Translations under genes and position numbers: made by a program
Part shown: piece after piece, positions 1 to 39,100 of the stretch
Numbering within the stretch: the stretch's first letter is position 1
Layout: each line of letters opens with the position of its first letter
DNA from: Fischerella muscicola PCC 7414
GTDB lineage: Bacteria > Cyanobacteriota > Cyanobacteriia > Cyanobacteriales > Nostocaceae
Reading direction: 5' to 3'
Assembly: GCF_000317205.1 (NCBI RefSeq)
Contig: NZ_AJLK01000069.1
Span: 1 to 39,100, forward strand
DNA: 39,100 bases
Notes under the pieces: generated by a model
The model's input: the letters and a program-made list of their open reading frames with translations, nothing else
What the model was told of the DNA's origin: nothing
Databases searched by the model: none

Positions 1-36
1 ATTGGTGAACTCATCTAATTTGCTTAAAACAAATGA

Positions 37-60
37 GGTCTAGCAGAAGCCTGCTAGACC
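37..60 (+). terminator. Stem-loop, probable terminator of a gene left of the window
   Basis: The arms GGTCTAGCAG and CTGCTAGACC pair perfectly over 10 bp around the loop AAGC. A short AT-rich stretch follows, but there is no long T run. Frame 1 from base 1 reads I-G-E-L-I-stop (TAA at 16-18), so a plus-strand gene may end just before the hairpin. That reading rests on five codons and is weak. The hairpin itself is certain; its role is inferred. Confidence 0.55.
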
Positions 61-502
61 AGAAATTTTATTTAGAACGCGATCGCAATTAATTTAAAGA
101 TGTATTGCGTCACGAAGAGTTATTGATGGGAGTAATTACAACTAAGGGTGGACAGTAGGACACTGCAAATTAGCTCATCTACATAGGAAGCTCAAGACAA
201 AGCACTCACTGAGTGAAAAATTAAACAGTGCAACTGAAAGCAAATGTGATATTCAAGTGAACTATTGCAGCGCTGGGCTTTAGCAGGAGGCACAAGCTTT
301 TGCCCATAGGTTCAGTATATTAACGCGTGCCTGTCGTTAATGTAACTTGATTCTATACAACTAGATTATTCAGATTTTGCTCAAAAGTCAAGTAGATTCT
401 TAAGACAATATTAAAAAAGCTTGTTTTTTAATTTTTAGTGCTATGTGGAACTGTTCTATATATCTCTGATTTAATTAAATCCATTCTCGATTACGCGAAC
501 CG
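61..502. other. Intergenic region without a recognised gene
   Basis: About 440 bases of AT-rich DNA with a HIP1 octamer near 79-86. An A/T hairpin at 411-431 (TTAAAAAA, loop GCTTG, TTTTTTAA) lies about 70 bases beyond the stop of the minus-strand histidine kinase gene. It could terminate that transcript. No tRNA, coding frame or other repeat family was recognised. Confidence 0.5.
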
Positions 503-2113
503 TCATAAATGCTCCGACTTTCTCACTATTGAATCAGCAATTGGCAGAATGATCGTAAAGGTTGAGCCTACACCGACTTGGCTGTGAACACTCACCTGTC
601 CGCCGTGAGCTTCAGCAATTGCCTTAACAATGGATAACCCTAATCCTGCTCCTTCTGAACGACGGCGACGGTTAGAGACTCTGGCAAAGCGATCGAAGAT
701 TCGCTGCTGCTCCTCGAGAGCGATCCCTTCTCCGCTATCTTGCACCCAAAAGTGAACGTTGCCTTTGCAAATTGTAGAGCCAATTAGGATTGTATCGGTT
801 GTTTCTGTGTGCTGTATGGCATTTTGTACCAAACGCATAACCGCCTGGATAATTCGCTGACGATCCACGGTGATTTTTCCCTGCGATGCCGCCTCTAGCT
901 GCCAGTTTCGTCTTGCCAACGCCTGCGCCTGATCAAATATCTCTTGGGTAATTGCCACAGCATCAACAGTTTCGATCCTTAAAAAGTTTGGCCGTTCTGC
1001 CTTTGCTAGCAAGATTAAATCCTCCACAAAACCGCTCATTCGATCTAGTTCATCCATAACGACTGCTAGAGTTTCCTGCTGATCGTCCGGATTGCTACCC
1101 ATCAATTCCAGATATCCACGAATGATGGTGATGGGAGTTCGCAGTTCATGTCCAGCATCGTTGACAAAGTTACGCTGGCTAATAAACGAACTTTCCAAGC
1201 GATCCATCATCTTGTTGAATGTTGTTGCTAGTTTTGCCAGTTCTCCTTTACCCCGTATTGGAATGCGCTGTGTTAAATCGGTTCCACTAATCGATTCAGC
1301 AGTTGTCGCCAATACCCGTAACGGTTGCAGAATCCGTCCGGCAGCAAACCATACCAAAAGCAGTGCAACCAACAGCACTGCAAGAGTAACCTGAATAATC
1401 ACAGCCACTGCTTCTAGGATTTCAGCATGTTCTTCTGCACTATGGGCAATTACTAACGTTCCGAGTAGTTTTCCGTTTGTTTTAATGGGTTCAACAAAGT
1501 AGAAGATGCGATTAATATCGTGATTTTGGCTAACCTGTTCCCCCTCTTTTGGTTCAGCCTGAGTTGCCCATTGCCGCATGAGAGCAGTTTCTGGTTTGAG
1601 AGCTTTCGGTAATGCTTTAGGACTAGACTCATAGAATGTTCCATTAACAAATGTAATCAGAAAAATATTGTCTTCTGGAATTTCAACCTTTAAGTATGCT
1701 TCAAAGAACCGCTTCATTTCCTGTTCGTTTGTAGGCACCCTAAGGTCGCTCATGAGTGCCTTTTCAGCAGAACTGATGGACTGCACTTCTCTAGTCGCGG
1801 CTTTGTCGTTATCTTCTATGCGGTTATTCTCTAATCTTTCGAGGTTAATTCTGCCTGCCAACAATTCTCTGAAGTCTTCCACTTCTCCTAGCATATCCTG
1901 ACGAACACGCTCATCAACACGGGCAAACAAAAGCTGGCGAAAGGCTGGAATTGCAATGCCAAACGTCAGTACCAAAATCACGACATACCAAACTAGAATT
2001 CGAGTGCGGGCTTCTCCCCAAAACTCGCGCCAGAGCAATTGATTTTGAGGTAGGGGAGTGGTACGCTCATCTAGGTTTCTCAAAGAAACGTCTCGCTTAC
2101 GAAACACCTTCAC
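503..2113 (-). CDS. Membrane sensor histidine kinase, orphan
   Basis: Two-component sensor that should autophosphorylate on His and pass phosphate to an unidentified response regulator. Numbering from an upstream GTG at 2125, membrane segments lie near residues 43-63 and 238-262 and enclose a roughly 175-residue extracytoplasmic sensing region. A HAMP linker (about 262-314) follows, then a HisKA domain with the phospho-acceptor in NDAGHELRTP (H326) and a HATPase domain with N box (QNAIQH), DSGEGI and GAGLGLSI. I placed the start at the GTG at 2111-2113 because AAGGAG (2125-2130 on the complement) lies 11 nt before it, while that same motif overlaps the GTG at 2123-2125. No regulator gene lies beside it, so its signal and partner cannot be read from context. 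Confidence 0.9.
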   Translation of the reverse strand: MKVFRKRDVSLRNLDERTTPLPQNQLLWREFWGEARTRILVWYVVILVLTFGIAIPAFRQLLFARVDERVRQDMLGEVEDFRELLAGRINLERLENNRIEDNDKAATREVQSISSAEKALMSDLRVPTNEQEMKRFFEAYLKVEIPEDNIFLITFVNGTFYESSPKALPKALKPETALMRQWATQAEPKEGEQVSQNHDINRIFYFVEPIKTNGKLLGTLVIAHSAEEHAEILEAVAVIIQVTLAVLLVALLLVWFAAGRILQPLRVLATTAESISGTDLTQRIPIRGKGELAKLATTFNKMMDRLESSFISQRNFVNDAGHELRTPITIIRGYLELMGSNPDDQQETLAVVMDELDRMSGFVEDLILLAKAERPNFLRIETVDAVAITQEIFDQAQALARRNWQLEAASQGKITVDRQRIIQAVMRLVQNAIQHTETTDTILIGSTICKGNVHFWVQDSGEGIALEEQQRIFDRFARVSNRRRRSEGAGLGLSIVKAIAEAHGGQVSVHSQVGVGSTFTIILPIADSIVRKSEHL

Positions 2114-2179
2114 GCTTGGGTACACTCCTTAACAGCACATCTTTTTTTATATTCTGTGCATCTTTATAAATAATTGGTA

Positions 2180-2352
2180 TAACTTGGTGACTTTGTGCCT
2201 TGGTGGTAAAAAATCTTTAACCACCCTACCCTTACGGGAAGCCTATGAGCGCGTCTACGTGTCTACGTGATGGGAACCTTAAGAGTGGCAAGTGGACTCA
2301 CTAAGACACCAAGACACAAAGAGTTTTCATTTGTTCTAGTTTACGCAGTTCA
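2180..2352. repeat. Dispersed inverted repeat, interrupted copy
   Basis: Begins TAACTTGGTGACTTTGTGCC and ends near CGCAGTTCA. A shorter, uninterrupted relative sits at 28214-28309 and a more diverged one at 29817-29896. Compared with 28214-28309, this copy carries about 75 extra bases (roughly 2224-2300) that contain CCTTACGGGAAGCC and CGTCTACG. Similar sequence (CCTTCGGGAAGCC) occurs near 9872. This looks like one repeat inserted into another. Confidence 0.7.
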
Positions 2353-2380
2353 AGACGACTTAAATTATTTGTGTGGTTGT

Positions 2381-2535
2381 CTTCTGCCCTCTGCCGTCTG
2401 CCCTCTGCCGTCTGCCCTCTGCCTTCTGCGGGGCCCCCACAAATTCGCGATTCGGAGAGCGAATTTGTGGGGAACCCCTTCTGCCCTCTGCCGTCTGCCG
2501 TCTGCCCTCTGCCGTCTGCCGTCTGCCCTCTGCCT
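2381..2535. repeat. Heptamer array (CTGCCNT) split by a hairpin
   Basis: Tandem 7-mers CTGCCCT and CTGCCGT run on both sides of a central hairpin. Its arms CCCCACAAATTCGC (2435-2448) and GCGAATTTGTGGGG (2459-2472) are perfect 14-mers around a 10-base loop. The right-hand array runs directly into the stop codon of the tamB-like gene, whose TAG (complement of 2534-2536) overlaps the last heptamer. The array may help terminate that transcript. Confidence 0.85.
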
Positions 2536-5500
2536 AAAACCTATCTTCATACTCCAGCACTGCCTGATTATCGCCAGATAAATCAGTGGAAGTACGCAGG
2601 CGAAACTCAGAATTAATCCGATAATTCACGCCAAATTGCGGCGGTTCGTCACTCGTTAAAACTTTGAGAGCAGAAAAAGAAATATTACGAGAAACATCAA
2701 TCCCAGCTTCCGCCGCCAAATCCATCGAAAAATTTCTCCTTGTTACTTCTGGATTCTCTGGATCATCGGAAGCAACAGTAGGAAATACACGTAGTTCACT
2801 TAAACCAAAAGCATTACCAATTTGGTTAAAAGCTCGTTGAATATTCAAAGCTGAACCTGCTAAATTTACAAGTCCCAAGGTGCTATCGCCACGTCCCAAT
2901 GTTTGTACAAAACCACCCCCAAGTAAAGCAACTATTTCTGTTTGATTGCGGGGAGGATTGCTGGTAAGCTCAAGATTTTGGTTAAGCTGGCTAGCTGGGC
3001 CGTCAATTCTGGCTTCGACGCGTACAGTATTTACAGGTTCAAAGGACGTAATGTTTTCATCACTGATTTCAGAAGAGAAAGGAGTGGTGGTCACTTGGGA
3101 AGGATTAACATCCAATACGTTAGCAAAGAGGCGGATATCCAAGTCAGGGTTTTGATCTCCTCTAAAAACCGCTCTGTTTTTATAACCACGGGCGAGGTTA
3201 AATTGAGTAGTAAATAAATTCACATCTCCACCCCGAAGGCGAATAGTTCCTTCAGGTTCGGGATTATTAAATGAACCATTGACATTCAGTGAACCAGTAG
3301 CACGGAAACTCAGAATTGGTGGTAAAGCAATTTCTACATTTTTGTCTAATTCCAATTTGAGATCATTAAATCGTGTGGCTGTAGTGCTATTTTCCGATTT
3401 TTCTGGTTTATTTGTTTTGCCATAACTAATTTCTTGGTCATTATTGCCAGCATTCATGGCGTTGTTAGCTGATTCTGTGATTAAAACCTGACCATTAGCT
3501 AGCTTGAGATTACCACCAATAGCTGGACTGAGAGCAGAACCAGTAATCTGCAAATTGCCACTCACCCCTCCTTGATACCGTCCCTTCAAATTCACTGCTA
3601 ATTTATTCAAAGACACAGTCAGAGGATTATCTATTTGTTTTTGGGAGTTAGTGAAAATCGGAATTTCTCCTTGAGCTATGACATTGCCCTGACTAAAATT
3701 GCCTTGGAGACTTTCAACTTTAATACGGTCAAAATCAAACTGGGCCTTCCCTGTGACATTAGTCAATTTTCCTGGTAAAGCCTGAGCTGAAAATGTGGCA
3801 TATTTGACAGCAGCAATACCATTCACGATTGGCTGTTGTTTTGTTCCGCGTACAGTGAGATTGACTTCCCCTTCTCCCTTTTCAAAAGCCACTTGATCTG
3901 TCAACAAGTTTAAAATTGCTAAGCCTTCGTTTTTCACCTGCACATCCAGATTGATTTGGTCGCTATCTGGTGCAGCAGTAGCAAAAGGTAATTTAGCAGG
4001 AACACTGCCAGTGATGGTAACAGGTTCAAAGCCAGCAACCATGACGTTACTACCAAAATTTAAACGTCCATCGTGGTAGCTAAAACTTGCAGTCGCCGAT
4101 TCTATGCCTTTTTGGTTTAGGGTTCCTTGTGTAATTTGTAATTCTCCTTTAGCCTGGGGATTATTGACGTTGCCTGCTAAAGTTGCTGTAGCGTTGATAT
4201 TACCTGTTGCACCCATCGGCAACTTGACATAATTACTCAACACTTCCACAGGGAAATTTTTCACCCGTAGCTGACCAGATTGTTCTGTACCACCTACATT
4301 ACCAGTGAAAGCGATCAGTTTATCTTGAGATTCAATTCGTAAAGGTAGTAACCTGAGAACACCATTTTCAAAGCTACCGTGAGCAATCACTTGTTCTACT
4401 GTGTATATACGGTTGGGTTCGCTTTCTCGTCCCCAAACAAAGTTTTGACCATTTAATTTAAAATCTGCTGCCAGTCCATTTTCTGTGGCAGTATCAAAAT
4501 CAATTTCGCCGTTAAAAGTCCCTTTTAAATCTGCTAAGTCTGGTACTAAAGAAGCATCACGCCGTTGTTGTTGCTGTTGTGCTATCAGTGCTTTAATTTC
4601 GGAAAAGCGGCGAATTTGATCTAGTATAGGCTGGCCAGCGGAACCGACTGCTACGGTGTTAAGATCACTAGCCTTACCGTAGGTTGGGGTAGCTGTTCCC
4701 CGTTGGAAATCTTGTAGTTCAAAAAACTGGAGTGTTGTTAATATATCTTGGATTTCACCTTGGCTGATGTTTAGTTTGCCTTTGATTTGGGGAGTTGTAG
4801 CTGTGGGTGTAAAGTCACCAATAAAGGCATAGCGACTGTTACCTTTGATGAAGGCGCTATCGGTCAGGGTTGTCTTACCATCTTCGTAGCGGAACTGAGC
4901 TTGTAAGCGATCGCCTTTAATTCTACCTACTTGCGGCTGAGCGATCGCTACATTCCCGGCTACTGCTAATGTATTTTGATGAAGGAGAAAATCTCCACTC
5001 AGTGAACCTGCTATTTCCCCTTGTCCCAAGTAAGTATTTGCAGGTACTGGCAAATTCAACACTTTTAAGGGAAAGTTTTCTACTTTTGCCGCTAAATTAT
5101 CGCCTTGTGCTTGACCTATTGCCGAAGCTTGCTGCCATTGCACTGTAAAGGAATTGGGACGATTATTTCCATCGAGACTGAGAGCAATTTTGTCACGCTT
5201 GCCAGTGACATCCAAATTTAAACCACGTCCTTGCACTGATTGGATGTTACCGTTTAACACCGACTCAAAAGCTAAGTTGTTAACATTCAAGTCCCGCAGT
5301 GTCAGTTTTCCTACCAAATTTGGCACAGGCAGATTGCCAGTAATTTTCCCGTTAAAATCAGCTTTTCCAGCTAGATCTACTGTCTGAGGCAACTTTAATG
5401 GCAACTGTTGCAGATTGTAATTTTGGGCTTGAACATCAAGATTTAACTCCGTAATTTCAGGTATGCCAGCTTGATTGCTATTGGCTAATATGTAACCACT

Positions 5501-8107
5501 GGCATTTAAACCAGGGGCTGTTGCTCGTTCAACGAGCAACTTTTCTCCATCCCAGCCGACAAGCGCAGTCAGTGGTCGCTCAATACCAGCTAGACCTTGA
5601 GAAAAGTTTACCTGACCTGTTGCCCGGATATCTGCTAACTGAGAGCTTCCTAAATTACCAGCAACTTGGGCTTTGCCACCCAATTTACCTTTTAACTCCT
5701 CCTGAAACCGATTTAATTCCACACCAGCGGCATTAACTACAGCCTGATAGCGACCGTTAGCTACTTGGATATTTATGGCTGTAAAACTGCCACCACCAAC
5801 ATTAAGTTTTGCTTGACCGTTAGCTTGAATTGTTTCTGGTTGGAAGGACTCTACAGAACCAGTGACGTTAAACTGACCAGTAACTTTACCGTGTAATTGC
5901 TGAGGAATTGGTGTTAATTGTTGTAGTGGTGCGTTCTGAGCTTGCAGTTGTGCCTGATAAACACCGTCAGCTACTTGAATATTCGTAGCAGTAACTGTAC
6001 CGGTTTTGACAGCTAAACTAGCTGAGCCATTTCCACGTAAAGTTTTCAGGTCAAAATTGTTGGTATTACCTGATACTTGGAATGTACCTGCCATCGCAGC
6101 TTGTAATGCTGGTTGTAATGCGGGGGCTGGTTGTTTCAGCAACCGTGCCAACCTTACACCATCCGCCACAAGTTTGGCAGAAAAGCTGTTTTCCCCTAGC
6201 TGGATTTGAGAAACTGCCACTGTGCCATCTGCGACTTTTACTTTGGCGTTCTCAGTACGAATATTAGCCAGTTTAAAGGGTGCGGAACTGCCAGAAAGAA
6301 GGAGACGACCGTTGAAGCGGGCATCATTAAGATTTATATTTTCTAGTTGTTGGGGATTGACAAAACGTTCTACTTGTACCCCAGTGGCATCAGCAACTGC
6401 TTGCCAATTCTGGTTATTCCAACTGCCGGCAACCTGGACTGTACCACCAGCTACACTGAGAGCAACATTACGGAAATTGAGAGTGCGATCGCTATTGACG
6501 ACAACTTCACCTGTGGTAGGATACTGAGCCTGGGGGGCTTGGAATTGAACTGTTGTTTGCACATTGTCAGCAGTACCAGTCATTTGGGCTGTACCAGAGA
6601 CAGTACCGACTTTCAAGCCTGGTTGAGAGTTGTAAAGAAGAGCGATCGCATCACCAGGAACATTCTTGGCCGATAAATTAAAATTCAAACGGGGAACTGT
6701 CCCCAACTCAACCTTGCCAATACCCTTGATTTCACCGCCGACTTTGGCTTTGCCTTGAATATCTCTAAAGACAATCACCTCATCTTTTGGTGCAAACTCA
6801 AACTTGCCACTGGCGCTATCAAAATCAACTTTATCAATCTGGGCAGGCTTGTTAGTGGTAACGATACCTGTAAGAATTGGTTCGGTCGTTTTTCCTGTAA
6901 ACTGCAAATCTGCTTGCACTTCCCCAGTTACAGGTACAGGCAATTTGAGTTTGAGAGTTTCTTGGACATCAGCGACATTGACGCCATTTACACGCCCTGC
7001 CAACTTGTAACCAGCTTCGGTGTCAATAATACCGTTAGCGATTAATGGGATTTTGCCGTAGCTGCCGATGACATTGTCAAGCTTAATTTCTGTGCCTTGA
7101 AAGTGCAGCTTTCCTTGGGAATTCAAAAATGGTTGGGGAACTTTCGGAACTTGAAACTGAACCGCTTGCAAATCAACATTACCAAATAATATAGGCGGCT
7201 GAGTTTGCCCAATTTGAAACTGCATCTGCAAGTCACCATTGACTCGACCGGCTTGTAATGATAGTGGTAACTTAACTAAGCGCGTCACATCAGAGGCTAG
7301 CAACTCTTGCCCGCGTATTTGTAAATTCGTTGCCCATGTCTTTGGGCGGATATCTCCCTTCAAGGCAACATCACCGCCACTGTTTGGTTTTCCTGTCAAG
7401 TCCAACCGAATCACTTGGTGATTTTCTAATAGTTGGGCAGTTCCGTTTACTTGTGAAAATGTCACGGGGGAGGAGAGGGGAGAAGACGCGTTAGGAGACG
7501 CGGAGATTTTATTTATATTCCCCGTGTCCCCCTTGTCCTCCTTGTCTCCCTTGTCTCCCTTGTCCCCCGTGTCTTCTATATCTCTCTTGCGTGGCACTAA
7601 GACTAATTGGGCATTGCGGAACCGTATTTTATCCAAATCTGTTTGAATTGGTTGACCTTGACCTTGTCTTTTGATGGTAGTGGTAATCCAGCGCCCTTGT
7701 TGATCCTGTTCAACGTAAACATCTGGATTGACTAAGGTTACATCCAACTTCAGTTCACGCTTCAAAAGTAAATGTAACGGTTCAAAACCCACCTCCACAG
7801 CATCGACTGTAACCCTATCCGGGTCTGTGGGTGTTGCTGGAATGGCTGAAGTCCCAAGCTTTACTCCCGTGAGCGAAAATCCCTTAACTTCTCCTAACTT
7901 CACTGGACGATTGAGTGTAGTGGTCAGACTTTTTTCTGCTAGTGGTGTTAAATCTTTCTGGATAAAACTCCACAACCGCCAAGCACCACCTATAAGTCCT
8001 ATTAGTAAAATTCCACCTAAAGCGATGCCACTACGACCCAATATCAACAACCATACACGCTTGTTGTTAGTTGGAGATTTATAATTTTGCTTGAGAGATT
8101 TACTCAT
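2534..8107 (-). CDS. tamB: TamB/DUF490-family envelope protein
   Basis: At 1857 residues this is a very large, mostly beta-rich repetitive protein with one N-terminal membrane anchor (about residues 19-40). The body has many short alternating strands with N/G turns, and the C-terminal part (about 1500-1857, with TEIVALLGGG and a final EDRF) matches the TamB/DUF490 domain. TamB-type proteins bridge inner and outer membranes and are linked to lipid transport and outer-membrane biogenesis. No TamA/Omp85 gene is adjacent. Residues about 176-217 are a low-complexity D-K-G-rich linker encoded by a genomic repeat. The ATG at 8105-8107 gives the membrane anchor a normal position. The family call is firm; the exact role is inferred. 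Confidence 0.85.
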   Translation of the reverse strand: MSKSLKQNYKSPTNNKRVWLLILGRSGIALGGILLIGLIGGAWRLWSFIQKDLTPLAEKSLTTTLNRPVKLGEVKGFSLTGVKLGTSAIPATPTDPDRVTVDAVEVGFEPLHLLLKRELKLDVTLVNPDVYVEQDQQGRWITTTIKRQGQGQPIQTDLDKIRFRNAQLVLVPRKRDIEDTGDKGDKGDKEDKGDTGNINKISASPNASSPLSSPVTFSQVNGTAQLLENHQVIRLDLTGKPNSGGDVALKGDIRPKTWATNLQIRGQELLASDVTRLVKLPLSLQAGRVNGDLQMQFQIGQTQPPILFGNVDLQAVQFQVPKVPQPFLNSQGKLHFQGTEIKLDNVIGSYGKIPLIANGIIDTEAGYKLAGRVNGVNVADVQETLKLKLPVPVTGEVQADLQFTGKTTEPILTGIVTTNKPAQIDKVDFDSASGKFEFAPKDEVIVFRDIQGKAKVGGEIKGIGKVELGTVPRLNFNLSAKNVPGDAIALLYNSQPGLKVGTVSGTAQMTGTADNVQTTVQFQAPQAQYPTTGEVVVNSDRTLNFRNVALSVAGGTVQVAGSWNNQNWQAVADATGVQVERFVNPQQLENINLNDARFNGRLLLSGSSAPFKLANIRTENAKVKVADGTVAVSQIQLGENSFSAKLVADGVRLARLLKQPAPALQPALQAAMAGTFQVSGNTNNFDLKTLRGNGSASLAVKTGTVTATNIQVADGVYQAQLQAQNAPLQQLTPIPQQLHGKVTGQFNVTGSVESFQPETIQANGQAKLNVGGGSFTAINIQVANGRYQAVVNAAGVELNRFQEELKGKLGGKAQVAGNLGSSQLADIRATGQVNFSQGLAGIERPLTALVGWDGEKLLVERATAPGLNASGYILANSNQAGIPEITELNLDVQAQNYNLQQLPLKLPQTVDLAGKADFNGKITGNLPVPNLVGKLTLRDLNVNNLAFESVLNGNIQSVQGRGLNLDVTGKRDKIALSLDGNNRPNSFTVQWQQASAIGQAQGDNLAAKVENFPLKVLNLPVPANTYLGQGEIAGSLSGDFLLHQNTLAVAGNVAIAQPQVGRIKGDRLQAQFRYEDGKTTLTDSAFIKGNSRYAFIGDFTPTATTPQIKGKLNISQGEIQDILTTLQFFELQDFQRGTATPTYGKASDLNTVAVGSAGQPILDQIRRFSEIKALIAQQQQQRRDASLVPDLADLKGTFNGEIDFDTATENGLAADFKLNGQNFVWGRESEPNRIYTVEQVIAHGSFENGVLRLLPLRIESQDKLIAFTGNVGGTEQSGQLRVKNFPVEVLSNYVKLPMGATGNINATATLAGNVNNPQAKGELQITQGTLNQKGIESATASFSYHDGRLNFGSNVMVAGFEPVTITGSVPAKLPFATAAPDSDQINLDVQVKNEGLAILNLLTDQVAFEKGEGEVNLTVRGTKQQPIVNGIAAVKYATFSAQALPGKLTNVTGKAQFDFDRIKVESLQGNFSQGNVIAQGEIPIFTNSQKQIDNPLTVSLNKLAVNLKGRYQGGVSGNLQITGSALSPAIGGNLKLANGQVLITESANNAMNAGNNDQEISYGKTNKPEKSENSTTATRFNDLKLELDKNVEIALPPILSFRATGSLNVNGSFNNPEPEGTIRLRGGDVNLFTTQFNLARGYKNRAVFRGDQNPDLDIRLFANVLDVNPSQVTTTPFSSEISDENITSFEPVNTVRVEARIDGPASQLNQNLELTSNPPRNQTEIVALLGGGFVQTLGRGDSTLGLVNLAGSALNIQRAFNQIGNAFGLSELRVFPTVASDDPENPEVTRRNFSMDLAAEAGIDVSRNISFSALKVLTSDEPPQFGVNYRINSEFRLRTSTDLSGDNQAVLEYEDRF
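7455..7580. repeat. Dispersed tandem-repeat element inside the tamB coding frame
   Basis: The plus strand reads ACGCGGAGATTTTAT, a short AT stretch, then repeats built on TTGTCTCCC. The same arrangement occurs between aar and accA at 12332-12420. Here it is read in frame on the minus strand as DTGDKGDKGDKEDKG followed by NINKISAS. It has no frameshift or stop. Confidence 0.8.
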
Positions 8108-8791
8108 GGGATTTTACTTTTATTGTTAGCCGAGTTGGAGAGGCACAATAGTTTCACCAACGCATAATAGACGGGTTTTGTTTCTCAAAAGGGTAATAGA
8201 AAATTATCCTTTCCCCCTTACCCTTTGCCCTTTTCCCATCTAACAAAGTTTATTGGGTATACCATTTAGCTGGCAATGCCATTACCAGGGTACAAACCCA
8301 TTTTGGCTTTGGAGTATAAGAATGGCGATGATTTAAGTAAAAAAAAAGAAGCATTTTCGTGCATTTTGGGATAAGCAATTAGTGATTGCTAGCAAAATAC
8401 TTAATATTCTTTGATATTTGAGTTATCAGTGATAATTTCAGATTTGAAGCTGGAATTGTTGAGAATTGCTGACAAACAAATACAGATTCCAGCTAGAATT
8501 CGTTAGTGGTTGACAAAGTCACGTTAAATTAATACCATAAAGTCAAGAATAAAGCGTATTAAACTATACGACTCTATCTGTACCCAATTTAATCTCTAAA
8601 ATGTAAAAACGGTATACCTATTAATACTGGTATATTCAACACAATTTGAGACACAATATTTGTATAAATTAATATAAGTACAAAAAATTACATCTATTCA
8701 GACAACAAGGGACTAGAGGCTGGTGATCAGGTGAGAATATAAATAATAAATTCTGAATCCTAAAACTTTCATAACTCATAAATTAATTCCC
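8108..8791. other. Intergenic region upstream of tamB
   Basis: 684 bases with no convincing gene. They include a pyrimidine-rich run (about 8208-8240, CCCTTACCCTTTGCCC), a long-looped inverted repeat AGCTGGAAT/ATTCCAGCT within about 8451-8496, and an AT-rich part that must hold the tamB promoter. Near 8785-8810 short TTAATTC repeats reach into the last codons of the downstream permease gene. No RNA gene was recognised. Confidence 0.45.
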
Positions 8792-9619
8792 TTAATTCTT
8801 AATTCCTGTCGTGGCAATACCCTGAATTAATTGACGCTGCCCCAGGAGAAATAAAAATAAAATCGGTACAGTGGTTATAGTTACTGCCGCCATTAGCAAA
8901 GGCCAGTTATTGGTAAATTGTTCTTGGAACTCAGCCAAAGCTAGCTGTACAGTTCTCAATTCTGGTTTTGTAGTAAATACTAACGGCTTAAATAAATCAT
9001 TCCATTCACCGATAAAGGTAAACAGAAACAAAGTTACCAAGGCTGGGCGTGCTAAAGGCAATACTATTTGCCACAAGATTTGTACTCGGTTCGCCCCGTC
9101 TATTGCTGCGGCTTCTTCTAACTCTACAGGTATTGTTAAGAAATACTGCCTTAATAAGAAAATACCAAAACCATTTGCAGCGGTTGGTAAAATTAAAGCC
9201 CAGTAAGTGTTAATTAGGTGTCCCCATTTCAAGACTAAAAATATAGGAATCACAAGTAATTGAAAGGGAATCACCAGTGTAGCTAACACAATCAATAGCA
9301 ATGCTTGTCTACCACGAAATTTGAGTCTTGCCAGGGCATAACCTGCCAAGGCAGAAGTCACTATTTGAAAACCCGTGACAGCTAATGCTACCAAGCTAGA
9401 ATTAGCAAATGCCAGTAAGAATTTACCTCGTCGCCAAGCTTCATGGTAGTTTGCTAAAGACCAACCGTTCTGAAGAAGCAGATTCGGAGTAGTGCCAGGC
9501 GGTGCAAGAGATGTCAAGAAAACTACAAAAAGGGGTAACAAGACAATCAGGCCCCCTAACAAAAGTACTGCCAGACTCCAAAAAGAAGAATATTTAAGAT
9601 TTCCGAGTGGTTTGGACAT
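8792..9619 (-). CDS. Carbohydrate ABC transporter permease (MalG type, CUT1)
   Basis: Inner-membrane permease of a binding-protein-dependent importer, probably for a sugar or glycoside. It has six hydrophobic segments and the cytoplasmic EAA loop typical of MalG-type subunits (EEAAAIDGANRVQILWQI), which docks the ATPase. At about 275 residues it has family length. I chose the ATG at 9617-9619; an upstream TTG adds only seven residues. The partner permease, binding protein and ATPase are not adjacent, so it is either a lone gene served by distant partners or part of a scattered system. The substrate cannot be told from sequence. Short TTAATTC repeats overlap its stop. Confidence 0.88.
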   Translation of the reverse strand: MSKPLGNLKYSSFWSLAVLLLGGLIVLLPLFVVFLTSLAPPGTTPNLLLQNGWSLANYHEAWRRGKFLLAFANSSLVALAVTGFQIVTSALAGYALARLKFRGRQALLLIVLATLVIPFQLLVIPIFLVLKWGHLINTYWALILPTAANGFGIFLLRQYFLTIPVELEEAAAIDGANRVQILWQIVLPLARPALVTLFLFTFIGEWNDLFKPLVFTTKPELRTVQLALAEFQEQFTNNWPLLMAAVTITTVPILFLFLLGQRQLIQGIATTGIKN

Positions 9620-10036
9620 GTACTGAATTTGAAGATCCAACCATTTGTTTTTTGTGACCAGAGTAAGCCTTCCTCCGGAGGAGCTACGCTAACGCTGCCA
9701 GCAACAGCTAATCTATAACATAGTGACTTGTTAAGTTAAATTAAACCACAGTGAGTAAAAATAAGGATTATGGATAAAGGATGAAACATGAAGGCAGCTA
9801 TGTTGAAGGCAGCTATGTTGAAGGCAGAAGGATGAAAAATTTTCATAGTTCATACTTCACACTTCATCCTACCCTTCGGGAAGCCGCCCAAAGGGCACGG
9901 CAGATGCTTTATGCCGGGAAACCCGTCCACCGCACTGCCTCGTCTACATACTTCATCCTTCATTATTGCCCTATATTCATAGGGTTAAATACAATCTTGG
10001 TATCAAATGTATCATATATCCAGGAGTGAAAGTACA
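9620..10036. other. Repeat-rich region upstream of ado
   Basis: 417 bases without a gene. CCTCCGGAGG lies near 9671, followed by GAGCTACGCTAACG, which resembles sequence near 11145. A 15-bp tandem repeat lies at 9790-9827. ATGAA/TTCAT-rich repeats (about 9776-9965) appear to be split by a segment starting CTACCCTTCGGGAAGCC (about 9869-9955). A small hairpin CCCTAT-ATTC-ATAGGG is at 9969-9984. The last 50 bases are AT-rich and likely hold the ado promoter, ending in a ribosome-binding site AGGAG ahead of the ATG. Confidence 0.6.
9790..9827. repeat. 15-bp tandem repeat, 2.5 copies
   Basis: GAAGGCAGCTATGTT occurs twice in full (9790-9804, 9805-9819) and then as GAAGGCAG. It sits inside the ATGAA/TTCAT repeat region before ado. 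It has an open frame across it, but nothing suggests a real protein. Confidence 0.85.
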
Positions 10037-10732
10037 ATGCAGCAGCTAGCAGATCAACCAGAAATCGATTTTCACAGCGAAACCTATAAAGATGCCTATA
10101 GTCGCATTAATGCAATCGTGATTGAAGGGGAACAAGAAGCGCATGAAAATTACCTGAAACTTGCTGAACTGCTGAGCGAACACAAAGATGAGCTAATTCG
10201 TCTTTCCAAAATGGAAAGTCGTCACAAAAAGGGATTTGAAGCCTGTGGGCGCAATCTCCAAGTAACCCCAGATATAGAGTTTGCTAAACAATTTTTTGCC
10301 CAACTGCATCAAAATTTTCAAATAGCAGCACAAGAAGGCAAAATCGTTACTTGTTTGCTGATTCAATCCTTAATCATTGAATGTTTTGCGATCGCAGCAT
10401 ACAACATCTATATCCCTGTTGCTGATGATTTTGCCCGTAAAATTACTGAAAGTGTTGTCAAAGATGAATATAGTCACCTAAATTTTGGAGAAGTTTGGTT
10501 AAAAGAACACTTTGAAGAATCAAAAGCTGAATTAGAAGAAGCAAATCGCCAAAATCTTCCTATTGTTTGGCAAATGCTTAACCAAGTTGCAGATGACGCC
10601 GAAGTATTGGCAATGGAAAAAGAAGCGTTGGTAGAAGACTTTATGATTCAATACGGTGAAGCTTTAAGTAATATTGGCTTCAATACCCGTGATATCATGC
10701 GTCTGTCTGCCTACGGACTTAGAGCTGCGTAA
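10037..10732 (+). CDS. ado: Aldehyde-deformylating oxygenase (alkane synthase)
   Basis: Converts fatty aldehydes to alkanes (mainly C15/C17) plus formate, using O2 and reduced ferredoxin. It acts with the acyl-ACP reductase encoded next. It is a ferritin-like di-iron protein, and all six expected ligands are present at their usual numbers: E32, E60, H63, E115, E144 and H147. The 231-residue length equals that of characterised cyanobacterial enzymes. I chose the ATG at 10037 because it gives this length and follows CAGGAG by 10 bases; an upstream in-frame start at 10007 would add ten atypical residues. The 515-base gap before aar, filled with repeats, argues for separate promoters. Confidence 0.97.
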
Positions 10733-11247
10733 TCTCAAGGTAAAAGTTAGAAGGAACAAGGTTAAGGCTTTGACCGTGCCAATTTTAGATTTTGGATTTC
10801 GGATTTTGGATTTTGGAATAATCAATACTAAATCGCAAATTTGAAATTCAAAATTGATTGACCTTTTAACTTTTACCTGGTCTTGGTGTAAATCACTATC
10901 CAACTGTTGGGAAATCTTGCGCTTTGTGTAGAATTTTCACGGGTTAGAAATTTCTCTCCCACTGACCACTCAGATTTTAGATGACTGGTTGAAGATTGTT
11001 TTTTTGGGATGACACATTGGTGTTTCAGTTAGATCACAAATCCAAAACTTTCCAACCACCGGATTTATCTGTCGGTTAATCCGTCTTAAAATCTAAAATC
11101 CAAAATCCGTCTTGAAAAGCTTTGAGCCTTGCTATCGCTTTCGGAGCTTACGCTAACGCCGTAAGCCCTAGCTCAAACTTTTCGCAAAATCCAAAATTAC
11201 ATTGCCACCACGCTTTTTAATAAAGCATACGCCTAATAGAATAGTTC
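10733..11247. other. Repeat-filled spacer between ado and aar
   Basis: 515 bases with no gene. It holds several copies of an ATTTTGGATT motif in one orientation (about 10785-10820) and of its complement (AATCCAAAAT, about 11090-11110 and 11185-11197), which could pair over 300 bases. A nested palindromic element lies at 11114-11183. The last ~50 bases before aar are AT-rich and probably carry its promoter, but I see no clear ribosome-binding site. Confidence 0.6.
11114..11183. repeat. Nested palindromic element upstream of aar
   Basis: The outer arms GAAAAGCTTTGAGC (11114-11127) and GCTCAAACTTTTC (11171-11183) pair with one bulge. Inside is a second hairpin, GCTTACG (11146-11152) with CGTAAGC (11160-11166). 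The whole element is flanked by AAAATCCAAAA-type motifs, which suggests insertion into an older repeat. Confidence 0.75.
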
Positions 11248-12267
11248 ATGTTTGGTCTAATTGGACATCTCACTAGTTTGGAACACGCACAAGCGGTAGC
11301 CAGAGATTTAGGCTATCCGGAGTACGCAGATCAAGGTCTAGATTTTTGGTGCAGCGCCCCGCCCCAAATTGTTGATCACATCACTGTAACCAGCGTTACT
11401 GGTCAGAAAATAGAGGGGAAGTATGTAGAATCCTGCTTTTTGCCAGAAATGCTGGCAACCCGCCGGATTAAAGCAGCTACACGCAAAGTCTTGAATGCTA
11501 TGGCTCTTGCTCAAAAGCATGATATAGATATTACGGCTTTGGGTGGATTTTCCTCGATAATTTTTGAAAATTTTAATTTAGAGCAGTTCAAACAAGTCCG
11601 CAATATCGAACTAGAGTTTGAACGCTTTACCACAGGGAATACACACACCGCTTACATTATTTGTAGACAGGTAGAACAAGCATCAAAACAATTAGGAATT
11701 GAACTGTCGAATGCAACTGTTGCTGTGTGTGGAGCAACTGGAGATATTGGTAGTGCCGTTTGTCGTTGGTTAGACGCAAAAACAGATGTTAAGGATCTGC
11801 TGCTAATAGCCCGAAACCAAGAACGCCTCACAAACTTGCAAGCAGAACTAGGGCGGGGAAAAATCTTAGCTTTGGAAGAAGCATTGCCTCTTGCTGACAT
11901 TATAATTTGGGTTGCTAGTATGCCCAAAGGTATGGAAATTGATCCTACAGTGTTGAAAAAACCCTGTTTGTTGATTGATGGAGGCTATCCAAAAAATTTA
12001 GCTACTAAGATCCAGGATCCTGATGTGTATGTTCTCAATGGTGGCATTGTGGAGCATTCTCTTGACATTAACTGGAAGATCATGAAAATCGTCAACATGG
12101 ATGTCCCAGAAAGACAGTTGTTTGCTTGTTTTGCAGAATCAATGCTGCTGGAATTTGAGAAGTTGCATACGAACTTCTCTTGGGGACGCAATCAGATTAC
12201 CGTAGAAAAGATGGAACAGATTGGTCAAATTTCCATAAAACACGGATTTAGACCACTGTTGGTGTAG
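11248..12267 (+). CDS. aar: Long-chain acyl-[acyl-carrier-protein] reductase
   Basis: NADPH-dependent reductase that turns acyl-ACP into fatty aldehyde, the substrate of ADO. The active-site cysteine is at C294 ([10 protein letters not shown]), the position known in the Synechococcus enzyme. The nucleotide-binding loop is GATGDIGSA (about 164-172). The length of 339 residues is typical, and the start [10 protein letters not shown] matches the family. With ado it makes the cyanobacterial alkane pathway, and accA follows after 201 bases of repeat. Co-transcription of aar with accA is known in another cyanobacterium; here it is inferred. Confidence 0.97.
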
Positions 12268-12468
12268 GGATGGGGGACTGGGGAACTCACCGGTTCCCTG
12301 GTGGGGATAAGGGATCGGAAGAAGACCCAAATACGCGGAGAATTTATCAAAAATATTCTCCATGTCTCCCTTGTCTCCCCAGTCCTCCATGTCTCCCTTG
12401 TCTCCCCAGTCCTCAGTCCCCAATCCCCAATCCCCAATCCCCTATTCCCTATTTCCTATTCGTAAAAT
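12268..12468. repeat. Composite tandem-repeat element between aar and accA
   Basis: The left part is GGGGACTGGGGAACTCACCGG, followed by a GC-rich segment. Its GGGGAACTC core also occurs near 39041 and, reversed, near 33493. The right part (12332-12420) is ACGCGGAGAATTTAT plus repeats of TTGTCTCCC and CAGTCCTC, the same arrangement found inside tamB. It ends in tandem CCCCAAT heptamers (about 12418-12440). The array stops about 30 bases before the accA ATG. Confidence 0.8.
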
Positions 12469-13449
12469 ATGGCAACTACTGAGCGCAAACCACTTCTGTT
12501 GGATTTTGAAAAGCCTTTGGCAGAATTAGCAAACCGGATTGAGCAAATCCGTCAACTTGCGGAAGAAAATGGCGTCGATGTTTCTAGTCAAATTCGTCAA
12601 CTAGAAGCTCGTGCTATGCAATTACGTGAGGAAATTTTTACTAGTCTATCACCATCACAGCGACTCCAAGTCGCTCGTCACCCTCGTCGCCCCAGTACTC
12701 TTGATTACATTCAGGCTATTACTGACGAATGGATGGAGTTGCATGGCGATCGCTGTGGTTCTGATGATCCAGCTTTAATTGGTGGTGTTGCTCGTTTGGG
12801 AGGGCAACCTGTGGTAATGTTGGGTCATCAAAAAGGGCGTGACACGAAAGATAATATTGCCCGGAATTTTGGTATGGCTACCCCTGGCGGCTATCGTAAG
12901 GCAATGCGGTTAATGAAACACGCTAATAAGTTCGGGATGCCTATTTTAACTTTTATTGATACGCCGGGAGCTTTGCCCACTGTGGTCGCTGAACGACAGG
13001 GGGCAGGAGAAGCGATCGCTTATAATTTGCGCGAGATGTTTAGCCTGGATGTGCCAATCATTTGCACGGTGATTGGTGAAGGTGGTTCTGGCGGTGCGCT
13101 GGGTATTGGTGTAGGCGATCGCCTCCTCATGTTTGAACACTCGGTTTATACTGTGATCACCCCAGAAGCTTGCGCTGCTATTCTCTGGAAAGATGCTAGC
13201 AAGGCTCCCCAAGCAGCAGCAGTTCTCAAAATGACTTCTCAGGATCTCAAAAACCTGGGGATTATCGACCAAATTCTGGCAGAACCTGTAGGTGGCGCTC
13301 ATTCTGACCCAATCAAGACTGCTCAAACTCTGAAAAGTGCTTTATTAGACAATTTAGATGAATTGGGTCGTCTCACTGCTGCTGAACGCCGTCAACTACG
13401 TTATGATAAATTCCGTAAAATTGGTGTTTTTACTGAAGTTTCCCACTAG
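12469..13449 (+). CDS. accA: Acetyl-CoA carboxylase carboxyltransferase subunit alpha
   Basis: Forms, with AccD, the carboxyltransferase that moves CO2 from carboxybiotin to acetyl-CoA to give malonyl-CoA, the first committed step of fatty acid synthesis. It has 326 residues, with a helical N-terminus (about 10-60) and a crotonase-like core that includes the [10 protein letters not shown] oxyanion-hole motif (near 204-213) and FIDTPGALP. The length is normal for bacterial AccA. Its place directly after aar links substrate supply with alkane synthesis. The ATG at 12469 is the natural start; no strong ribosome-binding site precedes it because repeats reach close to the gene. Confidence 0.97.
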
Positions 13450-13491
13450 GGATACTGAAATTCTTGATTAGCATAAGAGCAATGCTATAAT

Positions 13492-13538
13492 TGCCTATGG
13501 TTCTTAAAGATTTTTAACAATCTTTTTAACCATAGGCA
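13492..13538 (+). terminator. Stem-loop after accA
   Basis: TGCCTATGGTT (13492-13502) pairs with AACCATAGGCA (13528-13538), and an inner A/T stem (AAAGATT with AATCTTT) extends it. It begins about 43 bases after the accA stop. A short TTTA tail follows, so it may act as a terminator or a 3'-end stabiliser. Confidence 0.65.
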
Positions 13539-13821
13539 TTTACGTTATTGGCAAATTAACTCGGCTGGAGGAGTGATTTGTATGTTTGTTCTGTGCCAAT
13601 AACAAAACCAAAGGGTGCTACCTTGCCTCCAAGGCAAACATCTCAGTTTTGTCTGGGAAAATTGACTAAATTATATGCCCGTGCTGGCAATGAATAATAG
13701 CATTTGTCAAGCATGATTAATCGAATCTTTAGATTTACTTAATCTCAGCAGTAAGTTTAAGGATTTGAATAAAGTGAGTGGCAATGCGATTTTATCTGCC
13801 AAAGAATTTGGAATTCACAGC
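13539..13821. other. Spacer between accA hairpin and SDR gene
   Basis: This holds a small hairpin TTGCCT-CCA-AGGCAA (13623-13637) and AT-rich sequence likely to contain the SDR promoter. In-frame TTG and GTG codons at 13765 and 13774 could start translation early, but the added residues do not look like an SDR N-terminus. Nothing else was recognised. Confidence 0.4.
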
Positions 13822-14541
13822 ATGAGTTTTGAGCAAAAACAACGCGCCCTGATTACTGGGGCAAGTAGTGGTATTGGTAAAGCAACTGCTTTGGCTTTTG
13901 CAAAAGCGGGAGTTGATGTTGCCTTAGTAAGCCGTTCTGTTGAGAAGTTAGCAGTAGTAGCACAAGCAGCTCAGCACGTAGGAGTAAATGCGAAAGCGTA
14001 TTCTGTGGATTTGGCTTGTGTAGACCAAGTGCAAAAACAAATACAGGCGATCGCTCATGACTTTGGTGACATAGATATTTTGGTCAACAATGCTGGCATG
14101 GGTTATGTTGCTAGTTTAAGCGAAACTTCCCTATCTGACTGGCAAAAGGTGCTAAATTTAAATCTTACCAGTGTGTTTGAGTGTATTATGGGAATTTTGC
14201 CGGGAATGCGCGATCGCAAGAAAGGCACAATCATCAACGTTGTATCAATTGCCGGCAAGCAAGCGTTTCCCAATTGGGGGGCATACTGCGCCAGCAAAGC
14301 TGGTCTTCTAGCTCTTTCGCAAACTTTGGCACAAGAAGAGCGCCCCCACGGCATCCGTGTTAGTGCTATATGTCCTGGTGCAGTCAATACCGAACTATGG
14401 GATGCTATCGGTGCTGACTTTGACCGCTCAAAAATGCTATCTCCAGAAATTGTTGCCCAGTCGATTCTACACACTGCATTGTTACCACAGCAAGCAGTGA
14501 TTGATGAGTTGACCCTGATGCCCAGTGTTGGCGTCCTTTAA
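13822..14541 (+). CDS. Short-chain dehydrogenase/reductase beside the alkane genes
   Basis: NAD(P)-dependent SDR of classical type, 239 residues. It shows the cofactor loop TGASSGIGK at the N-terminus, NNAG, a catalytic Ser in NVVSIAGKQ, and the YCASK motif with catalytic Tyr and Lys. I chose the ATG at 13822 because it places the glycine-rich loop about ten residues from the start, as usual; an upstream TTG at 13765 would add 19 residues. The substrate is unknown. It sits between accA and folE in the same order I recall in Nostoc PCC 7120, so a lipid- or aldehyde-related role is possible but unproven. Confidence 0.9.
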   Translation: MSFEQKQRALITGASSGIGKATALAFAKAGVDVALVSRSVEKLAVVAQAAQHVGVNAKAYSVDLACVDQVQKQIQAIAHDFGDIDILVNNAGMGYVASLSETSLSDWQKVLNLNLTSVFECIMGILPGMRDRKKGTIINVVSIAGKQAFPNWGAYCASKAGLLALSQTLAQEERPHGIRVSAICPGAVNTELWDAIGADFDRSKMLSPEIVAQSILHTALLPQQAVIDELTLMPSVGVL

Positions 14542-14592
14542 CAGTTATCAGTTATCGGTAAATACTGATGATTATTCGCTGTTAACTGTTTT
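14540..14592. repeat. Imperfect inverted repeat between SDR and folE
   Basis: Begins AACAGTTATCAG at the SDR stop codon and ends GCTGTTAACTGTT. The ends are near-complementary, with a loop that has partly degenerated. It may serve as the SDR terminator. Confidence 0.55.
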
Positions 14593-14637
14593 CATCGCCC
14601 AGTCATCTATATTCTCAAACTATTCAAGACTCATACC

Positions 14638-15345
14638 ATGACTATCGTTAGCTCCAACGGTTCCAATCGTTTTCAGTCTCCTTTGGTTCCCGATTTGACA
14701 GAAGCCATTACTACTAGACCCGATCGCAATACTCACGACGGACGAGAACCTGATTTGCACCTACCACAAGAAGAACAAATGGATGAGATGGTGGAAGCCG
14801 TGCGGACTCTACTGTTAGGTATAGGAGAAGATCCAGAACGTGAAGGACTACTGAAAACACCAAAGCGGGTAGCAGAAGCCATGCGGTTTTTAACCAGTGG
14901 CTACAACCAGTCCTTGGAAGAACTCGTGAATGGAGCGATTTTTGACGAGGGACATAGCGAGATGGTGCTAGTCCGAGATATTAATGTTTTTAGCTTGTGC
15001 GAACACCATATGTTGCCATTTATGGGCAAAGCTCACGTCGCTTATATCCCCAATCAAAAAGTCGTAGGCTTGAGTAAGCTTGCTCGTATTGTCGAGATGT
15101 ATTCTCGTCGCTTGCAAGTACAAGAAAGATTGACTCGCCAAATAGCCGAAGCGGTTCAGACAATCTTAGAACCCCAAGGTGTGGCTGTTGTCATTGAAGC
15201 CACCCATATGTGCATGGTAATGCGGGGTGTGCAAAAACCAGGTTCCTGGACTGTCACCAGTGCAATGGTTGGTGTATTCCAGGAAGAACACAAAACCCGC
15301 GAAGAATTCTTTAATTTGATTCGTCACCAGGCAGCAATATTTTAA
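14638..15345 (+). CDS. folE: GTP cyclohydrolase I
   Basis: Converts GTP to 7,8-dihydroneopterin triphosphate, the first step of tetrahydrofolate and pterin synthesis. The 235-residue protein has the expected zinc ligands C121 and H124 in [10 protein letters not shown] and C192 in [10 protein letters not shown], plus the [18 protein letters not shown] segment. The first 45 residues are a non-conserved extension, as in many cyanobacterial and other FolE proteins. The ATG at 14638 is used. It is convergent with trpF, with a stem-loop between the two stop codons. Confidence 0.97.
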
Positions 15346-15417
15346 GAAATTGTTGATAGTTGGTAGTTGATTGTTGATTGTTATTTCAAACAACAATCAA
15401 CAAACAATAATTAACGA
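15346..15417. terminator. Repeat-derived stem-loop between convergent folE and trpF
   Basis: GTTGAT/GTTAGT-type repeats run on the left and their complement (AACAATCAACAAAC) on the right, around ATTTC. The 72-base spacer is wholly made of these short repeats. It can fold on both strands and so may terminate both genes. Confidence 0.6.
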
Positions 15418-16047
15418 CTATCTATTTCCTAACTTTTCAAACAACTGAGCTACTTTCTGTAAATCCTTATCCCCAGGCGCACGTTCTACTCCACTAGATA
15501 AGTCAATGCCAGTGGGTTTTACTTGACTTAAAGCTTCTAATATGTTATGGGGTGTAAGCCCTCCAGCTAAAAACCAAGGGCAACTGGGCTGGAAATTTTG
15601 TAGTAGTTGCCAATCTAAAGTTTTACCTGTACCACCTAACTGCTGCGGATGATAGGCATCAACTAACAGTGTATCTACACAGAGATTATAGATAGCTGCT
15701 TTATCAAAATCTGTGGCTGTGCTTATTCTCAACGCTTTAATAATTTCTACCTCAGGCAGAGACTCACGCAACTGCTGACAAAATTCTGGTGATTCATCTC
15801 CATGCAACTGCACTCCGGTTAAACCACCATCAACAACAGCCTGCTTGATTTTTTCAGGACGCGTGTTAGCAAATACACCTATGCTGTCAACTTTGCTGGG
15901 CAGTTTTTCTACTACAGCCTGAATTTGTTTGATAGTAACATAACGCGGGGAAGTAGTAACACAAATAAATCCCAATGCTGTTGCACCCAAATCAGCGATC
16001 GCTTTTCCCTGTTGTGGTTGAGTGATACCGCAAATTTTAATCCGCAT
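15418..16047 (-). CDS. trpF: Phosphoribosylanthranilate isomerase
   Basis: Catalyses the Amadori rearrangement of phosphoribosylanthranilate in tryptophan synthesis. It is a TIM-barrel enzyme of 209 residues. The general base Cys is in MRIKICGIT, the acid Asp in LLVDAYH, and phosphate-binding residues in FLAGGLTP and GIDLSSGVE. The ATG at 16045-16047 gives the standard N-terminus; a TTG eight codons upstream is less likely. No other trp gene is near, as is common in cyanobacteria. It diverges from psaK. Confidence 0.96.
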
Positions 16048-16102
16048 AAAAATTTTAGAGATTTTTTCCAATACAAAAAAGTTAGTTTTTCCCTAGCAAT
16101 CT

Positions 16103-16108
16103 TATAAT
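16103..16108 (+). promoter_or_regulatory. Candidate -10 box for the first psaK
   Basis: A perfect TATAAT lies 45 bases before the psaK ATG. A -35 element at the usual spacing is weak. The ribosome-binding site AGGAG lies at about 16138-16142. Confidence 0.4.
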
Positions 16109-16153
16109 TTGTGTGGTCTACATCAAAATTTTTCTATAGGAGACAAAAGCTTG

Positions 16154-16405
16154 ATGTCATCAATCTTACTAGCAGCCGCAGCCGCAGTCCCTCCGACACC
16201 CGAGTGGAGTCCCAAAGTGGCACTGATTATTAGCATCAGCTGTTTGGTGGCTGTTTTGCTAAGTTTCAGGATTGAAAAGCCCAAAGTTGGCCCAAAAATG
16301 CCTGGGCTACCTTTGAGTGTTCCCGCCTTTGTTGCTGCGATGGCTTTTGGTCATGTCATCGGTGTTGCCATTGTTTTGGGATTGACTAATATCGGTAGTA
16401 TCTAG
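16154..16405 (+). CDS. psaK: Photosystem I reaction centre subunit PsaK (first copy)
   Basis: Small two-helix thylakoid protein at the edge of photosystem I. It has 83 residues, a short hydrophobic N-terminus, a membrane helix (about 20-40), the loop motif KVGPKMPGLP and a second helix (about 52-78). I took the ATG at 16154 with AGGAG 11 bases before it; a longer reading from 16109 starts in the leader. A close paralogue follows 202 bases downstream. PsaK paralogues are known to be exchanged under different light conditions, but which role this copy has cannot be seen. Confidence 0.93.
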   Translation: MSSILLAAAAAVPPTPEWSPKVALIISISCLVAVLLSFRIEKPKVGPKMPGLPLSVPAFVAAMAFGHVIGVAIVLGLTNIGSI

Positions 16406-16408
16406 GCG

Positions 16409-16433
16409 AATTTGGAATTTTAAATTCCAAATT
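16409..16433. terminator. Perfect AT-rich palindrome after the first psaK
   Basis: AATTTGGAATTT and AAATTCCAAATT pair fully around a single T, directly after the stop codon. The stem is weak because it is AT-rich. A related AAATTTGAAATTC motif occurs near 10835. It may end or stabilise the psaK transcript. Confidence 0.6.
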
Positions 16434-16607
16434 GACAATTGTTTCGGTCATCCTAACCAAGGAAAGAGGAGTTAACCTCTCCCAGGAAGGAAGATACGCC
16501 ACTTATTTGGATAGAGCATGGACATGGCTGTAGAGATGTGGGGTTTCGTAAGGAATCTCGCCTTTCTACAGCTAAATCTATTTATTCATGTAGGAGAAAC
16601 AATTGTG

Positions 16608-16883
16608 ATGTCATCAATTTTATTTGCAGTTCAAAGTACTGTTCCCAATACCTACACTTCATGGGGCTTGTCGGAATTTTTGTATATCACCGGCGCTTGT
16701 CTGTTGTGTCTTTTTATTATTCCCCGCGTTGTTTGGTATCCCCACGTTGGCCCAAAAATGCCCTTGCCTTTCCCTTCAGCTTTCAATAATCCCAGTGTTG
16801 GTACATTCCTGGCTGCAATGGCTGCTGGTCACATCCTTGGCGTCGGTGCAGTTTTGGGGTTGACTAACTTGGGCGTCCTGTAG
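16608..16883 (+). CDS. psaK: Photosystem I reaction centre subunit PsaK (second copy)
   Basis: Paralogue of the preceding gene, 91 residues. It shares the start MSSIL, the VGPKMP loop and the C-terminal [16 protein letters not shown], but has a longer and different N-terminal half ([17 protein letters not shown]). The ATG at 16608 follows GTAGGAG and matches the first copy's context; a start at 16518 would lie in the leader. The 202-base spacer includes GAGG-AGTTAA-CCTC (near 16467) and may carry its own promoter. Tandem psaK genes at this position match my recollection of Nostoc PCC 7120. Confidence 0.92.
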
Positions 16884-17050
16884 ATTTCGGTAATATACTA
16901 CAAGTAATACATAAAACAGCAGATGTTTGAGCTTTTCAGATGAATTGGGAAGTGCTTTGTCTGCTGTTTTTGTTTATGTATTTATGTCGTTGGCTGGAAT
17001 TGTCTATTCTAGAAATTGGGTAAATCAATAACATAGATGTATTTTTCGTG

Positions 17051-17109
17051 GTGGCTGTTAGTGGATAGTGGTTAGTGGTAATACCAACAACCAACAACTA
17101 ACTACTAAC
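17051..17109. repeat. STRR-type hairpin before the M50 protease gene
   Basis: GTTAGTGG-type units on the left are answered by CCAACAACTAAC-type units on the right, around AATA. It lies within the 252-base spacer between psaK and the protease gene. The end is 26 bases before the protease start. Confidence 0.7.
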
Positions 17110-17135
17110 AAATCTTAATAATCTAGGAAATAAAA

Positions 17136-18338
17136 ATGCAAACAAATACAAATTGGCGAATAGGGTCTTTATTCGGGATTCCTTTATTTTTAGACCCCTT
17201 GTGGTTTTTGATTCTAGGGTTGGCAACCCTGAACTTTGGTGTAGCTTACCAGGAATTAGGAACAGTTTGGGCTTGGAGTGCAGGAGTAATCATGGCACTA
17301 CTGCTGTTTGCTTCGGTGTTGTTACACGAGTTGGGCCACAGCTTGGTGGCGCGATCGCAAGGCATTAAAGTAAATTCCATTACTTTGTTTTTATTTGGCG
17401 GGATTGCCGCGATTGAAGAAGAATCTAAAACACCTGGTAAAGCCTTTCAAGTAGCGATCGCTGGGCCAGCAGTTAGCATCGCCTTATTTGTGCTGCTACG
17501 TCTGGGGGCTGATGTATTACCTGACACAAGCGCGCTACGAATGATGATAGGAGATTTAGCGAGAATTAATTTAGTATTAGCCTTATTTAATTTGATTCCT
17601 GGCTTGCCTTTAGATGGGGGACAGGTGTTAAAAGCAGCTGTATGGAAAGCTACAGGTGATCGCTTTCAAGCCGTACATTGGGCAGCAAAAACAGGACAAA
17701 TTTTAGGTTATGCTGCGATCGCTCTGGGCTTGGCAGTAGACTATTTTACAGGCGAGTTAGTTACGGGTTTGTGGATCGCCCTGTTGGGTTGGTTTGGTAT
17801 CCGCAACGCCACTACTTATGATCGCGTCACCATTCTGCAAGAAACCTTGCTGAAGTTAAAAGCAACTGATGTCATGACTCGCGATTTTCGCATAGTTGAT
17901 GCCAACCAAAGCTTACGTACCTTCGCCGACTTATACTTATTAGAAACAAATCCTGCACAGATTTATTTTGCTGAGTCTGATGGACGTTATCGGGGTATGG
18001 TTGCCATTGATGACTTGCGAACAGTAGAAAGAAGCGAATGGGAAACCAGGACTGTTGATGCGATCGTGCATCCCTTGACAGAAATTCCTAGCGTCGGGGA
18101 ATCAACTAGTATCGCTGAAATCATTAACAAACTGGAAAGCGAACAGTTACCCCGCGTTACCGTGCTTTCGCCTGCGGGTGCTGTTGCGGGTATCATTGAT
18201 CGAGGGGATATTGTCCGAACAGTAGCGCAAAATCTGGGTTTGCGGATCACTGATGCTGAGATTAAGCGAATTAAAGAGGAAGGAAGTTACCCACAGGGGT
18301 TGCAATTACAGGTAATAGCGAAGTCAACCACGAATTAA
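17136..18338 (+). CDS. Site-2-protease-like M50 metalloprotease with CBS pair
   Basis: Intramembrane zinc protease, 400 residues. HELGH (H64, E65, H68) lies in a membrane helix, and the third ligand is expected at D160 in GLPLDGGQ. About six hydrophobic segments make up residues 15-230, followed by a cytoplasmic CBS-domain pair (about 245-380) that may bind adenine nucleotides. The family cleaves membrane-anchored regulators, but the substrate here is unknown. The start follows a weak AGGAAA. It is convergent with hypB. Confidence 0.93.
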   Translation: MQTNTNWRIGSLFGIPLFLDPLWFLILGLATLNFGVAYQELGTVWAWSAGVIMALLLFASVLLHELGHSLVARSQGIKVNSITLFLFGGIAAIEEESKTPGKAFQVAIAGPAVSIALFVLLRLGADVLPDTSALRMMIGDLARINLVLALFNLIPGLPLDGGQVLKAAVWKATGDRFQAVHWAAKTGQILGYAAIALGLAVDYFTGELVTGLWIALLGWFGIRNATTYDRVTILQETLLKLKATDVMTRDFRIVDANQSLRTFADLYLLETNPAQIYFAESDGRYRGMVAIDDLRTVERSEWETRTVDAIVHPLTEIPSVGESTSIAEIINKLESEQLPRVTVLSPAGAVAGIIDRGDIVRTVAQNLGLRITDAEIKRIKEEGSYPQGLQLQVIAKSTTN

Positions 18339-18519
18339 CAGTCAGCAGTTATCATTGCTTAAATCTCCTTAATTATGGAGATTTCCCTGGGAAGTATCCC
18401 AAATGTTTGAGTTTTTTTTTCAACGCAGAGTGACGCAGAGGTTGACGCAAAGGATCGCAGAGTGTTAGTCTTTCTTTGTGTTTTGAAAAAATTGGGATGC
18501 TCTTTGTCCCTGTAGTCTG

Positions 18520-19374
18520 TTAACAATTAGCCGCTTTTTGAGTTAGCCACTCATACCAATTTTCTAGCCCAGTTCCGGTTAATGCTGAAACTTGAAAAAT
18601 CTGAATTTGAGGATTGACCTGCTGGGCATATTCTATACATTTTTGCACATCAAATTGGATGTAAGGCAGCAAGTCAATTTTAGTGAGAAGCATAACTTCA
18701 CTAGCGCGGAACATGTGAGGATATTTGATTGGTTTGTCTTCTCCTTCTGTGATAGAGAGAATTACGACTTTGAGGTTTTCTCCTAAATCAAATAATGCTG
18801 GACAAACCAAATTACCAACATTCTCAATCATCACAACTGAATTCAGTGGCGGATTGAGTTGTTGTAATCCCTTTTCGATCATGGCTGCATCGAGATGACA
18901 GCCTGTACCTGTGTTAATTTGGATAACTTTGCAGCCTGTGGCTTGAATTTTTTTGGCATCGTTGATAGTTTCTTGATCGCCTTCTATAACGCTAATATTT
19001 AACTGTTTTTTTAAATCATTGATAGTGCGAGTTAAGAGGGTGGTTTTACCAGCACCTGGAGAACTCATGAGATTTAATGCAAGGATATTTCTACCTTTAA
19101 ACCAGCCGCGATTTTGGGCTGCTATTAAGTTATTTTTAGTTAAAATATCTTGTTCTAAAGATATTGTTGTGCTGTGTATTTTCGCATGAATATGAGATGT
19201 TGTTTCGTGAGTATGGTCGTGACTGTGAGAATGAGTAATGACAGTACCATCTGCTAAAGTGTGGGTGTGAGTATGATGACTATGCCCATTAGTATCTATT
19301 GCCATGACTTGACTGGTTTCTAAATTAGAGATTTTGGCTTCATTATCATCGGAACAACCGCAAGTTACACACAT
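18520..19374 (-). CDS. hypB: Hydrogenase nickel-incorporation GTPase HypB
   Basis: GTPase that, with HypA, delivers Ni to the hydrogenase large-subunit precursor. The 284-residue protein has an N-terminal MCVTCGC metal site and a His-rich stretch with 13 His between about residues 30 and 67, which suggests nickel storage. The G domain follows, with P-loop SSPGAGKTT, a conserved EGDQET segment, the metal/dimer site NTGTGCH and the base-specificity motif TKID. The start overlaps the end of hypA by 10 bases, which implies translational coupling. It is the last gene of the hyp operon and converges on the protease gene. Confidence 0.97.
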   Translation of the reverse strand: MCVTCGCSDDNEAKISNLETSQVMAIDTNGHSHHTHTHTLADGTVITHSHSHDHTHETTSHIHAKIHSTTISLEQDILTKNNLIAAQNRGWFKGRNILALNLMSSPGAGKTTLLTRTINDLKKQLNISVIEGDQETINDAKKIQATGCKVIQINTGTGCHLDAAMIEKGLQQLNPPLNSVVMIENVGNLVCPALFDLGENLKVVILSITEGEDKPIKYPHMFRASEVMLLTKIDLLPYIQFDVQKCIEYAQQVNPQIQIFQVSALTGTGLENWYEWLTQKAANC

Positions 19375-19706
19375 ATTTCCTCTATTTCTATTTCTTTAAT
19401 TTTCAATTCTTGACCAGCAATTAAGTTTATTTGCTGACTACCACATTGACACTGGCCAAAGGGTTGTGTTAGAGGAATTTCTGAACCACATTGGCAGCAT
19501 TTTCCTAAGCCTGCTATTTCCGAAATTTCTAATTTCGCTCCTTCTAAAACTGTTCCTTGAGAACAAATATCAAAACAAAATCGGATTGCATCGGGCATGA
19601 TGGCTGAAAGTTGACCTATTTCTAATAGTACCCGTTGCACTTTTAAACCGTGGGCATGTTCGGCTACAATTGCTACGATATTTTGGGTAATGCTAAGTTC
19701 ATGCAT
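19365..19706 (-). CDS. hypA: Hydrogenase maturation factor HypA
   Basis: Nickel metallochaperone of 113 residues. It starts MHELSIT, whose His2 and N-terminal amine bind Ni. The zinc site has CCQC followed after 14 residues by CQC. The second half is therefore CxC rather than the usual CxxC, and the reading frame here is unambiguous. It overlaps hypB by 10 bases. The 157-base gap to hypE holds an inverted repeat. Confidence 0.95.
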   Translation of the reverse strand: MHELSITQNIVAIVAEHAHGLKVQRVLLEIGQLSAIMPDAIRFCFDICSQGTVLEGAKLEISEIAGLGKCCQCGSEIPLTQPFGQCQCGSQQINLIAGQELKIKEIEIEEICV

Positions 19707-19760
19707 AAGTTTTTTAATTTATTAATTAGCCCAAAGTTTCAATTTTTCGACCACCGATGC

Positions 19761-19811
19761 ACACAGATGCACACCGATAATTTATCTGTGTTAATCTGTG
19801 TGCATCTGTGT
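19761..19811. repeat. Dispersed inverted repeat (ACACAGATGCACAC family), copy 1
   Basis: The left arm ACACAGATGCACACCGATAA and the right arm TTAATCTGTGTGCATCTGTGT pair with one mismatch and one bulge. Close copies lie at 26244-26294 and, shortened, at 36812-36845. It sits between hypE and hypA inside the operon. Confidence 0.85.
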
Positions 19812-19863
19812 TCGTTCTTTCAAAATATCTACTCTGGCGTTATGTCTATATAACATGGTATTG

Positions 19864-20967
19864 TTAACAAATTCGTGGTAATTGATCGCCGACAAGCATA
19901 TCTACAATCCGTTCTGTACCAAAAATAGTTTTTAATAAAACGATACCTGGGGGGGAAGGAATAACTTCCCCGATAATACAAGCATTTTTTCCTGCGGGGT
20001 GGGATTTCATTGCTGATAAAACTGTATCAGCATATTTGTGTTTTACTACTACGACGAGTTTACCTTCGTTGGCTAAATACAATGGATCTAAACCTAATAT
20101 TTCGCAAACCCCTTGCACTTCTTCCCGAATTGAAATTGATTGTTCATGAAGGCGAATTGCGACATTAGAACTGAGGGCAAATTCATTTAATACAGTAGCT
20201 AAACCACCCCGTGTCGCGTCCCGCATAGCATGAATTTCGGGACAAACATCAAGAATATTTTGGACTAAATCATGTAATGGTTGGCAATCACTTTCTATAT
20301 TCGTTTCTAATGCTAATTCTCCACGGGCGATGAGAATAGCTGTACCATGATTACCTAATTCACCATTAATAATGATTACATCTCCAGGTTGAAGATTATG
20401 GGCAGAAATAGAAACACCTGCACGAATTACGCCAATACCAGTTGTGTTAATAAACAGCTTATCGGCTGCACCACGATGTACAACTTTTGTGTCACCAGTG
20501 ACAATTTGTACACCAGCTTTATTGGCTGCAATTTGCATACTGATAACAACGCGTCTTAATGTTTCTATTGATAAACCTTCTTCTAAAATGACGCTACAGC
20601 TAAGATATAGAGGCTTAGCACCACTCACTGCTAAATCATTGATCGTACCATTAACAGCTAATTCCCCGATATCACCACCAGGAAAAAATAAAGGATCTAC
20701 AACATAAGAATCAGTTGTAAAAGCCAGTCTATCTCCTTGTTGGAGAAGACTCGCTAAATCAAAAGTTGCTTGGTCTTCTAATTGTGAAAGAATTGGATTA
20801 TCAAACTTACTAACAAAAACATCATCAATTAAATCGCGCATAGCTTTACCACCGCTACCATGGGCGAGAGTGATGTTTTCATCATGTATTTTTCCTCGGT
20901 GACGGCGGATTTTTTCGATGTTTTGAAACAGAGAATTTTGGGAGGAATTAGCAGAGGAAAGGTTCAT
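19864..20967 (-). CDS. hypE: Hydrogenase maturation protein HypE
   Basis: Dehydrates the thiocarboxamide on its own C-terminal Cys to a thiocyanate, which gives the cyanide ligands of the active-site iron. The protein has 367 residues, with the PurM/AIR-synthase-like ATP site (AHGSGGKAMRDLI near the N-terminus) and the required C-terminus PRIC. I chose the ATG at 20965-20967. The frame is open back to a TTG at 21030, but that part is encoded by short tandem repeats (reading HQQPTINHQLTTNY) and is not HypE-like. Confidence 0.96.
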   Translation of the reverse strand: MNLSSANSSQNSLFQNIEKIRRHRGKIHDENITLAHGSGGKAMRDLIDDVFVSKFDNPILSQLEDQATFDLASLLQQGDRLAFTTDSYVVDPLFFPGGDIGELAVNGTINDLAVSGAKPLYLSCSVILEEGLSIETLRRVVISMQIAANKAGVQIVTGDTKVVHRGAADKLFINTTGIGVIRAGVSISAHNLQPGDVIIINGELGNHGTAILIARGELALETNIESDCQPLHDLVQNILDVCPEIHAMRDATRGGLATVLNEFALSSNVAIRLHEQSISIREEVQGVCEILGLDPLYLANEGKLVVVVKHKYADTVLSAMKSHPAGKNACIIGEVIPSPPGIVLLKTIFGTERIVDMLVGDQLPRIC

Positions 20968-21012
20968 ATAGTTAGTTGTTAGTTGGTGGTTGATTGTTGG
21001 TTGTTGGTGGTC
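20968..21012. repeat. STRR array between the SDR gene and hypE
   Basis: Short units of GTTAGTT/GTTGGTG/GTTGATT type fill the junction on the plus strand. The same unit family appears at 23420-23483, 27514-27545, 15346-15417, 17051-17109 and around the hupS-hupL palindrome. It reaches the bases directly before the hypE ATG and leaves no clear ribosome-binding site. Confidence 0.8.
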
Positions 21013-21026
21013 ACTTATCTTCACCT

Positions 21027-21800
21027 TCAAGCAGCGGTATATCCACCATCAACAAATAAAATAGCACCAGTAATATAAGAAGATGCATCGGAAGCTAAAA
21101 AAACCAATGGGCCAATTAATTCCTCTGGTTTGCCACGACGTGCCATTGGTGTAAAAGTGACAATTTGTTTTTGCTTTTCAAGCTTTTCATGCTCTGCATT
21201 TGCACCTAGCATGATATTTTCAAAGTAGCCTGGTGCGATCGCATTCACTCGGATATTTTTCGAGGCCCATTCCACCGCCATCACACGCGTCAGTTGGTTA
21301 ATTCCACCCTTAGCAGCACTATAAGCAACCAACCCAGGAATACCCACAACAGAAGCAATTGAGGAAATATTAATAATTGCACCACCCGTATTTTGCTTCA
21401 TCATCTGGATAGCAGCAAATTGCGAACAGTGAAAATGTCCCTTCAAATTCACATTTAGAATTTCATCCCATTCAGACTCCAAAAGTGCTTCTGCGGGTTT
21501 GATAATGTCAATTCCAGCATTATTCACCAGAATATTAACCTGTCCAAACTCATTAACTGCAAACTGAATCAAATCATTACAACTATCACTCTCCGAAATA
21601 TCAACAAAAGTTGCACTTGCAACTCCCCCAGCATCTTTAATCGTTTGTGCTGTTTGTTTCGCTTCCTCAAAATTGCGATCGCCAACAATCACCTTCACAC
21701 CAAGATCAGCCAAACCCACAGCCATCACCTTTCCCAAACCCCGTCCGGAACCAGTGATAATTGCCACTTTCCCAGACAAATCAAATAAATTTGGTTGCAT
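21027..21800 (-). CDS. FabG-like short-chain dehydrogenase inside the hyp operon
   Basis: Classical SDR oxidoreductase of 257 residues. It has TGSGRGLGK for cofactor binding, NNAG, a catalytic Ser in INISSIASV, and YSAAKGG with Tyr and Lys. A Rossmann fold runs throughout, and the C-terminus GAILFVDGGYTA is typical of the FabG/glucose dehydrogenase group. The ATG at 21798-21800 is preferred to a TTG four codons earlier. It lies between the tautomerase and hypE genes on the same strand, a place where I recall no gene in Nostoc PCC 7120. The substrate is unknown, and a role in hydrogenase maturation is only suggested by position. Confidence 0.92.
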   Translation of the reverse strand: MQPNLFDLSGKVAIITGSGRGLGKVMAVGLADLGVKVIVGDRNFEEAKQTAQTIKDAGGVASATFVDISESDSCNDLIQFAVNEFGQVNILVNNAGIDIIKPAEALLESEWDEILNVNLKGHFHCSQFAAIQMMKQNTGGAIINISSIASVVGIPGLVAYSAAKGGINQLTRVMAVEWASKNIRVNAIAPGYFENIMLGANAEHEKLEKQKQIVTFTPMARRGKPEELIGPLVFLASDASSYITGAILFVDGGYTAA

Positions 21801-21867
21801 ACATCCAATCAAAAGTTAACTACCTTCCCGTAAAAATCTTGCTAAGAAACTCCTCTTTAACCTCTTG

Positions 21868-21940
21868 ACTCTGTGTTCTCTGTGCCTCTGTGGTTAAATA
21901 AAAAACTTTTTAACCACAGAGAGGCAGAGGGCGCAGAGAA
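21868..21940. repeat. Inverted repeat between tautomerase and SDR genes
   Basis: The left arm is CTCTGTGCCTCTGTGGTTAA and the right arm begins TTAACCACAGAGAGGCAGAGG; they pair imperfectly around AT-rich sequence. Related CTCTGTG/CTCTGCGG text occurs near 28105-28140. It can fold in the operon mRNA. Confidence 0.8.
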
Positions 21941-21997
21941 AAAAAGAAATTTTTCGATTCACCTTGAAAGGGCTATTATTTAACTTTTGACTTAAAT

Positions 21998-22213
21998 TTA
22001 CACCCCCTTCTCCACATGCCTACCACCATGTTTATCAACATGTAAAACACCACCGACAGCCCAATTTTCCCTTTCAAACTCATCAATATGTACAGTCACC
22101 CATTCCGGCTTAGTACCCATAGTCGTAACCAAAGCATCAGTAATTGCTTGCACCAACTGCCGCTTCTTTTCAATAGAATGACCCTTCGTAATTTGAACAG
22201 TCACAAATGGCAT
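21998..22213 (-). CDS. 4-oxalocrotonate tautomerase-like small protein
   Basis: A 71-residue protein that begins Met-Pro (MPFVTVQITKGHS). Pro becomes the N-terminal catalytic base after Met removal in the 4-oxalocrotonate tautomerase family. The rest (EKKRQLVQAITDAL, then VTVHIDEFERENW) fits the beta-alpha-beta fold. GGAGG lies four bases before the ATG at 22213, which decides that start over one four codons upstream. A similar gene (asr0697, as I recall) lies between hypD and hypE in Nostoc PCC 7120 and is co-transcribed there. Its substrate and link to hydrogenase are unknown. Confidence 0.9.
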   Translation of the reverse strand: MPFVTVQITKGHSIEKKRQLVQAITDALVTTMGTKPEWVTVHIDEFERENWAVGGVLHVDKHGGRHVEKGV

Positions 22214-22282
22214 AAAACCTCCCATTCTTCTTGGCTTCTTGGCGTCTTGGCGGTTCGTCCAAAAAAGATATTCTGCAATTCG

Positions 22283-23410
22283 CTAAACCCCCACCCCCTC
22301 TCTCCCAACCATAGAAAAACGACCATATTTGTAATAAGCTGCACACGCACCTTCCGAAGACACCATACAAGTACCAATTGGTGTTTCCGGCGTACAAGCA
22401 GTACCAAACACCTTGCACTCCCAAGGCTTCATCACACCCTTGAGAATTTCTCCACACTTACAAGCCTTATGATCTGCTAGTTTCAAATTAGGAATAATAA
22501 ACTTTAACTCTGCATCAAACTGGGCATATTCAGAACGAATTTTTAACCCAGAATAAGGTATATCACCCAAGCCACGCCACTCAAAAAATTCTCGTGATTC
22601 AAACACTGTATTCATAGCAGTTAGTGCCAATTGATTACCCCGATTTTCTACCAATCGACGATATTGATTTTCAACTTCGCAGCGTTTTTCTACTAACTGC
22701 CGTACTAGCATCCAAACTGATTGGAGAATATCTAAAGGTTCAAACCCAGAAATAACAATCGGCTTGTGATATTGTTGAGAAATAAATTGATAAGGTTCAG
22801 TACCAATTACCACACTGACATGTCCAGGCCCGACAAATCCATCGAGTTGTAGGTCAGGATTATCTAACAGTGCTTGTAAAGCAGGAATCACAAGAACGTG
22901 ATTACAAAACATGCTGAAGTTATGAATTTTTTCTGCGGCTGCTTGTAGGATGGTAAAAGCAGTGCTAGGAGCTGTAGTTTCAAAACCTAAGGCAAAAAAT
23001 ACAACTTCCTTGTTGGGGTTTTCTTTGGCAATTTTCAGGCTATCTAAGGGCGAGTAAACCATGCGGATATCTGCACCAGTGGCTTTCGCTTGCAGCAAAC
23101 TAGTTTGAGAACCAGGAACCCGCATCGCATCGCCAAAGGTGGCAAAGATGACGTTAGGATGTTGGGCGATCGCGATCGCATCATCTAACCTGCCCTTTGG
23201 CATAACGCACACCGGACAACCAGGCCCATGAATTAATTCTATTGCCTTGGGTAGGACTGCTTCGATGCCATACTTAAATATAGAATGGGTATGACCGCCG
23301 CATACTTCCATGATTTTAATTTGTTTATCTAGCTGGCAAGATAATTTTTCTATTTGCCAAACTAGTGCTTTAGCTTTATTAGAATCACGAAACTCATCTA
23401 CATATTTCAT
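22283..23410 (-). CDS. hypD: Hydrogenase maturation iron-sulfur protein HypD
   Basis: Scaffold that, with HypC, assembles Fe(CN)2CO for the hydrogenase active site. The 375-residue protein has the conserved CGGHTH and GPGCPVC motifs, GFETTAP, and C-terminal Cys residues (CKCGEIL, FGTACTPETPIGTCMVSSEGACAAYY) that include the [4Fe-4S] ligands. The start is the ATG at 23408-23410 (MKYVDEFRD). The open frame continues upstream into the tandem repeats next to hypC, which cannot be genuine HypD. The gene follows hypC after 66 bases of repeat. Confidence 0.97.
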   Translation of the reverse strand: MKYVDEFRDSNKAKALVWQIEKLSCQLDKQIKIMEVCGGHTHSIFKYGIEAVLPKAIELIHGPGCPVCVMPKGRLDDAIAIAQHPNVIFATFGDAMRVPGSQTSLLQAKATGADIRMVYSPLDSLKIAKENPNKEVVFFALGFETTAPSTAFTILQAAAEKIHNFSMFCNHVLVIPALQALLDNPDLQLDGFVGPGHVSVVIGTEPYQFISQQYHKPIVISGFEPLDILQSVWMLVRQLVEKRCEVENQYRRLVENRGNQLALTAMNTVFESREFFEWRGLGDIPYSGLKIRSEYAQFDAELKFIIPNLKLADHKACKCGEILKGVMKPWECKVFGTACTPETPIGTCMVSSEGACAAYYKYGRFSMVGREGVGV

Positions 23411-23419
23411 ATGAATATT

Positions 23420-23483
23420 GGTTGGTGGATGGTAGTTGTTTGTTGGTTGTTCCAAACAACAACCAACAATCAACAATCAACAA
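23420..23483. repeat. STRR array with hairpin between hypC and hypD
   Basis: TGTTGGTTGTT (23441-23451) pairs perfectly with AACAACCAACA (23458-23468). Further ATCAACA units run on to 23480. The array overlaps the last codons of hypC, whose TGA stop is part of a repeat unit. Confidence 0.85.
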
Positions 23484-23719
23484 TTTGCGATTTCTTGCAG
23501 CATCTGCAAGGTTTCTAATGCTTCTTTTTCATTAATCCGGTTCATAGCAAAGCCAACATGAACTAATACCCAGTCACCAATGCAAGATTCGGGAGGATGT
23601 TGTTCATCTACTATACAAGCAATGTTAATTTGGCGTTTGACACCAGCGATGTTGACGATGGCTAGTTTATGATTTTGGTTTGTAATTTCGATGATTTGAC
23701 CGGGAATACCTAAGCACAT
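23477..23719 (-). CDS. hypC: Hydrogenase maturation chaperone HypC
   Basis: Chaperone of 80 residues that carries the Fe(CN)2CO unit from HypD to HupL. It begins MCLGIPGQ; Cys2 is the essential residue that binds iron. GDWVLVHVGFAMNRI is the other family signature. AGGAAA lies nine bases before the ATG. Its last codons (N-C-stop) fall inside the tandem repeat that separates it from hypD. Confidence 0.97.
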   Translation of the reverse strand: MCLGIPGQIIEITNQNHKLAIVNIAGVKRQINIACIVDEQHPPESCIGDWVLVHVGFAMNRINEKEALETLQMLQEIANC

Positions 23720-23796
23720 TGTTTATTTTCCTGTTTAATAAACTGCGAAGAACGCAAAGGCAGAAATTATAAGATTTGGATAATATATAATTAGGG

Positions 23797-26217
23797 TTAT
23801 TTTTTGATGAGTTTGGCGGCTGCAATTACTGCTTGACCTAATGATAGTCCGCCATCATTGCAGGGAGTTAGGCTGTGAGTTAGTGTGTTGATGCCTGAAT
23901 TTTTGAGATATTTACTGAGTTGTTCTAACAAGATACGATTTTGGAATACTCCTCCGCTCAAGACTACAGTTTTGATGTGATGATGTTGACACAATGAAGT
24001 AGCTATTTTCCCAATGGCTTGAGCTAAACTGATGTGAAATTTAGCAGCTATGACTCCTGGAAAAGTTTGCTGCTGTAAGTCCTTTAATAAGGCTTGCCAC
24101 AGTGGGCTTGGGTCTATACAGTAAATATTATCTAAAATGTTAATTTCAAAAGAATAATTTTGGTTTTCTTCATAATTATTTAAAATATTCCTATCAACTA
24201 AAGCTTCCATTTCCATTGCTGCTTGCCCTTCATAATTACATTCTTCTCGGCATATACCGATGGCAGCAGCTACGGCATCAAATAAACGTCCTACGGAGGA
24301 AGCTAAGGGAGAATTTATTTTTTTTGAGACTAGTTGATTGAGAAGTGGTAGGGGTTTATTGTTGAGAAATTTAATTATTTCTAAATCACCATATTGGCTG
24401 CTGATTTCTTCCCAAGAAAATGCTGATATTAATTGAGCGTAAGTGTTACGCCAAGGTTGGTAAATTGCCTGTTCTCCACCAATCATGGCTACTGGTTTAA
24501 ATGTTGCTAATCGCTGAAATTGGTGATAATCTGCTAAGAGAAATTCACCACCCCAAAGTGCGTTATCTTCACCGTAACCTAAACCATCTAAGGCGATACC
24601 TAATACAGGTGATGAATCTAGAGGAAGATGATTTTCTGCCATGCAAGCGGCAATATGGGCGTGATGATGTTGGGTAGAATAAATAGGAATTTGATTGGAA
24701 AATCCTAGTTCTTGACCGAGTTTTGTAGATAGATATTCAGGATGTTTGTCAATGGCGATCGCTTCTGGTTTATGCTCGAACAAGTTTAAGTATAAGTTGA
24801 GGGTATTTTGATAGGCTGTAAAGGTGGCTGCATTTTCTAAATCTCCCAAATGTTGAGATAAAATGGCTTGTCCATCATTTAATAAACAAAAGGTATTTTT
24901 TAACTCGCCACCCATTGCTAAAATTGCTGGGACATGATCAAATCCAGGTGGTAATTTAATCGGTGCTGGTGCGTATCCTCTGGCGCGACGAATGATTTGT
25001 ACTTGATCACCAACTACCCGCACTACTGAATCATCTACGCGGTTAACAATCTCTCGGTTATGTAAGAGGAAATAATCAGCTATTTTACTTAGTTTCTCTC
25101 GTGCTTCATCATTATCAATACATTGTGGTTCATCAGAAATATTGCCACTAGTTAAGACAATTGGGCGGTTCATGCGCTTAAGAATTAAGTGATGTAAAGG
25201 TGTGTATGGCAACATGAAGCCAAGGGTATTTTGTTTTGGGGCGACGGAGGGGGAGATGGGGAGGTGGGGAGATGGGGAGATGGGGGGAGTGTGAGGAGTG
25301 TGAGGAGTGTGAGGAGTGTGAGGAGTATTTTTAGTGTTTGGTTCTTTTTTCTGCAACAAGACAATGGGTGCGGCGGAACTTTGCAATAATTCTCTTTCTT
25401 TGTCGCTGACAATGCAGTATTTCTCTATGATTTCTAAATCCCGCGCCATTAAAGCGAAGGGTTTGTGATAACGCTGTTTACGCTGGCGGAGTTTTTGCAC
25501 AGCTGTTTCATTTGTCGCGTCGCAAGCAAGGTGAATTCCGCCGATACCTTTGATAGCGACAATTTCACCTCTCTGCAATAAAGTACACACAGCATCGACA
25601 TCATCCAACATCGAAAACATTGAAGCTGTAATTGGTTTACCATCGGCACGTTCTAATGTTGCTTTTGGGCCGCAAACATGACAAGCTACAGGTTGGGCAT
25701 GAAAGCGACGGTTTTCGACATCGTTATATTCTTTGGTACACTCTGCACACATGGCGAAAGCTGCCATGCTGGTGTGAGTGCGATCATAAGGAATAGCACG
25801 AATAATACTCAAACGGGGACCGCAATAAGTACAATTTGTGAAGGGATAGCGATACCAGCGACTATAAAAATCAAATATTTCCGCTTGGCATTGCGGACAA
25901 GTAGCAGCATCGGGGGCGATTTCTGTTTTGGCAGCACTACTGATACTATGAGAAATCACAAAATCATGGAATAAAAATTCTTTTTCATAACGCTTGCGTG
26001 TGAGTTGATTAATTCTTGCTAAAGGTGGGCATTCTTGCTGTAATCTTTTGATAAATTCTTCTATCGATTCATCAGTTCCAGAAGCACGAATTAAAACGCC
26101 TTCACCATCATTACAAACATCACCACGCAACCCACAAGCCTTAGCGAGTCGATATACAGTCGGGCGAAATCCTACCCCTTGAACAGTACCGCGAACCCTT
26201 ATTTCTTCAGTAGTCAT
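23797..26217 (-). CDS. hypF: Carbamoyltransferase HypF
   Basis: Uses carbamoyl phosphate and ATP to carbamoylate HypE, the first step of cyanide ligand synthesis. The 806-residue protein has, in order, an acylphosphatase domain (VRGTVQGVGFRP, about 5-90), two zinc-finger-like motifs (CPQC...CTYC and CAEC...CHVC, about 105-190), a YrdC-like domain (about 200-390) and a Kae1-like domain (HHHAHIAAC; VLSGGVFQN). Residues about 297-327 are a Thr-Pro-His and Pro-Ser-rich insert encoded by a DNA tandem repeat, at a point where HypF normally runs straight from VLLQK to APKQNTLG. I used the ATG at 26215-26217; an upstream start adds 17 non-family residues. Confidence 0.96.
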   Translation of the reverse strand: MTTEEIRVRGTVQGVGFRPTVYRLAKACGLRGDVCNDGEGVLIRASGTDESIEEFIKRLQQECPPLARINQLTRKRYEKEFLFHDFVISHSISSAAKTEIAPDAATCPQCQAEIFDFYSRWYRYPFTNCTYCGPRLSIIRAIPYDRTHTSMAAFAMCAECTKEYNDVENRRFHAQPVACHVCGPKATLERADGKPITASMFSMLDDVDAVCTLLQRGEIVAIKGIGGIHLACDATNETAVQKLRQRKQRYHKPFALMARDLEIIEKYCIVSDKERELLQSSAAPIVLLQKKEPNTKNTPHTPHTPHTPHTPPISPSPHLPISPSVAPKQNTLGFMLPYTPLHHLILKRMNRPIVLTSGNISDEPQCIDNDEAREKLSKIADYFLLHNREIVNRVDDSVVRVVGDQVQIIRRARGYAPAPIKLPPGFDHVPAILAMGGELKNTFCLLNDGQAILSQHLGDLENAATFTAYQNTLNLYLNLFEHKPEAIAIDKHPEYLSTKLGQELGFSNQIPIYSTQHHHAHIAACMAENHLPLDSSPVLGIALDGLGYGEDNALWGGEFLLADYHQFQRLATFKPVAMIGGEQAIYQPWRNTYAQLISAFSWEEISSQYGDLEIIKFLNNKPLPLLNQLVSKKINSPLASSVGRLFDAVAAAIGICREECNYEGQAAMEMEALVDRNILNNYEENQNYSFEINILDNIYCIDPSPLWQALLKDLQQQTFPGVIAAKFHISLAQAIGKIATSLCQHHHIKTVVLSGGVFQNRILLEQLSKYLKNSGINTLTHSLTPCNDGGLSLGQAVIAAAKLIKK
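25238..25326. repeat. Tandem repeats inside the hypF frame
   Basis: On the plus strand, 8-mers of GGGGAGAT type are followed by four 9-mers GTGTGAGGA. On the coding strand they read PPISPSPHLPISPS and repeated T-P-H. The same 9-mer style (GTATGAGGA) occurs after hupL at about 33383-33408, and G-rich arrays occur at 33433-33540 and 39015-39100. No stop or frameshift results. Confidence 0.85.
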
Positions 26218-26243
26218 TTTGCATAATTCAAAGATATAGATAA

Positions 26244-26294
26244 ACACAGATGCACACCGATAAATCATCTGTGTTTATCTGTGTGCATCTGTGT
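26244..26294. repeat. Dispersed inverted repeat (ACACAGATGCACAC family), copy 2
   Basis: The left arm ACACAGATGCACACCGATAA (26244-26263) and the right arm TTTATCTGTGTGCATCTGTG pair almost fully. It is nearly identical to 19761-19811, including the internal CATCTGTG part. It lies between the NHL gene and hypF. Confidence 0.88.
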
Positions 26295-26340
26295 TCGTTT
26301 TATAAAAAATTACTATTGGCATAGCCATAAATCACATAAT

Positions 26341-27513
26341 TCATCCCATTCTCCACAGCAAAACTCGATTATTTCCAGAATCAGCAACTACCGCCGTGTT
26401 ACCACAAACTTTGATGCCATAACACCAGTTAAGACTGTCTCGCTTTGGTTGTCCAAAATCCCAATTTTCTCCCTTACTCGTAAAATTATTTTGTCCTGCG
26501 ATCGCATCAGCCGCAGCCCCATGCAAAGATAAAATTGACTCAGGCTTTTGCCAACCAAGTAACCGAGAATTAGCCGTATCCGCTACCAATAACCAATCAC
26601 CAACCGCATCTACACCATAAGGCATACTCAAACTACTCGCACTAGGAAAATAAACCCCTTGATTCATCTCAACAACATCAAAACTTTTTTGTCCTAACAC
26701 CACAGCACAAGGAGTATTATTTTCTGTAGGCATTCCCTCCCAAATCATCACACGATTATTTCCCGCATCTGTGACAACCAGATTCTCTCCCCAAAAAGTG
26801 ATATCGTGACACCAACGCATACTGGAAGCAGAAGGACTACCACCGCCATTTTCATTGCGAGATGTCATATTTGGTTGTCCCAAAACTAAATCTGCTGGTT
26901 GTCCATTTTCTTCTGGTAATTTACGCCAAATCAACACCCGCCGATTTCCTGTATCAGCTACGAATAACCGCCCTTGATGATAGAAAACTCCATAACACCA
27001 GTAGAGAGAATTTGCTGCTGCTTCTTGCTTGCCTTGATTCGGTTCGTTATCACTAAAATTTACTTGTCCTAAAACTAAATCCGCTGCAACATTACTATCT
27101 TCCGGCACTTGTTTCCAAATCAAAACGCGGTGATTCCATGCATCTGCTACCGCCATTCCTTCACCACATCGACAAATTCCAGTCGGTACACTCAAAGTCC
27201 TTCTTCCTACTTTATCATTAGCATTTTGTCCTTCACTATGAAAGTCTGGTTGCCCAATTACCCAGTCAGCAGGTTGACTATCTTGGGTTGGTAAATTTCG
27301 CCATCCTAACAAGCGATGATGTCCCGTATCTGCAACCCACAACGGCCCATTTTCTGATATTAAGCAAACAGCGCGAGGACCGAACATTTCAACAGCACTA
27401 GGTGCAACAGGAGTGGCTAATTCCCCTGGTAACATCATTCTACCTAAAATTACCTCTGCACCGTTAGGTGATAATAGTGAATTATGAGTATGTAATACTG
27501 ATGAAAAATTCAT
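26341..27513 (-). CDS. NHL-repeat beta-propeller protein of the extended hyp operon
   Basis: A 390-residue soluble protein built from six repeats of about 62 residues. Each has a blade core such as DTGHHRLLGW, DAWNHRVLIW, DTGNRRVLIW, DAGNNRVMIW, DTANSRLLGW and DSGNNRVLLW, preceded by ADLVLGQPNF-like strands. This predicts a six-bladed NHL propeller, probably for protein binding. No signal peptide is seen, so it should be cytoplasmic. An equivalent gene (alr0693 as I recall) precedes hypF in Nostoc PCC 7120 and is co-transcribed with it. A part in HupS maturation has been proposed for this group; nothing in the sequence proves it. Confidence 0.9.
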   Translation of the reverse strand: MNFSSVLHTHNSLLSPNGAEVILGRMMLPGELATPVAPSAVEMFGPRAVCLISENGPLWVADTGHHRLLGWRNLPTQDSQPADWVIGQPDFHSEGQNANDKVGRRTLSVPTGICRCGEGMAVADAWNHRVLIWKQVPEDSNVAADLVLGQVNFSDNEPNQGKQEAAANSLYWCYGVFYHQGRLFVADTGNRRVLIWRKLPEENGQPADLVLGQPNMTSRNENGGGSPSASSMRWCHDITFWGENLVVTDAGNNRVMIWEGMPTENNTPCAVVLGQKSFDVVEMNQGVYFPSASSLSMPYGVDAVGDWLLVADTANSRLLGWQKPESILSLHGAAADAIAGQNNFTSKGENWDFGQPKRDSLNWCYGIKVCGNTAVVADSGNNRVLLWRMG

Positions 27514-27545
27514 TTAACAACCAACAACCAACAAACAACAAACAA
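27514..27545. repeat. Short STRR array between Nfu and NHL genes
   Basis: Units of AACAACC and AACAAAC type fill nearly the entire 37-base junction. On the coding strand they read as GTTGTTTGTTGGTTG immediately before the NHL ATG, so that start has no clear ribosome-binding site. Confidence 0.75.
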
Positions 27546-27550
27546 GCAAA

Positions 27551-28027
27551 TTAACCTACCGCAATAACATGATTTATTTCCGGACAATATGCTTTAATTG
27601 TTTGTTCAATTCCTTGAGACAAAGTTAACGTCGAAGCTGGACAATTACTACAATTACCAATTAATTTCACTTCCACTGTATCCGGTGCTGTAATCGCCAC
27701 TAATTCCACATCCCCATTATGGCTTTTTAAACCAGGACGGACTTCATCTAAAGCTTGTTGAACACGTTGTTGTAAAGGTGGTGTTGGTGATTTTACTAAT
27801 TCATGATAAAGCAATACCCCGTAAACCACTTCATCTTGAACAGCATTACGTAAAGCTGATACTGACTCTTGTTTAACACTTTTAATTAAACGAGTTAAAG
27901 CTTCTTTATGTAAATCTTCAATAGCACGTTTTAAGCCTATAGCCACGCACCTTTGACTCTCTTCCCACTCAGATATTATCGCTTCAAAACGGCTAATTTC
28001 TTGTACTAATTCTTCTAGTGAAATCAT
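27551..28027 (-). CDS. NifU-like (Nfu-domain) protein of the extended hyp operon
   Basis: A 158-residue protein. The C-terminal half (about 90-155) is an Nfu domain with the cluster-binding CSNC motif (NCSNCPASTLTLSQGIE) preceded by DEVRPGLKSHNGDVEL. The N-terminal half is helical and unlike NifU. Nfu domains carry or transfer [4Fe-4S] clusters. Within a hydrogenase maturation operon this makes it a good candidate for supplying clusters to HupS or HypD. The equivalent in Nostoc PCC 7120 is alr0692, from memory. The start ATG is at 28025-28027. Confidence 0.92.
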   Translation of the reverse strand: MISLEELVQEISRFEAIISEWEESQRCVAIGLKRAIEDLHKEALTRLIKSVKQESVSALRNAVQDEVVYGVLLYHELVKSPTPPLQQRVQQALDEVRPGLKSHNGDVELVAITAPDTVEVKLIGNCSNCPASTLTLSQGIEQTIKAYCPEINHVIAVG

Positions 28028-28063
28028 TATATATTGGTTAATTGTTGGTTGTTAGCTAGAGTG

Positions 28064-28187
28064 CAATACGGTTCAGTGAAGCAATTTTTCCCTTCTCCTT
28101 CTTCTTTCTCTGTGTCCTCTGCACCTCTGCGGTTCGTTAGAAAAAATAACTTTGACAAAGAGTGCTAGCCTTAACTGAACCGTATTG
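28064..28187. mobile_element. MITE-like element with 18-bp terminal inverted repeats
   Basis: Starts CAATACGGTTCAGTGAAG and ends CTTAACTGAACCGTATTG, which match as inverted repeats at 17 of 18 positions. The interior is 88 bases of non-coding DNA that includes CTCTGTGTCCTCTGC. No transposase is present. A solo end, CAATACGGTTCAGTTAAGG, occurs at 35548-35566. The likely origin is a non-autonomous transposon remnant. Confidence 0.75.
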
Positions 28188-28213
28188 AGTTATAGTGCGT
28201 GATAGCAAAGCCG

Positions 28214-28309
28214 TAACTTGGTGACTTTGTGCCTTGGTGGTAAAAAATCTTAAACCACCACGACACCAAGATACAAAGAGTTTTTATATGTTCTGGTGTA
28301 CGTAGTTCA
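28214..28309. repeat. Dispersed inverted repeat, uninterrupted copy
   Basis: TAACTTGGTGACTTTGTGCC through CTTGGTGG is answered by CCACCACGACACCAAGATAC. It is the compact form of the interrupted copy at 2180-2352. It lies between the Nfu gene and the small membrane protein genes, next to the MITE-like element. Confidence 0.85.
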
Positions 28310-28333
28310 TGTTAGCTACTAACAATCAAAAAT

Positions 28334-28558
28334 TCATTTCATTCTGAAATCTTGCAGCAAGAAAGGCATAAGAGTACCCGTTGTGACGCTAGATAATATT
28401 ACTGTTAGCCACAACGGAAAATGCAAGAATAACGGTACAATTAGTAACAATAAACCTATACTAGCCCCAATAGCAGTTTGCTGCCAAAAATACTGCGGAT
28501 CACGTATGAGTTTACCCTTAAAAAATAATTTAGCAGAAAACCAGCCTATTTCTAACAT
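28334..28558 (-). CDS. Small membrane protein, 74 residues, extended hyp operon
   Basis: Unrecognised family. The N-terminus (about 1-26) is polar with basic residues; two hydrophobic segments follow (about 28-48 and 49-68), predicting a hairpin in the membrane. A strong AGGAGG lies six bases before the ATG at 28558. That ribosome-binding site overlaps the stop codon of the gene before it (TTTTAGGAGG), so the two are coupled. Corresponds by position to one of asr0689/asr0690 of Nostoc PCC 7120, as I recall. Function unknown. Confidence 0.8.
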   Translation of the reverse strand: MLEIGWFSAKLFFKGKLIRDPQYFWQQTAIGASIGLLLLIVPLFLHFPLWLTVILSSVTTGTLMPFLLQDFRMK

Positions 28559-28566
28559 ACAACCTC

Positions 28567-28806
28567 CTAAAACTTAGGACAAAAATTCAAAAGTAACAAT
28601 CCTAATACCATAGCTGGAATAACACCCGCAGGGGCAAATAATCCACCGATGGTAGCAGCAAATTTATAACCTAATTCTTCTCCGGCTAAAAGTATGCCGC
28701 CAATTGCACCACCTACTACAGATAATCCAGTTGCTATGATTAACCAGATCAATCCTGTAAGTAGGTTAATATCTCCTGATACTAAGGTTGTAAGTAAATC
28801 TGTCAT
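28567..28806 (-). CDS. Small glycine-rich membrane protein, 79 residues, extended hyp operon
   Basis: Unrecognised family. Two hydrophobic segments (about 15-42 and 50-76) are rich in Gly and Ala (VVGGAIGGILLAG; GGLFAPAGVIPAM), which favours close helix packing. GAGGAG lies nine bases before the ATG at 28806. It begins 19 bases after the TPR gene and is coupled to the next small membrane protein, so the pair probably works together. The function is unknown; an anchor or membrane partner for the hydrogenase system is conceivable. Confidence 0.8.
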   Translation of the reverse strand: MTDLLTTLVSGDINLLTGLIWLIIATGLSVVGGAIGGILLAGEELGYKFAATIGGLFAPAGVIPAMVLGLLLLNFCPKF

Positions 28807-28825
28807 AGTTTATTCTCCTCATAAT

Positions 28826-29776
28826 TCATAGTTCTGCCAATACTTGGGCTACTACTTGGGCTTGTTCTATTTGTCCATATTTAGTAAAAATTTCCCAAGC
28901 TTGTTGATAGTAATTACGCGCTTGTGTGAAATTTTGCTGATTACCTGTTTCTGGTTTACTCAAGTCGTCGGGTAAATTAAGTAAAGCGTTGGCTTTGTTA
29001 GCAATCGTGTTAGCGTATTCTATTGGTGTATCTTTGAGATTACGCACTTTTAAAGCTTGATCATAAGCAGCGATCGCTCGCACTAAATTATCCAAGGGAT
29101 GAGATGATGGTAAATATTGCAAGGCATTACCTAAATTATTCTGCAACATCGCATATTCCCTGGGATGATCAATGATATTAATGTGTTTTAGTGCAGCCTC
29201 AAAAGTTTGTACCGCCAAGCCTTCAAACAAATACTGCTGTTGCAAACCTCCTGACATCGAAAGATAGGCGATCGCAATATTGTTATGTAAAATCGCATAT
29301 TCCTGCGGGTAATTTTCCCAGGTAAATACTCGCAAAGCTTCTTGATATAGCTGGATGCTATCTCCGATTTGTGCCAAGTTGAATGGTACTAAAGATTGTA
29401 GCACCAAGCCATAATTCATTTGGGCTTCTGCCACTTCTTCAGATGAAGCAAATTCTTGTAAAACAGGTAATGCTTCTGTGTACAAAATTTGCGCTTGTAA
29501 TAACAATTCTTCTGTGTCGTTGGGTATTGCCCGTAGCGCCCCAGCCCTTCCTATTTTTGCCCGCGCTTTTAGTAAAAAGTAATCTTCACCACATAAATTT
29601 TCTGCTTCTTGATATAGGGCGATCGCATTCCACAAATCTTGAGCAGTTTTTGGTTTTTTGACAAAGCCATGTGCCATCTCAATTAGCATCTCAATTTTAT
29701 CTTTTGTTGATGCTGACTCAGAAGCAATAGCAGCGATCGCTGCCTTGGTGGCGGCATCTGTAATAGTTTGTGTCAT
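28826..29776 (-). CDS. TPR-type repeat protein, first gene of the extended hyp operon
   Basis: A 316-residue soluble helical protein with repeats of TPR character: AIALYQEAENLC, SIQLYQEALRVF, AVQTFEAALKHI, AIAAYDQALKVR and ARNYYQQAWEIF, several followed by EYA-x-LxNNxxxA. TPR arrays bind protein partners. It is the first gene of the minus-strand cluster and lies divergent from hupS, with a 916-base spacer. The equivalent gene in Nostoc PCC 7120 is probably alr0691. A scaffold or chaperone role for HupS is a hypothesis. Confidence 0.88.
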   Translation of the reverse strand: MTQTITDAATKAAIAAIASESASTKDKIEMLIEMAHGFVKKPKTAQDLWNAIALYQEAENLCGEDYFLLKARAKIGRAGALRAIPNDTEELLLQAQILYTEALPVLQEFASSEEVAEAQMNYGLVLQSLVPFNLAQIGDSIQLYQEALRVFTWENYPQEYAILHNNIAIAYLSMSGGLQQQYLFEGLAVQTFEAALKHINIIDHPREYAMLQNNLGNALQYLPSSHPLDNLVRAIAAYDQALKVRNLKDTPIEYANTIANKANALLNLPDDLSKPETGNQQNFTQARNYYQQAWEIFTKYGQIEQAQVVAQVLAEL

Positions 29777-29816
29777 AGCAGATGTAGAGTTAGTAGAAGC
29801 AAGAAAACTCTTTTAT

Positions 29817-29896
29817 CCTTGTGTCTTTGTGCCTTAGTTGTTCAAGATTATTTTTAATCATCAAGACACTAAGACACTAAGTATTTTCATGTTAGC
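29817..29896. repeat. Diverged copy of the CTTGGTG inverted repeat
   Basis: CCTTGTGTCTTTGTGCCTTAG on the left faces AAGACACTAAGACACTAAG on the right. It shares the arrangement and the trailing TTTTCATGTTAGCT with 28214-28309 but is more mutated. It lies directly upstream of the TPR gene. Confidence 0.65.
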
Positions 29897-29984
29897 TGGG
29901 TGGCAATCAATAATAATGATGAAAGTTTTTGATTGTTGAGCGCTAGCAATTAGAGATCATTTATAAAAGTAAAAATAAAATTAC

Positions 29985-30100
29985 GGTAGGATGTGTTAGG
30001 CGCGTAATTTTGAGATGATTGGTAACAAAAACATTATCAAAGCGTCTAACGCACCGGAACATAACATGGTGCGTCAGGCTAAAGCCGTGACACACCCTAA
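29985..30100. repeat. Degenerate inverted repeat in the hyp-hup spacer
   Basis: GGTAGGATGTGTTAGGCGCG on the left faces GACACACCCTAATTT on the right. Internal CTAACGCACC and GGTGCGTCAGGCTAAAGCC also pair. It resembles the GTGTGTTA-type dispersed palindromes of cyanobacterial genomes and has no coding content. Confidence 0.6.
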
Positions 30101-30692
30101 TTTAAATTTACTTTATAAATTAACTTCTAACCAGCTTATGGGCATAGTATTTGGGGAAAAATATCCAACTTGATGGGAAAATTCTTGCTAAATTCTTTGC
30201 CCCTACTATTTATTGTTTAATTTTTTTTGATTTTGTCAAGTGCAAAACTTCTAGTATACACTTGCTCTCTATACGTAAATCTCATGTTAGGTTTACTGCT
30301 GATTGAAAGCTTAAAAGGTTGTTAATATGATAATTTAATAACTGATTTGAGTATCCATCTTCAGTTACAATCTCTCATTCTTATTCAAAAATACAGAATT
30401 TTGCATTTTTATAATAGTTAAAATTACTTTTAATACAACTATATATTCTGTGTTACTTGTTACTAAAATTCTGGATTATCAGTTCTAATTAGTTTGGTTT
30501 AACACTTTATTTTTTTAAAATATTATATTATTGGAAAGAAAAGTATTTGATATTGAAAGATAAACGAGATTTCACTCGTTATAGCCTTGTGGACAGGGGA
30601 AAGGGTAAGGGATGAATAGGTAAAAATTCCTCTACTCCCAACCCCTCAACTTCTGCAACAAGTCTATTGTCAACAATACAAACACGCAGCCA

Positions 30693-31655
30693 ATGACTAA
30701 CGTATTATGGCTACAAGGTGGCGCCTGTTCAGGTAACACCATGTCATTTTTAAATGCAGAAGAACCAACTGTCTGCGATTTAATTTCTGACTTTGGTATC
30801 AACGTACTGTGGCATCCTTCCTTGGGGTTAGAATTAGGAGAAAATTTGCAAGGGATGCTGTGGAATTGTGTGCTAGGTAAGATCCCTGTAGATATTTTGG
30901 TGTTTGAAGGTACGGTAGTTAACGCCCCCAACGGTACAGGAGAATGGAACCGCTTTGCCCATCGTCCGATGAAAAATTGGGTTAGTGATTTAGCAAAAGT
31001 AGCTAAGTATGTGGTTGCAGTCGGCGACTGTGCTACTTGGGGAGGAATTCCCGCTATGGCCCCTAATCCTAGTGAATCCCAGGGTTTACAATTTCTCAAA
31101 CGGCAAAAGGGTGGGTTTTTAGGGGTAGATTACCGTTCCAAAGCTGGATTACCTGTAATTAATATACCTGGATGTCCTGCTCATCCCGACTGGATAACGC
31201 AGATATTAGTGGCGATCGCCACAGGTCGCATTGGCGATATTACCCTTGACGAATTCCATCGTCCCCAAACTTTCTTCAAAACCTTTACTCAAACAGGTTG
31301 TACTCGCAACATTCACTTTGCTTATAAAGCTACAACTGCCGAATTTGGTCAACGTAAAGGTTGTCTATTCTACGACTTGGGTTGTCGTGGCCCCATGACC
31401 CATTCTTCCTGTAACCGGATTTTGTGGAACCGCGTTTCTTCCAAAACTCGTGCTGGAATGCCTTGTTTGGGTTGCACCGAACCAGAATTTCCCTTCTTTG
31501 ACCTCAAACCGGGAACAGTATTTAAAACCCAAACTGTTATGGGAGTTCCCAAAGAACTACCGCCAGGGGTGAAGCAGAAAGATTATGCCTTACTCACCGT
31601 AGTGGCAAAAGACACCGCCCCAGCTTGGGCAGATGAAGACTTTTTCTTAGTTTAG
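30693..31655 (+). CDS. hupS: Uptake [NiFe]-hydrogenase small subunit HupS
   Basis: Electron-transfer subunit with iron-sulfur clusters that takes electrons from H2 oxidised at HupL. In cyanobacteria it recycles H2 made by nitrogenase. The 320-residue protein lacks a twin-arginine signal, as expected for the cyanobacterial (group 2a) enzyme. Cluster ligands appear in GGACSGN (C12), VGDCATWGG, NIPGCPAHP, TQTGCTRN and the C-rich CLFYDLGCRGPMTHSSC and MPCLGC segments. At the proximal site the second Cys of the usual CxxC is Asn15. No clear ribosome-binding site precedes the ATG. hupL follows after 127 bases. Confidence 0.97.
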   Translation: MTNVLWLQGGACSGNTMSFLNAEEPTVCDLISDFGINVLWHPSLGLELGENLQGMLWNCVLGKIPVDILVFEGTVVNAPNGTGEWNRFAHRPMKNWVSDLAKVAKYVVAVGDCATWGGIPAMAPNPSESQGLQFLKRQKGGFLGVDYRSKAGLPVINIPGCPAHPDWITQILVAIATGRIGDITLDEFHRPQTFFKTFTQTGCTRNIHFAYKATTAEFGQRKGCLFYDLGCRGPMTHSSCNRILWNRVSSKTRAGMPCLGCTEPEFPFFDLKPGTVFKTQTVMGVPKELPPGVKQKDYALLTVVAKDTAPAWADEDFFLV

Positions 31656-31716
31656 GTTAGTTGATTGTTGTTTGTTGTTTGTTGTTTGGAGAAAGAAACC
31701 ACCAACTACCAACCAC

Positions 31717-31746
31717 TGTACAGACGTGCCATGGCACGTCTGTACA
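31717..31746. repeat. Perfect 30-bp palindrome between hupS and hupL
   Basis: TGTACAGACGTGCCA and its exact reverse complement stand back to back. Short tandem units flank it: GTTGTTT copies on the left and ACCAACC/ACCACCA copies on the right. The outer units can pair to lengthen the stem. A hairpin in the hupS-hupL gap has been described in Nostoc strains and may stabilise or attenuate the transcript. Confidence 0.9.
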
Positions 31747-31782
31747 ACAACTACCAACCACCAACCACCAACCAAAAATATT

Positions 31783-33378
31783 ATGGGAACTCAAACATTA
31801 GACATCTCACCCGTCGGGAGGGTAGAAGGCGATTTAGATGTACGGGTGGAAATCGAAGATGGTTATGTAGTCAACGCTTGGACTCATGCCGAACTTTTTC
31901 GAGGCTTTGAAGTGATTCTACGCGGCAAAGACCCCCAAGCTGGCTTAATTGTTACACCCCGTATCTGTGGAATATGCGGTGGTTCTCACCTTACCTGTGC
32001 ATCTTGGGCATTGGATACCGCCTGGGAAACCGAAGTTCCACGCAATGCGATTTTAGCTAGAAACCTCGGTCAAATCGTCGAAACAATTCAAAGTATACCC
32101 CGCTATTTTTACGGCCTATTTGCCATTGACCTCACTAACAAAAAATACCAAAATAGCCGCTATTATAACGAAGCAGTCCGCCGCTTTGCTGCTTTTACTG
32201 GCAAGCATTACGAAATTGGCGTGACTATTTCTGCCAAACCTGTAGAAATTTACGCCCTTTTGGGTGGTCAATGGCCCCATTCTAGTTACATGGTTCCTGG
32301 TGGCGTCATGTGCGCCCCTACCCTCACAGATATTACCCGCGCCTGGTCAATCCTAGAATACTTCCGCACAAATTGGTTAGAACCTGTGTGGTTGGGCTGT
32401 TCTTTGGAACGCTACGAAGAAATCCAGACCTACGATGACTTTATGGCTTGGTTGCATGAAAACCGTAACCATCGCCAGTCAGACTTGGGTTTCTATTGGC
32501 GTATGGGTTTAGATATTGGTTTAGATAAATTTGGTGGTGGTGTAGGTAAATACGTCACTTGGGGATATCTACCCCATGAAGATAAATACCAAAAACCAAC
32601 CATCGAAAGCCGCAACGTTGCCATGATCATGAAGAGTGGGGTGTACGACAGTTACAGCGACACTCACACCTTGATGGATCATACCTTTGCCCGGGAGAAT
32701 ACCACTAACTCCTGGTACGACGAAGGTACAGCAGATGTTCATCCTTTTGACCGCACCACCAACCCCACCGCCAAAAATCACAAAGACTTCAACGGTGCTT
32801 ATTCTTGGTCAAGTGCAGTACGCCATATCGAATATGGACGTTTAGAAGCTGGCCCCTTAGCGCGGCAATTGGTCGCAGGTGGTACACATGGCGAATCTTG
32901 GCAACATTATGATGGATTTATCCTTGATGTTTTCAAGCGTATGGGCGGTCCCAGCGTCCATGTCCGTCAGTTGGCGCGGGTTCACGAAATTGTCAAGTTG
33001 TATCGTCAAGCCGAACACTGTCTACGGGAGTTCAAATTAAATGAACCTTGGTACATCAAACCCAAACAAAAAGATGGTCGTGGTTGGGGTGCAACAGAAG
33101 CAGCGCGCGGTTCCCTGTGTCACTGGGTAGAACTAGAAGACGGCAAAATCAAGAACTACCAAGTCATCGCCCCGACAACATGGAATGTCGGGCCTCGCGA
33201 CGCACAACAAAAGCGTGGCCCCATTGAAGAAGCCTTGGTGGGTATACCCGTTGCTGATCCAGCCGACCCTATAGAAGTAGGTCATGTCGCCCGATCCTTT
33301 GATTCTTGCTTGGTGTGTACAGTTCACGCCCACGATGCCAAAACAGGCGAAGAGTTGGCGCGCTTCCGAACAGCTTAG
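31783..33378 (+). CDS. hupL: Uptake [NiFe]-hydrogenase large subunit HupL
   Basis: Catalytic subunit that oxidises H2 at a Ni-Fe(CN)2CO centre. The 531-residue protein has the N-terminal motif RICGIC (near residues 63-68) and the C-terminal motif DSCLVCTVHAHD, which together provide the four Ni-binding Cys. The HAHDAKTGEELARFRTA end implies that a short tail is removed by a HupW-type protease, whose gene is not in this window. I took the ATG at 31783 (MGTQTLDISPVGR); the frame is open upstream into the repeats. The gene is not interrupted by a hupL excision element. Confidence 0.97.
   Translation: MGTQTLDISPVGRVEGDLDVRVEIEDGYVVNAWTHAELFRGFEVILRGKDPQAGLIVTPRICGICGGSHLTCASWALDTAWETEVPRNAILARNLGQIVETIQSIPRYFYGLFAIDLTNKKYQNSRYYNEAVRRFAAFTGKHYEIGVTISAKPVEIYALLGGQWPHSSYMVPGGVMCAPTLTDITRAWSILEYFRTNWLEPVWLGCSLERYEEIQTYDDFMAWLHENRNHRQSDLGFYWRMGLDIGLDKFGGGVGKYVTWGYLPHEDKYQKPTIESRNVAMIMKSGVYDSYSDTHTLMDHTFARENTTNSWYDEGTADVHPFDRTTNPTAKNHKDFNGAYSWSSAVRHIEYGRLEAGPLARQLVAGGTHGESWQHYDGFILDVFKRMGGPSVHVRQLARVHEIVKLYRQAEHCLREFKLNEPWYIKPKQKDGRGWGATEAARGSLCHWVELEDGKIKNYQVIAPTTWNVGPRDAQQKRGPIEEALVGIPVADPADPIEVGHVARSFDSCLVCTVHAHDAKTGEELARFRTA
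32278..32293 (+). other. Unoccupied equivalent of the hupL-element target site
   Basis: CATTCTAGTTACATGG encodes H-S-S-Y-M. From memory, the Nostoc PCC 7120 hupL element recombines at CACAGCAGTTATATGG, which encodes the same residues; 11 of 16 bases agree. No element is present here and the frame runs through. Confidence 0.4.
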
Positions 33379-33398
33379 AGAGGGTGTGAGGGGTATGA

Positions 33399-33438
33399 GG
33401 AGTATGAGAAAAAAATATTTTTTTACTCCCCATACTCC
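33399..33438 (+). terminator. Hairpin after hupL
   Basis: GGAGTATG (33399-33406) faces CATACTCC (33431-33438), with an A7/T7 palindrome (AAAAAAATATTTTTTT) between them. It starts 21 bases after the hupL stop and could lower read-through into the next gene. It is part of a larger repeat. Confidence 0.55.
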
Positions 33439-33540
33439 CCCACCTCCCCACTGCCCCTAATCCCCACTCCCTTGGGGGAGTGGGGGCCGGTGAGTTCCCC
33501 ACCTCCCCATCACCCCACCTCCCCACCTCCCTCCCACTCC
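33433..33540. repeat. Hairpin-in-array G/C-rich element, copy A
   Basis: CCCCACC heptamers and CTGCCCCTAA lead to a hairpin CCCCACTCCC-TTGG-GGGAGTGGGG (33462-33485), then GAGTTCCCC and more CCCCACCT units. A near-identical element in the opposite orientation lies at 39015-39100. It fills most of the 190-base gap between hupL and the next gene. Confidence 0.88.
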
Positions 33541-33568
33541 CTACATCTATATTTCAAAAGGAAAATTA

Positions 33569-33991
33569 GTGTCTAACTCAGAATTACATAATTATCTTCC
33601 TGGTCTTCCCGAAGCAGCACTCCAAGAGTTCACACAATGGTGTGTGCTGGAACAAGCAACAGCAGCAGGCTACGAATTCACCCCGGATCTAGTGAAGTTA
33701 GAAAACCTGGAGACTGTAGATTATATTCAAGAATTGGTTGGTCAATTTGCTGATGCTACCAGGAAATCAATTGAAGGAAGTATGGCTATTTTAGTGGCAG
33801 GAAAGCAAGCTGATACTCATGCTTTGCCTGGTATAGCAGCGATCGTTGATTTTATTTCTCTGTATGTCAAATATTTAGTTCCTAAAGGCCCAAACAATGA
33901 ATTGCCACCTGATGAGAAGCTAAATTTAGCATCAAAAGAACAGTTTGAGCAGCTTTGTCAAATCGCTAAAAAATATAGTGTAGAAATCTAG
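33569..33991 (+). CDS. Protein of unknown function downstream of hupL
   Basis: A 140-residue acidic, soluble protein that I do not recognise. It starts with GTG at 33569, six bases after AAAGGA, and reads NYLPGLPEAALQEFTQWCVLEQA, then helical segments. One hydrophobic stretch (AALPGI-like, about 90-110, within ALPGIAAIVDFISLYVKYLVP) might pack in a core. It has two Cys (near residues 28 and 131) but no metal motif. It is on the hupSL strand 190 bases downstream, so it could belong to the same transcript, but a hairpin intervenes. Confidence 0.75.
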   Translation: MSNSELHNYLPGLPEAALQEFTQWCVLEQATAAGYEFTPDLVKLENLETVDYIQELVGQFADATRKSIEGSMAILVAGKQADTHALPGIAAIVDFISLYVKYLVPKGPNNELPPDEKLNLASKEQFEQLCQIAKKYSVEI

Positions 33992-34082
33992 GGAATACCA
34001 ACAAATATAGGAATCCGGTTTGATTATTGAAAAAATCTAAGTAGTACTCGACCACATAAGTTTTGACTCTTCGCGAGGCGTT

Positions 34083-34115
34083 AGATCCCCGACTTTTTTA
34101 AAAAGTCGGGGATCT
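34083..34115. repeat. GATCCCCGAC hairpin, copy A
   Basis: AGATCCCCGACTTTTT and its exact complement surround a single T (16-bp arms). A second copy lies at 35725-35757 in the same orientation, as both are followed by GGC. It lies between the convergent 140-residue protein gene and the dehydrogenase gene and may terminate both. Confidence 0.9.
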
Positions 34116-34198
34116 GGCCAACCTATCAAAATCTATTTGGTGAACTAGTAGCGTGTGTTATCGGCGAGAGTACGGCACCAAAAACTTAGAATGGCGCG

Positions 34199-35215
34199 TT
34201 ACGCCATTAGAGGCTGGTAGGAAATTTCATTTTTCAGGGGATGACCCTGCTCAAAATCCGTAATGTTGGAGACTGTTGTAGTGGAGATATCAGTTAAAGC
34301 ATTACGGGTAAAAAATGCTTGATGGGCTGTAATTACAACATTAGAAAATGATTGCAACAGTTGAAAAGCATCATCCTGAATCACGGTATCAGATAAATCT
34401 CTAAAAAAGAGTTCATCTTCTTGTTCGTAAACATCAATACCCAAGTGACCAATCTTGCCAGATTTGATACCCTCGATTACTGCTTTGGTATCAATTAGCC
34501 CACCTCGACTAGTGTTAATCAGCATCATACCAGGTTTCATTTGAGCGATCGCACTTGCGTCAATTAGGTGATGTGTTTCGGGTGTGAGAGGACAGTGTAA
34601 GGAAATAATATCTGCATTGGCGAATAACTCTGGTAATTCCACGTAACGCGTATTACCAATTGCTTCAAACTTTGGATTGGGAAAAGCATCATACCCTAGC
34701 AAATGACAGCCAAATCCATGCATGATTTGAGCAAAAATAATCCCGATTTTGCCTGTGCCAATAATGCCGACGGTGCTACCATACAAATCGAATCCCAGCA
34801 GCCCTTCTAGGGAAAAATTATCATCCCGAACTCGGTTGTAAGCACGATATAGGCGGCGATTCAACATCAAAACCAAACCAACAGCATGTTCCGCTACAGA
34901 AAAGGGAGAGTAAACCGTGACTCGCGCTACTTTAATTCCCAATTCTGCGGCTGTTTTTAGGTCTACATTGTTGAAACCAGTAGAACGTAGTGCTATAAAA
35001 CGAGTACCCTGTTCAGCCAATATTTCCAGGGTTTCAGCACCCAGATCATCATTGACAAAAGCACAAACTGCTGGACACTCAGCCGCCAGAGAAGCTGTTT
35101 TCGGAGTGAGTCGGGTATCAAAGTAAACAAACTCATGATTTGCTTGGGCTGTTGCATTTGCTGCATCCAAAAACTCGCGGTCATAAGACTTGGTGCTGAA
35201 GACTGCAACTCTCAT
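34199..35215 (-). CDS. D-lactate dehydrogenase / 2-hydroxyacid dehydrogenase
   Basis: NAD-dependent enzyme that interconverts pyruvate and D-lactate or a related 2-hydroxyacid. The 338-residue protein has the cofactor loop GTGKIG (153-158) with D175 (LGYDAF) favouring NAD, and the catalytic set R237 (NTSRGGL), E264 (DVYEQE) and H298 (ITAHQAF). The length and motifs best fit the fermentative D-LDH group. The ATG at 35213-35215 is the start. It is a single gene between two copies of the same hairpin and is not clearly linked to either neighbour. Confidence 0.93.
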   Translation of the reverse strand: MRVAVFSTKSYDREFLDAANATAQANHEFVYFDTRLTPKTASLAAECPAVCAFVNDDLGAETLEILAEQGTRFIALRSTGFNNVDLKTAAELGIKVARVTVYSPFSVAEHAVGLVLMLNRRLYRAYNRVRDDNFSLEGLLGFDLYGSTVGIIGTGKIGIIFAQIMHGFGCHLLGYDAFPNPKFEAIGNTRYVELPELFANADIISLHCPLTPETHHLIDASAIAQMKPGMMLINTSRGGLIDTKAVIEGIKSGKIGHLGIDVYEQEDELFFRDLSDTVIQDDAFQLLQSFSNVVITAHQAFFTRNALTDISTTTVSNITDFEQGHPLKNEISYQPLMA

Positions 35216-35419
35216 AAAATATCTCGGATGAACTCAATACCTAATTTTCCAGCTGCAATGATTCTCTACGATTACGAGAGTGTACACAAGAGCAAATCAG
35301 CCAGTTAATACCATTTTGGAGTTTTTATTAGGAAATTTTGAGCGATCGCTCCCAAACACTCACAGAAATACCTATAGTCATCAGCTAGAAAATTTTTGGC
35401 TGCAATTACACCCTCAAAC

Positions 35420-35503
35420 CCTCAATATTCTCACTTCAAACCTCAACGTTCTCGCTTTAAGCCTCAACTTTCTCACTTCAAACCTCAATGTTCTCGCTTA
35501 GAA
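35420..35503. repeat. 21-bp tandem repeat, four units
   Basis: Four 21-mers each begin CCTCAA and contain TTCTC. Odd units carry TTCTCACTTCAAA, while even units carry TTCTCGCTT plus a variable end, which gives a 42-bp higher-order period. A fifth unit starts at 35504 and breaks off. No similar array occurs elsewhere in the window. Confidence 0.88.
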
Positions 35504-35547
35504 CCTCAAACTTATAATAACCAGGGTTAAAATACTCAATTATGATC

Positions 35548-35566
35548 CAATACGGTTCAGTTAAGG
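35548..35566. mobile_element. Solo end of the MITE-like element
   Basis: CAATACGGTTCAGTTAAGG equals the terminal inverted repeat of the element at 28064-28187. No matching second end was found before kdpC. It may be a remnant or one end of a different element. Confidence 0.55.
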
Positions 35567-35724
35567 TTTTGATCCCCCCTAACCCCCCTTAAAAAAGCTA
35601 TCCATTACCCGGATCTTTCTCAACAAAACGTAAAAAGACTTAAATAAAGGCAAAAAGGTTGATAGATATAGTTTTGAGGAGGAGAAAAAACACTATAGTG
35701 TTCCTAAATCATTCGTGAACAACA

Positions 35725-35757
35725 AGATCCCCGACTTTTGAAAAAAGTCGGGGATCT
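35725..35757. repeat. GATCCCCGAC hairpin, copy B
   Basis: AGATCCCCGACTTTT pairs with AAAAGTCGGGGATCT (15-bp arms) around GAA. It has the same sequence and direction as 34083-34115. Its position 20 bases after the kdpC stop suits a terminator. Confidence 0.88.
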
Positions 35758-35777
35758 GGCTTCTTTGACTGTCGTTG

Positions 35778-36392
35778 TCAAGGCGTAAGTCCTAGATTTT
35801 GCCTACGGTTAATTTCTTGCAGGTCGAGGGCATAATTCAATTTCAAAATATTAACTCCAGGTTCGCCAAAAATACCTAAAAATCTACCCTCTGTATACTG
35901 TTTAATAAATGGCACTATCTCTTCTCGAGTAATATTACGCGCCCTCGCCACCCTTTCTAGCTGTTCTTGTGCTGTTCTCACAGAAATATGTGGATCTAAA
36001 CCAGAACCGGAAGTGTAAATGATGTCAGCGAAGGGTTGAATGCTTTCATCACTAAGTTCACTGGATTTCTCAACCACACGGTTAAGCAAGTCTGGACTAC
36101 TGGGAGCAAGATTGCTTCCACCTGATACACCAGTCGGTCTACCTAATTTTCCTTGACTATACCTAACAGCGCTAGGACGACCTTGAAAATAACGTTCAGA
36201 ACGGAACTGTTGACCAATTAAAGCAGAGCCAATTGCTTCCCCTTGGATATTTTGCATAATACTACCGTCTGCTTTTTCTTTAAAAAACGTTTGACCGACT
36301 CCCAAAACAGCAACCGGGTAGATAATTGCTGTCACCAACCACAGTAATATAGTTATGCGAATAGCTCTGGTAATTTCTCGAATAATAAACAT
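35778..36392 (-). CDS. kdpC: K+-transporting ATPase subunit KdpC
   Basis: Single-span subunit of the high-affinity potassium pump KdpFABC that assists KdpB and ATP binding. The 204-residue protein has an N-terminal membrane helix (about 10-35) and then family motifs: GSALIGQQF, RPSAV, ASGSxLDPHIS-like TSGSGLDPHISV, and the C-terminal GIFGEPGVNILKLNYAL. I chose the ATG at 36390-36392 (MFIIREITR). The frame is open upstream to 36539, but that part is encoded by seven perfect heptamers and overlaps kdpG. No ribosome-binding site is seen, because the heptamers reach the start codon. Confidence 0.95.
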   Translation of the reverse strand: MFIIREITRAIRITILLWLVTAIIYPVAVLGVGQTFFKEKADGSIMQNIQGEAIGSALIGQQFRSERYFQGRPSAVRYSQGKLGRPTGVSGGSNLAPSSPDLLNRVVEKSSELSDESIQPFADIIYTSGSGLDPHISVRTAQEQLERVARARNITREEIVPFIKQYTEGRFLGIFGEPGVNILKLNYALDLQEINRRQNLGLTP

Positions 36393-36441
36393 AATTGGTA
36401 ATTGGTAATTGGTAATTGGTAATTGGTAATTGGTAATTGGT
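36393..36441. repeat. Seven perfect AATTGGT heptamers at the kdpC start
   Basis: 49 bases of exact 7-mers (AATTGGT on the plus strand, ACCAATT on the coding strand) end directly at the kdpC ATG. They occupy the place of its ribosome-binding site in the 62-base gap after kdpG. Perfect identity suggests recent expansion. Confidence 0.95.
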
Positions 36442-36454
36442 AACAGAATAACTG

Positions 36455-36733
36455 TTAAAAACGTTCTGGTTGGAAAATAACAAAGAATAAGTAAACTACT
36501 AGTGCCAATGTTATAAAACCTAAAATACCAATTGCCCAAGCTGATCGACGTTCCAAAACACCGTCAGCAACCGCATAAACAGCAGGAGCAATCACTAAAT
36601 TTAGACACAAACTAATAAAAATTACCAGTGGTAACTTTTGTTTACGCCATTGTGTCCAAATAAAAGAAATTGGCTCTACAATATCTGCTGATAAAAACTT
36701 ATTAAAGATATTAACTTTTTTATTTATATTCAT
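36455..36733 (-). CDS. kdpG: KdpG-type small membrane protein of the cyanobacterial kdp operon
   Basis: A 92-residue protein with two hydrophobic segments (about 35-55 and 63-85) and a polar N-terminus (FLSADIVEPISFIWTQWRKQKLP). In Anabaena, a small gene named kdpG lies between kdpB and kdpC; position and size agree. The end (YLFFVIFQPERF) resembles KdpF-like peptides, so it may stabilise the pump. I used the ATG at 36731-36733 with AAGGCG ahead of it; the longer frame to 36838 runs through a dispersed repeat. Confidence 0.82.
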   Translation of the reverse strand: MNINKKVNIFNKFLSADIVEPISFIWTQWRKQKLPLVIFISLCLNLVIAPAVYAVADGVLERRSAWAIGILGFITLALVVYLFFVIFQPERF

Positions 36734-36811
36734 TTTGTTTTGTCGCCTTATAAAAATACAAGTCAAAAAATATATAGCAGTTTGCTCTTGGATGCAGTAT
36801 TGGATAAAAAA

Positions 36812-36845
36812 CGAACACAGATTAACACAGATGCACACCGATTAA
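36812..36845. repeat. Partial copy of the ACACAGATGCACAC repeat
   Basis: CGAACACAGATTAACACAGA followed by TGCACACCGATTA matches one side and the tip of the copies at 19761-19811 and 26244-26294. The opposite arm is missing. It lies between kdpB and kdpG. Confidence 0.7.
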
Positions 36846-36900
36846 GCTGTACTTCATCCAAACGAGAAGCGCTATATATTCATTTCCCCATGTTCTCTTC

Positions 36901-39009
36901 CTATGCGAATCCTATAGCTGTAATCATCAAATCAATTAACTTAATCGCAATAAAAGGTGCAATCACACCACCCAAACCATAAATCAAAATATTGCGCTGT
37001 AATAACTGATTAGCAGTCAAAGGTCGAAATTTTACACCCTTGAGTGCTAAAGGAATTAAAACAGGAATAATCAATGCATTGTAAATTAGCGCTGACAGCA
37101 CAGCAGAATTAGTGCTGGTTAGCTTCATGATGTTCAAGCCTTGTAAGTTGGCAGCAGCAAATAATACAGGAATAATTGCAAAATACTTAGCAATATCATT
37201 GGCGATCGAAAATGTTGTCAATGCTCCTCTGGTAATCAACAATTGCTTACCAATGCTAACTATATCGATGAGTTTGGTCGGGTCAGAGTCTAAATCCACC
37301 ATGTTTGCTGCTTCTTTGGCGGCTTGAGTACCCGTATTCATTGCTACCCCAACATTCGCCTGTGCCAGGGCTGGTGCATCGTTTGTACCGTCTCCGGTCA
37401 TTGCTACTAGTTTGCCTTTTTCCTGTTCTCGTTGAATGACAGAGATTTTGTCTTCTGGGGTAGCTTCGGCAATAAAATCATCAACTCCAGCTTCTTTAGC
37501 AATCACAGAAGCGGTAATGTGGTTATCACCTGTCAGCATGACGGTGCGTACTCCCATACGCCGCAACTGATCAAAGCGATCGCGTATTCCTGGTTTAACT
37601 ATATCTTTGAGATAAATCACACCATAAATTTCCCCATCCAGACATACTGCTAGTGGTGTCCCTCCTTGCTGGGAAACCATTTCGTAGGCAGCATCTAGAT
37701 CCGGTGTTTCTTGCCCGTTGCGTGTACGTACAAATCCTTTAATGGCATTGACCGCACCCTTACGCGCTTCTTTGCCGTTGGGTAAATTTGTGCCACTCAT
37801 GCGAGTTCTAGCGGAAAATTCTACTGCTTCGGCTTTTTCCGGATCAAAATCAATTCTGGTTCCCAATTTTTCCGCCAGTCTAAATATAGATTTCCCCTCT
37901 GGAGTTTCATCAAATATACTTGCTACCAAAGCCACATAAGCAATTTCTTCCATTGAGTGACCGTTGACGGGAATAAACCCTTCTGCCAGACGGTTGCCTA
38001 AGGTGATTGTGCCTGTTTTGTCAAGAACCAAGGTGTTTACATCACCACAAGCTTCCACGGCTCGACCGGAGGTGGCAATCACGTTAAACTGGGCTACCCT
38101 ATCCATACCCGCAATCCCGATCGCACTCAGTAACCCGCCGATAGTGGTGGGGATCAATGCTACCAACAGCGCTACTAAAACTGCGACGCTGACTTGAATT
38201 TGCACATACTGAGCAATGAATGGCAAAGTTGCCACTACAAACAAAAACACTAAGCTGAGAACTGCCAATAATACTGTTAATGCAATTTCATTAGGTGTTT
38301 TGCTGCGTTCTGCGCCCTCTACCAAAGCAATCATTCGGTCTATAAAACCCTTGCCTGGATCAGCAGTAATCCGGATGATCAGTTCATCGGAGATAATGCG
38401 CGTCCCACCAGTAACCGAACTAGCAACATCAGAACCTGGTTCTTTTAATACCGGGGCAGATTCGCCAGTAATTGCTGATTCATCCACACTGGCAGTACCC
38501 ATAACTACTTCACCGTCGGCGGGAATAGTATCACCAGCAACAACGTAGACAGTATCACCCTTTTGCAAGCTGGTGGAAGGAACTTCTGTAATTGCACCAT
38601 CGGGAAACAGCTTTTTGGCAATAGTTTCTGACTTGGTTGAGCGCAAAGCATCCGCTTGGGCTTTACCTCTGCCTTCAGCAACTGCTTCGGCAAAATTAGC
38701 AAACCAAACAGTGAAGAATAAAATTACCGTGATGATGCCGTTGAATAACCGTGGGTTTTCCTCGCTGACTGGCCCAAACAAATTAGGTTCAATTGTCACC
38801 GCTAGGGTAATTAGTGTCCCAACCCAGACTAAAAACATGACTGGGTTTTTTACTGCTTGTTTAGGATTGAGCTTCACAAAAGCATCTTTGATGGCTCGCA
38901 GATAAATACCTCTAGTATTGATCTGCGACTGTTTGCGAGCATGACGGCGATCGTTGGAACGAGAACGTGGAGGTTTGGGAGGTTTGGGGGTAGTAGCAGC
39001 TGGATTCAT
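36901..39009 (-). CDS. kdpB: K+-transporting P-type ATPase subunit KdpB
   Basis: Catalytic ATPase subunit of the Kdp potassium uptake pump. The 702-residue protein has the phosphorylation motif DKTGTIT (D330), TGES (181-184, actuator domain), GDGTNDAPAL (hinge) and the membrane segments expected of KdpB. I chose the ATG at 39007-39009 (MNPAATTPKPP); the frame extends into a G-rich repeat upstream and would add 19 residues that are not family-like. Its Pro/Arg/Lys-rich N-terminus (about 1-35) is typical of a cytoplasmic tail. kdpG and kdpC follow. kdpA is expected just beyond the right edge. Confidence 0.96.
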   Translation of the reverse strand: MNPAATTPKPPKPPRSRSNDRRHARKQSQINTRGIYLRAIKDAFVKLNPKQAVKNPVMFLVWVGTLITLAVTIEPNLFGPVSEENPRLFNGIITVILFFTVWFANFAEAVAEGRGKAQADALRSTKSETIAKKLFPDGAITEVPSTSLQKGDTVYVVAGDTIPADGEVVMGTASVDESAITGESAPVLKEPGSDVASSVTGGTRIISDELIIRITADPGKGFIDRMIALVEGAERSKTPNEIALTVLLAVLSLVFLFVVATLPFIAQYVQIQVSVAVLVALLVALIPTTIGGLLSAIGIAGMDRVAQFNVIATSGRAVEACGDVNTLVLDKTGTITLGNRLAEGFIPVNGHSMEEIAYVALVASIFDETPEGKSIFRLAEKLGTRIDFDPEKAEAVEFSARTRMSGTNLPNGKEARKGAVNAIKGFVRTRNGQETPDLDAAYEMVSQQGGTPLAVCLDGEIYGVIYLKDIVKPGIRDRFDQLRRMGVRTVMLTGDNHITASVIAKEAGVDDFIAEATPEDKISVIQREQEKGKLVAMTGDGTNDAPALAQANVGVAMNTGTQAAKEAANMVDLDSDPTKLIDIVSIGKQLLITRGALTTFSIANDIAKYFAIIPVLFAAANLQGLNIMKLTSTNSAVLSALIYNALIIPVLIPLALKGVKFRPLTANQLLQRNILIYGLGGVIAPFIAIKLIDLMITAIGFA

Positions 39010-39014
39010 AGATA

Positions 39015-39100
39015 TGGGGAAGTGGGGAGGTGGGGAGGTGGGGAACTCGGGGTCCCCACTCCCCAAGGGAGTGGGGATTAGGGGCAGTGGGGAGGTGGGG
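39015..39100. repeat. Hairpin-in-array G/C-rich element, copy B
   Basis: GGGGAGGT units, then GGGGAACTC, a hairpin CCCCACTCCC-CAA-GGGAGTGGGG (39054-39076), GGGGATTAGGGGCAG and more GGGGAGG units up to the window edge. On the opposite strand it matches 33433-33540 closely. It lies directly upstream of kdpB. Confidence 0.88.

Follow-up and report, generated by a model that had tools for sequence, protein, structure and literature searches.

The window analysed here is the whole 39,100-nucleotide stretch at positions 1-39,100 of contig NZ_AJLK01000069.1 (GCF_000317205.1) from Fischerella muscicola PCC 7414. It contains a five-gene module and, divergently, across about 0.9 kb, the hydrogenase genes hupSL:

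23797-26268, minus strand: hypF, directly 3' of the NHL gene
26341-27513, minus strand: NHL protein (alr0693 / Npun_R0363 type), 390 aa, six repeats
27551-28027, minus strand: HucE orthologue, NifU part alone, 158 aa, without Rieske domain
28334-28558, minus strand: protein B (asr0690 type), 74 aa, basic-ended membrane protein as judged by hydropathy and charge
28567-28806, minus strand: protein A (asr0689 family), 79 aa, glycine-rich, two hydrophobic stretches by hydropathy
28826-29776, minus strand: TPR-like protein (alr0691 / Npun_R0367 type), 316 aa
30693-31655, plus strand: hupS, group 2a [NiFe] hydrogenase small subunit, 537 bits to HucS of 7UUR
31783-33378, plus strand: hupL, large subunit, uninterrupted, 637 bits to HucL of 7UUS

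The hupL start at 31783 is the likely ATG; hupL searches ran from 31792 onward. Successive module genes are separated by 19 nt (TPR-A), 8 nt (A-B), 306 nt (B-NifU), and 37 nt (NifU-NHL), and the NHL gene is followed by hypF in several relatives as well. An earlier note on this DNA described five genes upstream of hypF and facing hupS, among them two small, adjoining membrane-protein genes and a six-bladed NHL propeller. The open reading frames bear this out: the module lies on the minus strand; A and B show membrane-type hydropathy; and six predicted repeat cores (at residues 60, 122, 185, 247, 310, and 376) are consistent with six blades. None of the 14 window matches to the NtcA consensus GTAN8TAC falls between the TPR gene and hupS, and promoter and terminator scans gave results near chance.

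A group 2a locus and its precedents

Alignments of HupS with HucS and of HupL with HucL of Mycobacterium Huc cover nearly the entire proteins. The best scores to other PDB hydrogenases are 126 bits (HupS) and 201 bits (HupL), far below those to HucS and HucL. Judged by these alignments, the window hydrogenase is of the Huc/Hup type, and the module is linked to a group 2a [NiFe] hydrogenase. A mycobacterial plasmid locus carries TPR, HucE, and NHL genes in the same order as the window.

The same five genes are described from hupSL to hypF in Nostoc PCC 7120 (asr0689-alr0693) and N. punctiforme (Npun_R0367-R0363) (PMC2408588, PMC3126725). The earlier note likened the gene order to that of PCC 7120; the actual match is N. 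punctiforme, which shares the order TPR-A-B-NifU-NHL, whereas the TPR gene of PCC 7120 is given as third (PMC3126725, PMC2408588). These papers regard the five genes as putatively involved in HupS maturation, A and B being possible ABC transporters, and report that the module is co-transcribed with hyp and that expression is shared (PMC2408588, PMC3126725). The HupS-maturation reading, also offered in the earlier note, is not new: it has been in print since 2008 (PMC2408588, Agervald) and appeared again in 2011 (PMC3126725). The 2008 annotation, which made A and B parts of an ABC transporter, was rejected, the proteins having only 74-79 aa and no Pfam match.

Rhizobium leguminosarum hupGHIJK is likewise described as lying between the structural genes and hyp, and a role with the small subunit was proposed for it (PMC3126725); the 2008 authors report that BLAST found no hupGHIJK orthologues in cyanobacteria (PMC2408588). 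In Parageobacillus thermoglucosidasius, a set in the order TPR, hypothetical protein, NifU, and NHL lies beside a group 2a hydrogenase, and its authors call these maturation proteins; unlike the window, that huc operon is headed by a DUF1641 gene (PMC12976888). Expression there is given as 0.01-0.04 FPKM for TPR and NHL, up to 1586 for hucL, and 714 for the DUF1641 gene (PMC12976888). The near-zero values may suggest that TPR and NHL are not required, but they may also be an artefact, because hypB is equally low (0.02-0.03).

Co-occurrence of A and B with HupL

Protein A passes the NCBIfam model NF052670 ('asr0689 family') with 111.8 bits, the curated cut-off being 95; no relatives of it were found in the PDB. 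Protein B has a positive charge at both ends and, by hydropathy, a single hydrophobic region of about 40 residues, with room for two short helices; in most of the single B sequences tested, hydropathy gave one segment rather than two. In the PDB, B matched ATP synthase protein 8 alone (E 0.0087 and 0.029), along the hydrophobic part; kinship was rejected and the match put down to the composition of that part. Profile comparison found no resemblance between A and B.

In a sample of the phylum (194 genomes), A, B, and 2a HupL share one set of 30 genomes, and A and B are in none of the remaining 164. In a sample of the order (384 genomes, including those 30), comparison of the lists places B and HupL in an identical 177 genomes, and B in 0 of the 207 others; A was present in all eight additional HupL genomes tried. 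(G007, with a HupL-like protein at 41% identity, was left out of the 2a counts.) So exact a match between small membrane genes and the genomes carrying group 2a hupL is far beyond chance. The earlier note named frequent occurrence of the module in cyanobacteria lacking hupSL as a refuting result; on these counts of A and B no such case was seen. Table 5 of PMC2821919 lists the same four genomes without asr0689 and without hupS; this identity counters a tie of the module to nitrogenase, which was rejected also because TPR, HucE, and NHL accompany 2a loci in many phyla.

Every HupL genome searched has A and B, one of them with a broken B: the sole B found in G508 carries an in-frame stop. In G358 the match to A crosses a TAG near the C-terminal end, and the contig of G146 stops shortly past B. 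Copy number agrees too: two B genes are present in 5/5 genomes with two HupL loci versus 2/172 others (Fisher 1.5e-8), although second HupL loci may be undercounted, because at most three HupL candidates were scored per genome in the order sample.

Uneven loss of HucE, TPR, and NHL

The gene that the earlier note called an Nfu-type cluster carrier does encode a NifU domain (PF01106, 85.2 bits, cut-off 27), with CxxC at residue 126. Its alignment identifies the product, however, as a truncated HucE orthologue that is missing the Rieske domain: the protein ends at 158 aa, 37 nt ahead of the NHL gene, and has no Rieske motif, whereas four aligned relatives of 275-294 aa all carry one. Mycobacterium HucE differs from the window copy in the same way, and the N. 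punctiforme protein name given in PMC2821919 Table 5 implies a Rieske part.

Among the 30 HupL genomes, HucE is full length in 17, NifU-only in two (the window and G024), broken in four, and absent from seven. At least seven changes of state are forced on the HupL tree, which represents one gene fragment (366 aa of HupL), and the states are no more clustered on it than shuffled labels (115/500 as low). That part of HupL is open in 30/30 genomes, and dN/dS stays low for HupL, HupS, and B in the tested pairs. Cyanobacteria can probably do without HucE, because its full-length form is missing from 13/30 genomes in which hupSL is intact and conserved; we infer that HupSL is active in strains without HucE.

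These losses bear on the proposal that HucE accepts electrons from HupSL and passes them through its Rieske centre to the quinone pool, with A and B holding HucE at the membrane. In M. smegmatis, loss of either hucE or hhyE is reported to lower H2 oxidation, and loss of both to eliminate it; the authors read this as lending some support to a role as acceptor, and allow for one in assembly (PMC6883350). The 17 full-length cyanobacterial copies, with the Rieske motif in the four aligned, would also suit an acceptor. But the window and G024 copies have no Rieske domain, eleven more are broken or absent while HupL stays open, HupL and HupS remain constrained, and A and B persist without HucE; an acceptor role is very improbable.

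The 316-aa TPR-like protein scores 20.6 bits to Pfam TPR_12, below the cut-off of 30.1, and has a strong homologue (at least 363 bits) in 28/30 HupL genomes and 0/164 others; the NHL protein scores 68 bits to PF01436 (cut-off 20) and has a strong homologue in 28/30. The genome-wide search for HucE, TPR, and NHL covered the 194 genomes; for later additions, the search for TPR and HucE covered the fetched stretches, and NHL, sought in 19 chosen genomes, was present in 14. Both genes have been lost from some genomes that keep A and B. G043 retains a TPR remnant and has neither HucE nor NHL genome-wide; NHL is absent genome-wide from G365, which has a TPR remnant, and from G394, which shows no TPR within the stretch read; all three keep A and B. 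Between G043 and G365, dN/dS is 0.071 for the HupL part, 0.012 for HupS, and 0.059 for B. In two genomes of 1.4-1.5 Mb, where TPR, A, B, HupSL, and NHL are all retained, the 18-kb stretches read contain no HucE.

The five genes track the group 2a hydrogenase, though not as a single unit. Could all five nevertheless form one HupS maturation system, in which NifU would carry clusters, A and B would keep the site at the membrane, and TPR and NHL would bind HupS? Their location between hupSL and hyp, the reported shared expression and co-transcription with hyp (PMC2408588, PMC3126725), the NifU domain with its CxxC, and the TPR, HucE, and NHL genes that flank almost every 2a locus read outside cyanobacteria are in keeping with it. 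The uneven losses of HucE, NHL, and TPR speak against one unit, because a single unit would be expected to go together: full-length HucE remains in just 17/30 genomes after at least seven changes, and some genomes have lost NHL or TPR but not A and B. We regard this system as unlikely. The genes of the maturation kit in the earlier note are indeed hydrogenase partners, but one functional kit centred on the NifU cluster carrier finds no support, in view of the losses of HucE beside a HupL, HupS, and B kept at low dN/dS.

HucM and a candidate membrane role for A and B

TPR and HucE are each present in 63/64, and NHL in 60/64, of the genome-contig 2a loci outside cyanobacteria, and a TPR profile homologue was found in 11/11 plasmid 2a loci (11 of 17 plasmid records with 2a HupL were read; the other six are further Bradyrhizobium records). 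A and B occur in 0/80 2a loci of other phyla. Instead, HucM is present in 56 of 62 other 2a loci; a DUF1641 protein from one non-cyanobacterial locus matches HucM (7uus_Q) with E 2.9e-34. Conversely, DUF1641 (PF07849) was found in 0/30 cyanobacterial genomes, which have A and B in place of the HucM of Mycobacterium, and in 0/6 alphaproteobacterial loci with A and B. Seven loci titled Bacillota include six with HucM and none with A or B; the seventh begins at hucS. HucM and A/B are not universal, since two of two Bacteroidota loci and 6/62 others have neither detectable HucM nor A/B. The contrast rests largely on one HupL-family split (cyanobacteria and Alphaproteobacteria versus the rest) and therefore represents few independent events; moreover, the profiles for loci L095-L221 were iterated on those very loci, which favours the finding of members. 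Homology of A and B to HucM was rejected, profile comparison giving hhalign probabilities of 0.2% and 0.1%.

HucM is reported to connect Huc with the membrane and to admit menaquinone, and Huc to remain active in lysates after hucM deletion (PMC10017518). For the cyanobacterial uptake hydrogenase, membrane seating and the electron path to plastoquinone are presented as an open question (PMC6616624). A and B fit this open place of a membrane-embedded partner, which the earlier note missed.

Gene content and distribution thus lead us to infer a membrane and quinone role for A and B, and an assembly role for TPR and NHL. The module would be an accessory cassette of the group 2a (Huc/Hup) hydrogenase, whose parts have different jobs. 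A and B would be small membrane subunits that tether the otherwise soluble HupSL to the cytoplasmic membrane face and place its distal FeS cluster within reach of plastoquinone, the role of the unrelated stalk HucM in Mycobacterium and related bacteria. The TPR and NHL proteins would be hydrogenase-specific assembly factors, helpful, widely kept, and sometimes lost. HucE minus Rieske would be an accessory for cluster supply or repair, replaceable by others. On balance, we hold this division of labour to be slightly more probable than not.

Strict co-occurrence would fit an essential maturation factor too, and A and B could act at the membrane in the assembly or insertion of HupSL without being part of the mature enzyme; their genes adjoin the TPR gene, often upstream of hyp, and do not lie inside hupSL. 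Yet neighbouring candidate helper genes are lost in several lineages that retain A and B, and B copy number follows HupL copy number. A subunit role therefore suits A and B better, and an assembly role for them appears quite improbable.

A more specific version of the membrane-coupling reading, to which we give somewhat less than even credence, is that A and B make up a hitherto unrecognised two-protein module that couples HupSL to quinone and took the place of HucM, arising in the branch common to cyanobacterial and alphaproteobacterial HupL. Glycine-rich hairpins of A and the basic-ended B might together make a docking site or quinone port within the membrane, through which HupSL would reduce plastoquinone directly, without the Rieske centre of HucE.

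If HupSL is active in strains that lost it, that Rieske centre is hardly obligatory in cyanobacteria. Two small genes can now be named as candidates for membrane and plastoquinone coupling; if the quinone-coupling version is true, it identifies the membrane subunit long sought for the cyanobacterial uptake hydrogenase. Biological H2 production is described as having HupSL among its targets (PMC6462935), and an engineered HupSL may depend on A and B for its coupling to the membrane.

The five genes and their surroundings

All five reading frames were found where the earlier note, which proposed them as a candidate HupS maturation system upstream of hypF, had placed them. The module is followed by hypF, and hupS is divergent from it.

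Genes of the module
TPR-like protein: 316 aa, minus strand; Pfam score under the cut-off
A: 79-aa small membrane protein, minus strand; NCBIfam NF052670, 'asr0689 family'
B: 74-aa small protein of the asr0690 type, minus strand; membrane type by hydropathy
NifU-domain protein: 158 aa, minus strand
NHL protein: 390 aa, minus strand; six repeat cores

The six cores bear out the sixfold repeat claimed for the NHL protein, and across 37 aligned homologues, drawn from cyanobacteria, plasmid loci, and other phyla, none of the six repeat aspartates varies. B has no match in Pfam or NCBIfam. Hydropathy over the alignments reveals two hydrophobic stretches in A; in B it shows one, about 40 residues long with a shallow dip inside (single B sequences mostly form one segment); the available text of PMC2408588 gives two segments for A and B alike.

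NtcA-like GTAN8TAC sequences occur 14 times in the window (6.65 expected; none of 100 shuffles reaches 14), and none of the 14 lies between the module and hupS. Two frames (21027-22225, minus strand) lie between hypD and hypE in the hyp cluster: a tautomerase, and what we take to be a short-chain-dehydrogenase-like protein. The tautomerase is already known in PCC 7120 as asr0697, according to the accessible part of PMC2408588.

Co-occurrence with HupL

Six proteins were used as queries against a single set of 194 cyanobacterial genomes (the phylum sample). Of these genomes, 30 encode group 2a HupL (identity at least 78%), and both A and B occur in exactly those 30. Strong matches to TPR (at least 363 bits) and to NHL (at least 556 bits) are confined to HupL genomes, 28 of the 30 in each case; the other 164 genomes have neither. 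The expectation that the module accompanies only hupSL thus holds for A, B, and the strong TPR and NHL matches, but six of the 164 genomes contain weak NHL matches.

In an order sample of 384 genomes (HupL threshold E ≤1e-60), B and HupL each occur in 177, and comparison of the lists shows these to be identical. Six families (f1, f5, f6, f10, f11, and f41) mix genomes with and without HupL, and B matches HupL every time. With no more than three HupL candidates scored per genome, two B genes are present in all five genomes seen with two HupL loci and in 2 of the 172 others. One locus (L118, genome G065) has two adjoining hupSL loci, with TPR, A, and B for each, but only one HucE and one NHL gene. 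The one apparent exception to an intact A-B pair is genome G508 (locus L251, 8101-8760 and 14741-14977), in which the pair is decayed, B having an in-frame stop; a second, intact A stands alone near hupS.

Other small proteins follow hupL. That in the window (33569-33991, plus strand; 140 aa) belongs to no Pfam or NCBIfam family and lies near hupL in at least 17 of the 30 HupL genomes, the fetched flank being just 1.5 kb for some. In Bradyrhizobium and Sphingopyxis (L095:10692-11343 and L096:11674-12383), hupL is followed by two related proteins of 103-126 aa with conserved cysteines and a carboxyl-terminal W[WS]C[RK]LWRI; the Bradyrhizobium pair has no Pfam family.

HucE, the labile part of the module

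Seventeen of the 30 HupL genomes carry the NifU domain within a frame of 269-310 aa that also contains a Rieske domain; this protein is HucE. The NifU part stands alone in two genomes (the window and G024), and the gene is broken in four and absent from seven. The window gene lacks the Rieske part, and NHL starts 37 nt past its stop; nevertheless, it is still constrained (dN/dS 0.152 and 0.068 against genomes G489 and G487, respectively). These states need nine changes on the HupL tree, a count that does not separate gains from losses; strongly supported branches force at least seven of them. In the alphaproteobacterial outgroup, the gene is complete.

The 366-aa part of HupL is open in all 30 genomes. 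Genomes G043 and G365 both lack NHL and retain only remnants of TPR; HucE was found neither in the G043 genome nor in the G365 stretch. Between them, dN/dS is 0.071 for HupL, 0.012 for HupS, and 0.059 for B; A has no replacement change, a weak value since dS is just 0.06. Two genomes of 1.4-1.5 Mb retain TPR, A, B, HupSL, and NHL; HucE was not found in the sequence read near A-B and hupS. Because HucE is absent, broken, or truncated in some genomes while HupSL stays conserved, it seems not to be obligatory for cyanobacterial HupSL, if conserved HupSL is active HupSL. In Mycobacterium smegmatis, loss of HucE reduces H2 oxidation (PMC6883350, part available).

Candidate membrane-coupling proteins within and beyond the cyanobacteria

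Among 72,556 plasmid records, 17 encode a 2a-like HupL (identity at least 55%); NHL occurs in the same 17, with one weak match elsewhere. The 11 loci read all contain TPR and NHL, nine contain HucE, and three contain HucM, the DUF1641 membrane/quinone stalk of Huc hydrogenase. A and B are present in six, all alphaproteobacterial, in the same order as in the window: TPR-A-B-HucE-NHL-hypF. Two Bacteroidota loci (L099, Runella; L103, Hymenobacter) encode NHL and a large TPR protein; HucE, HucM, and A/B were not found in the stretches read, and such loci may represent a third solution to membrane coupling.

Eighty further loci come from genomes whose titles include Bacillota, Chloroflexota, Actinomycetota, Acidobacteria, Planctomycetes, Gemmatimonadaceae, and others. 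Where enough downstream DNA was at hand, TPR is present in 63 of 64, HucE in 63, and NHL in 60; where enough upstream DNA was, HucM is present in 56 of 62. Neither A nor B occurs in any of the 80. The DUF1641 protein of such a locus matches chain Q of the Huc structure 7UUS (E 2.9e-34), which identifies it as HucM; the next PDB matches, to YjlC and to an 'NDH-2 membrane coupling protein' (E 0.13-0.24, alone non-significant), fit a membrane-coupling role. In six 2a loci without A/B (L184, L193, L198, L200, L206, and L216), HucM was not detected upstream of hucS.

In Huc, HucM provides the membrane/quinone link (PMC10017518, PMC10792529); for the cyanobacterial uptake hydrogenase, the link to plastoquinone is described as poorly understood (PMC6616624; all three in the parts available). 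DUF1641 was found in none of the 30 cyanobacterial HupL genomes. A and B are the sole module members present in every HupL genome where they were sought (B being broken in G508). The absence of the HucM family, the presence of A and B in all HupL genomes searched, their membrane character, and a copy number of B that follows HupL together suggest that A and B are, on balance, the probable membrane-coupling subunits of HupSL. Nowhere in the available portions of the literature on these genes is a membrane-anchoring role put forward for the two. This reading is weakened by its dependence on one main evolutionary split and by those 2a loci that lack HucM as well as A/B.

That the module instead matures HupS is unlikely, though it has precedent. 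The consulted parts of PMC2408588 (2008) and PMC3126725 (2011) describe the operon, report that it is co-transcribed with hyp genes, and propose that it matures HupS; those of PMC12976888 (2026) assign a Parageobacillus TPR-NifU-NHL operon to maturation of the 2a hydrogenase. The consulted parts of PMC7784904 place NHL-repeat proteins and HucE close to hucL in several phyla. In one published table TPR and NHL are barely expressed, which weakens the reading of A and B as coupling subunits with TPR and NHL as assembly factors: in the Parageobacillus huc region, TPR, NHL, and hypB remain at 0.01-0.04 FPKM at all growth rates as their neighbours climb to hundreds (PMC12976888 Table 1, part available), reflecting either a mapping artefact or real silence.

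With A and B as the coupling subunits, TPR and NHL would be assembly factors for the hydrogenase, and HucE would be a dispensable accessory.
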